From the NCBI RefSeq assembly GCF_010748935.1, contig NZ_CP048796.1, forward strand, positions 1,429,001 to 1,493,000: 64,000 nt of DNA. Reading direction: 5' to 3'. Below the pieces are notes generated by a model. That model did not search any database. It worked only from the letters and a program-made list of their open reading frames with translations, and was not told where the DNA came from. Source of the stretch: Providencia vermicola (GTDB lineage: Bacteria > Pseudomonadota > Gammaproteobacteria > Enterobacterales > Enterobacteriaceae). Each line of letters starts with the position of its first letter. The stretch's first letter is position 1. Shown here in pieces: positions 1 to 64,000 of the stretch. Made by a program: the position numbers and the translations under genes.

Positions 1-37
1 GATTAATCCTCATAACGTATATCAATAAGCAAATGCC

Positions 38-391
38 ATGAAACTGATACCCGCTGCAATTTTAATTCATGTTCCTAATGTTTCCGTAGGTTTAGCTTGG
101 TACCAGCAAGCTTTTTCGCAAGCGGTAGCCGAGTATCTCCCTGAGTTTGATTTTACGTTATTGCATATAGGGAATTTCACCATTGAAATTGTGCAAGCGG
201 ATGAAAAGGTCAGAGAAGGTAAGCGGGGAACCGTGCTTTATTGGCAAACTGCATCTTTAGATGCTGCAATGAAACATCTAATCACTTTAGGTGCGAAACT
301 ATACCGAGGACCAATGCGAATCGATGGTAACAACCGAATGTGTCAGCTTGAAGATCCGTTTGGTAATTTAATTGGTTTAAAAGGGCAATAA
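38..391 (+). CDS. VOC-fold (glyoxalase/bleomycin-resistance-like) protein
   Basis: The 117-residue product has the length and layout of a single VOC module: a beta strand near the start (AAILIHVPNVS), the AWYQQAF helix segment, and the terminal QLEDPFGNLIGL strand typical of this superfamily. Such proteins bind a metal or small ligand as dimers; the substrate cannot be read from the sequence. It is a single gene ahead of acnB on the same strand, separated from it by over 500 bases. Fold assignment is fairly secure, function is unknown. Confidence 0.75.
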   Translation: MKLIPAAILIHVPNVSVGLAWYQQAFSQAVAEYLPEFDFTLLHIGNFTIEIVQADEKVREGKRGTVLYWQTASLDAAMKHLITLGAKLYRGPMRIDGNNRMCQLEDPFGNLIGLKGQ

Positions 392-952
392 AATCAATTA
401 AAACCGTTAAAAAAATTATAACCAATCGTAATGATTTTCCTTATCAATTAGAGAGATAAATAAAATTACGATAAAAGATATAATTTGTGATAACTAATGA
501 AAAAGGACACAAAAGAGGGTGCGTTAACGGTATAAATGCATTATAAAAAGTGTGGCTATAGGCTCTACTGCCAGTTGTGCGCTTTTAATTAAGGTGTTGT
601 CATGCTCGTCATCGGGGTTTGATGCGCCTTGCGACTGATTCACTGGTCGCCTAGCTGCACCTTGAATTAACTAGAGTTTATATCTGCTTTTTGTGACTGA
701 TTATAGAATCTTAAACTAAAAACAACCTGTAATAGATGATTAGGGCCTAAAGTAAGTAGAAGTATGTTGCTTTCTTGTGAATGAATTAACATTCTATTTA
801 AACTCTGCTATGCTGAGTGCCCGAAGCTGGACATAATTTTACTGCCATTGAGATTATGCGAGCAAATTCCTCTGACCTGGCACCGGATGATGTTTTTTCA
901 AGATGGTGCAGACAGCCGGGTATATAAATTACAATGAAGCGAGGAGAACGTC
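392..952 (+). other. Gene-free acnB upstream region
   Basis: No convincing ORF is present. The first part is AT-rich. Around 586-669 there is a GC-richer potentially folded segment (listed separately). The acnB ribosome-binding site GAGGAG at 941-946 is at the end. The promoter and any CRP, Fis or ArcA sites expected from E. coli acnB could not be placed with confidence. Confidence 0.5.
586..669 (+). promoter_or_regulatory. Possible structured leader element upstream of acnB
   Basis: TAATTAAGGTG at 586-596 can pair with CACCTTGAATTA at 658-669 with one bulge. Inside lie smaller potential stems, for example CATC/GATG around 610-624 and GCGAC/GTCGC at 631-650. The segment is more GC-rich than its flanks. 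Whether it is transcribed into the acnB leader is unknown; it may be a protein-binding region rather than RNA. Confidence 0.3.
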
Positions 953-3550
953 GTGCTAGAAGATTACCGTAAGCACGTAGCCGAGCGTGCCGCTCAAGGG
1001 ATTGTCCCTAAGCCATTAGATGCTGCACAAGTAGCTGCACTAGTAGAACTACTGAAAAACCCACCTAAAGGTGAAGAAGATTTCCTGTTAGACCTGCTGA
1101 CCAACCGTGTGCCCCCTGGTGTTGACGAAGCAGCTTATGTTAAAGCCGGCTTTTTAGCGGCTATCGCGAAAGGCGAAACCGCCTCACCTCTTATCTCCCC
1201 TGAAAAAGCGATTGAGCTGCTTGGTACAATGCAGGGCGGATACAATATTCATGCACTCATTGAAGCGTTAGACGATGCGAAGCTTGCGCCAATAGCCGCT
1301 AAAGCACTGTCACATACTCTGCTGATGTTTGATAACTTCTATGATGTTGAAGAAAAAGCGAAAGCCGGAAATGAATACGCCAAACAAGTTATAGAATCTT
1401 GGGCAAATGCAGAATGGTTCTTAGAGCGCCCAGAGCTCGCCGAAAAATTAACCGTGACCGTATTTAAGGTAACTGGTGAAACAAACACCGATGATCTTTC
1501 CCCTGCACCAGATGCTTGGTCACGCCCAGATATTCCATTGCATGCGCTAGCAATGTTGAAAAACCCACGTGATGGTATTGAACCTGATGATGCGGGTAAT
1601 GTTGGTCCAATTAAACAAATCGAAGCTTTGAGCGAGAAAGGTTTTCCTTTAGCTTATGTGGGTGATGTTGTTGGTACGGGCTCCTCTCGTAAGTCAGCGA
1701 CTAACTCAGTGCTATGGTTTATGGGTGACGACATTCCATTTGTACCAAACAAACGTGGTGGTGGCGTGGTACTTGGTGGCAAAATTGCCCCAATCTTCTT
1801 TAACACGATGGAAGATGCGGGTGCACTGCCGATCGAAGTCGATGTGTCTAAGCTGAATATGGGTGATGTCATTGATATCTATCCTTATAAAGGTGAAGTT
1901 CGTCACCATGAAACGGGTGAATTACTTGAAACATTTGCACTGAAAACGGATGTTTTAATTGATGAGGTTCGTGCTGGTGGCCGTATTCCTCTGATTATTG
2001 GTCGTGGTTTGACAGCCAAAGCCCGTGAATCTCTCGGCTTAGAACCGACCAAAGTATTCCGTCATGCTAAATCTGTTGCACAAAGTCATCGTGGCTTCTC
2101 TTTAGCGCAAAAAATGGTAGGTCGTGCTTGTGGTCGTCCTGGTATTCGCCCTGGTGAATACTGTGAACCGAAAATGACTTCTGTTGGCTCGCAAGATACT
2201 ACGGGTCCAATGACTCGCGATGAGCTGAAAGATTTAGCATGTCTAGGCTTCTCCGCTGATTTGGTTATGCAGTCATTCTGTCATACTGCGGCTTATCCAA
2301 AACCTGTCGATGTGACAACTCACCATACGCTCCCTGATTTTATTATGAACCGTGGTGGTGTTTCCTTACGTCCGGGGGATGGTATCATCCACTCATGGCT
2401 AAACCGTATGCTGTTGCCTGATACAGTTGGTACAGGTGGTGACTCACATACACGTTTCCCAATTGGTATTTCTTTCCCTGCCGGTTCTGGCCTAGTGGCA
2501 TTTGCTGCTGCAACGGGCGTCATGCCGCTTGATATGCCAGAGTCAGTATTGGTGCGTTTTAAAGGTGAGATGCAGCCGGGGATCACTTTGCGTGATCTGG
2601 TGCATGCGATCCCGCTATATGCAATCAAAGATGGTTTATTGACGGTTGAGAAAAAAGGTAAGAAAAACATTTTCTCGGGCCGTATTCTAGAAATTGAAGG
2701 TTTACCTGAGCTGAAAGTCGAGCAAGCTTTTGAACTAGCAGATGCCTCTGCTGAACGTTCTGCCGCGGGCTGTACGATTAAACTGGATAAAGCGCCAATC
2801 ATTGAATATCTGCAATCAAATATTGTTCTATTGAAATGGATGATATCTGAAGGTTATGGCGATCGTCGTACGATTGAGCGTCGTATTAGAGGCATGGAAA
2901 GTTGGTTAGCTGATCCACAATTGTTAGAAGCTGATGCTGATGCTGAATATGCCGCGGTGATTGAAATTGATCTTAATGAAATTAAAGAACCAATTTTATG
3001 TGCGCCGAACGATCCTGATGATGCTCGCTTACTGTCTGATGTGCAAAATGAAAAAATCGATGAAGTCTTCATTGGTTCTTGCATGACTAACATTGGCCAT
3101 TTCCGTGCAGCAGGTAAATTGCTCGATCAGCATAAAGGTCAGTTACCGACACGCCTATGGGTTGCTCCGCCAACTAAGATGGATGCAGCGCAATTAACTG
3201 AAGAAGGTTATTACAGTGTGTTTGGTAAGAGCGGGGCGCGTATCGAAGTTCCTGGCTGCTCGTTATGCATGGGGAACCAAGCGCGTGTTGCCGATGGTGC
3301 AACAGTTGTATCAACTTCAACACGTAATTTCCCTAACCGATTAGGTACAGGCGCTAATGTATTCTTAGCCTCTGCTGAATTAGCCGCTGTAGCGTCTCTA
3401 TTAGGTCGCTTACCAACGCCTTCAGAGTACTTGCAGTTTATGGATAAAGTTGATGAGACTGCTGCTGATACTTATCGTTACTTAAACTTTGATCAGTTAG
3501 AACAGTACACCGAGAAGGCTGATGGCGTGATTTTCCAAACCGCCGTGTAG
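953..3550 (+). CDS. acnB: Aconitate hydratase B (bifunctional aconitase / 2-methylisocitrate dehydratase)
   Basis: This cytoplasmic TCA-cycle enzyme interconverts citrate and isocitrate through a [4Fe-4S] cluster. The 865-residue length and the N-terminal HEAT-like domain beginning [13 protein letters not shown] match E. coli AcnB. The cluster cysteines fall at residues 710 (IGSCMTN), 769 and 772 (PGCSLCMGN), the E. coli numbering. The start is GTG at 953, preceded by GAGGAG at 941-946; E. coli uses ATG. It is monocistronic, with a strong intrinsic terminator right after the stop. Unlike E. coli, yacL does not follow directly: a fimbrial block lies between. Confidence 0.97.
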
Positions 3551-3569
3551 TTTTCATCTGGAAGAAAGT

Positions 3570-3602
3570 AAAAGCCTCGAATTTATTTCGGGGCTTTTTT
3601 TT
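3570..3602 (+). terminator. Intrinsic terminator of acnB
   Basis: AAAGCCTCGA pairs with TTCGGGGCTTT around a short AT loop and is followed by an uninterrupted T run, 20 bases after the acnB stop. Confidence 0.88.
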
Positions 3603-4448
3603 ACTCTAAAAATGATATTAATTACCTATTTTATGTACAGCAGTAATAGAGAAAGGATGAAGTTATCCTATTAGATAAGTTAATTTATAAATATAAAATT
3701 TATAGAATTCATCATTATTCGATTAAATAATAAAGAACATGAATTTAATAAATTGTTAGTGTTATTACAAATGCCGTCTTATTTTGAATGACTAAAATAG
3801 TCAATATAATAATGTTACTCTCACATCTGATAAATAAAGTAATGATATATGACCTTTCTATCTCATTGATAAATATAATTAAATATATTGAATTTAAATA
3901 TATGTATGTTTTTATCGATAATTATACACTCCATTTGCGTATAATTTGTTAGTAAATATTAACAACTGTTAAATAAAAATAAATAAAGAGTTTAATATTA
4001 TTTTTTTATTCATAATACGTCACTTTTAATTTTATAAACTAGATGGGATGGCGTGTGAAATTAAGAAAGTAGTATATTGTCCTGTTTTTCATGATGAAAT
4101 TTTTTGTTACATTTGTTTTTGTATCTGTCTATCTAGGTTTTACGTCTATTAGGTGTAATATGAATTAGTGTATAAATTGCCTATAATGTTTGCATCTGTG
4201 AAGCAGTAGGGGAATTAATAAATTTGAAGGTGAGATAAATCTTATTCATTAAATTTTCATTGTTTATAAGCCATCTAAAAAAGAGTGATGTTTTATTTGT
4301 TATTAAAATTTAATGAGCGTCTGAATATAATCTTTATTGGATGAAAGTAATTTTTATTACTGATTATGTAGTCTTATTAATGGCTGATATTCATTATTAG
4401 CTAGGGTTTTGTTTTTATTTTTTTTATATTAAATTAAAGGTCAAAAAA
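3603..4448. other. Long AT-rich gene-free region upstream of fimbrial operon
   Basis: About 850 bases of extremely AT-rich sequence hold no credible ORF. It must carry the fimbrial promoter and probably H-NS-type silencing sites. No fimbrial recombinase gene or clear pair of inverted repeats marking an invertible promoter was seen, although AT-richness makes weak repeats hard to judge by eye. Confidence 0.5.
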
Positions 4449-5081
4449 ATGTTTAAGAAAACTTTGTGTGCATTGTCGTTAATTTCTGTTTCATGTGCAG
4501 CTTTATCTGCTCCAGTTGCTAATTTAAAAGTAACAGGTTCAATAACACCACCGACATGTACTATTAATAATCAAAATGAAATTGATGTGGAATATAAATT
4601 TGATGTTGCACCACAGATGTTCCCTGCTACTGGTGCTTTAGTTTTACCTCCTGAATCTAAAAGAATTGAAATAGTCTGTGATGCAACAACCTATTTAAGT
4701 TTTGATGCTACAGATAATCGTAGTGATAGCGTTATGACGGTAGGAAATGGTAACTTTGGTTTAGGTAAATATGGTACTGATAATGATAAAAACATTGGTT
4801 TTTATACTATCGCTATGAAAAATGCAACGACCAAAGCAAATGCTGATGCAACAGAAAAGAAAGTAGGTGTGTTAGTTGGAACAATCTATAATGCAACTGA
4901 GCTTTCAGTAGTGAAAAATAGAAAAGCATCTTGGGGATTAGCCTCACAGGTACCTGCAGCTGCACAAATTTTTGCAGCTGACTTTGAAGTGAAACCAACA
5001 TTAAGTGCAGAACTAAAGAACTATTCTGGTGATGTATCTTTAGATGGTCATACAACATTGTCATTTGGTTTTTCTATTTAA
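4449..5081 (+). CDS. DUF1120-type fimbrial subunit 1
   Basis: This 210-residue protein has a signal peptide (cleavage near ALSAPVANL). It shows two fimbrial hallmarks: a cysteine pair (PPTC at the start of the mature protein, VCDATT further in) and a C-terminal alternating hydrophobic strand ending in phenylalanine-rich FGFSI, used for chaperone and donor-strand contacts. It strongly resembles the next gene, suggesting tandem duplication. DUF1120 subunits characterise beta-class chaperone-usher fimbriae such as E. coli yhcADEF. As first gene with a good SD (AAAGG) it is a candidate major subunit, by inference. Confidence 0.83.
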   Translation: MFKKTLCALSLISVSCAALSAPVANLKVTGSITPPTCTINNQNEIDVEYKFDVAPQMFPATGALVLPPESKRIEIVCDATTYLSFDATDNRSDSVMTVGNGNFGLGKYGTDNDKNIGFYTIAMKNATTKANADATEKKVGVLVGTIYNATELSVVKNRKASWGLASQVPAAAQIFAADFEVKPTLSAELKNYSGDVSLDGHTTLSFGFSI

Positions 5082-5143
5082 TTTTACATAGATAAAGGTG
5101 GGCCTTGTGGGGCCTACCTTACTGAATAAGGTTACGGATAAAG

Positions 5144-5782
5144 ATGAACAATTCAGTGAAATATGTAGCGTTATTACCATTATTTTTTTTAAGTGCAAGC
5201 TATGCTGATGTTGATGCAAATTTAAAAATTATGGGAACAGTAAAACCACCAACGTGTAGTATTAATAATGGAGATGAAAGTGATATTGAATATAAATTTA
5301 CGGTATCTCCACAAATGTTTCCTACGATAGATAATTTAAATCTAGCACCAGAAACTAAACGTATTGAAATAATTTGTGATGCTACAACAGTTTTAAATTT
5401 TATGGCGACAGATAATCGTAGCGATAGTGTTTTAATTAAAGGTACTCGTAATTTATTTGGTTTAGGTAAGTATGGTACTGATAATAGCAAAAACATTGGT
5501 TATTATTCTATTAAGATGAAAAATGCGACAACGAAAGCAAATAGCGATGCTGAGGAAACTAAAGTCGGGATTGCATCTGGTTATAGTTTTAATGATTCGC
5601 AATTAGATGTCTATGTTGGAAAAAAAGTATTTTGGGCATCTAAATTTGCACAATTCGCTGCTGCGCAAATTTTTGCAGCTGATTTTGAAGTAATACCAGT
5701 ATTAAATGGTGCTTTAAAGGATTTTTCTGGTGATGTGTCTTTAGATGGCCATGCCACTTTAGCGTTTAGTTTTTCTATTTAA
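5144..5782 (+). CDS. DUF1120-type fimbrial subunit 2
   Basis: The 212-residue exported protein is a close paralogue of the preceding one. Shared stretches include PPTCSINN, CDATT, ATDNRSDSV, FGLGKYGTDN and MKNATTKAN. The signal peptide ends near SASYADVDA, and the C-terminus LAFSFSI fits a chaperone-usher subunit. It lies 62 bases downstream of subunit 1 in the same operon. Duplicated subunits often diverge under antigenic selection. Confidence 0.83.
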   Translation: MNNSVKYVALLPLFFLSASYADVDANLKIMGTVKPPTCSINNGDESDIEYKFTVSPQMFPTIDNLNLAPETKRIEIICDATTVLNFMATDNRSDSVLIKGTRNLFGLGKYGTDNSKNIGYYSIKMKNATTKANSDAEETKVGIASGYSFNDSQLDVYVGKKVFWASKFAQFAAAQIFAADFEVIPVLNGALKDFSGDVSLDGHATLAFSFSI

Positions 5783-5847
5783 TCTAATGCTGAAGTTAAT
5801 TATGTATTCTATCTATTATGTAAGTGACTGAGGTTATTGATTTATTC

Positions 5848-6555
5848 ATGAATAAGTTGACAAAATGCATTACACTATTTCCATTATTAGTTTCAGGCAT
5901 GAGTTATGGTGATATTAATGCAAACTTAAAAGTTAATGGCGATATTAAGCCACCAACATGTTTAGTTAATGGGATGGAAAAAACAGATATTATTTATGAT
6001 ATGGGAAAATTATCTCTTGATGTCATACCGGTATCTGATATGTATATATTCCCTAGCGAATCATTAGTTAAAAACACGGTAACAGTGACATGTGACGCAA
6101 CAACCTATTTAACGTTTATGGCGAATGATACATACCAAAGCTTAAACTTACCGGCTACTCCGTTAAAGTCATCATACGGTCATATCTATTTCCGTTTTAA
6201 TGTGGGGGAGCCTCAAGCCCTAGGTGGAGTGTATTTTTTACTTGAGGATCTAGAAGTAGATAACAAGGCTGTTTATGCTCGTCGCCTTTATAGCAATATA
6301 AAGCCCACTTCTGGGATTAGAGACAATACACTGACCAAAGATGAATATTATGGCTGGGCTAATGTAGCAAAGGAAACTGTTGATACATCTGAATTTCAAG
6401 AATCACTCGTTCCTGGGAAAGTCTTTTCCGTATCATTTAAACAAGGTGGTGCGTTTATTAATTCAAGAACTGACTTATCTAAAGCCAATATTAATCTAAA
6501 TGATGGCATAAATTATAACGCTGAAGCTGTGGTTACATTTAACTTTGGCATCTAA
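5848..6555 (+). CDS. DUF1120-type fimbrial subunit 3
   Basis: I use the ATG at 5848 (235 residues), because it leads straight into a normal signal peptide (MNKLTKCITLFPLLVSGMSYG); an in-frame GTG at 5824 would add eight polar residues. The mature protein keeps KPPTC, VTCDATTYL and the terminal VTFNFGI strand, but the middle differs from subunits 1 and 2. It is therefore probably a minor or adaptor subunit. Confidence 0.78.
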   Translation: MNKLTKCITLFPLLVSGMSYGDINANLKVNGDIKPPTCLVNGMEKTDIIYDMGKLSLDVIPVSDMYIFPSESLVKNTVTVTCDATTYLTFMANDTYQSLNLPATPLKSSYGHIYFRFNVGEPQALGGVYFLLEDLEVDNKAVYARRLYSNIKPTSGIRDNTLTKDEYYGWANVAKETVDTSEFQESLVPGKVFSVSFKQGGAFINSRTDLSKANINLNDGINYNAEAVVTFNFGI

Positions 6556-6580
6556 TTATAAATAAACTAGGCACGTATCT

Positions 6581-7213
6581 ATGCGTTTAATTTCATTAAA
6601 AGTAACGTTGTTTTTTATGTGCTTTTTGAGTGTTTTTGTAAAAGCCCAGGGAATATATGCCCAAAATATTCCGGCTGAAACTGTGATACCACCAAGTTGT
6701 GACATTATTCCACCGAATGATGGAAATTATCAATTTTCACAGCTTCATGCTAGTTATTTTAAATTAAATGAGTTAACAGAAATTCCAGAAGTAAAAAAAA
6801 CATGGCAGGTTTTATGTAATACACCGGTAAGTCTGTTTCTTAAAATAGTCGATAATCGCCATGATTCTTCACGTATGGATAATGAAAGCTATTTTGGCTT
6901 AGGTCATGTTAATAGGCAGGGTAAAATAGGTAATTATCAATTAACACTAAGTCATGCCAGCGTTGATAATGAAAGAGCTGATATGTTCTTAAGTGAAAAT
7001 ATGTCTGCCTCTAAAGCATCTTCTATGACCGTGAAAAAAAATAAAACTTATGGCTGGCTGCTGGGAGAAAATACGCCAGCTTCAGGAAAAGTGTTTTCTG
7101 TAGACATTACCGTTTCAGCTAAACTGAATTCGTTAAAAGAAACGGATGGGCCTATTGTTAATGGCGCTGAACTGGATGGTAATGCTGAGTTGATTTTTTC
7201 ATTTGGTATTTAA
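6581..7213 (+). CDS. DUF1120-type fimbrial subunit 4 (possible tip protein)
   Basis: This 210-residue protein has a signal peptide ending near VKAQG and the most divergent sequence of the four subunits. It keeps the cysteine pair (PPSCDI and VLCNT), an RHDSS/FGLGH block echoing subunits 1 and 2, and a C-terminal LIFSFGI strand. It directly precedes the usher gene. A minor or tip role is inferred only from divergence and position. Confidence 0.74.
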   Translation: MRLISLKVTLFFMCFLSVFVKAQGIYAQNIPAETVIPPSCDIIPPNDGNYQFSQLHASYFKLNELTEIPEVKKTWQVLCNTPVSLFLKIVDNRHDSSRMDNESYFGLGHVNRQGKIGNYQLTLSHASVDNERADMFLSENMSASKASSMTVKKNKTYGWLLGENTPASGKVFSVDITVSAKLNSLKETDGPIVNGAELDGNAELIFSFGI

Positions 7214-7249
7214 TGTTTTAATAATCATCTAATAAAACAATGAGCATGT

Positions 7250-9676
7250 ATGTTATATACTAATAAAAAAACACGATGTTACTATTTTTTTATTGCATTG
7301 ATATTCATATTTTATAATGAGTCCTCTTATTCATCGAATAGCGATAAGTTAAATAAGAATTCAAAAGTAGACTTTGATATTGATTCATTGAAAGCGCTTG
7401 GCTATGGTGAAGAAGTCGCTGATTTTTTTATGCAAGGGAGTAAGTTTCTTCCTGGTAATCATGATGTCACAATAAAATTAAATGGGAGCAATAGCTATTC
7501 TGTAAATGCTAAAATAGATGATAGTGGTAACCTTTGTATCGATGAAAGTTTGCAGAAAACATTGAGACTAAAATCGACTCATCTTGGTGAGCGATGTCAT
7601 ATTTTTCAGGATGTTTATCCTGATTCACAGGTTGTGATGCGTCCAAATGAATTCATTATTGATATTATTGTTTCTGAGGATAACTTTGATCCTAAATTAC
7701 AGGGGAGTGAGTTGACCTATGGAGGTTTTGGTTTAGTCAATAATTACCGTATTTATGGTATGAAGATTAATGGAACTAATAATCAAAATTTTTATCAAGG
7801 GCAGTTTGAGACTGGCGCAAATTGGAATAATTGGGTTCTACGAAATAATAGTAGCTTTTCATCAAGTAAAGGAAACTCAGAATACCAGTTTAACGAGACA
7901 GTACTGTCGCGCAGTATCGAGTCATTAAAGTCACAATTCGAAGTTGGTCAGTTAAATAGCGTAGGTCATTATTATTCTGGTATTCCAATTAATGGTGTTC
8001 AAATTTATTCAGATAGTGCCTTACAGCTTAATAGCCGCTTGGTTGTTCCAATTACAGGAGTAGCAAATTCACTCTCAACAGTGGAAGTGCAGCAAAATGG
8101 TCGTCTGCTTTATCGAACTATCGTACCGGCTGGTCCATTTGAATTAAATAGAATTAATAATATTAGTAGTGGTGTGCCTGTCGATGTCACTATTATTCAA
8201 GACAATGGTGAACGTCAGAGATATCAAGTACTGACATCGAATCAAGCAACCGATAATTTATCGCCTTTATCTTATCAATTTGCTCTTGGTCAGTATCGCC
8301 GTGTTAATCGTGATCAAAAAGTTGATACACCGTTGATTGGTAGCTTGGAATTAAGTGCGCAGTATAAGCAAATAGATTATTCAGCAGGGTTGCTTTATTC
8401 AGATAAATATCAATCGATGAGTGGTGGAGCAAATACGTCGTACGGTTCAGACGTGGTGGTTAGTGGTGGCATTAGTGCGACAGCGTCCCGTAATGATAAA
8501 AAGCAAGGTAACCAAATTGATTTTAATACATCAGTTTCCAGCGGTGGTGCATCATTAGGAACTTCATTTCTCTATCGTAGTAATGAGTATCCAACGTTGG
8601 ATGATACAGTGCAAAAAGATCTCCCCATTATTGAAGACGAGCGATTTGATTGGCCATGGTTTAGTGGTGAACTTCAGTCATCGACTTCTCTGTTTGCTAG
8701 CTGGGGTAATATGACGTGGGGAAGTTTCAGTTATAGCCTGAACCACAACAATTATTATGGAAATACACCTGATTCGGTCAGTCACACAGTTGCTTATGGG
8801 CGAAAATTTTATGATATTTCGTTGAATTTCTCTTTTCAATCTAGCCGTGAGCAAGGGGAGCGCTATTTCTTAAATGCATCGATACCAATAAATAAGCGCT
8901 CGAATGTCACTTTACAAAGCCAATATTATGATGACCGTAGCACTCTGATGGCGAATTACCATTATCGGCCAAATGATAGATGGAATTATTCCCTAGGAGC
9001 AGGTCGCAGTAGTGATACTAATCGTATCAATGGTAGCGTGAGTAATAGAAATGCATATTCACAACTGTCACTAAATGCCTCTATGACAGAAAATGATGTT
9101 TATTCATTTATGTCATCGGCTTCAGGCTCGATTGCGTATTCTAATGGGTTAGTTGCAACTTCACCATTACCTTTAAGCAATACATTTGGCATTGTTTATA
9201 TTCCAAATCAGCCAAATGTTAAGATTAGTGCGTTAGGAAGTGGAACAACGATAACGAACCATTTTGGAACTGCTGCTATTTCAGCATTACCAACAAATAG
9301 GAAAACAACCGTTCAGCTTGATACGCAAGATTTACCATTAAATATTCGACTTGATACAACCACATTTGATGTTGCGGTGGCTAAAGGTAGTGTGATCACA
9401 AAAGAGATCAAAGCAACGGAAATGAGACAACTATTACTTAGTATTACCCTAAAAGATGGTTCAGAAGCACCTAATGGCGCAAGTCTTGTCAATAAAAATG
9501 GAAAGTATATTGGAACGGTGATGGGTAATGGAAATGCGCTTTTAACGAATGAACAAATTGGTGATGAATTAATTCTTCGTTCAGTGAATTCAGATGATTG
9601 TATTGTGAGTTATACCGTCTCAGATCATTTTTCACCTGAAAATCTTTATGAAGAAGCTGATGCCGTATGCCAATAA
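7250..9676 (+). CDS. Fimbrial outer-membrane usher
   Basis: The 808-residue product has an N-terminal hydrophobic signal, an N-terminal domain that would bind chaperone-subunit complexes (FDIDSLKALGYG onward), and a long beta-rich region with usher-type stretches such as GVQIYSDSALQLNSRLVVPITGVANS and VPAGPFELNRIN-like sequence near residues 240-310. It ends in a C-terminal domain with a cysteine pair (DDCIVSY, AVCQ). Ushers form the outer-membrane pore through which subunits are assembled. The length suits the smaller beta-class ushers. Gene order subunits-usher-chaperone supports the role. Confidence 0.9.
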   Translation: MLYTNKKTRCYYFFIALIFIFYNESSYSSNSDKLNKNSKVDFDIDSLKALGYGEEVADFFMQGSKFLPGNHDVTIKLNGSNSYSVNAKIDDSGNLCIDESLQKTLRLKSTHLGERCHIFQDVYPDSQVVMRPNEFIIDIIVSEDNFDPKLQGSELTYGGFGLVNNYRIYGMKINGTNNQNFYQGQFETGANWNNWVLRNNSSFSSSKGNSEYQFNETVLSRSIESLKSQFEVGQLNSVGHYYSGIPINGVQIYSDSALQLNSRLVVPITGVANSLSTVEVQQNGRLLYRTIVPAGPFELNRINNISSGVPVDVTIIQDNGERQRYQVLTSNQATDNLSPLSYQFALGQYRRVNRDQKVDTPLIGSLELSAQYKQIDYSAGLLYSDKYQSMSGGANTSYGSDVVVSGGISATASRNDKKQGNQIDFNTSVSSGGASLGTSFLYRSNEYPTLDDTVQKDLPIIEDERFDWPWFSGELQSSTSLFASWGNMTWGSFSYSLNHNNYYGNTPDSVSHTVAYGRKFYDISLNFSFQSSREQGERYFLNASIPINKRSNVTLQSQYYDDRSTLMANYHYRPNDRWNYSLGAGRSSDTNRINGSVSNRNAYSQLSLNASMTENDVYSFMSSASGSIAYSNGLVATSPLPLSNTFGIVYIPNQPNVKISALGSGTTITNHFGTAAISALPTNRKTTVQLDTQDLPLNIRLDTTTFDVAVAKGSVITKEIKATEMRQLLLSITLKDGSEAPNGASLVNKNGKYIGTVMGNGNALLTNEQIGDELILRSVNSDDCIVSYTVSDHFSPENLYEEADAVCQ

Positions 9677-9718
9677 GTTATCACTAAATTCAATATGAGT
9701 TTTATGTAGAGGTTATTT

Positions 9719-10399
9719 ATGAAGAAGTTACTTACAGTTTTAGGTTCAGTTTGCTTATTAATGATAAGCGCAAATGTTATGGCCAGTTTTCAGTTGGAAA
9801 CAATGACAGTGATATTGGATGCGGGTGAAAATAGAAAGGTGTTTAACGTTAAAAATACAGGGAGTGAACCTATTTTATTATCCACAAAAGTTGAAGATCT
9901 TGAAGGCTCAACGAAACTGGCCGGTGATATTATGATTACGCCTCCTATCATTCGTATTGAGCCTCATGAGAGCCAACAAATTAATTTCATTTTGAAAAAT
10001 GGCGTTAAATTATCTGATGAAGTTATTTTAAAAGCATCATTTCAAGGTGTAGGTGCTAAAAGGGAAAATGCAGCTAAAATGCCTATTCGCCAAGATGTTG
10101 CAATGTTAGTAATGCCTGAAAATATGAATGTGAGTTTGACACCTTGGGATGCACTTTCTGTTACGCAAAAAGGTGAGCAATTAATATTTAAAAATGAAGG
10201 TAAACAAGTTATTAGATTGTCACCCTCTTTTAGTGTTATTCCTGGAAACCATACTTATTCTATAGGTCAGTTTTATATTAGACCTGGTGAAAATAAAGCA
10301 GTCAATATAACAGGTAATGCTACTGATATAACAATAGCACCGTTAAGCCGTTATGGATTTAAACTTGAAAGTGATGTCAATGTAAAAGTGAAACACTAA
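9719..10399 (+). CDS. Periplasmic fimbrial chaperone
   Basis: This 226-residue exported protein (signal peptide ending MASFQLE) has the two-immunoglobulin-domain size of PapD-like chaperones. It contains TPPIIRIEPHESQQINFIL, equivalent to the G1 donor-strand region, and a basic residue pattern suited to binding subunit C-termini. It would shuttle the four subunits to the usher. It follows the usher by 42 bases and is the last structural gene of the operon. Confidence 0.87.
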   Translation: MKKLLTVLGSVCLLMISANVMASFQLETMTVILDAGENRKVFNVKNTGSEPILLSTKVEDLEGSTKLAGDIMITPPIIRIEPHESQQINFILKNGVKLSDEVILKASFQGVGAKRENAAKMPIRQDVAMLVMPENMNVSLTPWDALSVTQKGEQLIFKNEGKQVIRLSPSFSVIPGNHTYSIGQFYIRPGENKAVNITGNATDITIAPLSRYGFKLESDVNVKVKH

Positions 10400-10477
10400 T
10401 TAATAATGATGTTTTAGATTAATCAGTGTTGGTATCAAAGGATGATATTTATAGCTCTTTAGTAGGGAAGTGATAAT

Positions 10478-10834
10478 ATGAATGAATCAATTTTAGATAG
10501 CTCGATACCTAAAAATTTTTTTACTCAAATTATTGGTCGAGAGATTCAAAGGTTAAGAAAAGAAAATACTATGTCAGGAACCAAACTGGCAAATAAGTTG
10601 GGTATTTCACAACAACAATACTCACGTTATGAACGAGGTATTAATACGATATCTGTCGATACGTTATTGCATATATTATATATCCTTGAGTGTGATCTCG
10701 ATTCTTTTTTTGCTTATTTACGTTATCAAATAGAAAGAGATAATCTTCCAGCTTATACTAAATTTAAGCCACTTTTTAATAAGCTGGGAACATACGATGA
10801 AATAGAACAATATTTTCTCAAAACTAAAGAGTAG
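10478..10834 (+). CDS. XRE-family HTH regulator of the MrpJ type
   Basis: The 118-residue protein has a central XRE helix-turn-helix (EIQRLRKENTMSGTKLANKLGISQQQYSRYERG, residues about 22-55) with extensions on both sides. In Proteus mirabilis, MrpJ and its paralogues are encoded at the ends of fimbrial operons and repress flagellar genes when fimbriae are made. Position, size and domain fit that group. It sits 78 bases after the chaperone stop with its own SD (AGGGAAGTGATA), so it may be co-transcribed. Control of motility here is inference. Confidence 0.8.
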   Translation: MNESILDSSIPKNFFTQIIGREIQRLRKENTMSGTKLANKLGISQQQYSRYERGINTISVDTLLHILYILECDLDSFFAYLRYQIERDNLPAYTKFKPLFNKLGTYDEIEQYFLKTKE

Positions 10835-10887
10835 ATAAATTGTTCTAATAACGACGAGTCGAATGTTAAACATTCAATATGATTTAT

Positions 10888-10910
10888 CATGCCACACTGT
10901 ATGTGGCATG
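10888..10910. terminator. Hairpin between convergent genes
   Basis: CATGCCACA and TGTGGCATG form a perfect nine-pair stem around a five-base loop between the MrpJ-like gene and the converging VOC gene. Neither side has a good T run, so it may be a Rho-assisted or RNA 3'-end hairpin rather than a classic terminator. Confidence 0.45.
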
Positions 10911-10924
10911 GTAGCGAATCACGA

Positions 10925-11302
10925 TTAGATATAATTTGATATTTCGATAAGATTTAAATCTGGATCACGTACATAAATCGATAAGATTTCCCCCATCGCT
11001 CCGGTTCGTTTAATTGGCCCATCAATAATTTTAACCCCTTGTTTCTCAATATGTTTGATCACCTGTTCAATGGGTGTCTTGCTAATAAAGCATAAATCGA
11101 GAGAGCCAGGAACGGGCAAGTGTGCTTTCGGCTCAAATTCTTTACCATATTGATGAATATTGATTTTTTGCTGACCAAATTGCAACGCATAACGCTGTGT
11201 ACCAAAGGTGATGAGCTCCATTCCGAGTACTGAGGTATAGAAGTCAATGCAGGCATTTTGATCGGTTGTTGTTAATACGAGGTGGTCTAAATAGTCAATC
11301 AT
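10925..11302 (-). CDS. VOC family protein
   Basis: The 125-residue single-domain VOC protein begins MIDYLDHLVLTTTD and ends VRDPDLNLIEISNY, the standard superfamily frame, with candidate metal ligands His in the first strand and Glu in the last. I choose the start at 11302 because AGGA sits seven bases upstream; an upstream in-frame start would add 22 residues lacking VOC similarity. It is convergent with the fimbrial operon. Substrate unknown; the other VOC gene at 38-391 is not closely similar. Confidence 0.8.
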   Translation of the reverse strand: MIDYLDHLVLTTTDQNACIDFYTSVLGMELITFGTQRYALQFGQQKINIHQYGKEFEPKAHLPVPGSLDLCFISKTPIEQVIKHIEKQGVKIIDGPIKRTGAMGEILSIYVRDPDLNLIEISNYI

Positions 11303-11518
11303 CTGTGAGTTCCTACCATTATTTATAGGTGATTGTTGTTTGATAATAGATGGGTTGTCTGTTATCAAAGTGATTTTAGTCTAATATCAATATGCTCAAA
11401 GATGTATCAATGTTGCCGATTTTGTCGATAATTTTCTTTTTATGCGCAGTGAAGAGGACACAATAATATCTAACTAGAGGTATAATTATAAATAATAGAG
11501 TCTGCTTCGAGGTGTATT

Positions 11519-11890
11519 ATGGAGTACCAATTTTTTCAAGACATAACAGGTGAGATATCGGCAAAGTTTTCGATGGATCATGAAGCGATTGGCCATTGGC
11601 TTAATGAAGAAGTTAAAGGTGATTTAAGCTTATTGGATGAAATAGAGGCTAATTACGCATTAATCAAAGGAAGCGAAAAACAGTGGGAGCTGATCGGTCA
11701 CGAATATACATTATTATTGGATGATGAAGAAGTGATGATCCGTGCTAATCAATTAGCTTTTGAGACCGAGGGACTAGAAGAAGGCATGAGTTATTATGAT
11801 AACGAAAGTGTCGCTTTTTGTGGTATTGACGACTTTATTAGCATGCTAAATGAATACAGACGATTTGTTTTAGAAAACAAAGTGAAATAA
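11519..11890 (+). CDS. yacL: YacL family protein (UPF0231)
   Basis: The 123-residue acidic protein matches E. coli YacL nearly end to end, including DITGEISAKFSMDHEAIGHW, the GHEYTLLLDDEEVMIRANQL block and GMSYYDNES. Its molecular role is not established. In E. coli it sits just downstream of acnB. Here the two are separated by about 8 kb holding the fimbrial operon, pointing to an insertion. Confidence 0.9.
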   Translation: MEYQFFQDITGEISAKFSMDHEAIGHWLNEEVKGDLSLLDEIEANYALIKGSEKQWELIGHEYTLLLDDEEVMIRANQLAFETEGLEEGMSYYDNESVAFCGIDDFISMLNEYRRFVLENKVK

Positions 11891-12037
11891 ACTTTAATTT
11901 TGGTTGATTGTCTGATTTCGGAGACTGTCGTTATTATTTAATAATGATGCGATATGATTCGTCTGAATAGGATTAACTGTTTGGAAGATGTGGTTGTTTC
12001 ATATACAAAGTAATTTAATTTAAATTTAGAGGACTCT

Positions 12038-12913
12038 ATGAATACTGATGATGTTACAGGGGCGTTGAATGACGCAACCAACTGGTTTGCAGCTAATCAG
12101 GATCTGTTAGTTCAGTATGCGGTGAATATCGTTTCCGCAATTATCATCCTTATTGTTGGTTTGATGGTGGCGAAATGGGTAGGGCGTGGGTTACATCGTG
12201 TGATGGTAGGTCGTGGTATCGACCCTACTGTGAGTGATTTTTTATCTGCGATAGCGCGTTATACCATCATCGCGTTTACCTTCATTGCCGTACTTGGCAA
12301 AATTGGTGTTCAAACAGCGTCAGTGATCGCGGTTATGGGTGCCGCAGGTTTAGCGGTTGGTTTGGCTTTACAAAATTCACTGGGTAACTTTGCGGCTGGC
12401 GTATTGTTAGTTGTCTTTAGGCCACTACGTGCGGGGGAATATGTGCAAATCGGCGCGGTAGAAGGGACAGTTCAAAATGTGCAAATTTTCTCAACCACAT
12501 TAAGAACTGCGGACGACCGCATCATTGTCATTCCAAACGGTAAAATTATTGCAGATAATATTATTAACGTAACTCGCGAACCTGACCGTCGTACCGACAT
12601 CATTGTGGGTGTTGCTTATGATTCCGATATTGACCTAGTGAAAAAAGTATTAGGTGATATTGTTGCAGCAGATGACCGTATTTTACATGATAAGGGTGTG
12701 ACGATTCGTCTGCATGAAATGGCGCCTTCTTCATTAAATTATTTAGTCCGCTTTTGGGCTAAAAATGGTGATACGTGGCCAGTCTATTGGGATCTGATGG
12801 AGAATTTTAAACGTGCACTCGATAAGCACGATATTGGTATTCCATTCCCACAAATGGATGTGCATGTGCATCAACAAAATCCAGTGGCGGTAAAAAAAGA
12901 TTCTGCTGAATAA
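12038..12913 (+). CDS. mscS: Small-conductance mechanosensitive channel MscS
   Basis: This inner-membrane homoheptameric channel opens under membrane tension and releases solutes on osmotic downshock. The 291-residue protein has three N-terminal membrane segments. The third is the glycine/alanine-rich pore helix ([19 protein letters not shown] through [16 protein letters not shown]), and a cytoplasmic beta/alpha domain follows. Length matches E. coli MscS (286) with a slightly longer tail. The SD GAGGAC precedes the ATG. A terminator follows, so it is probably monocistronic. Confidence 0.96.
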
Positions 12914-12935
12914 GATTATTAGCAGACTATTTAGA

Positions 12936-12970
12936 AATGAGCTGATTCATTGGATTGGCTCATTTTTTTT
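12936..12970 (+). terminator. Intrinsic terminator of mscS
   Basis: AATGAGC at 12936 pairs with GCTCATT ending near 12964, followed by a run of eight or more T. Confidence 0.8.
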
Positions 12971-13120
12971 CACCTTTTCTCCTTCCTTTCTTGCGGTTTT
13001 TGACTCATTTATCCAAATAAATTTTTCTAATGTTCGATAAGAATTAATAATTTTCACTAATAATTTTTTCTCGCTAGAATTTGCGTGTATAAAATATGAA
13101 TAATTATTAGGAATTTATGC

Positions 13121-13741
13121 ATGTTTACTATTTATATTCAAGGCGCTTTATTGGGGGCTGCAATGATCCTTCCTCTTGGGCCACAAAATGCATTCGTTTT
13201 ACAGCAGGGAAGTCGCAAGCAATATCATATCATGAGTGCATTTTTATGCGCTTTAAGTGATACCGTTTTAATTGTCGCGGGGGTATTTGGTGGAAGCGCG
13301 TTATTGAGTCAGTCCGAAATGTTAATGCAATTGATCACTTGGGCTGGTGTCGTATTTCTGGTTTGGTATGGTTATGGTGCATTTCGGACAGCTATCAGTC
13401 ACGATGATGTGGTTATTCAAGCAGAAAATAAGGTCATTAGTCGTTGGCGAGTGGTGGTAACGCTATTTGCTGTCACATGGCTAAATCCTCATGTTTATTT
13501 AGATACATTTGTGGTGTTAGGTAGTGTAGGAGGGCAGCTAGAAAGCCAGCTACGACCTTGGTTTACCGCGGGAGCATTGACCGCATCTTTTAGTTGGTTT
13601 TTTGCCTTGTCACTATTAGCAGCTTGGTTTTCTCCTGTATTAAAAAAACCTCGTTCACAGCGGGTCATTAATCTCTTTGTTGGGCTGGTCATGTGGTTCA
13701 TCGCATTTCAATTAGCGAGACAGGGGATAAGTTATTGGTAA
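13121..13741 (+). CDS. argO: Arginine exporter ArgO (LysE family)
   Basis: The 206-residue inner-membrane protein has about six hydrophobic segments and the LysE-family signature [23 protein letters not shown] at its start, plus the conserved [13 protein letters not shown]. It exports arginine (and canavanine). In E. coli its transcription is activated by ArgP with arginine and blocked by lysine. argP lies about 850 bases downstream on the other strand, so regulator and target are close here. Confidence 0.94.
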
Positions 13742-13854
13742 TTTCTTATTAATCCGAAAATAATTTCACATAGGATGTGTTAAGGTTTAGGCAGGGTTGT
13801 AGACTAGATAATGTGTCACTACAACTTTCTTATTATTATTTATTAGGAGGTCCT

Positions 13855-14589
13855 GTGAAGTTAAAGTCTCTAGTTCTTGCGGCCATGATGGCTGGTGTTG
13901 CGGTTCCAGCTATTGCACAAGCTAATCCGCTTCCTGAAGGGCCACATATTACAACATCAGGTAATGCGGTAATTAAAGCGGCACCCGATATGGCCACATT
14001 AAATATCAATGTTGAAGTGACCGAAAAGGATGCCGCGGCAGCGAAGGCTGGTGTTGATAAGCGTGTCGCTGAGTATTTTGAATTTTTAAAACAAAATGGT
14101 ATCGAGAAAAAAGATATCAATGCCGCGAATGTGCGCACTCAGCCTAAATATGAATATGATAAAGATTCGCAAAAATCATCGATTGTCGGTTACACCGCAG
14201 TTCGCTCTGTTGAAGTGAAAGTGACGAAACTTGATCAATTAAATACACTTCTTGATGGCGCGTTAAAAGCGGGCCTTAATGAAATTAATGCGGTACAGTT
14301 CGGTGTTAATAACCCTCAACAATATCGCGATGAAGCACGTGAAAAAGCCATTAAAAATGCGATTGAACAAGCGAATGCGTTAGCGAAAGGCTTCAATGTT
14401 CAATTAGGGCCTGTATATAGCGTAAATTATCGAGCGCCAGATGCGGTACCATATCCTGCACCAGTGATGAATTACAGAGGTAAAATGGCACTCTCTGCTG
14501 CCCCAGAGAGAGATGTGAATGAAACCTATGAGCAGCAGAGTATTGATTTTAATGACCAAGTTGATGTGGTTTTTGAATTAAAACGCTAA
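13855..14589 (+). CDS. yggE: SIMPL-domain periplasmic/oxidative-stress protein YggE
   Basis: The 244-residue exported protein has a signal peptide ([23 protein letters not shown]) followed by a SIMPL (DUF541) domain. GTG at 13855 is chosen because a perfect AGGAGG lies five bases upstream and the signal peptide starts there; an upstream in-frame start would put 26 polar residues first. E. coli YggE is linked to reduced oxidative stress, mechanism unclear. The last four bases overlap the 3' end of convergent argP. Confidence 0.9.
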
Positions 14590-15488
14590 AGTTCATCTTC
14601 TTGTTTTAACATTTGACGTCCTGTTTTGAGCAGGGCGTCAGTGACTTTCTTCATCGTGCGGCTCTCAGGCGCAAAACGATGCCAATAGAGCATCCGGCGC
14701 TGACATAGGCCCGGTGTTAAATCTATCAGTTCACCATTTTTTAATTCATCGGCAATTTGCAAATGTGGGATCATACAGCAAGTAGAGCCCTGTTTTGCTA
14801 ATTGTACGAATGCCTCTGATGAGTTCACTATATGACAGGGCACACTACCGGGTGATAAGCCAAAATTCTGCTGAACAAAAGCTTGGTGCATGTCATCAAG
14901 GTGGTCGAATGCAACGGCTGGTGCTTTAAGCAATGATGAACGTGTGACCCCTTCAGGGAAGTATTTGCTAGCAAAATCGGGAGAGGCAACAAAGATATAA
15001 TCTAGAGCACCTAGCTTATCAACTAAACAGCCCGGTAGTGCTTGAGGTTGGATACTGATAGCACCCACGACTTCACCTCGTCTCAAACGCTCTTGTGTGC
15101 GCGTCTCATCTTCCACTTGAATGTTTAAGCGAATGGGGGTGTTACCTAAAACAGGATTCAGGGCTGGTAATAGCCATGTGGCCAAACTGTCGGCGTTGAC
15201 CGCAAGTGAAAGTAATAGTGGCGTTGAACCCCCATTTTCGTCACCTAGCCACTGTTCTTCGAGTAATTCTACCTGATGGAGTAAGGCTAATAGCTTTTGC
15301 CCTTGCTCTGTGGGATGTGGCGGAACTGTTCGAACGAGTAGCGGTTGACCAAATAGATTTTCTAATTGTTTGATCCGCTGTGAAACCGCAGATTGTGTAA
15401 TACACAGTTTTTGAGCCGCTCTCTCAAATCCTCTTTCACGAATGACAGCATCCAGTGCTTGCAACGCGCGGTAATCAGGGCGCTTCAT
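14586..15488 (-). CDS. argP: LysR-type regulator ArgP (IciA)
   Basis: The 300-residue regulator has an N-terminal winged HTH ([33 protein letters not shown], residues 10-42) and a C-terminal periplasmic-binding-protein-like effector domain. Length and sequence match E. coli ArgP, which senses lysine and arginine and controls argO and other amino-acid genes. It is divergent from rpiA with about 190 bases between, and overlaps yggE by four bases tail to tail. Confidence 0.94.
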
Positions 15489-15680
15489 TAGGGGGTATTC
15501 TCCTTGTTGTTATTCTACTACTCACTATGCCATATTTTATTTCAGAACTCCTGTAATATTGATGACAATGTGTGAATCACAGAATACAACGAACAAAGCT
15601 GACCTTGTTAAGGGTCCGTTATATAATAGGCTTATTCAACAAACTTTATTTACTTGTGAAAAATAATAGAAGGCATGGGC

Positions 15681-16337
15681 ATGACTCAGGACGAACTAAA
15701 AAAAGCAGTAGGTTGGGCAGCATTAGAATACGTAAAACCGGGTACGATCGTGGGGGTTGGAACAGGCTCTACTGCTTCTCATTTTATTGATGCACTGGCG
15801 ACCATGAAAGGCCAAATTGAAGGCGCGGTATCAAGTTCTGAAGCATCAACCGCTAAGCTTAAATCATTAGGTATCCCTGTACTTGACTGTAATGATGTCG
15901 ACTCACTGGATGTTTATGTTGATGGTGCAGATGAAATTGACCATCATATGAATATGATCAAAGGTGGTGGAGCGGCTTTAACACGTGAAAAAATCGTTGC
16001 AGCTATTTCTAAAACATTTGTTTGTATTGTTGATGAGTCAAAACAAGTGGATGTATTGGGCAAATTTCCACTGCCTGTTGAAGTGATCCCGATGGCGCGT
16101 AGCTATGTTGCGAGAGAGCTTGTTAAGTTAGGTGGAACACCTGAATATCGTCAAAATGTTGTGACAGATAATGGTAATGTTATTTTAGATGTTCACAACC
16201 TTAGCATTGTTGACCCCGTTGCTCTTGAAAATAAAATCAATGGGATAGCAGGCGTTGTAACGGTAGGCCTATTTGCAAATCGCGGTGCTGATGTTGTTTT
16301 AATGGGAACGTCTGCCGGTGTTAAAACCATTAAATAA
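15681..16337 (+). CDS. rpiA: Ribose-5-phosphate isomerase A
   Basis: This enzyme interconverts ribose-5-phosphate and ribulose-5-phosphate in the pentose-phosphate pathway. Key motifs are [13 protein letters not shown], the SSSEAST loop, YVDGADEID with the active-site aspartates, and [11 protein letters not shown] with the catalytic lysine. I choose the second ATG (15681): AGAAGG at 15668-15673 is seven bases from it but only one base from the ATG at 15675, and E. coli RpiA also begins [15 protein letters not shown] terminator follows. Confidence 0.96.
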
Positions 16338-16391
16338 ATTAGCATGATAATCATGATTTGATTGTCATCGCCTTACCTAGCCGTCAATCTG

Positions 16392-16427
16392 ATAAGCCAG
16401 CCATTATGTGGTTGGCTTATTTTTTTA
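16392..16427 (+). terminator. Intrinsic terminator of rpiA
   Basis: ATAAGCCAGCC pairs with GGTTGGCTTAT (one G-U) across a short loop and runs into seven T. Confidence 0.87.
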
Positions 16428-16718
16428 TGTGGCATGGATTTTTGTTATCTATTTTAGCGGTATCACTGACCCGTAAAAAATTTCACTAATTTTTATTTAT
16501 GATTATTTTGGTGATATATCTCACACTAATGCTTATAGTGCAGGCAAAATCCTTATTTTGTGTTACTCACCCTGATTTTCTACCATATTACTTCTTTTTC
16601 ATCGCGTTTAGTGAGAGGGGATAGGCAAACGATTGTATTGATACTGTGCCGTTTTTTGCTATGTTGGTACACGGTCAGTTCATCTGTTACAAATCTTAAG
16701 CATGATAGGGTAGGGTAA
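16428..16718 (+). promoter_or_regulatory. serA upstream region with a CRP-like site
   Basis: At 16510-16525 the sequence GGTGA-N6-TCACA is one base off the CRP consensus TGTGA-N6-TCACA and is symmetrically placed. In E. coli, serA is activated by CRP and Lrp, so the site is plausible. No ORF is present. The serA SD is weak (AGGGTA about 8 bases before the ATG). Core promoter elements could not be fixed. Confidence 0.5.
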
Positions 16719-17969
16719 ATGGTCAAAGTATCTTTGGAAAAAGACAAAATTAAATTTTTACTATTGGAAGGGGTTCACCAAAGCGCGGTTGATAATTTAA
16801 AAGCAGCAGGTTATACCAACATTGAATATCACAAAAGTGCGTTGTCGGACGAAGAATTAAAAGAAGCAATTAAAGATGCGCGTTTTGTTGGTATTCGTTC
16901 CCGTACTCATCTGACTGAAGACATTTTTGCAGCAGCTGAAAAATTGGTTGCTGTTGGTTGTTTTTGTATCGGTACAAACCAAGTGGATTTAGATGCTGCG
17001 GCTAAACGCGGTATCCCAGTTTTTAATGCACCGTTCTCAAATACCCGTTCTGTCGCTGAGATGGTGCTTGGTCAATTACTGTTATTGTTACGTCGCATAC
17101 CTGAAGCGAACATGAAAGCGCACCGCGGTATTTGGGAAAAACAAGCTAAAGGTTGTTTTGAAGCGCGCGGTAAGCGTCTAGGGATTGTGGGTTATGGTCA
17201 TATCGGTACTCAGCTAGGTATATTGGCTGAAGGCATTGGTATGGATGTTTATTTTTATGATATCGAAAATAAACTGCCTCTTGGTAACGCGACACAGGTG
17301 CGCTCAATGGCTGAGCTATTGAACATGAGTGATGTGGTCAGCTTGCATGTGCCTGAAACAGCGAGCACCAAGAATATGTTTGCAAAAGAGCAGTTTGAAT
17401 TGATGAAGCCAGGGGCTATTTTCATTAACGCTTCACGCGGAACAGTCGTTGATATTCCTGCTTTAGCCGATGCCCTTGAGAGTAAACATTTATCGGGTGC
17501 CGCTGTCGATGTCTTCCCGACTGAGCCTGCTGCTAATAATGATCCGAATGATCCCTTCATTAGTGAGCTAATCAAATTTGATAATGTGATTTTGACTCCG
17601 CATATCGGTGGTTCAACGGAAGAAGCGCAAGAAAATATTGGGCTAGAAGTCGCAAGTAAATTAGCGAAATATTCAGACAATGGCTCGACGCTTTCTGCGG
17701 TGAACTTCCCTGAAGTTTCTCTGCCAGTTCATACAGAAGATACTAACCGTTTACTGCATATTCACGAAAACCGTCCTGGTATGATGAATAGCATTAACCA
17801 AGTATTTACTGAAAATAATATTAACGTTGTTGGTCAGTATTTACGTACTTCAGGAAATGTAGGTTACGTTGTTATTGATATTATCACTCAACAACCTGAC
17901 CACGCTGACGATATCTTGGTTAAATTGAAACAATTGCCGGGAACGATCCGCGCACGATTATTATATTAA
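16719..17969 (+). CDS. serA: D-3-phosphoglycerate dehydrogenase
   Basis: First step of serine biosynthesis: oxidation of 3-phosphoglycerate with NAD, feedback-inhibited by serine. The 416-residue protein has the split substrate-binding domain, a central Rossmann fold with GYGHIG, the conserved INASRGTVVD and the His of LTPHIGG. A C-terminal ACT domain (HENRPGMMNSINQVF... to TIRARLLY) is where serine binds. The serine made here feeds glycine and the cleavage system encoded by gcvTHP about 7 kb downstream. Confidence 0.97.
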   Translation: MVKVSLEKDKIKFLLLEGVHQSAVDNLKAAGYTNIEYHKSALSDEELKEAIKDARFVGIRSRTHLTEDIFAAAEKLVAVGCFCIGTNQVDLDAAAKRGIPVFNAPFSNTRSVAEMVLGQLLLLLRRIPEANMKAHRGIWEKQAKGCFEARGKRLGIVGYGHIGTQLGILAEGIGMDVYFYDIENKLPLGNATQVRSMAELLNMSDVVSLHVPETASTKNMFAKEQFELMKPGAIFINASRGTVVDIPALADALESKHLSGAAVDVFPTEPAANNDPNDPFISELIKFDNVILTPHIGGSTEEAQENIGLEVASKLAKYSDNGSTLSAVNFPEVSLPVHTEDTNRLLHIHENRPGMMNSINQVFTENNINVVGQYLRTSGNVGYVVIDIITQQPDHADDILVKLKQLPGTIRARLLY

Positions 17970-17998
17970 TCGTTAACCAACGAGATTGAATACACATG

Positions 17999-18029
17999 AT
18001 GGCACTGGATCACCAGTGCCATATTTTTT
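17999..18029 (+). terminator. Intrinsic terminator of serA, overlapping the fau 3' end
   Basis: ATGGCACTGG and CCAGTGCCAT form a perfect ten-pair stem with a four-base loop, followed by ATTTTTTT. The right arm and T run overlap the last codons of the convergent fau gene, so terminator and coding sequence share bases. Confidence 0.88.
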
Positions 18030-18600
18030 GGGGCGTAATAATTTCAGGTAGCGGGATATCCCAATGTGCCACAGGGAGCAAGGGAACGCGCTGGCAATCG
18101 TGTGCCAAACCAATGGGGTAAAAGCCTTTCTGTTGCCAGTTAGCTAAGGTTCTATCATAAAAGCCACCCCCCATGCCTAAACGTTGGCCTTGTTCATCAA
18201 AGGCAACTAATGGGATCATCATGATATCTAACTGATTGATAGGTAGCACTTGAGTGACATCGAGTGGTGGCTCATCGATGTTAAATCTATTTTTGATTAA
18301 TTGCGTCGTTGGCGCATAGTTTAAAAACAGCAGATGATGACGGCTAAAGGGGTGTAATACAGGCAGGTAGACTTTTTTATCCTGTTGCCAGAGTGCATCG
18401 ATTAAGGGCTGGGTATGGATCTCACCATCGAAAGAAAGAAACAAAGCAATGTGCTGCGCTTGAGCTATTTTAGGGTGAGATAAAGTCTGCTGTACGATGT
18501 TTTTCGCGGCCAGTTGTTGTTGCTCTGGAGTCAACTGTCGGCGTAATTGACGAACGGATTGGCGAATTTGTTGACGCATGACTGATAACTTATCTTCCAT
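18010..18600 (-). CDS. fau: 5-formyltetrahydrofolate cyclo-ligase
   Basis: The 196-residue cytoplasmic enzyme (also ygfA) converts 5-formyl-THF to 5,10-methenyl-THF with ATP. It shows the N-terminal basic helix (RQQIRQSVRQLRRQL), the FLSFDGEIHT block and the nucleotide-binding GQRLGMGGGFYDRTL. It lies directly downstream of the 6S RNA gene on the same strand, as in E. coli where ssrS and ygfA are co-transcribed. The folate link fits the neighbouring glycine and serine genes. Confidence 0.95.
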   Translation of the reverse strand: MEDKLSVMRQQIRQSVRQLRRQLTPEQQQLAAKNIVQQTLSHPKIAQAQHIALFLSFDGEIHTQPLIDALWQQDKKVYLPVLHPFSRHHLLFLNYAPTTQLIKNRFNIDEPPLDVTQVLPINQLDIMMIPLVAFDEQGQRLGMGGGFYDRTLANWQQKGFYPIGLAHDCQRVPLLPVAHWDIPLPEIITPQKIWHW

Positions 18601-18743
18601 AAGATCCGCAACCTCAGAGGCTATTAACGCTATTATTATTAAAGGGTTGATAAATTTGTGAGTAAGCGTTGGAAGTATAGCGTAATGAGCGCGAGATGGT
18701 AGTACTAGACGTAAACTCAGGGGGAAGTGTCACAGAAAAATGA

Positions 18744-18924
18744 GGGTCTCCAAGATGCCGTTGTAGGCTGTAACCCTTGAACCCTTGGTTCAAGGTGAAC
18801 GCAGTTTAGCAACCTTTAGGCTTCCTGAGCGAATCAGGCGTGCTCACCAGCGCAATAACCACATTCTATTTTTTTGAAATATCGGCTCAGGGGACTTACC
18901 CACTGACGAGCATCTCAGAGAAAT
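18744..18924 (-). ncRNA. ssrS: 6S RNA
   Basis: On the minus strand the segment starts ATTTCTCTGAGATG and ends GGCATCTTGGAGACCC, the complementary termini of 6S RNA. It contains the conserved CCCTGAGCCGATATTT and CACCTTGAACCAAGGGTTCAAGG stretches of the central-bubble arms and matches the 184-nt E. coli RNA in length and position between zapA and fau. 6S RNA mimics an open promoter and sequesters sigma-70 RNA polymerase in stationary phase. Exact ends are by comparison from memory. Confidence 0.95.
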
Positions 18925-19035
18925 TTGTTTGAGTACATATCGTTACTCTATGTACTTCATTGTATGAGTTTGGATTGAAAAAGCAACCCCATTTTTGTTT
19001 ATTTTTTTATACTAATGTATGATTATTAAGCAAAT

Positions 19036-19365
19036 TTAGCCGATAGGCATAACCTGCCTCTCAGTAATTTTCACCTGATCATGTAATGCTTGCTCAATGG
19101 TTTGTTGCAGCATTTTTATTTTCTCTTCCATATTATATGCATAATCACGCGTTTTTGTCTTTTCTTGTGTTAATTCGTGACACACGTTCAATGCAACGAT
19201 AAAAATAAGCTGTTCTGTGTTGGTGACCCCACTTCTATCTTTAAGATCTTGAAGGCGTTGCTCAAGTTCTTGGGCTGATGCAATCAGGGCTTCTTTTTGT
19301 TCGACAGGGCAGTTGACTCTCATTGAGCGCCCAAATATTTGAATGTCAACAGGTTGTGCGGACAT
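19036..19365 (-). CDS. zapA: Cell division protein ZapA
   Basis: The 109-residue protein has the ZapA N-terminal beta-alpha domain ([15 protein letters not shown]) followed by a C-terminal coiled coil ([23 protein letters not shown]). ZapA tetramers crosslink FtsZ filaments at the division ring. It is divergent from ygfB, and the zapA-6S-fau order matches E. coli. Confidence 0.95.
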
Positions 19366-19539
19366 GATACCTCCATACGAATAGGACTCGCCGCAAATAC
19401 AATGCTCGGCGTAAAGTAATAGATGTTATTTCACTAGTATTGGTTGCTTTATTCAAAATACAGTTCAAAAGCTTACTGGTACAGCGACCATCCTTGATGG
19501 TAGCATATCATGAATGATTAGCTAACATGACGAATTCAG

Positions 19540-20115
19540 ATGTCTATACAAAAATCTTTACCAAACTATGAAACGTTGGACAATCTTCTCCAACAATATT
19601 CTATCGCACTTACCGCCGCAGAAATTCATGGCTTAATTACTGGGCTGATTTGCGGTGGTAGCCGCGATGGCGGCTGGCAGACATTAGTCCATGATTTGGC
19701 TAATGACGGTTTAGCCTTCCCTCAAGCGGTTGCTCAACCGCTACGTGAACTCTACGATACGACTTTTCAAGTGTTAGATGAAAGCGAATTTGCTTTTTCT
19801 ATGCTTTTTCCTGATGACAATGCGTCTGTATTTGATCATGCGGATGCTTTAGCGGGTTGGGTTAATCATTTCTTACTAGGAATTGGTGTGGCGCAACCTA
19901 AATTAGCGGATAAAAAAGAAGTCAGTGAAGTGATCACTGATTTACGTAATATCGGCATGCTTGGTTACGATGAGGATGAAGACCAAGAAGAGCTTGAACA
20001 GGCGTTGGAAGAGGTGGTGGAGTATGTCAGAGTCGCTGTACAGCTTTGCTATATCTCTTTCACCGAAGGCAAAAAAGTGCAAACAGCGGCGAATAATAAA
20101 CCTATTCTTCATTAA
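19540..20115 (+). CDS. ygfB: YgfB family protein (UPF0149)
   Basis: The 191-residue protein matches E. coli YgfB, an all-helical acidic protein: [17 protein letters not shown]-like start, [15 protein letters not shown]-like middle (here [20 protein letters not shown]) and an [18 protein letters not shown] region. Its role in enterobacteria is not settled. It heads the pepP-ubiH-ubiI strand, separated from pepP by about 270 bases with no ORF. Confidence 0.92.
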
Positions 20116-20388
20116 TACTGTCTGGCTTTGTTAAGTCTATTTGCTTATTTGAGCTAAATCGCGCTTTACAAGGCAAAACAGATACAGATTAAGCGCTTGC
20201 CGTTGTACTCTAATTTCTTGTTGCTAGGTGACACTCGAAAGAAGCTTAGGATGTTTGCGAAGTCATCGTCATTCAAAGCGTTGTATGGTGTCAGTACTGA
20301 GGCAACTTGAAGAATGGCGAGTCTATATGCTTAAAATAGAAAGGTATAACGTTCAACTCAACAGTCTAGATAATAAGGCAGAAACGGT

Positions 20389-21705
20389 ATGAATAAACAG
20401 GAATTTATTTCTCGTCGTAACGCATTATTGGCTCAGATGGAGCCAGCAAGTGCCGCTATTATTTTTTCAGCGCCCGTCGCTCAACGCAACGCGGATTGTG
20501 AATACCCGTATCGCCAGCACAGTGATTTTCTTTATTTGACGGGGTTTAGTGAGCCTGAAGCCGTTTTACTGTTAATTAAAAGTGATGAAAAACACAGCCA
20601 CACCGTTCTCTTTAACCGTGTTCGCGACCTGACCGCAGAAATTTGGTTTGGTCGTCGGTTAGGGCAAGAGGCTGCGCCGGAAAAATTAGGGATCAGTAAA
20701 GCACTGCCTTTTGATGAAATTGAAGAGCAACTGTATCAATTATTAAATGGTCTTGATGTCATTTATCATGCACAAGGCGAATTTGAATATGCCGATAAGT
20801 TAGTTTTCGGCGCGCTCGATATTTTACGCAAAGGGGGACGTCGTAACTTACGAGCTCCACAGACAATCATTGATTGGCGTCCTTTGGTACATGAAATGCG
20901 TCTATTTAAATCAGAAGCTGAAATTGCCGTGATGCGTAAGGCTGGTGAGATATCCGCATTAGCGCACATTCGTGCAATGAAAACGTGTCGGCCGGGCATG
21001 TATGAATATCAACTCTGTGGCGAGCTGGAGTATGAATTTACGCGTCATGGTGCACGTTTTCCATCGTATAATTCGATTGTTGGTAGTGGCGAAAATGCGT
21101 GTATTTTGCATTACACCGAAAATGAATGTGAAATGAAAGATGGGGAAATGGTGTTAATTGATGCGGGGGCCGAGTTTGATGGCTATGCAGGCGATATCAC
21201 CCGTACATTCCCTGTAAATGGTAAGTTTACTGAACCACAACGAGCGATTTACAATATCGTTCTTAAAGCATTAAATACCGCTTTAGAATTGTATCGCCCT
21301 GGTACCAGCATTCATGAAGTGACACAAAAAATCATTCGAATTAAAGTGGAAGGCTTAGTGGAGCTGGGTATTTTACATGGCGATGTCGATCAATTGATCG
21401 AAAACAAAGCACACTTCCCATTCTTTATGCATGGTTTAAGCCACTGGCTGGGGTTAGATGTTCATGATGTTGGATTCTATGGCGTTGACCGTGATCGCAT
21501 TCTAGAACCTGGAATGGTATTGACGGTTGAACCTGGACTGTATATTGCGCCTGAAGCAGATGTACCACCAGAATATCGCGGTATTGGTATTCGTATTGAA
21601 GACGACATTGTGATTACCGAAACGGGTAATGAAAACTTGACCGATTTAGTGGTGAAGGACCCTGATGAAATAGAAGCATTAATGGCCGCAGCTAACAATG
21701 CTTAA
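20389..21705 (+). CDS. pepP: Xaa-Pro aminopeptidase P
   Basis: The 438-residue M24B metallopeptidase removes N-terminal residues before proline. After an N-terminal creatinase-like domain, the C-terminal pita-bread domain carries the dimanganese ligands: Asp in LIDAGAEFDGY and AGDITRTF, His in HGLSHWLGLDVHD, and Glu in VEPGLYI and IRIEDD. It lies 29 bases upstream of ubiH, as in E. coli. Confidence 0.96.
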   Translation: MNKQEFISRRNALLAQMEPASAAIIFSAPVAQRNADCEYPYRQHSDFLYLTGFSEPEAVLLLIKSDEKHSHTVLFNRVRDLTAEIWFGRRLGQEAAPEKLGISKALPFDEIEEQLYQLLNGLDVIYHAQGEFEYADKLVFGALDILRKGGRRNLRAPQTIIDWRPLVHEMRLFKSEAEIAVMRKAGEISALAHIRAMKTCRPGMYEYQLCGELEYEFTRHGARFPSYNSIVGSGENACILHYTENECEMKDGEMVLIDAGAEFDGYAGDITRTFPVNGKFTEPQRAIYNIVLKALNTALELYRPGTSIHEVTQKIIRIKVEGLVELGILHGDVDQLIENKAHFPFFMHGLSHWLGLDVHDVGFYGVDRDRILEPGMVLTVEPGLYIAPEADVPPEYRGIGIRIEDDIVITETGNENLTDLVVKDPDEIEALMAAANNA

Positions 21706-21734
21706 ATAAGCTGTAATAAGGTAATAAATACAAC

Positions 21735-22913
21735 ATGAACGTGATTATTGTTGGTGGTGGAATGGCAGGGGCAACCTTGGCTCTGGCTATTTCTTCATTA
21801 AGCCAAGGACGGTTATCAGTTTCGCTGGTAGAGGCCGCCTTACCAGAAGGAAAGCACCCAGGGTTTGATGCTAGGGCGATTGCACTTGCTCATGGAACAT
21901 GTCAGCGGTTATCTAAAATTGGTATTTGGGATTCATTCGTTGACTGTGTCACACCAATAACTCATGTTCATGTTTCCGATAGAGGCCATGCTGGTTTCGT
22001 TAATATCCATGCACAGGATTACCATATTCCAGAATTAGGGAGTGTGATTGAGTTACATGACGCCGGTGCACGGTTATTTGATTTATTGCATAAAGCAGCG
22101 GGCGTTTCGTTGTATTGCCCCGCAAAAGTTGAAAACATTCAACGGCACAACGATAGCGTTACAGTAACCTTAGATAGCGGTGAAACCCTTTCAGGGGCTC
22201 TTTTAGTGGCCGCGGATGGGAGTCATTCAGCCGTCGGTCAAGCATGCCATGTACAGTGGCAGCAGGATGACTATGGTCAAGTGGCGATTATTGCGAATGT
22301 TAAAACATCAATTGACCCACAAGGGCAAGCGTTTGAGCGTTTTACTGAATTTGGCCCACTCGCGTTATTACCCATGTCGCATGGACGCAGCTCCTTAGTA
22401 TGGTGTCATCAACAAGCGCAAGCGGAACTTATCAAAACGTGGGATGATGAAACCTTCATGTCTAAGCTGCAACAAGCTTTTGGATGGCGTCTGGGTAAAA
22501 TCATTCAGGTTGGTACCCGTTTTTGTTATCCGTTATCACTTCGAAAAGCGTTAAATCCGATTAGTCATCGCACCGTTTTGGTGGGAAATGCGGCTCAAAC
22601 ATTACACCCTATCGCAGGTCAAGGTTTTAATCTGGGGATCCGTGATGTCATGCAGTTGGCTGAGTCGGTGGTGGCCGCCCATCAACAAGGGCAGGATATC
22701 GGTGCTTATGCACTTTTGAATACCTATCAGCAAGCGCGAGCTATTGATAGAGAACGAACCGTGACAATGACTGATGGTTTAGTGCGCGTGTTTGCAAATC
22801 GTTGTTTACCGTTAGTGGTTGGACGTAATTTAGGTTTAATGGCAATGGAAATGTTACCGTCAGTACGTGATGTTTTAGCTCGTCAAACACTTGGCTGGGT
22901 CGCGGAACAATAA
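21735..22913 (+). CDS. ubiH: 2-octaprenyl-6-methoxyphenol hydroxylase UbiH
   Basis: This 392-residue flavin monooxygenase of ubiquinone biosynthesis has the N-terminal FAD motif VIIVGGGMAGATLALAI, the DG motif near VAADGSHSAVGQ and the second FAD motif GNAAQTLHPIAGQGFNLGIRD. It sits between pepP and ubiI, and two ring hydroxylases in one operon is the enterobacterial arrangement. Confidence 0.95.
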   Translation: MNVIIVGGGMAGATLALAISSLSQGRLSVSLVEAALPEGKHPGFDARAIALAHGTCQRLSKIGIWDSFVDCVTPITHVHVSDRGHAGFVNIHAQDYHIPELGSVIELHDAGARLFDLLHKAAGVSLYCPAKVENIQRHNDSVTVTLDSGETLSGALLVAADGSHSAVGQACHVQWQQDDYGQVAIIANVKTSIDPQGQAFERFTEFGPLALLPMSHGRSSLVWCHQQAQAELIKTWDDETFMSKLQQAFGWRLGKIIQVGTRFCYPLSLRKALNPISHRTVLVGNAAQTLHPIAGQGFNLGIRDVMQLAESVVAAHQQGQDIGAYALLNTYQQARAIDRERTVTMTDGLVRVFANRCLPLVVGRNLGLMAMEMLPSVRDVLARQTLGWVAEQ

Positions 22914-22938
22914 CCACAAAACTAAGAGGAATAAAAAT

Positions 22939-24168
22939 ATGCAATCGTTTGATGTGGTTATCGCCGGTGGTGGTATGGTTGGGTTAGCATTGGCTTGTGG
23001 TTTAGAAGGAACAGGATTACGTGTTGCTGTTATTGAACCTCAGCCAGCAAAACAGCCGTTTTCTGAGAATGAACCATACACCCTTAGGGTTTCTGCTATT
23101 AACGCAGCAAGTGAAAAGTTATTAAGCTATTTAGCTGTTTGGTCAACGATTAAATCGATGAGAGCATCGGCCTACAAAGGTATGGAGGTCTGGGATAACG
23201 ATAGTTTTGGCCGTATCCAGTTTTCTGCTAAAGAGCAAAATCTTTCCCATTTAGGGCATATTATTGAAAATCATGTTATCCGAGATGCGCTCTGGCAAAA
23301 GGCCTCGTCATCCCGAGATATCACTTTATTCGCCCCCGCAACGATTCAAAAGGTGGTTTGGGGGGAAAATGATGTGTTTATTACACTCTCTGATGACTCA
23401 ATGCTTACAGCAAGGTTGATTGTTGGAGCCGATGGTGCGAACTCTTGGTTGCGTGGGCATGCAGATATTCCATTGACGTTTTGGGATTATGAGCACACGG
23501 CGTTAGTGGCGACTATTCGTACGGAACAACCTCATGAGGCCATAGCACGTCAAGCTTTTGATGGGAAAGGGATACTTGCATTCCTTCCTTTAACTGACCC
23601 TCATCTCTGTTCTATTGTGTGGTCTCAACCTGCAACAGAAGCGGCTAGACGTCAGCAGCTTGATAAAGCCAGTTTTGAAAAAGAATTGGCCGTGGCGTTT
23701 GATACCCGCTTAGGGTTGTGTCATTTAGAAAGCGATAGATTGACTATTCCGCTAACAGGACGGTATGCACGTCAATTTGCCGCGCAACGTTTAGCGCTTC
23801 TCGGGGATGCCGCACACACCATCCACCCACTGGCTGGACAGGGCGTTAACTTAGGCTTTATGGATGTGGCGATGTTACTCGGTGAAATCAAACGATTACA
23901 TCGTGAAGGCAAAGATTTTGGACAATATTTTTATTTGCGTACTTTCGAACGTCATCGTAAGCATAGTGCAGCGTTGATGTTAGCGGGCATGCAAGGGTTC
24001 CGTGAATTGTTTGATGGCAATAACCCCGCTAAAAAATTATTCCGCGATTTAGGCTTAGTGCTCGCGGATAGTTTACCTGGTGTTAAACCCCAACTTCTTA
24101 ACCATGCTATGGGCTTATTTGATATGCCTGAGTGGCTACAAAAAATTCAAATTGATTCCGCGGAATAA
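22939..24168 (+). CDS. ubiI: 2-octaprenylphenol hydroxylase UbiI (VisC)
   Basis: A paralogue of UbiH that performs C5 hydroxylation in ubiquinone synthesis. The 409-residue product has FAD motifs VVIAGGGMVGLALACGL, VGADGANSWLR and GDAAHTIHPLAGQGVNLGFMD. The ATG at 22939 is preferred over an in-frame start 16 codons upstream because AAGAGGA lies about nine bases before it and the FAD motif then sits at the usual distance. It starts 25 bases after ubiH and is closed by a hairpin. Confidence 0.95.
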   Translation: MQSFDVVIAGGGMVGLALACGLEGTGLRVAVIEPQPAKQPFSENEPYTLRVSAINAASEKLLSYLAVWSTIKSMRASAYKGMEVWDNDSFGRIQFSAKEQNLSHLGHIIENHVIRDALWQKASSSRDITLFAPATIQKVVWGENDVFITLSDDSMLTARLIVGADGANSWLRGHADIPLTFWDYEHTALVATIRTEQPHEAIARQAFDGKGILAFLPLTDPHLCSIVWSQPATEAARRQQLDKASFEKELAVAFDTRLGLCHLESDRLTIPLTGRYARQFAAQRLALLGDAAHTIHPLAGQGVNLGFMDVAMLLGEIKRLHREGKDFGQYFYLRTFERHRKHSAALMLAGMQGFRELFDGNNPAKKLFRDLGLVLADSLPGVKPQLLNHAMGLFDMPEWLQKIQIDSAE

Positions 24169-24180
24169 TCCCTTTCTATA

Positions 24181-24212
24181 GATTGGTGGCCATATTTTCC
24201 ACCAATCTTTCC
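24181..24212 (+). terminator. Probable terminator of pepP-ubiH-ubiI
   Basis: GATTGGTGG and CCACCAATC form a nine-pair stem with a nine-base loop, followed by TTTCCTTCC. The stem is strong and the T run is interrupted. Confidence 0.65.
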
Positions 24213-24672
24213 TTCCTGATAGGTTAAAAATACCCATCTTTATGTGATGGCTCATCCTGCCTTACGGTTTTTAATGTCATCATTAATTTAATTGTCAATG
24301 ACTGAGAAATTCTAATTACAATCAGTTTTCGGATTAGTTTTACTAATTTTATGACTGAGTGCTAAGATTGATTTTTCGCTAACTTCTGTGAACACACGTT
24401 GATTAAGTCTACTCTTTTACACCAAATATGGTGGTATTGAGTGATCATTCTCAATTTTTTAACAAATTTAGCTGGATTATATCCCTTGTAATCAGTAATA
24501 CAGAGTATCGGTAGCCCTATTTTTTTTAATGGTTTCTTACTAAAAACAGTGGTAGTTTTTAATAAGATGTTATCGTTTGCGTAGCGTTATTGGTTGTGGA
24601 GTCATAGGTCTTTTCTCTGCATAAAAAAGAGTAACGCTCACCCTATCTTATTCAAATGTAAAGAGGGTATTC
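24213..24672 (+). promoter_or_regulatory. gcvTHP upstream region
   Basis: About 460 AT-rich bases without an ORF. In E. coli the gcv operon is controlled here by GcvA/GcvR, Lrp and PurR. One CTAAT box like those in GcvA sites occurs near 24313, but no full site was assigned. I looked for the paired-aptamer glycine riboswitch seen in Vibrio and found no convincing match. GAGGGT at 24663-24668 serves as the gcvT SD. Confidence 0.4.
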
Positions 24673-25767
24673 ATGGCAAAGCAGACCCCGCTATATGATG
24701 AACATATTGCTTGCGGTGCGAAAATGGTGGACTTTCATGGTTGGATGATGCCACTGCACTACGGTTCACAAATCAATGAACATAATTTAGTGAGAACCGA
24801 GGCTGGGATGTTTGATGTCTCCCACATGACTATTGTTGATTTACATGGTGAAGGTTGCCGTGATTTCCTTCGCTATCTTTTGGCAAATGACATTGCCAAG
24901 CTGACTGATAAGGGAAAAGCACTCTATACCGGCATGCTAAATGCCTCTGGTGGCGTGATTGATGACCTGATCGTTTATTATCTTGATGATGACTTTTATC
25001 GTCTTGTCGTCAACTCTGCAACCCGTGATAAAGATATTGCATGGATTGAAGAGCATGTTAAATCATATGCCGTTTCTATTCACGTTCGTGATGATCTTGC
25101 GCTATTAGCCGTTCAAGGCCCTACAGCACAACAAAAAGTTCACTCTCTGCTGACTCAAGCGCAATGTGCACAACTTGCTGACATGAAACCTTTCTATGGT
25201 ATTCAAGTTGATGATTTGTTCATTGCGACAACCGGTTATACGGGCGAAAAAGGGTATGAAATCGCTTTACCGAAAGAGCAAGTGATTGATTTTTGGCGTC
25301 AGCTAGTTAAAGCCGGTGTGCATCCAGCAGGATTAGGGGCTCGTGATACGCTACGTCTTGAGGCCGGTATGAACTTATATGGCCAAGATATGGATGAAAG
25401 CATTTCACCGCTGGCCGCCAATATGGGGTGGACGATTGCTTGGAAACCTGAAGAGCGCCAGTTTATTGGGCGTGAAGCATTAGAGAAGTTGAAAGAACAA
25501 GGCACAGAAAAACTAGTTGGTATCGTAATGCGTGAAAAAGGCATATTACGGGCGGGTCAAACGGTACGTTTTACTGACGATCTAGGCAAATTACAAGAGG
25601 GCGTCATTACTAGCGGCTCTTTTTCGCCAACGCTCGGTTTTAGTATTGCTTTGGCGCGTGTACCAAAAGAAATACAAGATAAAGCTATTGTTGAAATACG
25701 TAACCGAGAAATGCCAGTTGAGGTGGTAAAACCGGGATTTGTTCGGGAAGGAAAGGCGCTTGTTTAA
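24673..25767 (+). CDS. gcvT: Glycine cleavage T-protein (aminomethyltransferase)
   Basis: The 364-residue T-protein moves the methylene group from aminomethyl-lipoyl H-protein to tetrahydrofolate and releases ammonia. Characteristic stretches are [29 protein letters not shown], the folate-binding [19 protein letters not shown] and the C-terminal barrel ending in [10 protein letters not shown]. It is first gene of gcvTHP. A related fold occurs in ygfZ about 4 kb downstream. Confidence 0.97.
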
Positions 25768-25821
25768 GACGAGTTAAATCCTATCTATCTAAAAAATTTG
25801 TAAATAAGAGTGAGGTTGATG

Positions 25822-26214
25822 ATGAGTAATGTTCCTGCTGAGCTGAAATATACCCGTGAACATGAGTGGGTCCGTCATGAAGGTGATGGTGTATACACCG
25901 TAGGTATTACTGAGCATGCACAAGAATTATTAGGTGATATGGTGTTTGTCGATCTACCTGAAGTGGGAAGCTCGGTGGATATTGGTAGTGAATGTGCGGT
26001 TGTAGAATCTGTTAAGGCGGCATCGGATATTTATGTTCCACTAAGTGGAGAAATCATTGAAGTTAACGAAGCTCTTGGTGACTCTCCAGAGTTAGTCAAT
26101 GAACAGCCTTACCAAGAAGGTTGGATCTTCCGTATAAAAATCTCTGATGAGTCAGAATTAGCTGATTTGTTAGATGCAGATGCTTATTCTGCGTTACTCG
26201 AAGAAGACGAATAA
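25822..26214 (+). CDS. gcvH: Glycine cleavage H-protein
   Basis: The 130-residue lipoyl carrier shuttles the aminomethyl intermediate between P- and T-proteins. The lipoylated lysine is Lys65 in ESVKAASD. The start at 25822 gives [16 protein letters not shown] as in E. coli, with GAGG six bases upstream; an alternative ATG one codon earlier is also possible. It follows gcvT by 54 bases. A strong terminator-like hairpin separates it from gcvP. Confidence 0.96.
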
Positions 26215-26222
26215 CACAACTA

Positions 26223-26262
26223 ACGCCCCGTAATGACTGTATTACGGGGCGTTTTGCTTTTA
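26223..26262 (+). terminator. Strong terminator-like hairpin inside gcvTHP
   Basis: ACGCCCCGTAAT pairs perfectly with ATTACGGGGCGT across a six-base loop, followed by TTTTGCTTTT. This looks like an intrinsic terminator nine bases after gcvH, within what is normally one operon. It may lower gcvP expression relative to gcvTH, or protect the upstream mRNA. Confidence 0.8.
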
Positions 26263-26305
26263 TACCAACCCTGTTGTTGCAGATATTAGGAATGGGAACA
26301 TAGAT

Positions 26306-29182
26306 ATGACGATGTCTCTGAGTCAATTAGAAAACCGTTCGGAATTTATTCAACGCCACATCGGTCCTTCAGAACAACAAGTAAAAACCATGTTGGACAC
26401 TGTGGGGGCCACATCCCTTGATGCATTAACGGACGATATTGTCCCGAAAGCGATTTTATTAGCTGAACCGCCCAGAGTAGGCAGTGGTGCGACGGAACAA
26501 GAAGCACTTGCCGAGTTGAAAGCGATTGCAAGCCTGAATAAACGTTATAAAAATTATATTGGCATGGGGTATGCCCCAGCCATTTTACCGCCTGTGATTT
26601 TACGTAACTTACTGGAAAATCCGGGTTGGTATACAGCGTATACCCCTTATCAACCTGAAGTTTCTCAAGGTCGTTTAGAATCCTTGTTAAACTTCCAACA
26701 ATTAACCATTGATCTAACTGGCTTAGAGCTAGCGTCCGCTTCCCTCTTAGATGAAGCGACAGCGGCCGCAGAAGCAATGGCAATGGCAAAACGGATCAGT
26801 AAACTGAAAGAAGCTGAACGTTTTTTTGTCGCAGATGATATTCACCCTCAAACATTGGATGTAGTCCGTACTCGAGCGAACACATTTGGTTTTGAAGTGA
26901 TTGTTGATAAAGCAGAAAAAGTGCTTGAGCACGAGGGTGTTTTTGGCGCTTTATTACAGCAAGTTGGGTCGACAGGTGAGGTGCATGATTACAGCGAGCT
27001 GTTGGCTAAATTAAAAGCGCGTAAGATTATTAGCTGTGTCGCGGCTGAAATGATGGCTCTGGTGGTGCTAACGGCTCCTGGAAAACAGGGGGCTGATATC
27101 GTATTTGGCTCGGCGCAACGTTTTGGTGTGCCTATGGGCTATGGTGGCCCACATGCAGCGTTCTTTGCTTGTCGTGATGAATATAAACGTGCCATGCCCG
27201 GTCGTATTATTGGGGTATCTCGTGATGCGGCGGGTAACACGGCATTACGTATGGCGATGCAAACTCGTGAACAGCATATTCGTCGTGAGAAGGCGAACTC
27301 AAATATTTGTACCTCTCAAGTTCTGTTAGCAAACATTGCGGCTATGTATGCGGTGTACCATGGCCCACAAGGGTTAAAATTGATTGCAGAACGTATTCAT
27401 CGTTTTACGTCTATTTTTGCTAAAGCGTTAGAGGATGCGGGGGTTACGTTACGCCATCACAGCTGGTTTGATACCTTATCTATCGAAGTTGCAGATAAAG
27501 CAGCTGTTCTCGCACGTGCAGAAAAAGCGAAAGTTAACTTGCGTAGTGATATTCATGGCGCTGTAGGTGTTACCTTTAATGAAACAACCACGCGACAAGA
27601 TTTGAATGAGTTATTCACTATTATCACGGGTAGTGAGCAAAAGTTAGATTTCGAAAAACTGGATAAGCAGGTTGCATCTGCTGAGAGTGCGATTAGCCCT
27701 GCAATGCAACGAAATGATGTGATTTTGTCACATCCAAATTTCAATCGCTATCACAGTGAAACGGAAATGATGCGCTATATGCATAGCTTAGAGCGTAAAG
27801 ATTTAGCGCTGAATCAGGCGATGATCCCATTAGGTTCTTGCACCATGAAACTGAATGCGGCGGCTGAGATGTTACCCATCACTTGGCCTGAATTTGGTGA
27901 AATGCATCCTTTCTGCCCGCCAGAACAAGCGCAAGGTTACCACCAAATGATCGAACAGCTATCGCATTGGCTTGTTCAGTTGACAGGTTATGATGCGGTT
28001 TGTATGCAGCCTAACTCCGGCGCACAAGGTGAGTATGCGGGGCTATTGGCTATCCGACGCTATCATGAAAGTCGAAATGAAGGTCATCGTCACATTTGTT
28101 TGATCCCTGCCTCAGCGCATGGTACCAACCCTGCATCGGCACATATGGCGGGTATGGAAGTCGTGGTGGTGCGGTGTGACGACGAAGGCAATATTGACCT
28201 GACAGATTTACGTCAACAAGCGGAAAAACATCGTGCTGATCTTTCTTGTGTGATGGTGACCTATCCGTCAACGCATGGGGTATACGAAGAGAGTATTAAA
28301 GAGGTTTGTGAAATCGTTCATCAGTTTGGTGGGCAAGTGTACCTTGATGGTGCCAACATGAACGCTCAAGTTGGTCTGACAACACCGGGCTATATTGGTG
28401 CCGATGTTTCCCACCTGAATTTACACAAAACGTTCTGTATTCCTCATGGTGGTGGTGGACCGGGCATGGGACCCATTGGTGTGAAAAAACATTTAGCACC
28501 ATTTGTACCGGGGCATTCCGTGGTTGAGCACGAGATGGTTACGGAACAAGGCGCCGTTTCAGCAGCACCATTTGGCAGTGCTTCTATCCTACCTATCAGC
28601 TGGATGTACATCCGCATGATGGGCTCCTACGGTTTGAGAAGAGCGAGTCAAGTCGCTATTTTAAATGCAAACTATATAGCTAAACGCTTACAAGGTCGCT
28701 ATGACATCCTGTATACCGGTCGCGATGGTTATGTTGCGCATGAATGTATCGTTGATTTGCGCCCGATTAAGAAGGATACAGGGATCAGTGAATTAGACAT
28801 CGCAAAACGTCTGATCGATTATGGATTCCATGCGCCAACGATGTCATTCCCTGTTGCGGGAACCTTGATGATTGAGCCAACGGAGTCTGAAAGCCTTGTT
28901 GAGATTGACCGTTTTATCGAAGCAATGTTATCGATTCGTAATGAGATTGACAAAGTCGCTAATGGTGAGTGGACCCTAGAGGATAACCCTTTGGTGAACG
29001 CTCCACATGTTCAAACAGAGCTTGTTGAGCAATGGGAACATGCTTATAGTCGAGAGTTGGCGGTGTTCCCGACTTCAGCAACCAAAGCTAACAAATATTG
29101 GCCTGCCGTGAAACGTTTGGATGATGTGTATGGCGATCGTCATCTGCATTGTTCGTGTGTGCCGATTGAAGATTATATTTAG
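26306..29182 (+). CDS. gcvP: Glycine dehydrogenase (decarboxylating), P-protein
   Basis: The 958-residue PLP enzyme decarboxylates glycine and passes the aminomethyl group to H-protein. Both halves of the fused alpha/beta form are present. The PLP lysine is Lys708 in [15 protein letters not shown], followed by the glycine-rich loop. GGGA eight bases before 26306 supports this start. It is followed by a terminator. Confidence 0.97.
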
Positions 29183-29221
29183 TCAGTCTGCTGGCAGTAA
29201 CAAGCAAGTAGTCTATTAGAA

Positions 29222-29268
29222 GTGACCCCCAATCGTTGAATAATCAATGATTGGGGGTCTTGTTATTT
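29222..29268 (+). terminator. Intrinsic terminator of gcvP
   Basis: GACCCCCAATC at 29224 pairs with GATTGGGGGTC ending at 29259. The inner bases extend the stem (GTTGA/TCAAT) around an ATAA loop, followed by TTGTTATTTT. Confidence 0.85.
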
Positions 29269-29278
29269 TAAGAGAGGC

Positions 29279-29899
29279 TTACAATAACCAGCCTTTTTGT
29301 TGAGCAATTTTTAATTGTGGTAACAACTGCTCCCAAAACTCAGGGAAAACCTCTTCAATAAACTCATTTCGAGCGATAACTTGCTCAAGACGAATATTAT
29401 TTTCAACCCAGCTCTGCCCTTGATTATGTAAATTTAAAAGCATTGGAATGGTTCTATCAATGACGTTGGCAAACTTAGCATCTAACGTTTCAGCCGCATC
29501 ATATTCATTCCACAAGGCTAAAAATTGTTCATTTTGCGGAGAGGGAAGCAGGCCGAAAATACGAACAGCCGCTTTTACCTCTTGTTCGCGGATTGCTTCT
29601 CGTGCGGCAACATCATACACCAGTACATCACCAGCATCGATTTCAACCACATCATGAACCAAGGCTAATTTGATGGCATGATCAACATTCACCCCTTTCA
29701 CATAAGGGGCAAAGCTCATCGCTGCCATCGCGAATTGCCAACTATGTTCCGCTGTGTTTTCTTGTCTTTCATTGTTGAGCAACTTGTTTTTGCGATAAAC
29801 ACTTTTTAGCTTATCCAATTCCATTAAGAATTGGATCACTTCGGTAAAATCGCCAAAATTTAACACGTCTACTGGCTTATTACCTGTTACTGATGACAT
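29279..29899 (-). CDS. HD-domain phosphohydrolase (HDDC2 / 5'-deoxynucleotidase-like)
   Basis: The 206-residue protein has an HD superfamily pattern: His52 in ENTAEHSWQFAMAAM, His82-Asp83 in ALVHDVVEIDAGD, and a later Asp in NVIDRTIPML. The spacing resembles HDDC2/YGK1-type nucleoside monophosphate phosphatases rather than E. coli YfbR, which differs outside the motif. It is convergent with gcvP and lies 11 bases downstream of ygfZ on the same strand, so the two are probably co-transcribed. Physiological substrate unknown. Confidence 0.8.
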   Translation of the reverse strand: MSSVTGNKPVDVLNFGDFTEVIQFLMELDKLKSVYRKNKLLNNERQENTAEHSWQFAMAAMSFAPYVKGVNVDHAIKLALVHDVVEIDAGDVLVYDVAAREAIREQEVKAAVRIFGLLPSPQNEQFLALWNEYDAAETLDAKFANVIDRTIPMLLNLHNQGQSWVENNIRLEQVIARNEFIEEVFPEFWEQLLPQLKIAQQKGWLL

Positions 29900-29910
29900 A
29901 AAAACCTCAA

Positions 29911-30900
29911 TTATTGTTCTTCTTCCAAAGAGTATGGGAGTGGCTGGATAGTCAGGTGACTGTTTTCATCGCCAATAACACGAAAGACACTGTCTGCTTC
30001 CATGTCATTATTCATAATGACCTGAATGTTGACGTCACCATTTGCTAATTTGACTGCGGCAAGCACTGTGCCTGTACGACGCCACTTGTCACCAAGTTGC
30101 CATTCAACGCCTTCACCAATCGCAGGTACGGAGGTTGAGTTGCCTTTTAGCCAATACATCGCGCGTTTGTTTGCACCGCGGAATTTCGCACGAGCGACCA
30201 TTTCTTGTCCGGTATAACACCCTTTTTTAAAGCTAATTCCGAAAGGCAGTGCTTGTAGGTTGGTAGCTTGTGGCAGGTGTTGCGCGCTATTTGCTTGATC
30301 GATAATTGCATACCCCGCTTCAATGTCTAAAGAAAGCCATTGGTCATCGCCTACCATAGGAGCATTGAGTGCATTCGATATTTTCTCGGCAGAATCATTG
30401 CCAGTAATAACGAGAAAACGCTCTTTGGGGAGTGCAAAGTGAAGGATCGTAGAGTCTCCATCAACGACAACTTGATTTTCAGCATCGGGGAGGGTACTGA
30501 ACACACGAGCGAGTGCCTCTTTAGCGCCTTCTCCGGCAATACCAAGTAGCTTCAAATCATTTTTTTGTTCAAAGGTCACTTTTGAGAAAACCGCGTATTT
30601 TTTCAGTTCCGCTAACTGGCTCTCGATGAGGCTGTTTCTTACGATATAAGAAAAGCCATCAAGATGGTGGAATAGACGTAAATTACTCCACATTTTACCT
30701 TTTGGGTCACAATGGGCGGTTAAGGTATGTTGAGAGGGTGTCAATGCGGCCACGTCGGCAGTCACTTGCCCTTGAAGGTATTTTTCAGCATCAAGGCCAT
30801 GTGAGTGAATCAGCCCCCAGTTTTCCAGTGAAATCAATATAAGTGGTAAAGACTGAGAATCGAGGGGGAATTGTTGAGAGTGAGCAACTTCAGTAGTCAT
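29911..30900 (-). CDS. ygfZ: tRNA-modifying / Fe-S maintenance protein YgfZ
   Basis: The 329-residue folate-binding protein is related to GcvT and has the diagnostic [12 protein letters not shown] motif with its essential cysteine. YgfZ supports certain Fe-S enzymes such as MiaB. It is divergent from sdhE-ygfX across about 250 bases, the E. coli arrangement. It begins [11 protein letters not shown], a longer N-terminus than I recall for E. coli, so the start is less certain than the assignment. Confidence 0.94.
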
Positions 30901-31153
30901 GATTTCACCTGTTTTTTCTTTCTGATCAGAAGGTGGTTAATGGTAAAAGAGCTGGATAACATTGCAAGTAGTTATTATGATGCACCATCAATTATTCAAT
31001 ATTTTTAATTATCATTCTTAGATAAAAGCGCCATGAGGCATGGAAATTAGCGACATTGTACTATAGGTCATGTTTTCCTAATCGATTATCTGTTAGAGTG
31101 TTGAAAATAATCAATCTTATCAGTTAAATGTAACAAAGTAAGGTCGTAACGGA

Positions 31154-31420
31154 ATGGATATAGAGAACAAAGCAAGAATTCATTGGGCTTGCCGCCGTGG
31201 TATGCGTGAATTGGATATTTCCATCATGCCATTCTTTGAGTATGAGTATGATAGCCTTTCCGATAAGGACAAACAGACTTTCGTCCGTTTACTTGAGTGC
31301 GCTGATCCAGACCTATTTAACTGGTTAATGAATCACGGGCGTCCAGATGATGAAGAGTTGTTTGGTATGGTTAAATTGATTCAGGAAAGAAATAAAAATC
31401 GTGGTCCTGTGGAAATCTAA
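31154..31420 (+). CDS. sdhE: Succinate dehydrogenase flavinylation factor SdhE
   Basis: The 88-residue protein (ygfY/cptB) has the RGMRELD motif needed for covalent FAD attachment to SdhA and FrdA. Its coding end overlaps ygfX by 20 bases, showing translational coupling. Confidence 0.95.
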
Positions 31421-31811
31421 TCTTTCCATTTCATGGAAGACACAACTTTTTTCAACCTGTGCACACGGGCTGGTAGGTTTTATTTTATTGGTAGCACCGT
31501 GGGCGCCAGGTAATTCCATGGTCTGGTTACCTTTACTTGCCATTGTGATTGCAAGTTGGGCTAAAAGCCAAAAAAGTATCAGTAAAATTAAAGGCACCGC
31601 AGTGCTCGTGAATGGCAACAAGGTGCAATGGAAAAAAAACGAGTGGAATATTATTAAGCAGCCGTGGTGTAGTCGTGTTGGTATATTATTGACGCTAAGT
31701 GCACTACAAGGTAAGCAACAGAAAATCCGCTTATGGATAGCAAAGGATGCGTTATCTGAAGAAAGCTGGCGTAATTTAAATCAACTATTACTGCAATATC
31801 CAGATATTTAA
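31401..31811 (+). CDS. ygfX: YgfX (CptA) inner-membrane protein
   Basis: The 136-residue protein has a hairpin of two hydrophobic segments ([14 protein letters not shown] and [13 protein letters not shown], residues about 23-50) and a C-terminal cytoplasmic beta domain. It is coupled to sdhE by a 20-base overlap. E. coli YgfX has been reported as the toxin partner of SdhE (CptAB) acting on FtsZ/MreB, but a role linked to flavinylation is also proposed. The coding end carries one arm of a long inverted repeat. Confidence 0.9.
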
Positions 31812-31835
31812 TCTTAGATAATATTGCAGTAATAG
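31785..31835. repeat. 15-bp perfect inverted repeat across the ygfX stop codon
   Basis: CTATTACTGCAATAT at 31785-31799 is exactly complementary to ATATTGCAGTAATAG at 31821-31835, with a 21-base loop containing the ygfX stop. fldB converges just downstream. No T run follows on either strand. It probably forms a stable 3' hairpin shared by the two convergent transcripts. Confidence 0.7.
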
Positions 31836-31855
31836 AAAATATAACTATTAGATAG

Positions 31856-32374
31856 TTATAATAATTGTTCCAGCTCGGTTAAAATTTGCATACACCATTT
31901 GGCAATACGCTCATCGGTTTCTTCAAATTGGTTAACGTCATCTAACGCTAAACCAACAAATTGTGTTCCATCTTCAGTCAATGGTTTAGGACTTTCGAAT
32001 TCATAACCATCGAGTGGCCAGAAACCGATAAATTTAACCCCTGTTGGTTTTAGCTGGTGGTAAAGCATACCGAGTGCATCGAGAAACCATTCACTATAGT
32101 CAATTTGGTCGCCCATCCCATACATGGCAACAATCTTGTTGTTCAAATCAAGTTTGGGAAGTGCATCCCAAATGGCTAGCCAGTCTTCTTGTATTTCACC
32201 AAAATCCCACGTAGGGATCCCCAAAATTAAGGTGTCATACTGTTCCATTAATTCAGGAGGTGTGTCGTTGACGTTATGTAATGTCACTAAATCGTCGCCG
32301 AGGATATCGCGTATTTTTTCAGCGACGATTTCGGTATAACAAGTACTAGAACCGTAAAAGAGACCTATTTTCAT
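31856..32374 (-). CDS. fldB: Flavodoxin FldB
   Basis: A 172-residue long-chain flavodoxin with the FMN phosphate loop [12 protein letters not shown] at its N-terminus, [14 protein letters not shown] and the [18 protein letters not shown] segment. Start at 32374 ([10 protein letters not shown]) matches the family; upstream in-frame starts would add an unrelated extension. No strong SD is visible. The gene is convergent with ygfX and divergent from xerD. Confidence 0.93.
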
Positions 32375-32479
32375 GTTAATGTAACTAGTTTTCATTGCAG
32401 TAGAGAGGTATTGTAACAGAATGAATGCTATTCGGGCAGACTCGATTGTGTGGTAATGATGAAGGGGAACACAGGTAGC

Positions 32480-33382
32480 GTGGAAATAAAACAACTTAAT
32501 CCATTAATTGAGCAGTTTCTTGATACAATTTGGCTGGAACAGGATCTCGCTGAAAATACCTTAGCATCTTATCGTTTAGATTTGCAATCACTCGATAAAT
32601 GGTTAGACGCGAACCAATTGCATTTAGAAAATGTTCAATCGATAGATTTGCAAACTTTTCTGGCTGAACGTATTGATAGTGGTTATAAAGCAGCAAGTTC
32701 AGCGCGTTTGCTGAGCGCGATTCGTCGGTTATTTCAATATTTATGCCGTGAAAAAATACGGAACGATGACCCTTCAGCGGTGATTGCAGCACCTAAAATA
32801 CCGCAGCGCTTGCCAAAAGATTTAAGCGAACAACAAGTTGAAGATTTGCTGAATGCCCCAGCAATTGAAGATTCACTGGAGCTTCGTGATAAGGCAATGC
32901 TTGAAGTCCTGTATGCCTGTGGGTTACGTGTTTCTGAGCTGGTCGGGTTAACATTCTCTGATATGAGTTTGCGGCAAGGTGTTATTCGCGTCGTCGGGAA
33001 GGGCGATAAAGAACGGTTGATCCCATTGGGAGAAGAAGCTATTTATTGGGTGGAAAAATATATTCAAGAAGGTAGACCTGAATTACTGAACGGCAAGGCT
33101 AGCGATGTGCTATTTCCAAGTAAACGTGGCACTCAAATGACGCGCCAGACATTTTGGCACCGTATTAAGCATTATGCTGTGATTGCGAATATAGATTCTG
33201 AAGCATTATCACCCCACGTTCTACGTCATGCATTTGCGACCCATTTATTGAATCACGGCGCAGATTTACGCGTTGTGCAAATGTTGTTAGGACATAGTGA
33301 TCTCTCTACTACACAAATTTATACACATGTCGCAACAGAACGTTTGCGCGTGTTACATGAGCAACACCACCCACGGGGGTAG
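32480..33382 (+). CDS. xerD: Site-specific tyrosine recombinase XerD
   Basis: XerD resolves chromosome dimers at dif together with XerC. The catalytic set is visible: Arg in [11 protein letters not shown], Lys in [10 protein letters not shown], His-Arg in [14 protein letters not shown], and Tyr in [12 protein letters not shown] at 32480 gives 300 residues, close to E. coli's 298; ATGs at 32456 and 32459 are in frame, so the start is uncertain. It heads xerD-dsbC-recJ-prfB-lysS, conserved with E. coli. Confidence 0.94.
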
Positions 33383-33401
33383 TGTGCGTAAAAGGATAAT
33401 T

Positions 33402-34103
33402 ATGAAACGTAAATTATTATTATGGGCAGCTTGCATTGCGACATTTTCCACATCGATACCTGCTGCAACTGACGATAAGGTTATCGAAGAAAAACTGGCA
33501 AGGTATAACATATCTGTGGAATCAATTAAGCCATCGCCAATCGTGGGGTTAAACACAATCGATACCTCAGATGGCATTATTTATGTCACTGATGATGGTA
33601 AATATCTGGTGCAAGGACCGATTTATGATTTAAGCGGCAAAGTGCCAGTCAATATTTCGAATCAGCCGTTGCTGAAAAAGGCTGATGCATTAAAAGATGA
33701 AATGATTGTATTTAAGGCACCGAAAGAGAAGTATGTCGTGACGGTATTTACCGATATCACCTGTGGTTACTGTAAAAAACTTCATGAGTCTGTGGGTGAA
33801 CTCAATGATAAAGGCGTGACAGTACGCTACCTCGCATATCCTCGACAAGGTTTAAATCATGAGTCAGCAAAACAGATGGCATCAATTTGGTGTAACGCAT
33901 TGCCTCAGAATGCGTTAACTAAAGCATTTAAGGGCGATGAAGTGGCGATCATTGATGACTGTAAAATTGATCTCAGTAAACATATGAAACTCGGTAGCCA
34001 GTTTAAAATGACAGGTACACCAGCGATTGTTTTACCTGATGGCCAGCTGCTTTCAGGTTATTTAGCCCCTGATGATCTTTTAAAAATACTCGAACAAAAA
34101 TAG
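33402..34103 (+). CDS. dsbC: Thiol:disulfide interchange protein DsbC
   Basis: The 233-residue periplasmic disulfide isomerase has a signal peptide (MKRKLLLWAACIATFSTSIPA), an N-terminal dimerisation domain and a thioredoxin fold with the CGYC active site at precursor residues 121-124. A structural cysteine pair sits further on (IWCNALP and IDDCK). AAAGGA lies before the ATG. It starts 19 bases after xerD and is followed by recJ nine bases later. Confidence 0.96.
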   Translation: MKRKLLLWAACIATFSTSIPAATDDKVIEEKLARYNISVESIKPSPIVGLNTIDTSDGIIYVTDDGKYLVQGPIYDLSGKVPVNISNQPLLKKADALKDEMIVFKAPKEKYVVTVFTDITCGYCKKLHESVGELNDKGVTVRYLAYPRQGLNHESAKQMASIWCNALPQNALTKAFKGDEVAIIDDCKIDLSKHMKLGSQFKMTGTPAIVLPDGQLLSGYLAPDDLLKILEQK

Positions 34104-34112
34104 TTAACTATC

Positions 34113-35846
34113 GTGAATGTAGAAACTTTTTTACAACGGCGAACACTCGCGGATGACATGAAAACATTGGACGGTTTTCCTGAGATCCTTCAGCGAGTTT
34201 ATGCCCATAGAGGCATTACCGATATTGCTCAATTAGAACGTAAAGCGGCTAACTTATTGGATTACCGTGCATTATCAGGTATCGATCATGCGCTATCACT
34301 GCTGTATGACGCACTCGAAAACCATCGCGTTATCACGATTGTTGGTGATTTCGATGCTGATGGTGCAACGAGTACCGCACTCGCGATGCGCGCCTTGAAA
34401 GCGATGGGGTATGCAAACCTAAATTACATTGTGCCAAATCGATTTGAAAATGGTTATGGATTAACCCCTTTAGTCGTGGAGGAAGCCCATCATCGAGGGG
34501 CCGACCTTATCATTACCGTTGATAATGGTATCTCCTCACATGAAGGGGTCGAATTTGCCCATCAACTTGATATTAAAGTGATAGTTACCGACCACCATTT
34601 ACCTGGAGAAACGTTACCCAAGGCAGATGCGATCATTAATCCTAATTTAGAAAACTGCCAGTTTGCCTCTAAATCCTTAGCGGGAGTCGGGGTCACATTT
34701 TATCTGATGTCAGCATTACGAGCGAAATTACGACAAGAAGGCTGGTTTGTTAAGCAAGGCCTAAAAGAACCTAATTTAGCCGAATATTTAGACTTAGTTG
34801 CGCTTGGAACGGTTGCCGATGTGGTGCCTCTTGATACAAATAACCGTATTTTAGTGCATCAAGGATTAAACCGAGTAAGAGCAGGGCGCTGCTGTGCGGG
34901 CATTAAAGCGCTTATTGAAGTCTCAAAGCGAGAATGTTCTCGCCTAGTCGCCAATGACTTTGGTTTTGCGTTAGGCCCTCGATTGAACGCGGCAGGCCGT
35001 TTGGATGATATGTCAGTCAGTATTGAATTATTACTGACTGATGATATGGCTTATGCGAGAGAACTGGCTAACGAACTGGATGGTTTGAACCAAGCTCGAC
35101 GCGAAATTGAAGTGGGTATGCAGCAAGAGGCCTCTGTTTTATTTAATAAAATTGAGTATGGTGACAGCCAGTTACCGAATGGTCTGGCGATTTATCACCC
35201 CGAATGGCATCAAGGTGTGGTGGGTATTTTGGCTTCAAGAATTAAAGAACAATACCATCGTCCCGTCATTGCTTTTGCGCCCGCAGGAGATGGCACTCTC
35301 AAAGGTTCTGGACGCTCAGTGCCCGGTGTGCATATGCGCGATGCATTAGAGCGTTTAAATACCTTACAGCCTGGACTTATGCAAAAATTTGGTGGACATG
35401 CGATGGCAGCCGGGCTAAGCCTTGAGGAAACTAAATTTGAATTATTTAAGCACCATTTTGAGTTATTAATGGGGGAGCTCATTCATCCTGAACAATTAGC
35501 CGGTGTGGTCTGGAGTGATGGTGAATTGAAACAGAATGAGTACACGCTAGAAACAGCAGAGTTGTTACGTGAGAGTGGCCCGTGGGGGCAAGCATTCCCC
35601 GAGCCTGTGTTTGATGGGCACTTTCAACTTTTACAACAACGAATCGTCGGTGAGCGTCATCTTAAATTGATGTTAGAACCTGTCAGTGGTGGGCCGATGC
35701 TCGATGCCATTATGTTTAATATCGATGTACGGCGGTGGCCTGACCATAGTGTCAAACGCGCTAAGATAGCGTTTAAACTTGATGTGAATGAGTTTCGAGG
35801 GCAAAAGAGTATGCAATTAATGATTGAACATATTTGGCCCGAATAA
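34113..35846 (+). CDS. recJ: Single-strand-specific 5'-3' exonuclease RecJ
   Basis: The 577-residue nuclease acts in RecF-pathway recombination, mismatch and base-excision repair. DHH-family motifs are clear: VGDFDADGATSTA, TVDNGISSHEG, VTDHHLPG and, in the DHHA1 part, KFGGHAMAAGLSLE. The start is GTG at 34113, as in E. coli. It sits nine bases after dsbC. Confidence 0.96.
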   Translation: MNVETFLQRRTLADDMKTLDGFPEILQRVYAHRGITDIAQLERKAANLLDYRALSGIDHALSLLYDALENHRVITIVGDFDADGATSTALAMRALKAMGYANLNYIVPNRFENGYGLTPLVVEEAHHRGADLIITVDNGISSHEGVEFAHQLDIKVIVTDHHLPGETLPKADAIINPNLENCQFASKSLAGVGVTFYLMSALRAKLRQEGWFVKQGLKEPNLAEYLDLVALGTVADVVPLDTNNRILVHQGLNRVRAGRCCAGIKALIEVSKRECSRLVANDFGFALGPRLNAAGRLDDMSVSIELLLTDDMAYARELANELDGLNQARREIEVGMQQEASVLFNKIEYGDSQLPNGLAIYHPEWHQGVVGILASRIKEQYHRPVIAFAPAGDGTLKGSGRSVPGVHMRDALERLNTLQPGLMQKFGGHAMAAGLSLEETKFELFKHHFELLMGELIHPEQLAGVVWSDGELKQNEYTLETAELLRESGPWGQAFPEPVFDGHFQLLQQRIVGERHLKLMLEPVSGGPMLDAIMFNIDVRRWPDHSVKRAKIAFKLDVNEFRGQKSMQLMIEHIWPE

Positions 35847-35983
35847 TGCGTTTACCTTAGCCGAGCGTGTTTATTGCAATATTGATTTTCATGGTGCTAT
35901 AAACTTTGCGGAAATTTCGTTATAATTGACGGTTTCTAAAGAATTCATTCTATTTATAACGACCAAACATAAGACATTGAAAA

Positions 35984-37085
35984 ATGACGTTTGAAATAAA
36001 CCCAGTAAAAAGTAAGATTCAGGACTTGTCTGAGCGCACAGCGGTTCTTAGGGGGTATCTTTGACTATGATGCCAAGAAAGAACGCTTAGAAGAAGTTAA
36101 CGCAGAGCTTGAACAACCTGATGTTTGGAATGAGCCTGAAAGAGCACAGGCGTTAGGTAAAGAGCGCTCATCGCTTGAAGCTATCGTCGATACTATCGAT
36201 CAGCTGACTCAAGGCCTTGAAGATGTGGAAGGTTTACTTGAACTGGCAATTGAAGCCGATGATGAAGATACCTTTAATGAAGCGGGTGAAGAGTTAAATC
36301 AGCTACAGGGCAAATTAGAACAACTTGAGTTTCGCCGGATGTTCTCTGGTGAATATGACAGTGCCGATTGCTATATCGATCTACAAGCCGGCTCTGGTGG
36401 TACGGAAGCGCAAGATTGGGCAAGTATGCTGATGCGTATGTATCTCCGTTGGGCTGAATCGAAAGGTTTCAAAACAGAAATTATTGAAGAGTCAGACGGT
36501 GACGTTGCCGGTTTAAAATCCGCAACAATTAAAGTCATTGGGGATTACGCGTACGGATGGCTTAAAACCGAGTCCGGTGTTCATCGCTTAGTTCGTAAAA
36601 GTCCCTTTGACTCTGGTGGGCGTCGTCATACTTCATTTAGTTCAGCATTTATTTACCCAGAAGTTGATGACGATATTGATATCGAAATTAACCCAGCTGA
36701 TTTACGCATTGATGTGTACCGTGCGTCTGGTGCGGGTGGGCAGCACGTCAACAAAACAGAATCAGCGGTACGTATTACCCACATACCGACCAATATTGTG
36801 ACCCAGTGTCAAAATGACCGCTCGCAACATAAAAACAAAGATCAAGCTATGCGCCAGTTGAAAGCGAAGCTGTACGAACTGGAAATGCAGAAAAAGAATG
36901 CTGACAAACAAGCGATGGAAGAGAATAAATCGGATATTGGTTGGGGAAGCCAAATTCGTTCTTATGTCCTTGATGATGCACGTATTAAAGATTTACGTAC
37001 TGGTGTGGAAACGCGAAATACGCAAGCCGTACTGGATGGTGATTTGGATAAATTCATTGAAGCTAGCTTGAAAGCTGGCCTGTGA
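35984..37085 (+). CDS. prfB: Peptide chain release factor 2, expressed by +1 programmed frameshift
   Basis: RF2 reads UGA and UAA stops. The first 26 codons run from ATG 35984 to an in-frame TGA at 36062-36064; translation resumes in the +1 frame (join 35984-36061 and 36063-37085) to give 366 residues. The stop-recognition [13 protein letters not shown] and the catalytic GGQ ([15 protein letters not shown]) are present. The residue just before the GGQ region is Ala (RASGAGGQ), not the Thr found in E. coli K-12. Read naively, the gene appears as a shorter ORF starting at 36225. Confidence 0.97.
36050..36065 (+). promoter_or_regulatory. prfB autoregulatory frameshift site
   Basis: The sequence AGGGGGTATCTTTGAC contains the internal SD-like AGGGGG, the slippery CTT codon and the in-frame TGA followed by C, the classic arrangement. 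Low RF2 slows termination at TGA and lets the ribosome shift +1, so RF2 controls its own synthesis. Confidence 0.96.
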
Positions 37086-37092
37086 GGAAAAA

Positions 37093-38610
37093 ATGTCTCA
37101 GCAACAACAGGGCGCAGAACAAGCCCCCGATTTGAATAACGAATTAAAAACACGTAGAGAAAAACTGGTCACTTTACGTGAAAAAGGGGTTCCATTCCCA
37201 AATGATTTCCGTCGTGATATCACGTCGGATAAGATCCACGCACAGTACGATGAAAAATCCGCAGAAGAACTCGAAGATTTAAACATCGAAGTTGCCATTG
37301 CGGGCCGTATGATGACGCGCCGTATTATGGGGAAAGCATCATTTGCGACACTGCAAGATGTGGGTGGTCGTATTCAAATTTATGTTTCTCGCGATGATTT
37401 AGCGGAAGGCGTTTATAACGAACAATTTAAGAAATGGGATTTAGGCGATATTTTAGGTGCAAAAGGTCGCTTATTTAAAACCAAAACAGGTGAATTAACC
37501 GTTCACTGCCACGAAGTGCGTTTGTTAACCAAAGCATTACGTCCGTTACCAGACAAGTTCCACGGTCTAGCCGATCAGGAAACTCGTTATCGTCAACGTT
37601 ACCTTGACCTAATTGCTAATGATGAATCACGCCATACCTTCATGGTTCGTTCTAAAATCTTGGCCGAATTACGCAATTTTATGGTAGGCAAAGGCTTTAT
37701 GGAAGTTGAAACACCAATGATGCAGGTCATTCCTGGTGGTGCTTCTGCTCGTCCATTTATTACCCACCATAATGCACTTGATATTGACATGTACTTGCGT
37801 ATTGCGCCTGAGCTATATCTAAAGCGTTTGGTTGTTGGTGGCTTCGAGCGTGTGTTTGAAATCAACCGTAACTTCCGTAATGAAGGTTTATCACCACGTC
37901 ATAACCCTGAGTTCACTATGATGGAACTCTATATGGCATATGCGGACTATCGCGACTTGATCGACTTGACCGAGGAATTATTCCGTACGCTAGCGCAAAA
38001 AGTACTTGGTAACACCGTGGTGAAATATGGTGATCAAGAGTTCGATTTTGGCAAACCATTTGCCAAATTGACAATGAAAGAAGCCATTTGCAAGTATCGT
38101 CCTGAAACCAATGTTGCCGATTTGGATGACATGGATAAAGCGGTTGCGATTGCACAATCTCTTGGTATTAAGATTGAAAAGAGTTGGGGATTAGGACGTG
38201 TTCAGTGTGAAATTTTCGAAGAAGTTGCTGAAAGTCATTTGATCCAGCCAACGTTTATCATTGAATACCCAGCGGAAGTTTCGCCTTTGGCACGTCGTAA
38301 TGATGACAATCCGTTTATTACGGATCGTTTTGAATTCTTTATTGGTGGCCGTGAAATCGGTAATGGTTTCTCTGAGTTGAATGATGCAGAAGACCAAGCG
38401 GAACGTTTTGCTGAACAAGTTCGTCATAAAGATGAAGGCGATGATGAAGCAATGTTCTATGATGAAGACTATGTGACGGCATTAGAACATGGTTTACCAC
38501 CAACTGCTGGGTTAGGCATTGGTATTGACCGTATGGTGATGTTGTTTACCGACAGCCATACTATTCGTGATGTTATTTTATTCCCTGCATTACGCCCATC
38601 GAAAGCTTAA
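37093..38610 (+). CDS. lysS: Lysyl-tRNA synthetase, class II
   Basis: The 505-residue enzyme has an N-terminal OB-fold anticodon-binding domain ([21 protein letters not shown]) and class II catalytic motifs including [20 protein letters not shown] and the C-terminal [15 protein letters not shown]. The start follows the prfB stop by seven bases with GAGGA. A terminator closes the xerD-lysS run. Confidence 0.97.
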
Positions 38611-38622
38611 TTTGATACCATC

Positions 38623-38655
38623 ATTATGCCCAGATATTTCTGGGCATAATTTTAT
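38623..38655 (+). terminator. Intrinsic terminator of the xerD-lysS operon
   Basis: ATTATGCCCAG pairs with CTGGGCATAAT around a short AT loop, followed by TTTATCT. Confidence 0.8.
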
Positions 38656-39239
38656 CTCATCCCAAACTATTTAATTCATAAAAGAAGACCGTCTAACACG
38701 ATAAAATCGTAACTTAAGTGAAACTGATTGAGTGATATATTTGTATGGTAATAGATATAGATTATCTATTATTCCCAAGTAGGTAAAAACACATAATCAA
38801 TATAAATTATATTGATAACATATTAAGTGTAATTTATTTAAGCCAATGCCAATCGTGTAACGCTGTCAATTTATTTTTTTGTTAGAAAATATTTCTCAAT
38901 TGAAATATTTTACTTTATTCGAAAAATCAATTTCCTATAGCGACTCGCTTGAGATAACAGATCATTTACCAAATAAAAGTTACCACTCGGTTTGTAAGAT
39001 GATAATTTGTTGTCGTGATTATTTATAAAACTCAAATTAAGTGTTCTTTAGTTTATTGTCACATTAAAAAGAGTGTGGTTAGTTCTGATTTAATGCTAAG
39101 ATTAAAATAATTAACCAAAATTTATGAGATGAATCTATTTCTAGATTGGGGATTATAGAAAATAGATAAATTTTAGCTTACACTAGGTTTCTTGGATCTC
39201 ATTATAATAGCGAAGAAAAAGTGCTGGTAAGGTAACCAT
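38656..39239 (+). other. AT-rich gene-free region before the envelope operon
   Basis: Almost 600 bases hold no credible ORF or RNA gene. The region probably carries the promoter of the following lipoprotein/coiled-coil operon. It marks the end of the conserved core block and the start of accessory sequence. Confidence 0.45.
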
Positions 39240-39776
39240 ATGTTTTTAAAAGATAAATTTATTGTTGCATCTCTGCTTTTAGTTGGGACGACGATGCTCT
39301 CTGGCTGTTCTTTGGGCTATCACACGGATAATACAGAGAAAAAGGAAGCGATAACCTCAACCGCATCTGCTTCTAATTCTTCTGAAACAAAACAGCAGTA
39401 TATGGATTATTCCTATGCTGATTCCCAGTCTGCTTTAAACTCGGCTATTAGTAAAAAACCGACAGAACAGCGTTCGATGGGATTAAATGCCACTGGAAAT
39501 GACCAAGAATCATTTCAACATTTAAATACCTGCATTAAAGAGCTTAATGCTTTAAAAACACTGTCACCAGCAGATTACAATCGCTTAGTTGGTTCGTTTA
39601 AAGAGGTGAGCGAAATAAATCAACTCTATAAACAAGTCTCCTCAACAGCGAGTCCAGATACGATCGAATTATTACAGATGGCAATAGAAGCTAAAACAAA
39701 GGTGCTTTGTGCCAAAGTTCGTTATAACTCAGTCTTGTCTACCGAATCAACATTGGAAAAAATTAGTGGATTATGA
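39240..39776 (+). CDS. Putative lipoprotein
   Basis: The 178-residue product begins with a lipoprotein signal peptide and lipobox LSGC (Cys23). A low-complexity Ser/Thr/Lys linker and a small helical domain with two cysteines follow (LNTCIKELN and VLCAKVRY). Residue +2 after the cysteine is Ser, so outer-membrane sorting is expected. The stop overlaps the next start (ATGA), implying coupled translation with the coiled-coil protein. I do not recognise the family. Confidence 0.75.
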   Translation: MFLKDKFIVASLLLVGTTMLSGCSLGYHTDNTEKKEAITSTASASNSSETKQQYMDYSYADSQSALNSAISKKPTEQRSMGLNATGNDQESFQHLNTCIKELNALKTLSPADYNRLVGSFKEVSEINQLYKQVSSTASPDTIELLQMAIEAKTKVLCAKVRYNSVLSTESTLEKISGL

Positions 39777-42700
39777 GAATTAACCTAAGGCTTTGTATAT
39801 CATTGGCCATTTTTTCGGCTACTTTTAGTCAATTAGCAAAATCGGATAGCTTTAATAACGTCATTGATGACTTTGACACTTACCTGCAATTAGAGCAGGA
39901 AGGAAAATTGCCTGAAAAACCACTGAATATTCAAAGTCAGGGCTATGACTCATTTTCATCTTTACCACTTGCGCCTGAGCCAAAAGAAAAATCCAAATCT
40001 GCGGCGGGTAGAAACGTTGGGCAAGGAAAAACGTCTGTACGAACTCAGCCTAAGGCACAAGGTTCGGTAACGAAACAAACTCAGCCAAAAGTCACGACGA
40101 CAAAGGTTGTTACACAACCAACAGAAAAAACAACGGTGCCGTTGTCTGAATGTCCATTACCTGAAAACACAACAGCACAACAAACTGGTTCAGCACACCA
40201 GTCTTTGCTATTGTCTTCCTACCCTTATTTCTTTAATTCAACGCAATGGCATCCCCAGTATTTATCGAAAGACTTTGCGAAATATCAGCTTGTTTTGGAT
40301 CCGTTGGGGCTTTATTCCGCCAAATACTCAACCCATGTATTACGTGACAATACCGACTATTTAGAACAGCTCGCTGACTTATTAGCACAACAACAGTCAA
40401 CACACTTATTTAAGTTTGGTGCTGCTCAAGGTGCTGGTCAGTTAATTGCTTATAAGCAGCTTTTAACTGATAGGCAATTAGTTGAAAAGTTAATCGCACA
40501 TAATAAAAGTGTTGCGGAATTGAGCCATGAAATTGCTGAGAAGCAATTTGAAATAGAGCGCATTAATAACCAGCTGACTGAAAACAAGAATCAGGTTGCT
40601 TTATTAAGAGAAAAGCTAAATGCAACGGATGATAAAGAAACCATTGTATTACTCACCGATGAACTCACCGCGGTTAAAAATACGCTGACTGAAAAGCAAC
40701 ATAGTTTAGAACAACTGACATTAAATAATCAGCAAGCTCAGCAGGCCATTGACGCGCTTGAAAAGAAATTAAGTAACAGTATTCAAGCGCAAACAGCCGC
40801 TGAAAAGCAGTTAGTAGAAAAAGATAAAGAACTCGTACGAGCACAATCACAATTTGAAAATGCACAGAAGCAAGTTCAACAATTAACCGAGCAATTAGCT
40901 AAATTAGAAACTGATGCAAAAGAACAAGCCGATAGGTTAAATAAAAGCAGTGATGAACAAGTTAAACTTGTCACGGCTTCCCTTGAAAAACAGAAGGAAC
41001 TGCTGAAGCAAAAAGAAGCAGCTCTTCAGTTAGCTCAAAAACAAAATAGTGATATTCAAGCCGAATTGGCTAAGCAGCAAGAAACATCTAAAGCTTTTGA
41101 GGCTGAGCTAAAATTAGCGCAACAACAATTAAAAGCGGGTAAAGCAGAACAAGAAGCGTTAGCGAAGCAGTCTGCAAGCAACGAAAAAACACAGCAACAG
41201 CTGCAAGCGAAATTAGCGCAACAAGAACAGAATTATGCGACGGCGCAAGCGCAGTTGAAGCAAGCTAATGCGGATGTCGCACAGCTGCAAAAAGAGATTG
41301 AGAAGCAAAAACAGTTAATGACACAAGCGTCAGATCAACAGGTTAAAGCGTTGACCGCTGATCTGAACCAGCAAGTGGCGTTATTAAAGCAGCAAGAGCA
41401 GGCGTCGAAGAAAGCGGAAGCTGACAGCCAAGCGACCCGTGAGGCATTGGCACAGCAGCAGGCGGCAGCGAAGCAGCTAGCGGAACAAAATCAGCAGTTG
41501 CAAGCCAAGTTAAAAGAGCATGAGCAACAGGCAGCAAAACTGCAAGCCACGTTGACTGCACAGATGGCACAGTCTGAACAGAAGAAGAAGTTAGAGGCAG
41601 AACTAAAAGCTGCACAACAACAGCTACAATCTCAAAAAGCTGAACAAGAGGCGTTGGCGAAGCAGTCTGCAAGTAACGAAAAAACACAACAGCAACTGCA
41701 AGCGAAATTAGCGCAACAAGAACAGAATTATGCGACGGCGCAAGCGCAGTTGAAGCAAGCTAATGCGGATGTTGCACAGCTGCAAAAAGAGGTTGAGAAG
41801 CAAAAACAGTTAATGGCACAAGCGTCAGATCAACAGGTTAAAGCGTTGACCGCTGATCTGAACCAGCAAGTGGCGTTATTGAAGCAGCAAGAGCAGGCGT
41901 CGAAGAAAGTGGAAGCTGACAGCCAAGCGACCCGTGAGGCATTGGCCCAGCAGCAGGCAGCAGCGAAGCAGCTAGCGGAACAAAATCAGCAGTTGCAAGC
42001 CAAGTTAAAAGAGCATGAACAACAGGTTGCGAAATCGCAAATTATGTTAGCTGCTCAAATAGCGCAAGTAGAGCAGAAAAAAACGTTAGAAGCGGAACTG
42101 AAAGTCGCTCAGCAGCAACTGCAAACCCAAAAAGCAGAAATTGAAAAGCAAGTTAAAGAGCGTGAACAAAAAATTCAGCGCCTTGAGAGCGACGTTACTG
42201 CAAAAGATAAACAGGCAGTTGAAATTGACAAACGATTAGCAGAAGCTAATAAGCAAATCAGTGCATTAAAATTAGACGCTGAAAAGCTGAAAACGATTGA
42301 TACAAAATATCAAGCTCAGCGTGCTGAATTAGAGAAATTGAAAAAGCAGCTGTCTGATAGTGCTCAATTGCAAAAAGAATTAGCAACCGCGAAAGAACAG
42401 TTGAAAACGTTGCAATCTGAGTTAAAGCAACAAAAATTCTTATCTTCAGATGAAGCACTGAAATCGCAAATTATGGAGCTGAATAAAAAGGTGATGCAGC
42501 TTCAAGAAGAGAACGATAAGCTAAAAGCAAAACCATCGTCTACAGGTGCTGCTGCGGTTCGTCCATCTGTAAAACAACTCACACAGAAAGAACTCAATGC
42601 GATTGCGGAAGAAAATAAAAAACGCAATCAAAAAATGATTGAAGAAATCACCAAGCAGAAATATAGCAAACTTGATGCCTTTACGTATTATAAGATCCTA

Positions 42701-42991
42701 CAAAAAGGTAAGCCAATTAGTAATGTGAAGAAGAAAAGTATCACATTTATTATGCGTGAACAGCTTACCGATGGAACCGTGACGGTGTTATATACGGATA
42801 AGAATCCAGTCACATTACCTTATAATGAGTTACCTGTTCCGTTGAACTCATTTATTGAGAAGGCGGGTGAAGGGGGTATGGTTAAGGTTTATATCAAACC
42901 GGAAGGTGGTTATGGGGTTGATGGTATACCTGGACAAATACCACCAAACTCCATGTCAATTATCGATTTAAAAATCATTAGCGTTAAATAA
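39773..42991 (+). CDS. Exported giant coiled-coil protein with FKBP-like C-terminus
   Basis: The 1072-residue protein has a signal peptide (MRINLRLCISLAIFSATFSQLAKS), a Lys/Thr/Gln-rich linker and a globular segment near residues 120-230. A coiled coil extends from about residue 235 to 920, rich in Gln, Lys, Ala and Leu. The last 120 residues resemble an FKBP domain preceded by a Mip-like linker: YYKILQKGKP, VTLPYNELPVPLNSFIEKAGEGG and the ending GYGVDGIPGQIPPNSMSIIDLKIISV. It contains a 165-residue repeat. A periplasm-spanning or surface chaperone-like role is possible; PPIase activity is unproven, since several active-site aromatics are unclear. Confidence 0.75.
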   Translation: MRINLRLCISLAIFSATFSQLAKSDSFNNVIDDFDTYLQLEQEGKLPEKPLNIQSQGYDSFSSLPLAPEPKEKSKSAAGRNVGQGKTSVRTQPKAQGSVTKQTQPKVTTTKVVTQPTEKTTVPLSECPLPENTTAQQTGSAHQSLLLSSYPYFFNSTQWHPQYLSKDFAKYQLVLDPLGLYSAKYSTHVLRDNTDYLEQLADLLAQQQSTHLFKFGAAQGAGQLIAYKQLLTDRQLVEKLIAHNKSVAELSHEIAEKQFEIERINNQLTENKNQVALLREKLNATDDKETIVLLTDELTAVKNTLTEKQHSLEQLTLNNQQAQQAIDALEKKLSNSIQAQTAAEKQLVEKDKELVRAQSQFENAQKQVQQLTEQLAKLETDAKEQADRLNKSSDEQVKLVTASLEKQKELLKQKEAALQLAQKQNSDIQAELAKQQETSKAFEAELKLAQQQLKAGKAEQEALAKQSASNEKTQQQLQAKLAQQEQNYATAQAQLKQANADVAQLQKEIEKQKQLMTQASDQQVKALTADLNQQVALLKQQEQASKKAEADSQATREALAQQQAAAKQLAEQNQQLQAKLKEHEQQAAKLQATLTAQMAQSEQKKKLEAELKAAQQQLQSQKAEQEALAKQSASNEKTQQQLQAKLAQQEQNYATAQAQLKQANADVAQLQKEVEKQKQLMAQASDQQVKALTADLNQQVALLKQQEQASKKVEADSQATREALAQQQAAAKQLAEQNQQLQAKLKEHEQQVAKSQIMLAAQIAQVEQKKTLEAELKVAQQQLQTQKAEIEKQVKEREQKIQRLESDVTAKDKQAVEIDKRLAEANKQISALKLDAEKLKTIDTKYQAQRAELEKLKKQLSDSAQLQKELATAKEQLKTLQSELKQQKFLSSDEALKSQIMELNKKVMQLQEENDKLKAKPSSTGAAAVRPSVKQLTQKELNAIAEENKKRNQKMIEEITKQKYSKLDAFTYYKILQKGKPISNVKKKSITFIMREQLTDGTVTVLYTDKNPVTLPYNELPVPLNSFIEKAGEGGMVKVYIKPEGGYGVDGIPGQIPPNSMSIIDLKIISVK
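41099..42088 (+). repeat. Two tandem copies of a 495-bp in-frame repeat
   Basis: Copy 1 is 41099-41593 and copy 2 is 41594-42088, each 165 codons beginning EAELK. The inner roughly 390 bases (from about 41146 and 41641) are nearly identical at DNA level. A short partial third copy begins at 42089. The repeat lies in the coiled coil, so unequal recombination would change its length by 165 residues without breaking the frame. Confidence 0.88.
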
Positions 42992-43004
42992 CGTATAACA
43001 GATC

Positions 43005-43041
43005 AAAAAAGGCCGTTTACATATTAGTAATACGGCCTTTT
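43005..43041 (+). terminator. Intrinsic terminator of the coiled-coil operon
   Basis: AAAAAAGGCCGT pairs with ACGGCCTTTTTT across an AT loop; the stem runs into the T run. On the reverse strand the A run becomes a T run, so it could act in both directions and also serve the leftward ExsA-like fragment. Confidence 0.87.
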
Positions 43042-43265
43042 TTATGACGTTATCGATAGACATATTATTCACAAATTATCGATGCGATATAAAGGTTTAA
43101 TTAATAGACTGTCCACCTCTAAACTAATAGCGTTGGTGGGATAAGAAAGGCTGTGTTTCATTACATGGCCATAAGATGTGCCTTTCTGTCAGTATACAGT
43201 GAATGGGCACTGCTATCACTGACAGGGCATGTATTCTTTGTCGTTTAGTTACTCAAATTAATTGG

Positions 43266-43922
43266 CTAACTTCTCGATTTACTAGGTGTAAATCCAAAGC
43301 GTTTACGATAACTTTGGGTGAAATAAGATTGGCTTGAAAAACCCGCCTCCATTGATATTTCCACAATACTCATTTGAGTGTTGATGAGCAATTGGTGTGC
43401 ATACATAATTCTTTTCTCACTAATCCATGAACGTGGTGAGGTTGAGTAAACAGTATTAAATAATTCTTTAAATGTTGTTAACCCCATACCGAAGGTTTTT
43501 GCAAATTCAGCAAGTTTCCATTCCTTTAAAAAATTATTTTCCATAAAATTCTGTAAACGTTCAGCCTGTCGATTGGTGAGTTGTCTTAGGTTTGAAAGTA
43601 GTTGTGATCCTTGCTCACTATAAGAGAGTAACAAAAGAAATTCAGAAATACGCAATGATTCCAGTAATGGTGGACATTGTTGTTTAATAAGGTTTTTAAA
43701 ACTATTCTTTAGGTCATCAATAATGGCTGATGTGGTAAATTTAATCACATCATGGCTACTATTATCTGAGCGCTCAATTTCACTTAATTGGCTACCATAG
43801 TGATTCATGAACTCACGCAAAAATTGATCTTCTAAGGATATTGAAAGAAACTCACACTCAGATTCATAATCTAAAGTTGAAGTGATTTTGAATTCTGGAT
43901 GTTTAAAATTAATCGTTGTACA
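43266..43922 (-). pseudogene. ExsA/LcrF-type AraC-family activator, 5'-truncated by prophage
   Basis: An open frame of 218 codons starts immediately after the integrase stop and has no start codon until Met35 (43820). The C-terminal half is the double HTH of type III secretion activators: GMGLTTFKELFNTVY, SPRSWISEKRIMYAHQLL, MSIVEISMEAGFSSQSYFTQSYRKRFG. By memory it aligns along its length with Pseudomonas ExsA and lacks about the first 65 residues. The missing 5' end should lie at the far prophage junction. A product from Met35 would keep the DNA-binding domain. Confidence 0.82.
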
Positions 43923-43930
43923 TCAGCCAG
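43905..43930. other. Predicted prophage attachment junction (attL)
   Basis: The ExsA-like frame is intact up to the integrase stop codon at 43923-43925, so the crossover lies close to this point. The att core cannot be identified without the other end. Confidence 0.5.
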
Positions 43931-44969
43931 TTAAAAGTGTTAGATGTGGCTTTTGACTGGCTTCATTCTTAGGCTGTGTCGAAATTGTGACGTGCTCGCT
44001 ATATTTGGTTAAATGTTGACCGCTAAAGTGAGCGTATTTCTGAACCATTTCTAATGTTTCCCATCCTCCCATTTCTTTTAACACCATGAGTGGCGTTCCA
44101 CTTTGTGCGTGCCAACTTGCCCACGTGTGTCTGAGGTCGTGAAAAGTGAAATCAGTTATGCCGGAATCAATCAATGCCTGATCATAACACTCTCGATAAT
44201 GACAACTCCTTCGCTTTCCATTATTGGAAAATACGTAATCACCATCCTTTTCTATTCCATTTAGAATTTCAATGGCCACATCATTTAGCGGAACAGGTCT
44301 AGCGCGTCCTGACTTTGCATTATCAGCAGTTACATGAGCAACTCTTCTAATTAGATCTACGCTCTTCCACTTAAGCGATAATATTTCGCTTTTTCTCATG
44401 CCTGTTAAAATAGCAATAGAAACAAAATCCCTCATCCACTTAATTTTGATGTTAGATAGGAGAAGCTCAGCTTCCCACTTTTCTAACCATCGAACCCTGA
44501 CAGTAGGTTCTTTCATCCTTGGTATGTAGGATGATTTCAGCAACCATCCCATCTTGTGAGCAAGTGAAAAAGCACGCATAATAAAAGAACGATATCTATT
44601 CTGTGTTGCATTGGATAGCTTTCTCTTTGTTTTTGGATTGTAAACGGGCAAAGAGTTGGCTATTTCATCACTGGTTATTGTAGATATTTTCCTTCCTTTA
44701 AATACACGTTGGAAATATTCAGCGTAGGCCAGTTTTGTAGGAAATGACGCTTGTCCTTCGGCATCTTTTAAAGCCAGTAACATCATTTCCTCAAACGACC
44801 TATCCGGCATCCTGTCCAGTTTTTCCATTTGCCATAGGTCATGTTTTAACTTGTCATGATACTCTTGGGCTTTGACTTTATCCTCCGTGCCAGCAGGTTT
44901 TCTAATTCTTTCTCCGCTTGGTGCTGTAACGTCAACCCAGTATTTCTTACCTCTTTTGTAGATCGGCAT
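43923..44969 (-). CDS. int: Prophage tyrosine integrase
   Basis: The 348-residue integrase has an N-terminal arm-type domain (YKRGKKYWVDVTAPSGERIR), a SAM-like core-binding domain and the catalytic domain with Arg in TGMRKSEILSL, His-x-x-Arg in FHDLRHTWAS, His/Trp in GGWETLEMV and nucleophile Tyr in QKYAHFS. It is the outermost gene of the prophage, transcribed outward. Its stop abuts the truncated host gene. The upstream excisionase-like gene overlaps its 5' end by 124 bases. Confidence 0.94.
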   Translation of the reverse strand: MPIYKRGKKYWVDVTAPSGERIRKPAGTEDKVKAQEYHDKLKHDLWQMEKLDRMPDRSFEEMMLLALKDAEGQASFPTKLAYAEYFQRVFKGRKISTITSDEIANSLPVYNPKTKRKLSNATQNRYRSFIMRAFSLAHKMGWLLKSSYIPRMKEPTVRVRWLEKWEAELLLSNIKIKWMRDFVSIAILTGMRKSEILSLKWKSVDLIRRVAHVTADNAKSGRARPVPLNDVAIEILNGIEKDGDYVFSNNGKRRSCHYRECYDQALIDSGITDFTFHDLRHTWASWHAQSGTPLMVLKEMGGWETLEMVQKYAHFSGQHLTKYSEHVTISTQPKNEASQKPHLTLLTG

Positions 44970-45178
44970 GTTTTCCTCCCACTACCGACTACAGCCAGCC
45001 GATAGACATTATTATCGTTAAACTGTGCCTGTTCAAACTTTTTCAGGCTTTCCTTGTTTGCGCGCCATGATCCGCCAACTTTAAACATGTAATATTTTGA
45101 TGGCTTTCTGTATATAGTGCTTTTTGATAGGTTCAATAGCTTCGAATATTCTTCTACTGTGTAATATGAGTCATCCAC
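44846..45178 (-). CDS. Excisionase-like helix-turn-helix protein
   Basis: The 110-residue protein begins with a MerR/excisionase-type HTH: SYYTVEEYSKLLNLSKSTIYRKP then FKVGGSWRANKESLKKFE. The start is GTG at 45178. Position next to int, small size and fold suggest Xis or a directionality factor. Its last 41 codons run in another frame over the integrase start, so the two are tightly coupled and that part of the sequence is under double constraint. Confidence 0.7.
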   Translation of the reverse strand: MDDSYYTVEEYSKLLNLSKSTIYRKPSKYYMFKVGGSWRANKESLKKFEQAQFNDNNVYRLAVVGSGRKTCRSTKEVRNTGLTLQHQAEKELENLLARRIKSKPKSIMTS

Positions 45179-45394
45179 TATTAATCTCCTTATCGATAGA
45201 GTTGACGTACCAAGTCAACCACATAATAGGTGGGAATTTCTTGTGTTTTTCGCTGAGTGTTAATTGAAACTTTGGTAGGTAGTCTTTAAGTATTGCTGTG
45301 CTTTGTTTATCGCTGAGCTTTTTGAGTTGCTTTAATTTGTCTCTGCATCCCCTTGCATCTTTCGACGTCCGTTTTCTAATATCTGCTCATTCAT
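45171..45394 (-). pseudogene. Small phage gene with an apparent frameshift
   Basis: An ATG at 45392-45394 overlaps the stop of the upstream gene (ATGA) and opens MNEQILENGRRKMQG, but this frame stops after 20 codons. The -1 frame then stays open for about 60 codons (KRTSKDARGCRDKLKQLKKL onward, ending SIDKEINSG) and its TGA overlaps the excisionase GTG start. Both coupling signals fit one ancestral gene of about 74 codons broken by a 1-base loss. Sequencing error or programmed shift cannot be excluded; no classic slippery heptamer is visible. Confidence 0.5.
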
Positions 45395-45597
45395 ATTCTC
45401 TGCCTTTTATTTCTCATTGTTACCATATATGATTTACGGTAGTTTTCTATTTCAACAGGGTAGATATTCTTTCCTATCTTTATTTTGTGATTAACGATTA
45501 TTCCTGTTCGGTTGTGATTCTTTTTATTGGCTTCCAGTGCCGCATTAATAGCAATCCTTTCTGTGGGCGTGACTTCGCCGCGAATTATTAATTTCAT
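45391..45597 (-). CDS. Small phage protein (DUF4060-like)
   Basis: The 68-residue basic protein MKLIIRGEVTPTERIA... has AGGTG six bases before its ATG and overlaps the next start by ATGA. The pattern (K/R)LI.RG at the start and a YPVEI...SY.VT end recalls the small DUF4060 proteins of lambdoid phages, a recollection I cannot verify here. Function unknown. Confidence 0.6.
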   Translation of the reverse strand: MKLIIRGEVTPTERIAINAALEANKKNHNRTGIIVNHKIKIGKNIYPVEIENYRKSYMVTMRNKRQRI

Positions 45598-45613
45598 AAT
45601 TCACCTATGCTAT

Positions 45614-45805
45614 TTAATTGTATTTTTCTATTTCAGATTCTTTAAATCGGCAGTTATGATTTATTCCATCTCCACAAACATATTTAAAATAATCAAGTGT
45701 ATTTATTTCGATTACTGTCAAAATATCACCATCAATATATCCACAGTAATCAGAATGACCATCATCAATAAGAGTTACTTTATCGCCTATGTTTATGTTA
45801 TTCAT
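45614..45805 (-). CDS. Small phage protein with LIDDGHS motif
   Basis: The 63-residue acidic protein has an N-terminal strand INIGDKVTLIDDGHSDYCGY resembling a small SH3-like or KOW-type barrel. It lies in a series of similar-sized leftward genes, and the DGHS stretch resembles the LLNDGG motif of two neighbours. Function unknown. Confidence 0.55.
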   Translation of the reverse strand: MNNINIGDKVTLIDDGHSDYCGYIDGDILTVIEINTLDYFKYVCGDGINHNCRFKESEIEKYN

Positions 45806-45826
45806 TCTCCGAATCCTTCATCTAAA

Positions 45827-46078
45827 TTAAAGCATTGAATGACAATCGACAGGAATATCATCAATTAATTCACACTCCCTACCAATTACAAAAATAAAAT
45901 AATCACGACTGTTGTTTAATTCATCGTCATCAAAATAAAACTCAGACTTATCAACTACTGCTAAAAACTTGCTATCAAGTTCACCATCAACTTCAAGAGG
46001 GAATTTGATATCTTTTAATTCGCTATGTCCACCATCATTTAAAAGCATTAATTTACGATAAATTCCTTTCTCTTTCAT
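45827..46078 (-). CDS. LLNDGG-family small phage protein A
   Basis: The 83-residue product shares with 46397-46633 the N-terminal MLLNDGGHS, a following KFPL segment, a central DG, and a C-terminal YFIFVIGRECELIDD that parallels FSFYIGYECEIINE. The two look like diverged paralogues. AAGGA lies ten bases upstream of the ATG. Function unknown. Confidence 0.6.
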   Translation of the reverse strand: MKEKGIYRKLMLLNDGGHSELKDIKFPLEVDGELDSKFLAVVDKSEFYFDDDELNNSRDYFIFVIGRECELIDDIPVDCHSML

Positions 46079-46080
46079 GT

Positions 46081-46404
46081 CTAAATATCCTTCATTAACA
46101 AGAATAAAATCATAGCAGCACGACAGTAATTTTTATCAGTACACTCAAGTTCGCCGTAATCTGTATTGCTATCACGAGCAGCCCATCCGATATTATCATT
46201 AACAAAGTACATGCTTATTTTGAAACCAATAATAATCGGCATTGCATCATTGTATTTATTGCACGGGTCGAACCTACCAGTCCCAAAGCACCCAACAGCA
46301 TTTCCGGTTTTTTTATTAATAACATACCAATCACCAGCAGGAATTATATATTCTGCAACTTTTTTATTAATCTCGAAGTCAGATAGTTCGGTGTATTTAT
46401 TCAT
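46081..46404 (-). CDS. NinX-like phage protein
   Basis: The 107-residue protein starts MNKYTELSDFEINKKVAEY and has the later PIIIGFKISMYFVND and CRAAMILFLLMKD stretches of a widespread lambdoid phage protein usually annotated NinX-family or DUF2591. It overlaps the upstream gene by eight bases. Role unknown; abundant in enterobacterial phages. Confidence 0.65.
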   Translation of the reverse strand: MNKYTELSDFEINKKVAEYIIPAGDWYVINKKTGNAVGCFGTGRFDPCNKYNDAMPIIIGFKISMYFVNDNIGWAARDSNTDYGELECTDKNYCRAAMILFLLMKDI

Positions 46405-46633
46405 TAATAATCTCGCATTCGTAACCTATATAAAAAGAAAATGGCGAATTAAAAACTTCTTTACGGTTACACACGCATCCAATGTTAATCATCTCCTCGC
46501 CAGATACGTATGCAAGGCCATCACTTATCCCTCCATCTATTCTCATTAGATTAGCGATAATGGGAAACTTTTTAGTAAAAGCGAATCCTTCATGACCGCT
46601 ATAACCGCCATCATTTAATAATTTAACTTTCAT
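46397..46633 (-). CDS. LLNDGG-family small phage protein B
   Basis: The 78-residue product MKVKLLNDGGYSGHEG... is the paralogue of the gene at 45827-46078. The start at 46633 has GAGAGG six bases upstream; a longer in-frame ORF would add ten residues. It overlaps the preceding small gene by 11 bases and the next by eight. Confidence 0.62.
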   Translation of the reverse strand: MKVKLLNDGGYSGHEGFAFTKKFPIIANLMRIDGGISDGLAYVSGEEMINIGCVCNRKEVFNSPFSFYIGYECEIINE

Positions 46634-46784
46634 TCCATACCTCTCCGCACTTAATCTCAACATCCCGCACCTGCATTATCTGCATAGCACGGCTCTCGCA
46701 TTCTTGCTGTGTGTATATTTTCTCAGATACAGGCACAGCAGAACCCTGTATTAGCATGAGTAATACATATCCGATTATTTGCAT
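46623..46784 (-). CDS. Very small phage protein with hydrophobic N-terminus
   Basis: A 53-codon ORF encodes MQIIGYVLLMLIQGSAVPVS followed by a polar part with two cysteines (QECESR, IKCGEVW). The N-terminus resembles a signal peptide with possible cleavage after VPVS, so the product may be exported. It overlaps the downstream gene by 11 bases. The SD is weak. Confidence 0.5.
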   Translation of the reverse strand: MQIIGYVLLMLIQGSAVPVSEKIYTQQECESRAMQIMQVRDVEIKCGEVWNES

Positions 46785-46809
46785 TAATTTTTACTCTGAA
46801 TTTTAGGTA

Positions 46810-46836
46810 TAAAAAACCCTGCTAGTGCAGGGTTGG
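46810..46836 (-). terminator. Intrinsic terminator after the 233-residue membrane protein gene
   Basis: On the minus strand AACCCTGC and GCAGGGTT form an eight-pair stem with a short loop, followed by TTTTTT (plus-strand A run at 46811-46816). It ends the gene at 46840-47541 just after its stop. Confidence 0.82.
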
Positions 46837-46839
46837 AAG

Positions 46840-47541
46840 CTAGATTATATTTATAACACTATCAAAGTTATTTATTATTGATTTACTAAACATTATATTT
46901 TGTTGAAACTCATATTTTGCTTGTTTTATGTTATTTGTTATTGATGATGGTAGTCTATCGTAATGGATATCATTTTGCCTTATTGATAAGATAAGACTCT
47001 CAATGTTATTTATCTGGCGCTCGTACTGTTTTATTCCAAATAGCTTTTCGATATATCCATTGTTTAATATCCCATTTAATCTATGTATTACCACCGATGT
47101 AGTATATAACGGGTCATCTTCTTTAAGGAAAATATATATTGCTATGGTGTTATTGTTTTGAAATATGGTTAATTTTTCATATTCAATTTTCATTAAAAGT
47201 TCAAATGCGGATATATTATCTTCGAGTAGTTTTTTTAAGAAAATAGTTTCTTGCTTTATAAAATGAATTGATTTTTTTGCGTTAAGTTCATTTCTTTTTA
47301 TTTCTATGGTTTCATTATGCTTCTTACTTCCGTGATATGTTAGAATAGTCACTAAAATACTAATAGATGAAATTATAGTAAATATTGTTGATGTGTAGCT
47401 TAACATTATGCTTTCACCTTTTGTATCTATAGTGAAGTAACCAATTGTTATGATTGCTACTACTAGAAACCAAGCGACAGCACCAACAATGCTAATAATA
47501 AAATCTTTCATTCCGTCGAAATCATCAATATTCCGTTTCAT
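46840..47541 (-). CDS. Two-segment membrane protein, likely prophage cargo
   Basis: The 233-residue protein has two hydrophobic segments (residues about 14-36 and 47-69) and a long AT-coded helical cytoplasmic domain. I recognise no family. Codon use is more AT-rich than the flanking recombination genes. A dedicated terminator and a 120-base upstream gap suggest an independent unit (a moron) expressed from the prophage. Superinfection exclusion or abortive infection is a reasonable guess only. Confidence 0.65.
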   Translation of the reverse strand: MKRNIDDFDGMKDFIISIVGAVAWFLVVAIITIGYFTIDTKGESIMLSYTSTIFTIISSISILVTILTYHGSKKHNETIEIKRNELNAKKSIHFIKQETIFLKKLLEDNISAFELLMKIEYEKLTIFQNNNTIAIYIFLKEDDPLYTTSVVIHRLNGILNNGYIEKLFGIKQYERQINNIESLILSIRQNDIHYDRLPSSITNNIKQAKYEFQQNIMFSKSIINNFDSVINII

Positions 47542-47661
47542 AACCCCTCCTTATTTAAAGCAGGAATCATACTCACATCCATGTGACTAATCCACACCTA
47601 AGAGACTGAATCAATACATATGTGGCGCTACTTTCATTGCATAAATCATTCCTTTCCCTGA

Positions 47662-47823
47662 TTAATCCTCACCCCATTCATCAACCCACGCTTCAAGTGG
47701 TGTTTTTCCTACTTCGTAATCATCACGCCATGCGTCTGCATCTGCTGCGCTACCGCCGTGGTCTGCTGCTACCTGCATTAATAAATCGTGCCATTCTTCA
47801 AAACTACAATTTTCATTATTCAT
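47662..47823 (-). CDS. Small acidic phage protein
   Basis: A 53-residue acidic protein (MNNENCSFEEWHDLLMQVAADHGG... ending EAWVDEWGED). The start at 47823 is chosen for AGGAG eight bases upstream. Rich in Trp, Asp and Glu; possibly a DNA-mimic or protein-binding factor, but no family is recognised. Confidence 0.6.
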   Translation of the reverse strand: MNNENCSFEEWHDLLMQVAADHGGSAADADAWRDDYEVGKTPLEAWVDEWGED

Positions 47824-47863
47824 ATATCTATCTCCTGTTTGCATCCTTGCACTGAGTCCGTGA

Positions 47864-48217
47864 TTATTTGTTTTGCTTTTGAATCTTCTGGCAAATTTCC
47901 GTTGCTAATTGCATATCACCAGAGATAACTGCGTTGTAAACATCAAATGATCTTGCTTTGACTGATGACTTTAATTTCCTGTGCTTCTCTAATTCCTTTT
48001 CAATTTCGATAAAATCACCTTCACGAACCATTTGTTTGCATAAGCTATTAAAGTTCTTATGTTTTGGCATCCAGGGTTTCCCAGAGTCAGCGAAAATTAA
48101 AGTATCAACCTTTCTTTTTTCGTGAATTTTAGTTTCTAAAAATATGTCGCCATTGCTATAAAGGCTAAAGCGAATCCCATCCACGCTCAAAGGTGAATAA
48201 ACTAATTTAGGTTGCAT
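47864..48217 (-). CDS. Phage protein of unknown function
   Basis: The 117-residue protein starts MQPKLVYSPLSVDGIRFSLYSNGDIFLETK with a beta-rich N-half and a charged helical C-half. AAAGGA precedes the ATG. It lies between ssb and smaller genes in the leftward early operon. No family recognised. Confidence 0.6.
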   Translation of the reverse strand: MQPKLVYSPLSVDGIRFSLYSNGDIFLETKIHEKRKVDTLIFADSGKPWMPKHKNFNSLCKQMVREGDFIEIEKELEKHRKLKSSVKARSFDVYNAVISGDMQLATEICQKIQKQNK

Positions 48218-48255
48218 GGTTATATCCTTTGGTTAAATCACATAGGGAAGGGTGA

Positions 48256-48711
48256 CTAGAACGGAATGTCGTCGTCAAAGTCCATCGGAGGCTCAGGTGG
48301 TTGCGCCTGTGGTGATTGTTTTGGTTGTTGCGGCTGTCCCCATCCACCTTGTTGTTGTGTGGATTGTGACTGTGGTTTCTTGTCTAGAAACTTCACGATT
48401 CCATCCATTCCAACAGTGACCTCAGTCGAATATCTATCTTGTCCTGACTGGTCTTGCCATTTTCTAGTTCTGAATTTTCCTTTTACAAAAACTAGCGAAC
48501 CTTTTTTAAGATACTCACCAACGTTCTCGGCTAGTTTTCCAAACACAACAACACGTATCCATTCAGTTTTTTCTTTTTGCTCGCCCGTTTTTTTATCTCT
48601 CCAACGCTCAGAGCATCCGATAGACATAGTTGCTATGGCGTCACCGCTAGGTTGATATCTAATTTCAGGATCATTACCAAGATGACCAATAATATTTACT
48701 TCGTTTAGCAT
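48256..48711 (-). CDS. ssb: Single-stranded DNA-binding protein (phage SSB)
   Basis: The 151-residue protein has an OB fold ([48 protein letters not shown]), a Gln/Pro-rich linker and the acidic tip DFDDDIPF that docks DNA-repair partners. It is a phage copy, distinct from host ssb, downstream of and overlapping the exonuclease gene by seven bases. It completes a RecT/exonuclease/SSB recombination set. Confidence 0.95.
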
Positions 48712-49400
48712 GGCTTACCCCACTGATTGCCAAATTGAATGCCTAATTTATTTAAACCCTGATCCATTACTTCAATGAATTCGGGCACTAATTCGTCAAA
48801 CTCTTTCATCATGTTTTCGTCACGTTCAACAGGGAAATATGCGATTTCTTTTCCTGCTGGCATTCGTGGGTCAAAATTTGCAAAGTGCCAGATATCCTTA
48901 CCTGTAACCCACATGGAATATTGAACTTGAGCCACATATTCCTTTTTCATTGCATCGATTCCGTTCAATGCTAAGTCGATAAATACGTCCGTGTTATTCG
49001 GGCATTTAAGCTCTAATCCTGATCCATCACTGCAAATACCGTCTGGTGAGCAGGCTATCCGTAGTTGCTCGTCTTTGAATATTATTGGCACTTCCTTTGC
49101 CGTTAACCCCGTGTAAAACTCGAATGTCATCCTTGCTTCTAATTCGTAGTTTTTACCCCATTCCAGCGTCCTTGCTGATACTTCCTTGTAAACTCCCGTA
49201 CAAACTTCACCAATAAGGGTGTTTAAATATGTTTTCTTTGTGTCTGACCATTTAGTGCCAGACCTTGGTTTAGAGATGACTTTCCATGCCTCAGAGGCGG
49301 TTACAACACCGAGCCTGACTGACAACCACTCTTCGCTTCCTTGCTCTACTTTGGTTAAATCGATGCCTGTTTTGCTTAGAATGATGTCATTGCTAATCAT
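48705..49400 (-). CDS. YqaJ-family (lambda Exo-like) 5'-3' exonuclease
   Basis: The 231-residue nuclease shows the family motifs: [18 protein letters not shown] at the start, [37 protein letters not shown] (the D...ExK catalytic core) and [13 protein letters not shown]. It would resect dsDNA ends to give 3' ssDNA for RecT. Overlaps recT by four bases and ssb by seven. Confidence 0.92.
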
Positions 49401-50281
49401 TTTCCTTCTGCCTTTTTCCTTAGCATGTCGATAATGTCATTAGCCTCAAAAGCGGTTATCTCAGTCGGATGTGATATTTGTCGCTTAAATCGTTTGCTAA
49501 TGAATGCCATGAATGTATCGCTCCATTCACCATCAACTTTCATCATCAATCCGGTGATATCGTCCATCTGCTGCTCGCTGGCAGGTGTTACATCACGAGC
49601 CTGCGACTGTTCATTTTTGAAGTCGATTCCTTCTCCAGCTTCGGTGTTAACGTAGTCAATAGCTTGGTCTAGTCGCTCCCTGCGCGGCCAGTATTTACTA
49701 GCGCGCTTAACTATTGTTTTACGCGCCATTTCATCCCACCAAGTTTTCCATGGTCCATTAGCTGATTTGCTCGCAGCTTGCACAGTTTTTATTTCAGCTA
49801 AACTCATTTCTTCCGTGAGATAATCACCGCTTGGAGTTTTGACAGTGCAATAGCCACCAACAATCGCGCCTCTATCGCCGAATGCGTTGTATTTGTGTGT
49901 TGGAGGGGTATCTAATCCGTTAGATTCGTAAGTATCATTTTCATGAACTAGCTTGCATTGACCCCATTCAATTGCTTTCGTTGCTTGAGCTAAATGCAAT
50001 AGCCCCATGTAACTGATATCCAAACAAACAATGCCTTTCCTTGGCACTAGATAAGCCAGTTTGCTTGCTGGGTTTAATGTGATTCCAATAGCAGCAACAT
50101 TGATAATTGCATTCTGCGCGCTTGACGGGTTACTCATAGCTACAGATGCCAGTTCGTTATTCCGCTGAAATGCTTGTATTGCGAACTGACTTTCCTTAGT
50201 CCATGTTATTGATTGGTCTGTAACTGCACTGCAAAATAATTTCTCCTGCTGTTTTACAAACTCTATTATTGATGTGCTCAA
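49397..50281 (-). CDS. recT: RecT-family ssDNA annealing protein
   Basis: The 294-residue recombinase is of the RecT rather than Red-beta type: NPSSAQNAIINVAAIGITLNPASKLAYLVPRKG, CLDISYMGLLHLA and the basic MARKTIVKRASKYWPRR. It anneals ssDNA exposed by the neighbouring exonuclease, with which it overlaps by four bases. The acidic C-terminal third matches the family. Confidence 0.93.
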   Translation of the reverse strand: MSTSIIEFVKQQEKLFCSAVTDQSITWTKESQFAIQAFQRNNELASVAMSNPSSAQNAIINVAAIGITLNPASKLAYLVPRKGIVCLDISYMGLLHLAQATKAIEWGQCKLVHENDTYESNGLDTPPTHKYNAFGDRGAIVGGYCTVKTPSGDYLTEEMSLAEIKTVQAASKSANGPWKTWWDEMARKTIVKRASKYWPRRERLDQAIDYVNTEAGEGIDFKNEQSQARDVTPASEQQMDDITGLMMKVDGEWSDTFMAFISKRFKRQISHPTEITAFEANDIIDMLRKKAEGK

Positions 50282-50484
50282 AACATCCTCCTTTCGCTTT
50301 TTGCAGCTTCAAAAAAAGCATTCCATGCTTCATCCGATTCTTGAGTGGTCATTTTCCGTATGACCGATGAGGGAAGGGCATCATAAAACCGCTGAGCCAT
50401 TTCATTAGTTAGCTCATCATCCTGATTTGCTAGGTGATCACGGTCTGGAATGGTGACGAAATTTTCATACTCTGAAATTCTCAT
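50278..50484 (-). CDS. Small phage protein upstream of recT
   Basis: A 68-residue protein MRISEYENFVTIPDRDHLANQDDELT... overlapping recT by four bases and the methyltransferase gene upstream by four. Coupling and position suggest a recombination accessory, but no family is recognised. Confidence 0.6.
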   Translation of the reverse strand: MRISEYENFVTIPDRDHLANQDDELTNEMAQRFYDALPSSVIRKMTTQESDEAWNAFFEAAKSERRMF

Positions 50485-50954
50485 GCTGCGTCCTTAATGA
50501 ATAATATCCAGTGAGTCTTATCGTTCTTGCCGACGCGCTGAACTATCGTTGGCTTCTGGTCAGTAAGGGCTAATACTTGTTTTGTAGGGATTTGAGTTTC
50601 ATTCCACTTGAAAGCCAATGTTCCGTTTGGGCGCAGCACTCGAAATGCCTCACTAAATCCTTTCGCTAAATCCTCTTTCCAAGATTCTTTATTCAATCGC
50701 CCGTACTTTTTAAACATCCAACCGTTGTGGCCAGCACGAATTAAATGAGGCGGGTCGAATAGAACTTGATGGAATGAGTTATCAGGAAAGGGTAGTTTTT
50801 TAAAATCAGCGATAATATCTGGTGTTATATTTAGCTTCCTGCCATCACATAGAATGTGTTTTTCTACCCTTATATCACTGTAAATTGCTCTGTTGTCTTG
50901 CCTATCAAACCAAAACATACGACTGCCACAGCACATATCTAGTATCTGTTTCAT
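50481..50954 (-). CDS. SAM-dependent methyltransferase-like protein
   Basis: The 157-residue protein has a class I methyltransferase layout: ILDMCCGSRMFWFD as a degenerate SAM-binding motif I, IIADFKKLPFPDNSF, then FDPPH (residues 66-70), an NPPY-like motif IV seen in amino-group DNA methyltransferases. It is much smaller than a restriction-system methylase and has no recognisable target-recognition domain. It may modify phage DNA or another substrate. Confidence 0.75.
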   Translation of the reverse strand: MKQILDMCCGSRMFWFDRQDNRAIYSDIRVEKHILCDGRKLNITPDIIADFKKLPFPDNSFHQVLFDPPHLIRAGHNGWMFKKYGRLNKESWKEDLAKGFSEAFRVLRPNGTLAFKWNETQIPTKQVLALTDQKPTIVQRVGKNDKTHWILFIKDAA

Positions 50955-51151
50955 GCTGCGTCCTCATACCGTTCCCTGAGTATCTTCTCCAACAGTTCCT
51001 TTGTCGGATTTAAACTCAATATCAGCCATTCCGTGGCGTTGGTTTCTATCCCTGTGTGTAAATCAAATTCTAGTGATATGCGCTGTCCTTGGTGCGCTGC
51101 TGGCGATGAAGATATGTAAATTCCTTTACCTTCAATCGTTAGTGTTTGCAT
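50951..51151 (-). CDS. Small phage protein
   Basis: A 66-residue protein MQTLTIEGKGIYISSSPAAHQGQRISLEFD..., overlapping the methyltransferase start by four bases. The N-terminal half is beta-rich and the C-terminus a charged helix. No family recognised. Confidence 0.58.
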   Translation of the reverse strand: MQTLTIEGKGIYISSSPAAHQGQRISLEFDLHTGIETNATEWLILSLNPTKELLEKILRERYEDAA

Positions 51152-51154
51152 GAG

Positions 51155-51304
51155 TCACCTCGATATCAGCGTTAAAATAATGAGTAGGGCGATAACAACA
51201 GCTATCCAATCCCACTTAATTTTTCTTTTAACTTCATCCTTGAAGCTCTCGCTATTCAGTCGATAGCTGAGTTCCTGACGTTTTAATTCGTTAATTTTTG
51301 GCAT
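51155..51304 (-). CDS. Small single-pass membrane protein
   Basis: A 49-codon ORF: a basic N-terminus (MPKINELKRQELSYRLNSES then KDEVKRKIKW) followed by one hydrophobic helix, WIAVVIALLIILTLIS. GAGGGA lies seven bases before the ATG. The positive-inside rule puts the N-terminus in the cytoplasm. Small membrane proteins here in early operons often affect host functions; function unknown. Confidence 0.6.
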   Translation of the reverse strand: MPKINELKRQELSYRLNSESFKDEVKRKIKWDWIAVVIALLIILTLISR

Positions 51305-51368
51305 AAGAAATCCCTCACTTATCGATTGATAGCGATTGTTATTTAGGTTCTGGTGTTGGTGCGGTGGG

Positions 51369-51533
51369 TTATTGCTGAGGTATTTCTTTAATATCTAATT
51401 CCGTGATATTGGCTTTTGCTCCAATTACAGCCCATAAGTACATGTGTTCTGCGCAATCACCTTCATCTTCTGCTTCAATATCTTTTGACCAAGGCTCGCC
51501 ATTCCATTTGCAAGTCACTTTGAATATTGCCAT
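51369..51533 (-). CDS. Small acidic phage protein
   Basis: A 54-codon ORF, MAIFKVTCKWNGEPWSKDIEAEDEGDCAEHMYLWA..., with AAGGA before the ATG. The pattern of N-terminal strand, acidic centre and EL.I..I ending is common among small early phage proteins. No function assigned. Confidence 0.55.
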   Translation of the reverse strand: MAIFKVTCKWNGEPWSKDIEAEDEGDCAEHMYLWAVIGAKANITELDIKEIPQQ

Positions 51534-51626
51534 TTCCTATGTTCCTTATGTGCGTATTCCTCACTATTAATAGCGATATGAATGATTAAGTGGTGGGTTA
51601 CTGCTGACCGAGGGCTTTTGCGATTG

Positions 51627-51875
51627 CTACTGCCTGACTAATGTAATTCCTAGTTTTTTCAGAAGAATATCCACATCGACACTAGCAGAAGTATTTTCTA
51701 ATTCATTAATGTTGAGGCATTCCATCAGCGCTTCAATTTCTTCATCGGTTAGCATGTCGTCGTCATAATCACGAAAGCCAGCTTCTATTACCTTGCCGCC
51801 AAATATTTCCATGCTGAAGCTTATAGGCGGCTCCTTGCCGTCCTCATACTCAACTACGAATGTCATTTTCCCCAT
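51627..51875 (-). CDS. Small acidic phage protein
   Basis: The 82-residue acidic protein MGKMTFVVEYEDGKEPPISFSMEIFGGKVIEAGF... has an N-terminal beta hairpin and an acidic helix (DDDMLTDEEIEALMECL). A second ATG three codons in is possible. No family recognised. Confidence 0.58.
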   Translation of the reverse strand: MGKMTFVVEYEDGKEPPISFSMEIFGGKVIEAGFRDYDDDMLTDEEIEALMECLNINELENTSASVDVDILLKKLGITLVRQ

Positions 51876-51876
51876 A

Positions 51877-52107
51877 TCACTCCCTAGCCTTTAACATTGC
51901 ATCTGCCATGCGGTAGTAGATCTTCGCATTGTTAAATAGCTGTTCGTCGTTGCAATCTGCAAAGTAACCAACTTCTGAGCTTTGATTTGCCCAATCACCC
52001 TGCATAGCCTTAGCCGCTAGGTAATCACGTAAACTCATGCCAGTATCAGTGCCATGCAATTCTGTTGCTGGAACTGGAAAAGCCGCTCCACCTGTTTTAT
52101 CTGTCAT
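51877..52107 (-). CDS. Conserved lambdoid early-region protein
   Basis: The 76-residue protein has the pattern GGAAFPVPATE...GMSLRDYLAAKAMQGDW...YYRMADAMLKARE, familiar from many enterobacterial prophages, where it is annotated only as hypothetical. It overlaps the next gene upstream by 11 bases. Confidence 0.7.
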   Translation of the reverse strand: MTDKTGGAAFPVPATELHGTDTGMSLRDYLAAKAMQGDWANQSSEVGYFADCNDEQLFNNAKIYYRMADAMLKARE

Positions 52108-52327
52108 GCGTTACCTCTGTCATAGTAGAATTATTAATAAACTCTCTTCTATCCAGCAACTCCTGATACTCATCAATCCTGCCTGTTGAGTGATAAAAGC
52201 ACTCTTCACTGCAATGACCTGAATTTTCAGCGCATGGGTTCTCGCTATAATCAACATCAAAAATGAATGCTTTATCTTGTTCGCCTAATTCTTTGTTGCA
52301 GGAAAAGCACAAATACTTATCTGTCAT
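52097..52327 (-). CDS. Cysteine-rich small phage protein
   Basis: The 76-residue protein MTDKYLCFSCNKELGEQDKAF... has a CxxC pair (CFSC) and further Cys/His (ENPCAENSGHCSEECFYH) consistent with a zinc-binding knuckle. A nucleic-acid or protein adaptor role is possible. No function known. Confidence 0.6.
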   Translation of the reverse strand: MTDKYLCFSCNKELGEQDKAFIFDVDYSENPCAENSGHCSEECFYHSTGRIDEYQELLDRREFINNSTMTEVTHDR

Positions 52328-52356
52328 ACTCCCTCCGTTATTAACTAAACACGATG

Positions 52357-52557
52357 CTAGTCTTTAACCTCATCCCATATACACCAAGCGCACTCACCAT
52401 CTGCTTCAATAACTCCAGTATGTCCGCAGTTTTCACAAGTAACTTTGTCACCATCATAAAACCAGTCTTCATTGCCTTTTTCTGTCTGTACCGTTGCCTG
52501 CTCCGCATCACATTTAGTACAGCAGTTAACCCAAGGTACATTTTTGAATGTTTTCAC
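52357..52557 (-). CDS. Zinc-ribbon small phage protein
   Basis: The 66-residue protein has three CxxC-like pairs (NCCTKC, CENCGH, CAWC), a rubredoxin-like zinc ribbon. This frame is preferred over an overlapping ORF in another frame because of the ordered cysteines. It is the first leftward gene beyond the oppositely oriented membrane cassette. Confidence 0.6.
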   Translation of the reverse strand: MKTFKNVPWVNCCTKCDAEQATVQTEKGNEDWFYDGDKVTCENCGHTGVIEADGECAWCIWDEVKD

Positions 52558-52723
52558 TCTCTATCTCCTATCTATTAATCAACTAGTAAATGCCACCACA
52601 ATGGACTGTAATTAGTTAACTGTGCCTGCTTTTAACCACGTCAGGCGAGGTGGTTCCTTACATTCCCCAACGCAAGAAATCTGTGTATAATTCAATCACC
52701 CCAATGCAAAGAAAGGACTTGAA

Positions 52724-52840
52724 ATGCTTAAAATTAATTACGCATCGCAGGGTGATATGATTCCAAATCACTTAAACCCGAAACCAATTAGACCAACACC
52801 TCCACCGCCATCCACACCAAGTAACGGAGGTAAAAAATAA
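52724..52840 (+). CDS. 38-residue proline-rich peptide in the sieB position
   Basis: The ORF encodes MLKINYASQGDMIPNHLNPK followed by a Pro/Thr/Ser-rich tail ending NGGKK. GAAAGGA lies eight bases before the ATG, and TATAAT at 52686-52691 is a plausible -10. It stops nine bases before the two-segment membrane protein gene, so they form one rightward unit opposed to the leftward operon. No family recognised. Confidence 0.55.
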   Translation: MLKINYASQGDMIPNHLNPKPIRPTPPPPSTPSNGGKK

Positions 52841-52849
52841 GGAATTAAT

Positions 52850-53296
52850 ATGAGTCGAGAAGAAGTTATAGATAGAATTATTTATTCTCATTACCTTGAG
52901 CAATTGTATTCAACCGCTTTAAGCAGGCTGGATAAATTAATCTCAATATTCATTTTCATTTTCGGCTCGGCCATTGTTTTACAGGCCAATCCTTATATTT
53001 TTGGTGTGTTGGTTGTAATTTTGACAGGCATACAATCAACATATCAATTTGGTAAAAAGTCTGGAGAATCAAAAAGAAAGTCATTTGATTACCAGAAATT
53101 ATTTACTATTAAATCCAAATATGATGACGCTGATTTAATGGATCGTATGCTTGAACTAGAGGCTACTGATTCAACTCCTTGGTCGTCGCTCATTCCGATA
53201 GCAACACTTAAAGCTCAAATAGCAATGGGTGTTGAAGATAGATATCTAGAAAAGCTTAATTGGAAAACTAAGTTACTTAGAGTTCTTAGTGGCTAG
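52850..53296 (+). CDS. Two-segment membrane protein in the sieB position (SLATT-like)
   Basis: The 148-residue protein has two adjacent membrane helices (residues about 28-45 and 49-66) and a C-terminal soluble helical domain. This layout resembles SLATT-type effectors and superinfection-exclusion proteins. In lambda and P22, sieB is likewise carried opposite to the pL operon next to the immunity region. Sequence homology to SieB was not seen; the parallel is positional and architectural. Confidence 0.68.
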   Translation: MSREEVIDRIIYSHYLEQLYSTALSRLDKLISIFIFIFGSAIVLQANPYIFGVLVVILTGIQSTYQFGKKSGESKRKSFDYQKLFTIKSKYDDADLMDRMLELEATDSTPWSSLIPIATLKAQIAMGVEDRYLEKLNWKTKLLRVLSG

Positions 53297-53336
53297 CCCA
53301 TCCGTGGGCTTTATCTCGCTGTAACACTTCCATCAC

Positions 53337-53492
53337 TCATAATCGGCTTGCGTGTGCCGCATTTCTGCGGACGTTTCTAATCTTTGCTAGCTGCGTATCA
53401 GTGGCATCTTTGTGATACCTGCTTATGTGCATAACTGGCAATCGTGGGTCAAATGTCCTTAGACACAACGGACAGGTAACTTTCGTTTTCAT
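53337..53492 (-). CDS. Mini C2H2 zinc-finger phage protein, first gene after OL
   Basis: A 51-codon ORF beginning MKTKVTCPLC has a single C-x2-C-x11-H-x4-H finger (Cys7, Cys10, His22, His27) followed by a basic helix (KIRNVRRNAAHASRL). AGGAG lies seven bases before the ATG. It occupies the position of N in lambda. N-like basic RNA binding is possible, but the zinc finger is unlike N; it may instead resemble small anti-restriction or regulatory proteins such as Ral in role only. Confidence 0.62.
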   Translation of the reverse strand: MKTKVTCPLCLRTFDPRLPVMHISRYHKDATDTQLAKIRNVRRNAAHASRL

Positions 53493-53557
53493 GCGCTGCT
53501 CCTATCAAATGACTTATGCAAATATTGTTATTTCATAAGTAATCTGTAGTGCATCTC

Positions 53558-53622
53558 ATTGCCGTTCGTACCTGAACCCGCCGAGTGCCCGACGCAGGGT
53601 TTAAAGTCGCGCCGTTCGACTA
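53558..53622 (-). promoter_or_regulatory. Structured pL leader, candidate put-like antitermination site
   Basis: This GC-rich segment stands out from AT-rich surroundings. On the minus strand it can form GTCG/CGAC (53606-53620), AACCC/GGGTT (53575-53601) and alternatively GTTC/GAAC (53564-53577). GCCGTTCG (plus strand) occurs at 53561 and 53611. The sense octamer GAACGGCA recurs in the rightward leader at 55777. With no N gene found, an HK022-type RNA antiterminator is suspected. Confidence 0.45.
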
Positions 53623-53658
53623 TCTTTTATCTCTGGTTGCCCTTCGATGATTAAAATA

Positions 53659-53738
53659 TACCTAGAGGTAATTTAAAAGTAAATACCCAAAGGTAAACAA
53701 TTTGACGTGAAAAGTTTACCTAATTGATTTTTCAGGTA
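53659..53738. promoter_or_regulatory. Left operator region (OL)
   Basis: TACCTAGAGGTA at 53659-53670 and TACCCAAAGGTA at 53684-53695 are near-palindromes matching the right operators. Their 25-base centre spacing equals that of OR sites 2 and 3. A looser pair of half-sites, TACCT at 53717 and AGGTA at 53734, lies beyond. They would control the leftward early promoter. Confidence 0.82.
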
Positions 53739-53799
53739 ATTTATTTTCAAAAATTATTTATCTTGCGAGAAAAATCACACTGGCGGGGAATTTCGGGCA

Positions 53800-53825
53800 C
53801 AAAAAAGCCCTCGCGGGGAGGGCTT
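53800..53825 (-). terminator. Terminator of the repressor/rex-position operon
   Basis: On the minus strand AGCCCTC and GAGGGCT form a GC-rich stem followed by TTTTTT (plus A run at 53801-53806). It lies 17 bases beyond the stop of the last gene of the unit and keeps lysogenic transcription out of the early operon. Confidence 0.88.
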
Positions 53826-53841
53826 CTAAAGATGTCATTAG

Positions 53842-54330
53842 TTAATCTTCATTTTTTTGCGTTGAGGTTCGCTCTAGCTGATCTGACTTTCCTTTGTATA
53901 CTCCAGCAAGGTATCCAGCTAGCACCCCACCACCTATTTTAGCTAATTCAATCGCATATTGAGCATTACCAGTATACATTGAAACTATAACAACAAGTAC
54001 AACGCACACTGCAACCAAGCATTTAAAGTAAACCTTTTTAGTTTCTAGCCCGCTAAAAAAACGAGTTTGTGTTTCTCTGTCTTCCTTTTGAGCATCGATA
54101 GACTTAAGAGCTATCTCTCTATTGCTTTCAATCTCTTGTCGTCTTATCTCTAGCTCTTGCGTTTTAAAATCAATCTCTTTAGATTTTAATTCAATCTCTT
54201 TAGATTGAACCTCAACAAACTTCTCGATAGCTGCTATTGGATTTGGCTTATCTTTTTTGGTTTGCTGCTGGTTTTTATCTGGCTCATCCGCTACTGTTGA
54301 TGGCAGGTTTGGGGATTCATTTGCACTCAT
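53842..54330 (-). CDS. Coiled-coil two-segment membrane protein in the rexB position
   Basis: The 162-residue protein has a polar N-terminus, a strongly heptad-like coiled coil (residues 35-90, rich in KEIEL/KEIDF/RRQEI units) and two C-terminal hydrophobic segments (about 101-121 and 126-146). It overlaps the upstream gene by four bases. Two genes on the same strand as and downstream of the repressor is the lambda rexA-rexB arrangement; RexB is also a membrane protein. No sequence similarity to RexB is claimed. Confidence 0.7.
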   Translation of the reverse strand: MSANESPNLPSTVADEPDKNQQQTKKDKPNPIAAIEKFVEVQSKEIELKSKEIDFKTQELEIRRQEIESNREIALKSIDAQKEDRETQTRFFSGLETKKVYFKCLVAVCVVLVVIVSMYTGNAQYAIELAKIGGGVLAGYLAGVYKGKSDQLERTSTQKNED

Positions 54331-54542
54331 ATATTAACTTCACAAAGTACTGGTATTCTATAAGTAACTTTAAATGAACCAAAGTTGTCATCACCAATCT
54401 TCGGCGCTAAATACTCAACTCTTTCAATATTATCAGTATGATTCTGAACTATTTCTAGATATTCAGTTGGAGATACCTTTTTAGCTTTAACTGGTTCAAA
54501 TACTTTTTTGTAAAAATCTTTTCTTTTTTGATTGATTCTCAT
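54327..54542 (-). CDS. Small basic protein in the rexA position
   Basis: The 71-residue protein MRINQKRKDFYKKVFEPVKAKK... has a perfect AGGAGG five bases before the ATG at 54542, which decides against a longer in-frame ORF of 86 codons. The basic N-terminus and beta-rich C-terminus (FGSFKVTYRIPVLCEVNI) give no family. Translationally coupled to the coiled-coil membrane protein; probably lysogenically expressed. Confidence 0.66.
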   Translation of the reverse strand: MRINQKRKDFYKKVFEPVKAKKVSPTEYLEIVQNHTDNIERVEYLAPKIGDDNFGSFKVTYRIPVLCEVNI

Positions 54543-54646
54543 ATGACCTCCTAAAGGTAACCCTAAAGTCTCAGGTAGCACTTCCATATATTGAACCTAT
54601 AAAACAAAGGGGCTAAAAATCTATCACTAAAAAGCTGCTAATTCAA

Positions 54647-54685
54647 TTTAAACTAGATTGATAAGAGAATCTAGTCAAGTTTAAA
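54647..54685. repeat. Inverted repeat between repressor and rex-position genes
   Basis: TTTAAACTAGATT at 54647-54659 pairs with AATCTAG and TTTAAA at 54668-54685, interrupted by a five-base bulge. On the minus strand it lies just upstream of TTGAAT-N17-TAGATT-like promoter elements. It could be a weak repressor terminator, an mRNA-stability hairpin or an operator for a separate cargo promoter. Confidence 0.5.
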
Positions 54686-54721
54686 TATTACACACCCTAA
54701 AACGTGTCGTCAGGCCACTGG

Positions 54722-55414
54722 CTAACCGTGATATTTGTATTTGATTGATTGGCTAACTAGCACTTTGGCGTGAATAAACATACCGTCAATATTGTTTTCT
54801 TCCAGATACCAAGTTTCATACTTAGGATTATCAGAAATCACAGCAAGGCGCTTGTATTGCATTTGAAGGCGTTTTATATAAAGCTGGTTATTCAGGATAA
54901 ATACATAAATCCCATCACCATCAAAGTGATTCACGGTCATATCAACAAATATTTGATCCCGTGGCTCAAATGTCTCTGCCATCGAATCACCGCGAACAGT
55001 GATCATCTTGATTGTGTGAGCTGGTCTACCACCAAATAAACGCTTGGCTTCTTCGTCTGAATATTCAATTGCCGTTATTGTTTCTATAAACTCATCAAGT
55101 ACGACAACACCAGCCCCTGCACTAGCCTCAACATCAAGAACTTCAACCTTATATGATCTGGATGGCTGCGGAATTTCTGATTCAACAATACCGTCCATCC
55201 ACCCAGCAGGCAGCCCTAAAGCATCCTGAATAGCTAAAACCATCTTGTCACCTATTCGCTTATATCCAGATTTGCTAGGCGGGTAGAGCATTCTGGATAC
55301 ATAGGATTTGTCTTTACCAATGGCGCGTGCAAATTCCTCTTGCGTCTCATAACGAGCAACAAGCTCAGCCAGTTTTTGGCGTCTTTTTTCAAATAATTCA
55401 GTTTCTGCGTTCAT
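54722..55414 (-). CDS. CI-like prophage repressor with S24 autocleavage domain
   Basis: The 230-residue repressor has an N-terminal HTH (ARYETQEEFARAIGKDKSYVSRMLYP) and a LexA/CI-type C-terminal domain: probable cleavage at Ala99-Gly100 (ASAG), catalytic Ser144 in RGDSMAETFEP and Lys181 in LYIKRL. ATG at 55414 is preferred; a TTG at 55432 would add six residues. It is divergent from the Cro-like gene, with three operators between. RecA-dependent cleavage implies SOS induction. Confidence 0.93.
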   Translation of the reverse strand: MNAETELFEKRRQKLAELVARYETQEEFARAIGKDKSYVSRMLYPPSKSGYKRIGDKMVLAIQDALGLPAGWMDGIVESEIPQPSRSYKVEVLDVEASAGAGVVVLDEFIETITAIEYSDEEAKRLFGGRPAHTIKMITVRGDSMAETFEPRDQIFVDMTVNHFDGDGIYVFILNNQLYIKRLQMQYKRLAVISDNPKYETWYLEENNIDGMFIHAKVLVSQSIKYKYHG

Positions 55415-55435
55415 AAGTAAATCATCTATCAAAAA

Positions 55436-55487
55436 TACCTGCTGGTAAATTGCCTGTAGGTATTGATATTTAATTTACCTACGGGTA
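55436..55487. promoter_or_regulatory. Right operator region (OR1-OR3)
   Basis: Three near-palindromic 12-mers lie between the divergent repressor and Cro genes: TACCTGCTGGTA at 55436, TGCCTGTAGGTA at 55451 and TACCTACGGGTA at 55476. Start-to-start spacings are 15 and 25 bases. The first lies against the repressor 5' end, so it probably governs the repressor's own promoter, and the others the rightward promoter. An AGGTA half-site remains at 55504. Confidence 0.88.
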
Positions 55488-55522
55488 TATTTATTTCATG
55501 TTTAGGTAAACAAGGACAACAA

Positions 55523-55750
55523 ATGGAACAATTACGGATATTCCTAAATTCCCTTTCTGTTTCTGAGCAAGAGAAGTTCGCTAAAAAATGCGGAACTTCA
55601 ATTGGTTACCTCAGAAAAGCTTTAACAAAGGGCTCAAAACTAGGTGCCGCTTTGTGTGTGGCAATCGAAGTTAACAGTAATTCAAAAGTAACCAGAAAAG
55701 ACCTATATCCAGATGACTGGGAAAAGAACTGGCCTGAACTGGCAGCGTAA
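55523..55750 (+). CDS. Cro-like HTH protein
   Basis: The 75-residue protein MEQLRIFLNSLSVSEQEKFAKKCGTSIGYLRKAL... has a YdaS/Cro-type HTH and the ending DLYPDDWEKNWPELA, frequent in Cro analogues of enterobacterial prophages. ATG at 55523 has AAGGA upstream; an in-frame start at 55463 would read through the operators. It is the first rightward gene and should counteract the repressor. Confidence 0.85.
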   Translation: MEQLRIFLNSLSVSEQEKFAKKCGTSIGYLRKALTKGSKLGAALCVAIEVNSNSKVTRKDLYPDDWEKNWPELAA

Positions 55751-55929
55751 TAAAGATTAAAAACAAAGAGTCAACTGAACGGCACAGTATATTGTCGGCC
55801 TCGAGGATCTGCCAAATTGGATGGCTAAAAGTCGAATGAGAGCGAAAGAGACACTAGCTCGACAATATTTATCAACACACTCACAGGATCGTGAGCAACG
55901 GACTAACTACGTCAAAAGGAATTTAACAG
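55751..55929 (+). promoter_or_regulatory. Structured rightward leader between cro-like and cII-like genes
   Basis: ATATTGTCG at 55789-55797 is exactly complementary to CGACAATAT at 55860-55868, enclosing smaller stems such as GCCA/TGGC (55811-55825). The octamer GAACGGCA at 55777-55784 also occurs in the leftward leader in the sense orientation. This is the nutR/putR position of lambda and HK022. It may be an antitermination signal or terminator. Confidence 0.45.
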
Positions 55930-56310
55930 ATGAAATACGGAAACGCATGCAAAACAGTTCGTGACAAACGAGCTATTGAATTCAGAACACGCCACTTAGT
56001 AAGTAGCGCACTTCAAATATTACGTGATGTTGATCAGCGAGAAATTGCACATGCCACATCACGCTCAGACTCGACTATCTCAAGAAGAATCAAATCCATT
56101 GATGGAGTATGCGAAATGCTAGCTACGCGTCGTGTAATTGGCTTTGTGAGGGAGGGTGAGAAGGTTATCAGGGAATCAGATTATAGATTGTATCTTGAAA
56201 ATATGGCTGAACTATCGAGGTTAAAACTTCAAGTTCATGCATATGAAAAAGCCTCAATTGCTGGAACAACTGAGGCCTTTAGAGAAGAACAATTAGGTCT
56301 GTTTAATTAA
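55930..56310 (+). CDS. CII-like transcriptional activator
   Basis: The 126-residue protein has an HTH of CII type (LRDVDQREIAHATSRSDSTISRRIKS, residues about 31-56) and ends EEQLGLFN, recalling the CII C-terminus. It is longer than lambda CII (97). Position between cro-like and replication genes is the cII position. It would activate repressor establishment and integrase. A nested hairpin and terminator follow. Confidence 0.75.
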   Translation: MKYGNACKTVRDKRAIEFRTRHLVSSALQILRDVDQREIAHATSRSDSTISRRIKSIDGVCEMLATRRVIGFVREGEKVIRESDYRLYLENMAELSRLKLQVHAYEKASIAGTTEAFREEQLGLFN

Positions 56311-56318
56311 CAAATATA

Positions 56319-56378
56319 CTGTATCAATAACCAGTAATGGTGACAAGGGAAATTTATGGTTTCCCTTTTTTGATACAG
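56319..56378 (+). terminator. Nested hairpin and terminator after cII-like gene
   Basis: Inner stem AAGGGAAA/TTTCCCTT (56345-56367) runs into TTTTT. An outer arm CTGTATCA at 56319-56326 pairs with TGATACAG at 56371-56378. Rightward transcripts must pass this to reach the replication genes, so it is a likely target of antitermination. Confidence 0.8.
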
Positions 56379-56401
56379 CAACTGAATAAGAGAATTATAT
56401 C

Positions 56402-56581
56402 ATGAAAAATAAACGAAATCATGACTTTAATTATCATGCTGTGCATAAAAACATCATGCGTGATCGGACTAACCGCTCGGTCACTGAGCAGGGCATAAAG
56501 AAACTCAGGAAAGCATTTGACGATGCGAAACTGAGAAATGCTCACAGGGAAGAATTATTAGGAGGGAAACAGCATGAGTAA
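56402..56581 (+). CDS. Small basic phage protein before the replication gene
   Basis: A 59-codon ORF, MKNKRNHDFNYHAVHKNIMR... through GIKKLRKAFDDAKLRNAHREELLGG, highly basic and helical. Its last codons contain the AGGAGG-type SD of the O-like gene and overlap its start by eight bases. DNA or RNA binding is likely from charge; no family. Confidence 0.6.
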   Translation: MKNKRNHDFNYHAVHKNIMRDRTNRSVTEQGIKKLRKAFDDAKLRNAHREELLGGKQHE

Positions 56582-57434
56582 TGTTGCATATGCAGATTTT
56601 AGCAACCAACGACGGCAAGAGAGGCCTACCGTGGCAGATCTTGATAATGGATACACAAAATTAGCTAACGAACTTTACGAAGAATTAATTGGCGCAAACC
56701 TAACAAGGAATCAGGCAAAAGTTGCTCATGCTATTTGCAGAAAAACTTATGGGTTTAATAAGAAAGCAGACCGCATATCAGACAGTCAGTTGGCAGAGTT
56801 AACTAATCTACCAAGACAGAAAGTTAACAAGGCAAAAAATGAGCTTATCGCTATGAAAGTTATAGTGAAAATTGGCGTATCGATAGGTCCCAATAAAAAT
56901 CTAACTGAGTGGGAAATTCCTGATTGTCACCAAAACGGTGTCATTGTCACCAAAGCAGTGACAAAAAGTGTCACCAAAAGCGTGACAACACTGTCACCAA
57001 AACGGGGACACACAAAAGAAACTATTACAAAAGAAAAGAAAGAAAATAAAAACACTATGAGCGAAGAGGTTCGCTCGATGGATGAAAAATCGAATTCTGA
57101 GCCTACAAAACAAGATCCCTTTATCGAGCCATTCGAAAAGATATTTTGGATTGCAGGTATGCGGAAGGTTGGGAAGGACAAATGCAAGACAGCGTTTAAA
57201 TCGAAATTCAAAGAGTGGCGGAAAGAAACTGGCGGTTCAATCGATGAGTTTGCCAAGTTCCTTGCTGATGATATTCAGTGCAGGTTACGTATTCAGCAAT
57301 TCGGTTTTGACAAGATGCACCCAACAACCTACCTAAACGGCAGCCGCTGGACTGACGAGAAACCAGAATTACCACAACCAACAATGCAGCAATCATCCAT
57401 CACGGTATCAAAAAACGGTCTCGTATTCTACTGA
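56574..57434 (+). CDS. Phage replication initiator, O-like
   Basis: The 286-residue protein has an N-terminal winged-HTH replication domain of lambda O/DnaD type (DLDNGYTKLANELYEELIGANLTRNQAKVAHAICRKTYGFNKK then ISDSQLAELTNLPRQKVNKAKNEL). A lysine-rich linker and a C-terminal domain ending RWTDEKPELP follow. Four iterons lie inside the gene after the N-terminal domain, as in lambda. It should bind these and recruit the helicase encoded just downstream. Confidence 0.85.
   Translation: MSNVAYADFSNQRRQERPTVADLDNGYTKLANELYEELIGANLTRNQAKVAHAICRKTYGFNKKADRISDSQLAELTNLPRQKVNKAKNELIAMKVIVKIGVSIGPNKNLTEWEIPDCHQNGVIVTKAVTKSVTKSVTTLSPKRGHTKETITKEKKENKNTMSEEVRSMDEKSNSEPTKQDPFIEPFEKIFWIAGMRKVGKDKCKTAFKSKFKEWRKETGGSIDEFAKFLADDIQCRLRIQQFGFDKMHPTTYLNGSRWTDEKPELPQPTMQQSSITVSKNGLVFY
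56925..57007 (+). other. Prophage replication origin: four iterons within the O-like gene
   Basis: Four 16-base repeats with consensus TGTCACCAAAACGGTG start at 56925, 56945, 56969 and 56992 (the third and fourth have small changes). Each has CACC/GGTG-type partial dyad symmetry. An A-rich purine tract follows (about 57010-57057), matching the AT-rich unwinding region of lambda ori. In the protein they encode repeated VTKS-like residues. Confidence 0.85.
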
Positions 57435-57441
57435 GGCGAAA

Positions 57442-57549
57442 ATGAAATCAACTATCAAATCAGTGTTAATTCGTGGTTATTGCCACGGATGGCTAAGTGC
57501 TGATTTCGTTCGGTACTGGTTCAGGAAATTAAACTTGAGGGAAGCCTGA
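57442..57549 (+). CDS. 35-residue conserved small phage protein
   Basis: MKSTIKSVLIRGYCHGWLSA...FRKLNLREA is a short basic protein of a type often found just before the helicase gene in lambdoid phages. GAGGCGAAA precedes the ATG. Its TGA overlaps the next ATG, so it may serve partly in translational coupling. Confidence 0.62.
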   Translation: MKSTIKSVLIRGYCHGWLSADFVRYWFRKLNLREA

Positions 57550-59435
57550 TGACAATCACGGAACTGTCAGATCGCCTTTGGGATGACGTTGACCGAGTGG
57601 CGAAGTATTTATTGCCTAACGGCAAAAAAGAGCATAACGAGTGGGTAGCTGGTTCAGTAAATGGTGAATCAGGCAAGAGCTTGAAAATAAACCTTTCAGG
57701 CAAGCGAGTTTGGTCTGATTTCGCGGAGGGGATCGGTGGTGACTTGCTCGATTTGTGGGTTGAGGTTAGGGATTGCAGCTTGCATCAAGCCATGACTGAA
57801 GCGAAGCAGTATCTTGGCATTCATGACGATGACCATCATTTTTCAGCGAAGAGCCAGAAAAAATTTAGCCGACCCAAAAACGAATCACTCAAGAAAAACA
57901 TTCGCAAAACAGAAAATTGTTTCACCTACCTAGAAGGTCGCGGGATCAGCAGAAAAACAGCTGAAGAATTCAAGGTCTGTGACGCTGTAGTCTGGTCTCA
58001 TGATGTTAACCGTGAATTACCTGCTATTGCCTTCCCGTACAAGCGAGACGGTGAATTATTGCAGGTAAAGCGAATTAGCACCGAACGACCAAATGGTAAA
58101 AAAGCCATTTCAGTTGAAGCTGACTGCGAACCATGCTTATACGGTTGGGATCAGATACCGAAAGACGCAAGAGCAATAATTATTTGTGAAGGCGAAATTG
58201 ATTGCATGAGCTATCACGAATATGGGTTAGCCGCGTTATCTGTGCCATTCGGAGGGGGAAAAGGAGCTAAACAACAATGGATTGAGTTTGAGTATCACAA
58301 CCTAGACCGTTTTACCGAGATTTGGCTGTCACTGGATGCTGACGAAGTAGGGCGAGAAGCAGCAAAAGAGATTGCAAATCGACTTGGTGAATATCGTTGT
58401 CGCCTTGTTTCACTGCCGAAAAAAGATATCAACGAATGCCTACAGGCTGGAATTACCCAAGAAGAAATCATTAAGTACCTAGAAACCGCAACCTACTTTG
58501 ACCCTGATGAGTTATGTAGCGCTCGTGAGTTTATGCAGGACACCATCCAAGCATTCTACGGCAAAGAGCAATATCTTTTCAGAAGCCCGTGGGAAACATT
58601 AAATCACCAATTCAGCTTTAGAGAGTCGGAATTAACCATTCTCAATGGGGTGAACGGTCACGGTAAAAGCGAAATTCTAGGCCATATGCTTTGCGAGGCA
58701 ATGAGACAAGGCGCTAGGGCTTGCGTGGCATCATTCGAGCTTAAACCAGCGATATTTCTTAAACGCCTAACACGCCAAGCAACCTGCAACAAATTACCTA
58801 CAAACATGGAGATTGAATCAGCCTTTGGATTTTACGATGATCGCCTTTGGTTGTTTGCGCTGACAGGAACAGCGAAAGCCAAAAAGCTATTGGAGATATT
58901 CCAGTATGCAAACCGACGTTATGGAATAAATCTTTTTGTTATCGATAGCTTGATGAAATGCGGGATTGACGATGATGACTACAACGGGCAAAAGGAATTT
59001 TTAGATGCAATATGCGACTTCAAAAATAAAACCAATAGCCATGTCATTTTAGTCACTCATAGCCGCAAGTCTGATAGCGAAGATAAACCCACTGGCAAAA
59101 TGGACGTGAAAGGCTCAGGTTCAATCACTGACCTGACAGATAACCTGTTTATCATCTGGCGAAACAAACGCCGCGAGAGGGCTTTACAGAAGCTACAAGC
59201 AGGGCAGCAATTAACGCCAGAAGAACAGAATCACACCGTGGAGCCAGCATCCGTATTGTGCTTGGAGAAGCAACGAAACGGTGAAGGATGGGAGGGGAAG
59301 ATCCCGTTATACCTTGAAGAGCGTTCGCACCAGTTTTTAATCATGGAAGGCGGCTCACCATACAATTACATCGCTAACATGCCTAACTCAGAATATGACC
59401 AAGTATGGCAAAGCGAACACGTCACCGAGCATTAA
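57549..59435 (+). CDS. Phage primase-helicase (TOPRIM + DnaB-type)
   Basis: The 628-residue protein resembles T7 gp4-type primase-helicases. The N-terminal region (WSDFAEGIGGDLLDLWVEVRDCSLHQAM) is like a DnaG zinc domain but lacks the cysteines. A TOPRIM core follows (IIICEGEIDCMS near residue 217 and LSLDADEVGREAA near 260). The C-terminal RecA-like helicase has Walker A GVNGHGKSE at about 367-375 and Walker B LFVIDSLMKCG. It likely replaces lambda P by carrying its own helicase. Priming activity is uncertain. Confidence 0.9.
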   Translation: MTITELSDRLWDDVDRVAKYLLPNGKKEHNEWVAGSVNGESGKSLKINLSGKRVWSDFAEGIGGDLLDLWVEVRDCSLHQAMTEAKQYLGIHDDDHHFSAKSQKKFSRPKNESLKKNIRKTENCFTYLEGRGISRKTAEEFKVCDAVVWSHDVNRELPAIAFPYKRDGELLQVKRISTERPNGKKAISVEADCEPCLYGWDQIPKDARAIIICEGEIDCMSYHEYGLAALSVPFGGGKGAKQQWIEFEYHNLDRFTEIWLSLDADEVGREAAKEIANRLGEYRCRLVSLPKKDINECLQAGITQEEIIKYLETATYFDPDELCSAREFMQDTIQAFYGKEQYLFRSPWETLNHQFSFRESELTILNGVNGHGKSEILGHMLCEAMRQGARACVASFELKPAIFLKRLTRQATCNKLPTNMEIESAFGFYDDRLWLFALTGTAKAKKLLEIFQYANRRYGINLFVIDSLMKCGIDDDDYNGQKEFLDAICDFKNKTNSHVILVTHSRKSDSEDKPTGKMDVKGSGSITDLTDNLFIIWRNKRRERALQKLQAGQQLTPEEQNHTVEPASVLCLEKQRNGEGWEGKIPLYLEERSHQFLIMEGGSPYNYIANMPNSEYDQVWQSEHVTEH

Positions 59436-59460
59436 CACACCAAATCATAAGGACTTCTAG

Positions 59461-59709
59461 ATGAAAAAATGCGAATCAAACGAAACAAAATACGCAAGCT
59501 ATCTGTGTGACTTCATGCGAAAAGCAGTAAAGATAAAATCACCACACGGAAAGACCAGAGGGATGTTTAAATATTCAGCCGTCGATACATGGACAGGAGA
59601 TAGCCTTGGTGAAGCCGTTTATTACGATGAAGGGAACGGAAAGCGAACACATTTAAACTTCTGTCCGTTTTGTGGTGGCAAATTACATAGTGTAGATATC
59701 GGCAATTAA
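59461..59709 (+). CDS. Small zinc-ribbon phage protein
   Basis: The 82-residue protein MKKCESNETKYASYLCDFMRK... ends with the zinc knuckle NFCPFCGGKL, and another Cys pair may come from the N-terminus. Common in enterobacterial prophage nin-like regions. No function known. Confidence 0.65.
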   Translation: MKKCESNETKYASYLCDFMRKAVKIKSPHGKTRGMFKYSAVDTWTGDSLGEAVYYDEGNGKRTHLNFCPFCGGKLHSVDIGN

Positions 59710-59724
59710 TCGAGGTGTTGAGTG

Positions 59725-59931
59725 ATGAAAAGAGCAACGTTAACGGAGTTGAATGATGCATACGAAAATCAAGCGATGACATTAGCTCAGAGAACATACA
59801 GTGCAGCTAACTGGAGCGGGTACGACATATTCTTTTGCGAGCTAGCAATCAACAAAAAGAAGTTAATCCCACGTGGTAAGACATTCATTCGATTATTAAC
59901 TTTATGTAAACAGGCTGATTTTTATGACTAA
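59725..59931 (+). CDS. Small phage protein
   Basis: A 68-residue protein MKRATLTELNDAYENQAMTLAQRTYSAANWSGYDIFF... The ATG at 59725 is preferred over GTG 59722 because CGAGG is nine bases upstream. It overlaps the next gene by eight bases. No family recognised. Confidence 0.58.
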   Translation: MKRATLTELNDAYENQAMTLAQRTYSAANWSGYDIFFCELAINKKKLIPRGKTFIRLLTLCKQADFYD

Positions 59932-60109
59932 AGGAACTGACTATAAAACATTGATGTGGGCTTATGTAAATGAGTCTAGAAATCGCAAGAGAAAATATCT
60001 TAGGCAATGCAAAGATTATAACCGCAAATTTAACAGTAACTATCGCAGTGAAAAAGTATTGAAAAAGTTGCTACGTCTTGACTTTCAGAGTTTAACGGGA
60101 GGCATCTAA
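59924..60109 (+). CDS. Small basic phage protein
   Basis: A 61-residue, strongly basic protein (MTKGTDYKTLMWAYVNESRNRKRKYLRQCKDYNRKF...). It overlaps both neighbours (eight bases and one base). Probably binds nucleic acid, from charge alone. Confidence 0.58.
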   Translation: MTKGTDYKTLMWAYVNESRNRKRKYLRQCKDYNRKFNSNYRSEKVLKKLLRLDFQSLTGGI

Positions 60110-60315
60110 TGCAGGGAACTAATTGGGTTAAGGTGAGCGAGAGATTACCTAACGATGAAACTACGGTACTGGTTTTTTCTAAAGGATATATCTGGATAGC
60201 AGACGTTGACCATGAAGGTCAATTTTACCCTGATGAGTGGAGTTACGGCAGAGAAATCATTGCAGACGAAATAACGCACTGGATGCCACTCCCGCCAATG
60301 CCAGAGGGTGAATGA
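60109..60315 (+). CDS. DUF551 phage protein
   Basis: The 68-residue protein has the DUF551 signature: NWVKVSERLPNDETTVLVF at the start and EITHWMPLPPMPE at the end. It is common in lambdoid phages; role unknown. Coupled to the genes on both sides by overlaps. Confidence 0.82.
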   Translation: MQGTNWVKVSERLPNDETTVLVFSKGYIWIADVDHEGQFYPDEWSYGREIIADEITHWMPLPPMPEGE

Positions 60316-60776
60316 TGATAACAGTAATAACGAGAGAGCTAAGAGGTAAGGCGTTAGACTGGGCTGCTGCAAAAGCCTCCGGCATGAAAATAACTCACTG
60401 CGATTATATTAACGGTGAGTATGCGTGGGTTGGAAATTATCAGTCGTGCGAGATTAGCAGTAAACAACCGTTAATCACGCTAGGCCTCGATAATACATTA
60501 TGCATTGAATTCAAAGGGCGCTCAGAAGTCTACTCACCGACTAGCAACTGGAGTCAGTGCGGAATGTTGATGGATGAGCATTTAAGATCAATGGGGTGTG
60601 TATTTCACCTCAAGAAAGAACCCGTTTACAGGGCGTTTGCAAGGAGAAAAATTAGCGATGTCGATTTTTGCAATATCGCTTCAGGGAAAGATATCAAAGA
60701 AGCGTTTTTGAGAGCATTTGTAATTGTATCAATTGGTGATGAGGTTCAAGTTCCTAAATCATTACAGGAGAGCTAA
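60312..60776 (+). CDS. NinX/DUF2591-like protein, copy 1
   Basis: The 154-residue protein starts ITVITRELRGKALDWAAAKA and ends FVIVSIGDEVQVPKSLQES, with a central YSPTSNWSQCGMLMDE. This pattern fits the NinX-like family of P22-type phages. It has a paralogue directly downstream with the same termini. Start could be 60312 or 60315. Function unknown. Confidence 0.7.
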   Translation: MMITVITRELRGKALDWAAAKASGMKITHCDYINGEYAWVGNYQSCEISSKQPLITLGLDNTLCIEFKGRSEVYSPTSNWSQCGMLMDEHLRSMGCVFHLKKEPVYRAFARRKISDVDFCNIASGKDIKEAFLRAFVIVSIGDEVQVPKSLQES

Positions 60777-60778
60777 CA

Positions 60779-61099
60779 GTGATAACAGTTAAAACAAGTG
60801 AGTTAACGGGCATAGCCCTAGACTGGGCTGTTGCTAAAGCTGAGATGGGCGAGTGGGTAAAAAAGGATGAGGTTAATTCCTATAGGCCTACGTCAGATTG
60901 GTGGTTAGCAGTAGGTCTGATAGAAAAGTACGACATTTCTCTCTCAAGGGATGGATATGTGTTTTCTGCTAGCGCTTCACCACATACAGCAGCGCACATG
61001 CAAACCGGAAGAACAAGGCTTGAAGCTATATGCAGAGCAGTTGTCTATGCAAAGCTTGGAGATAAAGTTCAAGTCCCAAAGTCAACTCAGGAGAGCTAA
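60779..61099 (+). CDS. NinX/DUF2591-like protein, copy 2
   Basis: The 106-residue paralogue (MITVKTSELTGIALDWAVAKAEMG ... YRPTSDWWLAVGLIEKY ... AKLGDKVQVPKSTQES) is closer to the canonical family length. GTG start at 60779 with CAGGAGAGC upstream. The same 18-base stop-and-SD block follows both copies (60765-60782 and 61088-61105). Confidence 0.72.
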   Translation: MITVKTSELTGIALDWAVAKAEMGEWVKKDEVNSYRPTSDWWLAVGLIEKYDISLSRDGYVFSASASPHTAAHMQTGRTRLEAICRAVVYAKLGDKVQVPKSTQES

Positions 61100-61115
61100 C
61101 AGTGAGTGATGAGAC

Positions 61116-61319
61116 ATGAGCATTTCAGCTATCACAACGCTTAGATGTTTTTTCACTGGTCATAAGTTCGAGAAGCAAGAAAACTGCTGGAATAACGGCT
61201 CATTTTTCTTTTGCCTTCAATGCGGCATGACCCTATGGAGATATAACATTAAGTACAGGATGGATAATGCAGAAGCAAACATTCCTACTCAGGAATACAC
61301 AGATACTAAAAAATCTTAA
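61116..61319 (+). CDS. Small cysteine-containing phage protein
   Basis: The 67-residue protein MSISAITTLRCFFTGHKFEKQENCW... has a HKFE...C and FFCLQCGMTLW zinc-knuckle pattern. It overlaps ninB by 53 bases. Just before it lies a five-codon GTG ORF (61102) left by the repeated SD block. Moderately supported. Confidence 0.5.
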   Translation: MSISAITTLRCFFTGHKFEKQENCWNNGSFFFCLQCGMTLWRYNIKYRMDNAEANIPTQEYTDTKKS

Positions 61320-61710
61320 GGCAGTGCTAGATAACCTCCCTATCAACGAAGAATTCCCCCTAGAAGTAAAAATATCAGAATCCAGCCGAACACTACCGCA
61401 GAACGATATGTTCCATGCGCTATGTGGTGATGTGTCAAAGCAAATGACACTCAACAATGAGCCACTGAAATTATGGCAGTGGAAGAATGTATTTGTGTCT
61501 GGTCACTGGATGGTTACTACGGGAGCGAAAGAATCACCACTAATTCGTGGCATTGAAGGCGAGCTATTAAACATTCGCGAGAGCACGTCTCAGATGGGCA
61601 AGAAGCGCATGAGTAGCTTAATTGAATACTCGACAGCTTGGGCGGTAGAAAGCGGCGTGAAGCTGCGTACAACTCGTTATGAATATAACTACTACGGCCA
61701 CAGGGAATAA
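61267..61710 (+). CDS. ninB: NinB recombination mediator
   Basis: The 147-residue protein matches lambda NinB (Orf): PLEVKISESSRTLPQNDMFHALCGDVSKQ, VFVSGHWMVTT and MSSLIEYSTAWAVESGVKL. NinB binds ssDNA and SSB and can replace RecFOR functions in Red recombination. It fits with RecT, the exonuclease, SSB and RusA encoded by the same phage. Confidence 0.9.
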   Translation: MQKQTFLLRNTQILKNLKAVLDNLPINEEFPLEVKISESSRTLPQNDMFHALCGDVSKQMTLNNEPLKLWQWKNVFVSGHWMVTTGAKESPLIRGIEGELLNIRESTSQMGKKRMSSLIEYSTAWAVESGVKLRTTRYEYNYYGHRE

Positions 61711-61730
61711 CTCAAGGAGCAGCAAGAGAG

Positions 61731-61883
61731 ATGAAAAATCTATTAGTGTCAGTCGAATCCAAATCAATATTCATAGTTCAGCATAAAGATAAACCCAAGC
61801 GCCCGCCAAGTAATATTACTTTCGACCCGATGAAGGCTATTACTGAAAATCGATATATACGGACAGCGAGGACGAGAAAATGA
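61731..61883 (+). CDS. 50-residue basic phage protein
   Basis: ORF MKNLLVSVESKSIFIVQHKDKPKRPPSN... ending RTARTRK, preceded by AGGAG and AAGAGAG; its stop overlaps the next ATG. No family recognised. Confidence 0.5.
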   Translation: MKNLLVSVESKSIFIVQHKDKPKRPPSNITFDPMKAITENRYIRTARTRK

Positions 61884-62011
61884 CACCAGAAGAAAAGCTA
61901 AAGCAACTGGATGAACGTTTAGATGAAGTGCATAAGCTAGTCATTTATCTAAATGAGTGCCGCAGGGAGTTAATAAATCGTCACAATCTAAACAGAGTGA
62001 AAAAATCATGA
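61880..62011 (+). CDS. 43-residue coiled-coil phage protein
   Basis: ORF MTPEEKLKQLDERLDEVHKLVIYLNECRRELINRH... is a single predicted amphipathic helix or coiled coil. It is ATGA-coupled to the genes on both sides, which is the main support for its reality. Function unknown. Confidence 0.52.
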   Translation: MTPEEKLKQLDERLDEVHKLVIYLNECRRELINRHNLNRVKKS

Positions 62012-62391
62012 TCACAAGAACATTTGAAGCAATAAGATCAGCTGAAATTATTAGTGCAGTGTCCCACTTATCCAGTTTCACAACCAAAAGGGCGGCTGCT
62101 TTATCAAGTGTGAATCAATCGATGGTGATCACACTTGTTAAGAAGATGAATAAAGTGGGCGCAATTTCAGTCGTTGGGAAAAGGTGTGGCGTGAACGAAT
62201 ACAAGGTGTCTAAAAACGCTCTAGAAATTATCGATGAGAAATTTAATGAACCACAGGTCACTTTAGCTAAGGATAATTCAATTCAAGATTTTAAGTGCGA
62301 AATGAGAGTTGTCGAAAAAGCTAACGTCGCTGGCATGGGGTGCTTGTACTTAAAGCGGTTAGATCGACTACTAGCTGGGGTTAGAGCATGA
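62008..62391 (+). CDS. Winged-helix-like phage protein
   Basis: The 127-residue protein starting MITRTFEAIRSAEIISAVSHLSSFTTKRAAALSSVNQSMVITLVKKMNKVGAISVV has the look of a MarR-like winged HTH (recognition segment NQSMVITLVKKM). ATG at 62008 is chosen for its overlap with the upstream TGA; an in-frame start at 61957 lacks support. Possibly a late-gene or host regulator. Confidence 0.65.
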   Translation: MITRTFEAIRSAEIISAVSHLSSFTTKRAAALSSVNQSMVITLVKKMNKVGAISVVGKRCGVNEYKVSKNALEIIDEKFNEPQVTLAKDNSIQDFKCEMRVVEKANVAGMGCLYLKRLDRLLAGVRA

Positions 62392-62600
62392 AAAACGAAG
62401 CGGAAACGTTTATGAGCGCATTAACAACACTAAAACTATGTTGGGCTTTTCATAAGTCTAACGAGACTGTCAGTAAGTGTGCAGGGATATTAAAGCGTAA
62501 ATTTAAAGAGCACTTAGCGTATGAGGCAATGCGGAAGATTGAAAGCAGTAGTAATCCGATGTTGGTTATTGCGCTTGCAGAGTGGGAGCTAGAGAAATGA
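62388..62600 (+). CDS. Small helical phage protein
   Basis: A 70-residue helical protein MKNEAETFMSALTTLKLCWAFHKSNETVSKC... coupled by ATGA overlaps to both neighbours. No family recognised. Confidence 0.6.
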   Translation: MKNEAETFMSALTTLKLCWAFHKSNETVSKCAGILKRKFKEHLAYEAMRKIESSSNPMLVIALAEWELEK

Positions 62601-62881
62601 CAAGTATCTACCGATCAAAAAAATGGCTCAAAGCCGTAGCTCAAATCGAATGTTGTGTCTTGTGTGGTCGCTATGGCACTCAGGTAGCACATAGAAACGA
62701 AGACAAGGGGATGGGGCTTAAGGTTGACGATAGCCTCACGGCGGCGTTATGCCAGCACTGCCACCATGAAATTGATAACGGCAACAAGTTAAGTCGAATT
62801 GAAAGGCGTCAACTAATGGATAGGGCGATAGTTTTAACACTCAGGGAGCTAACCAGAGGGGGATTAGTTGAACCGTCATGA
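62597..62881 (+). CDS. HNH-like nuclease (DUF1364-type)
   Basis: The 94-residue protein has a zinc/HNH core: CCVLCGRYGTQVAHRNEDKGMGLKVDDSLTAALCQHCHHEIDNG. Two CxxC pairs bind zinc and AHR/HHEID supply the nuclease histidines. It stands where lambda carries ninG (Rap), beside RusA. The start at 62597 overlaps the previous stop; a longer in-frame version adds five residues. Confidence 0.78.
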   Translation: MTSIYRSKKWLKAVAQIECCVLCGRYGTQVAHRNEDKGMGLKVDDSLTAALCQHCHHEIDNGNKLSRIERRQLMDRAIVLTLRELTRGGLVEPS

Positions 62882-63243
62882 AACAATATCATCTTAAATT
62901 ACCGTGGCCACCCACAAATAACACGTTATTTTCAGTAGTCAATGGCAGGAAAATAAAGAGCAAGAAAGGCAGGATATTTACCGAAGCAGTTATAAATCAA
63001 ATCACCAAAGCAAATCAGCAATTCAATTTATCCGGCAAGCTAAAAATCAAGATAGTAGCCAACCCTCCAGACCTAAGAAAGCGCGACCTAGACAACCTCT
63101 TAAAAGCACCATTAGACGCACTCACCCAAAGCGGCGTTATTGCTGACGACAGTATGTTCCGAAGCATGAGTATTGATTTTGGTGAAAAGGTTAAAGGTGG
63201 ATCCTTAGATATCACGATATGGGAGATAGATGATGCAAGCTGA
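62878..63243 (+). CDS. rusA: RusA Holliday-junction resolvase
   Basis: The 121-residue endonuclease matches RusA: LPWPPTNNTLFSVVNGRKIKSKKGR and the catalytic aspartate cluster PPDLRKRDLDNLLKAPLDALTQSGVIADDS. It resolves branched phage DNA before packaging. ATGA overlaps link it to the HNH gene; it overlaps ninH by 14 bases. Confidence 0.93.
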   Translation: MKQYHLKLPWPPTNNTLFSVVNGRKIKSKKGRIFTEAVINQITKANQQFNLSGKLKIKIVANPPDLRKRDLDNLLKAPLDALTQSGVIADDSMFRSMSIDFGEKVKGGSLDITIWEIDDAS

Positions 63244-63421
63244 AATTACATCAATACCTGAGCTCCTAGTAAAGCACTACGGGAACATGGAAGCGGTATC
63301 AAGAGAGCTTGGTGTCCACTGGTACACAGTAAGGCGTCATGCGAGAGATTTTGATATGCACAATCACATTATTGTCAACGGCAGGCTGATGACAGCTAGA
63401 AATAGGGTTAAGGTGGAATAA
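63230..63421 (+). CDS. ninH: NinH-like HTH protein
   Basis: The 63-residue protein TSIPELLVKHYGNMEAVSRELGVHWYTVRRHARDFDMHNHIIVNGRLM matches lambda NinH, a Fis-like HTH protein. The ATG at 63233 has better SD spacing (GGGAG seven bases before) than 63230. It directly precedes Q, as in lambda. Confidence 0.85.
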   Translation: MMQAEITSIPELLVKHYGNMEAVSRELGVHWYTVRRHARDFDMHNHIIVNGRLMTARNRVKVE

Positions 63422-64000
63422 TGAGACTCGAAGATTTACCAAAATACTTCTCACCTAAAAGCACAATGATAAGTGACTCTCCAGCCGCTACAGCTTCAGA
63501 TAACCTAACAATCACCGATGTAATGGCCTCGCTTGGTTTGGCGACCTCGAAAGCGAGAATGGGGATTGAATTGTTTTTGGCGAAACACGGTATCAATAAG
63601 CCAGATGAAGCGGTGGAAAGTCTCTATCAATATGCACTAACTCAGGCGTATAAATACAGCGCTATCCAAAAGCTTGATGAAGATGATAGGGCATCAGTTC
63701 TGCAAATACTCGCAAATTATGCATTTCAGGATTATGCGAGAAGTGCAGCCAGTAAAAAGACCTGCCCTGATTGTGATGGAGGATTCATTGAGGCTGAGGT
63801 GTTCACAACTAAGCAAAGCATGCATTTTGCGGCAAAAGAAATACTTAATTTCAACAGAAAGCTAGGCGTCAAGGTAAAGCCTTATGAGCACGTACACTAC
63901 AGGGAGGCTAGAGAGGTTAAGCGCGTAGTTTGTAAAACCTGTAATGGCAAAGGTGAGGTTAGTCATTCGTGCAGATGCAATGGGCGTGGCGAGGTGATGG
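63421..64000 (+). CDS. Q-type late antiterminator (cut by window end)
   Basis: The first 193 codons are present: MRLEDLPKYFSPKSTMISDSPAATASDNL matches the lambda Q N-terminus closely. Zinc-binding CPDCDGGF and CKTCNGKGEV...C.C.GRGEV knuckles follow. Q loads at qut and lets polymerase read through the late terminator. Longer between the two zinc motifs than I recall for lambda Q. The start overlaps the ninH stop by one base. Confidence 0.9.
   Translation, partial: MRLEDLPKYFSPKSTMISDSPAATASDNLTITDVMASLGLATSKARMGIELFLAKHGINKPDEAVESLYQYALTQAYKYSAIQKLDEDDRASVLQILANYAFQDYARSAASKKTCPDCDGGFIEAEVFTTKQSMHFAAKEILNFNRKLGVKVKPYEHVHYREAREVKRVVCKTCNGKGEVSHSCRCNGRGEVM

Follow-up and report, generated by a model that had tools for sequence, protein, structure and literature searches.

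Within the 64-kb stretch of DNA analysed here (the window), which belongs to a genome of 4.43 Mb, two small genes, designated A and B, lie on one strand between a gene for a CI-like repressor and an intrinsic terminator. The prophage extends past the window, with frames resembling terminase, portal and tail proteins and a 1,575-aa host-specificity protein, as read by eye from the translations. The features of the region are as follows.

54722–55414, (−) strand: CI-like S24 repressor; the ATG start was picked by eye, the mechanical ORF starting from 55432 with TTG
54543–54720, (−) strand: leader from the cI stop to A, conserved in loci L019 and L020
54547–54552, (−) strand: AGGAGG ribosome binding site of A, four bases before its ATG
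54327–54542, (−) strand: gene A, 71 aa, basic (pI 9.1), phrog_2711, predicted beta-alpha-beta-beta fold
53842–54330, (−) strand: gene B, 162 aa, with a low-confidence N-terminus, a long charged helix and a predicted membrane hairpin, phrog_2720
53890–53928, (−) strand: glycine zipper GxxxGxxxGxxxG, B codons 135–147, in the second membrane helix
53805–53825, (−) strand: intrinsic terminator stem-loop, 16 nt past B, with a T-rich tail at 53797–53804
53774–54720, (−) strand: exchangeable cassette block, delimited by blastn against L019 and L020
53659–53670, unstranded: operator-like site TACCNNNNGGTA, OL side, from the pattern count
53684–53695, unstranded: operator-like site TACCNNNNGGTA, OL side, from the pattern count
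55436–55447, unstranded: operator-like site TACCNNNNGGTA, OR side, from the pattern count
55476–55487, unstranded: operator-like site TACCNNNNGGTA, OR side, from the pattern count

This inventory bears out most of what the preliminary description had read in the DNA: two genes 3' of a CI-like repressor and on its strand (the repressor matches the Peptidase_S24 domain with an E-value of 8.6e-19), the first encoding a 71-residue basic protein behind a perfect AGGAGG, the second overlapping it by four bases (the ATG of B and the stop of A share ATGA), and a strong terminator after the pair. The hairpin of the latter was found by a dedicated search; the stock terminator scan did not list it. Both genes are more than chance reading frames: in the comparison of the window with L020, A has a dN/dS of 0.24 and B one of 0.07, and relatives of both are present in 19 other loci.

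The position of the pair relative to the operators was assessed in two ways. Four copies of the sequence TACCNNNNGGTA are present in the 64 kb, where 0.44 would be expected, and none of 100 shuffles reached this number; the sites at 55436 and 55476 lie between cI and a divergent cro-like gene, and those at 53659 and 53684 lie beyond the terminator. They are probably OR and OL of the S24 repressor. With two such sites before cI and two past the terminator, A and B therefore fall between cI and OL, in the slot of rexA and rexB in phage lambda, and the order cI–A–B–terminator–OL of the window matches cI–rexA–rexB–OL. The lambda genes named here are those which we take to be cI, rexA and rexB by their position in the lambda table, consistent with the PADLOC matches of the lambda proteins.

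In addition, the OR regions of seven contigs (the window, L019, L020, L006, L023, L024 and L025) were matched to two stretches, one from cI to A and one past B, and the best 14-base match was scored against the highest value in 30 shuffles. In the stretch from cI to A it never exceeded the shuffles (0/7), while after B it did so in five contigs, namely L019 (14/14), L020 (13), L023 and L024 (14 each, the two being near-identical) and L025 (13). For the window the best match after B was 12, not above the shuffles, and the placement of its OL thus rests on the pattern count. No OR-like site was seen after B in L006, a contig which stops 327 nt past B and so is not scorable for OL. Since the repressors of L019 and L020 are 85% identical, the five contigs represent three operator types, which together with the window makes four operator types in this slot. 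The idea that the OL of the window recurs upstream of A in L006 and L023 was given up, as the OR sites of these two are different and the site in question has five central bases instead of four. The arrangement that defines RexAB by position, two genes 3' of cI, before OL and on the cI strand, is present, with operators inferred from sequence. The rexA/rexB position ascribed to the pair beforehand holds for the window (by the pattern count) and for five more contigs with three other operator types, but it is not general: judging from translations and annotation, five other contexts are early-region-like and three are chromosomal.

When the immunity region was compared with ten loci by blastn, positions 53795–54712 (918 nt) proved 97.6% identical to L019, and positions 53774–54720 87.2% identical to L020. 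The shared block starts no more than 10 bases from the cI stop of the window and ends just past the terminator, and comprises the leader, A, B and the terminator, about 0.9 kb in all. It is near-identical in the window and L019 although the repressors of the two have no significant similarity (E-value 0.17); therefore, the block can move without the repressor. A 113-aa frame separates the repressor from the block in L019, and a 25-nt piece resembling the start of the block is repeated at the repressor stop, i.e., on both sides of this frame. Prophages with unrelated or distant repressors have in common a short sequence at the cI stop (window 54696–54720; L019 7250–7274; L006 4317–4345), and it is possible that this repeated sequence is a recombination joint for cassette exchange.

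The terminator is a regular companion of the pair: one is found within 60 nt past B in 14 of 16 prophage copies, compared to 11 of 165 other frame ends, the latter taken from mechanically called frames of at least 100 aa in twelve of the loci. The 16 copies include the near-duplicates L023/L024, L025/L026 and L050/L056, and leave out the three chromosomal copies and L036. The two copies with no terminator within 60 nt of B are L022 and L018; a separate hairpin search saw none after B in two of the chromosomal copies. In Moraxella phage Mcat13 a consensus promoter, TTGACA-N16-TATAAT, matching at 12/12 positions, lies 46 nt before A and is the sole one in 9 kb, against 0.01 expected; L050 has a 10/12 match, sites of this kind there being no more numerous than in shuffles. 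For the window, the promoter scan yielded no convincing promoter of A and B (5 sites found, 6.7 expected), the folding of the leader was no better than that of shuffles (z −0.10), and a 9-bp hairpin in it is absent from L020. A and B are likely to be co-transcribed with cI in the window. Both the discrete transferable block and the terminator of its own, together with the consensus promoter in Mcat13, liken the cassette to phage "morons", from which the window copy differs in that no good promoter was seen for it.

Ahead of A, the loci L006, L023, L022 and L021 have in common a block TTGnC...GGTAAACTT, which may be a regulated promoter. This candidate promoter contains an inverted repeat in L006, L023 and L022 and an imperfect one in L021; no such repeat was seen in the window. 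A search of 58 loci for the sequence TACCN5GGTAAACTT detected it in 12 (5 distinct records), always immediately before A, and it is a possible operator. The inverted repeats TACCN5GGTAAACTT are located at:

L006, 4429–4446
L023, 7682–7699
L022, 7715–7732
L036, 11695–11712

In profile searches A matched phrog_2711 (E-value 1e-27) and B matched phrog_2720 (6.2e-50), both PHROGs without assigned function; the copies in Mcat13 and genome G1236 match the same two families, and the chromosomal A copy of L035 did not reach an E-value of 0.1 against phrog_2711. Literature searches by the PHROG family names 2711 and 2720 and by the E. coli protein accessions of the pair returned no paper. A lies directly upstream of B in all 20 testable loci, 17 of them clear phage copies and three remote chromosomal ones; the set consists of the window, twelve IMG/VR contigs, Mcat13, a MAG (L018), E. 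coli AH19B041, G1236 and three chromosomal genomes, and two of its members, L050 and L056, look like one and the same prophage. Co-occurrence, proposed beforehand as a check, is thus upheld, and the profile searches revealed no housekeeping or structural phage family above the cut-off for either protein. Among the 12 copies listed for the junction between the genes, eight have the 4-nt ATGA overlap, in three the figure is 0–1 nt, and in L018 the genes are 12 nt apart.

The distribution of the pair is sparse and patchy. Counting the genome of the window in each case, the genomes that carry it number 1 of 24 at the level of the genus, 2 of 198 for the family (with the A profile), 2 of 369 for the class, and 1 of 299 and 1 of 398 for the phylum; it was also found in 1 of 5,426 E. 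coli genomes at the DNA level and 1 of 50,697 phage records, and B was not found in 72,556 plasmid records. In the order, 4 of 325 genomes reached an E-value of 1e-3, of which G1173 (L052) is spurious, a transporter permease matched by hydrophobicity and rejected, and G1206 (L051) is incomplete, its B-like end lying at a contig edge, and was left out. Searches of viral contigs with B of Mcat13 and of L035, and of phages with B of L035, found no relatives.

The chromosomal copies were related to the phage ones with profiles built from phage sequences only, as an earlier profile test had contained the chromosomal copies and was circular. With the phage-only A profile the three chromosomal A copies rank 1–3 of 240 frames (E-values 0.00046, 0.0021 and 0.0064), and a profile–profile comparison of chromosomal with phage A gave 92% probability and an E-value of 6.5e-7. 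The phage-only B profile finds two chromosomal B copies (9.1e-7 and 9.7e-6), and the two halves of the frameshifted B in G905 score 0.14 and 0.98. By these comparisons, the relation of A in the three chromosomal copies is remote.

The neighbouring genes in other loci were identified mostly by reading translations. The pair is directly behind a repressor in the window, L020, L006, L023 and L024, and with one frame between in L019 and L025; the pair of L025 is also present in L026. In L058, A and B lie behind an S24 repressor and the candidate defence pair PDC-M53A/B (PADLOC E-values 8.1e-12 and 2.7e-30), located at 5472–6985 upstream of A, so that accessory pairs are stacked there. In L057 they lie about 1.9 kb past a pair of genes for 295-aa and 157-aa proteins (4586–5915), which comes immediately behind a repressor-like gene; the 157-aa protein weakly matches the PADLOC RexB model (2.4e-4), and the 295-aa protein is identical in Haemophilus phage Aaphi23. 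The L057 proteins have no significant BLASTP match to lambda RexA or RexB, and the pair is possibly an uncatalogued RexAB-type system. Early-region-like contexts were found in L021, L022, L036 (the counterpart of L022 in E. coli), Mcat13, L018 and L050/L056. The Mcat13 record leaves the corresponding region (L017 5828–6441; KR093637 31451–32064) unannotated, with A, B and larger frames open there. Outside phages, the order holA–proA–A–B–tyrS was found in three genera of a different gammaproteobacterial family (3 of 60 genomes), and no phage genes were seen near these proA–tyrS copies; in one of them, G905 (L043 6144–6498), B is frameshifted and A is intact at the same site as in the other two genera.

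Two further genes of the window could be mentioned. A (+)-strand gene at 52850–53296, opposing the leftward early operon and preceded by a short proline-rich frame, encodes a 148-aa membrane protein (phrog_6315, E-value 7.9e-27; weakly SLATT_4, 0.0081) and resembles another inserted accessory pair. A (−)-strand gene at 46840–47541, between the integrase and an SSB-like gene, encodes a 233-aa protein with N-terminal hydrophobic helices and no clear family (phrog_11626, 0.0072).

The AlphaFold model of A has a beta-alpha-beta-beta fold (pLDDT 76, pTM 0.55), and that of B (mean pLDDT 71.8, pTM 0.31) consists of a helix at residues 31–120, a turn at 121–122 and a helix at 123–161. The coiled coil and two membrane helices reported for B at the outset hold in part: the model has a long charged helix, and the first membrane helix is strongly hydrophobic (Kyte–Doolittle 2.95 over 17 residues), but the second, glycine-rich, is moderate (1.26), and the coiled coil is a putative one, read from a heptad listing. 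All of 13 B sequences (12 distinct) have the motif S/A/G-x3-G-x3-G-x3-G a single time, within the second helix, and the membrane hairpin with the zipper was found in all 12 distinct B homologues examined. An alignment of 12 B sequences (11 distinct) has just seven invariant residues, M1, A74, K82, Q88, F92, G139 and G143. Glycine zippers are known to pack helices in oligomers. Positive residues flank both ends of the B hairpin, which by the positive-inside rule suggests that both ends are cytosolic. B could form a pore, which is not assured, since its second helix is just moderately hydrophobic.

Neither protein had an above-cut-off match in Pfam or NCBIfam or a convincing one in PADLOC (for A, the NCBIfam and PADLOC scans used the window protein). 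Matches of B to Vesivirus VP2, DUF5518, BSMAP, Piezo and others in Pfam and NCBIfam, with E-values of 0.0016 or worse and below the cut-off wherever one is shown, were rejected as coiled-coil or hydrophobic noise, and so were the PADLOC matches to Cas3d (0.013), PDC-M09A (0.0012) and CARF_TM (0.0088), the last two coming from one member each. Among solved structures, a sequence search found none for B at an E-value of 1 or less and at best 0.18 for A; a fold search of A against PDB gave at best 0.24, with a VIA Z of at most 3.6, no assignment and no clear DNA-binding counterpart. Among viral models, A resembles the Siphoviridae ctJ3t72 protein A0A8S5QMZ5 (E-value 1.8e-3, TM 0.69/0.77), and the best match of B had an E-value of 6.1.

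Like lambda rexA–rexB, the cassette consists of two genes on the cI strand in the cI–OL interval, the second encoding a membrane protein. The PADLOC RexA and RexB models, which recover the lambda proteins as a positive control, miss A and B. A gives a BLASTP E-value of 1.7 and an hhalign probability of 0.1% against lambda RexA, and B gives no BLASTP alignment and 0.3% against lambda RexB. Homology is thus rejected by all three methods, in line with the initial impression that the proteins look unrelated, and by sequence A–B falls outside the RexAB family. The proteins also differ in build, A having 71 aa against 279 aa in lambda RexA, and B having one strong and one moderate candidate membrane helix plus a long charged helix, whereas RexB-type proteins are four-pass (PMC7542560); furthermore, unlike lambda rex, the cassette is also found outside the cI–OL slot. 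A 2026 paper counts only five described RexAB-like systems and covers prophage pairs of a cytosolic and a membrane protein, tested in defence, from P. putida P1, mycobacteriophages Sbash and Butters and Gordonia phage CarolAnn, the P. putida pair lying downstream of a CI-like repressor; there, RexB-type proteins, once activated by RexA, damage the membrane, and for RexAB of P. putida toxicity of the membrane protein is reported upon over-production of its partner (PMC12894663). A–B is likened to these pairs by layout, as they are described, its own role in defence being predicted.

Judged from the genomic comparisons, A–B is a conserved pair under purifying selection that moves as a block, occupies the cI–OL slot under several operator types and usually carries a terminator of its own. 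Owing to its position, linkage, mobility and neighbours, we tentatively favour, as the leading but not assured reading, a self-contained transferable prophage module in which A controls B and which would protect the lysogen from other phages, acting like RexAB without kinship to it. The sensor and effector roles which the preliminary description gave the pair are likewise presumed in this reading. The genes would be transcribed in the lysogen with cI and/or from their own promoter; B would oligomerise in the inner membrane via the glycine zipper, the charged helix lying on the cytoplasmic side; A, being small, basic and cytosolic, would keep B silent or open it upon sensing a superinfecting phage; and B would then depolarise or permeabilise the membrane, halting growth before phage release. 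Several points count against phage exclusion: A and B match no defence family, several copies lie in early-region-like contexts rather than a lysogeny-only slot, three more are chromosomal, the second helix of B is of moderate hydrophobicity, the L057 proteins lack a significant BLASTP match to the lambda Rex proteins, and the window has no convincing promoter for the pair.

It is less probable, and on balance doubtful, that the pair is a toxin–antitoxin system, with B a membrane-active toxin and A its antitoxin and autoregulator, serving maintenance of the prophage or locus and possibly phage defence. The small overlapping genes, as in type II systems, with the small basic one first, would fit this, as would the patchy distribution including plain chromosomal sites, the inverted repeat in the candidate promoters of L006, L023 and L022 (imperfect in L021) and the recurrent TACCN5GGTAAACTT upstream of A. 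The broken copy in G905 agrees with loss of a toxin ahead of its antitoxin, and also with plain decay. Against this reading, no known toxin or antitoxin family was matched above the cut-off in Pfam, NCBIfam or PADLOC, the predicted fold of A lacks a clear DNA-binding counterpart, and B was not found in the 72,556 plasmid records. Superinfection exclusion at the stage of entry seems somewhat more unlikely. SieA and Imm are membrane proteins that block entry of phage DNA, and B could be of this kind with A as helper or regulator, being small, located in the inner membrane and probably produced by the lysogen, with positive residues in its sequence on both sides of the hairpin; however, the linkage to A in all testable loci argues that A is needed, and nothing links B to entry. 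That A and B have no role in exclusion and are ordinary genes of the prophage or of host fitness, acting in lysogeny regulation, membrane stress or morphology, is the least probable reading, for which speak the unknown function of both families and the vertical-looking chromosomal site in three genera, and against which speak the rarity among E. coli genomes and the placement, which is beside repressors unrelated to each other and, in places, behind other pairs that are candidates for defence.

Returning to exclusion of other phages, a broader proposal is advanced with greater reserve: A–B could represent a new, non-homologous Rex-like immune class, a tiny cytosolic gate with a glycine-zipper membrane oligomer, carried as a mobile cassette of about 0.9 kb, repeatedly found in the cI–OL slot of prophages that differ in repressor and operators, and having remote chromosomal relatives outside phages. 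If the pair is instead a toxin–antitoxin system, it would add a toxin that acts in the membrane by a glycine zipper and has an unusual partner. If this small pair, of about 0.7 kb of coding sequence, does exclude phages, the cI–OL slot would be a general home of unrelated two-gene immune modules, and such modules could be found by locating operators, not by homology.
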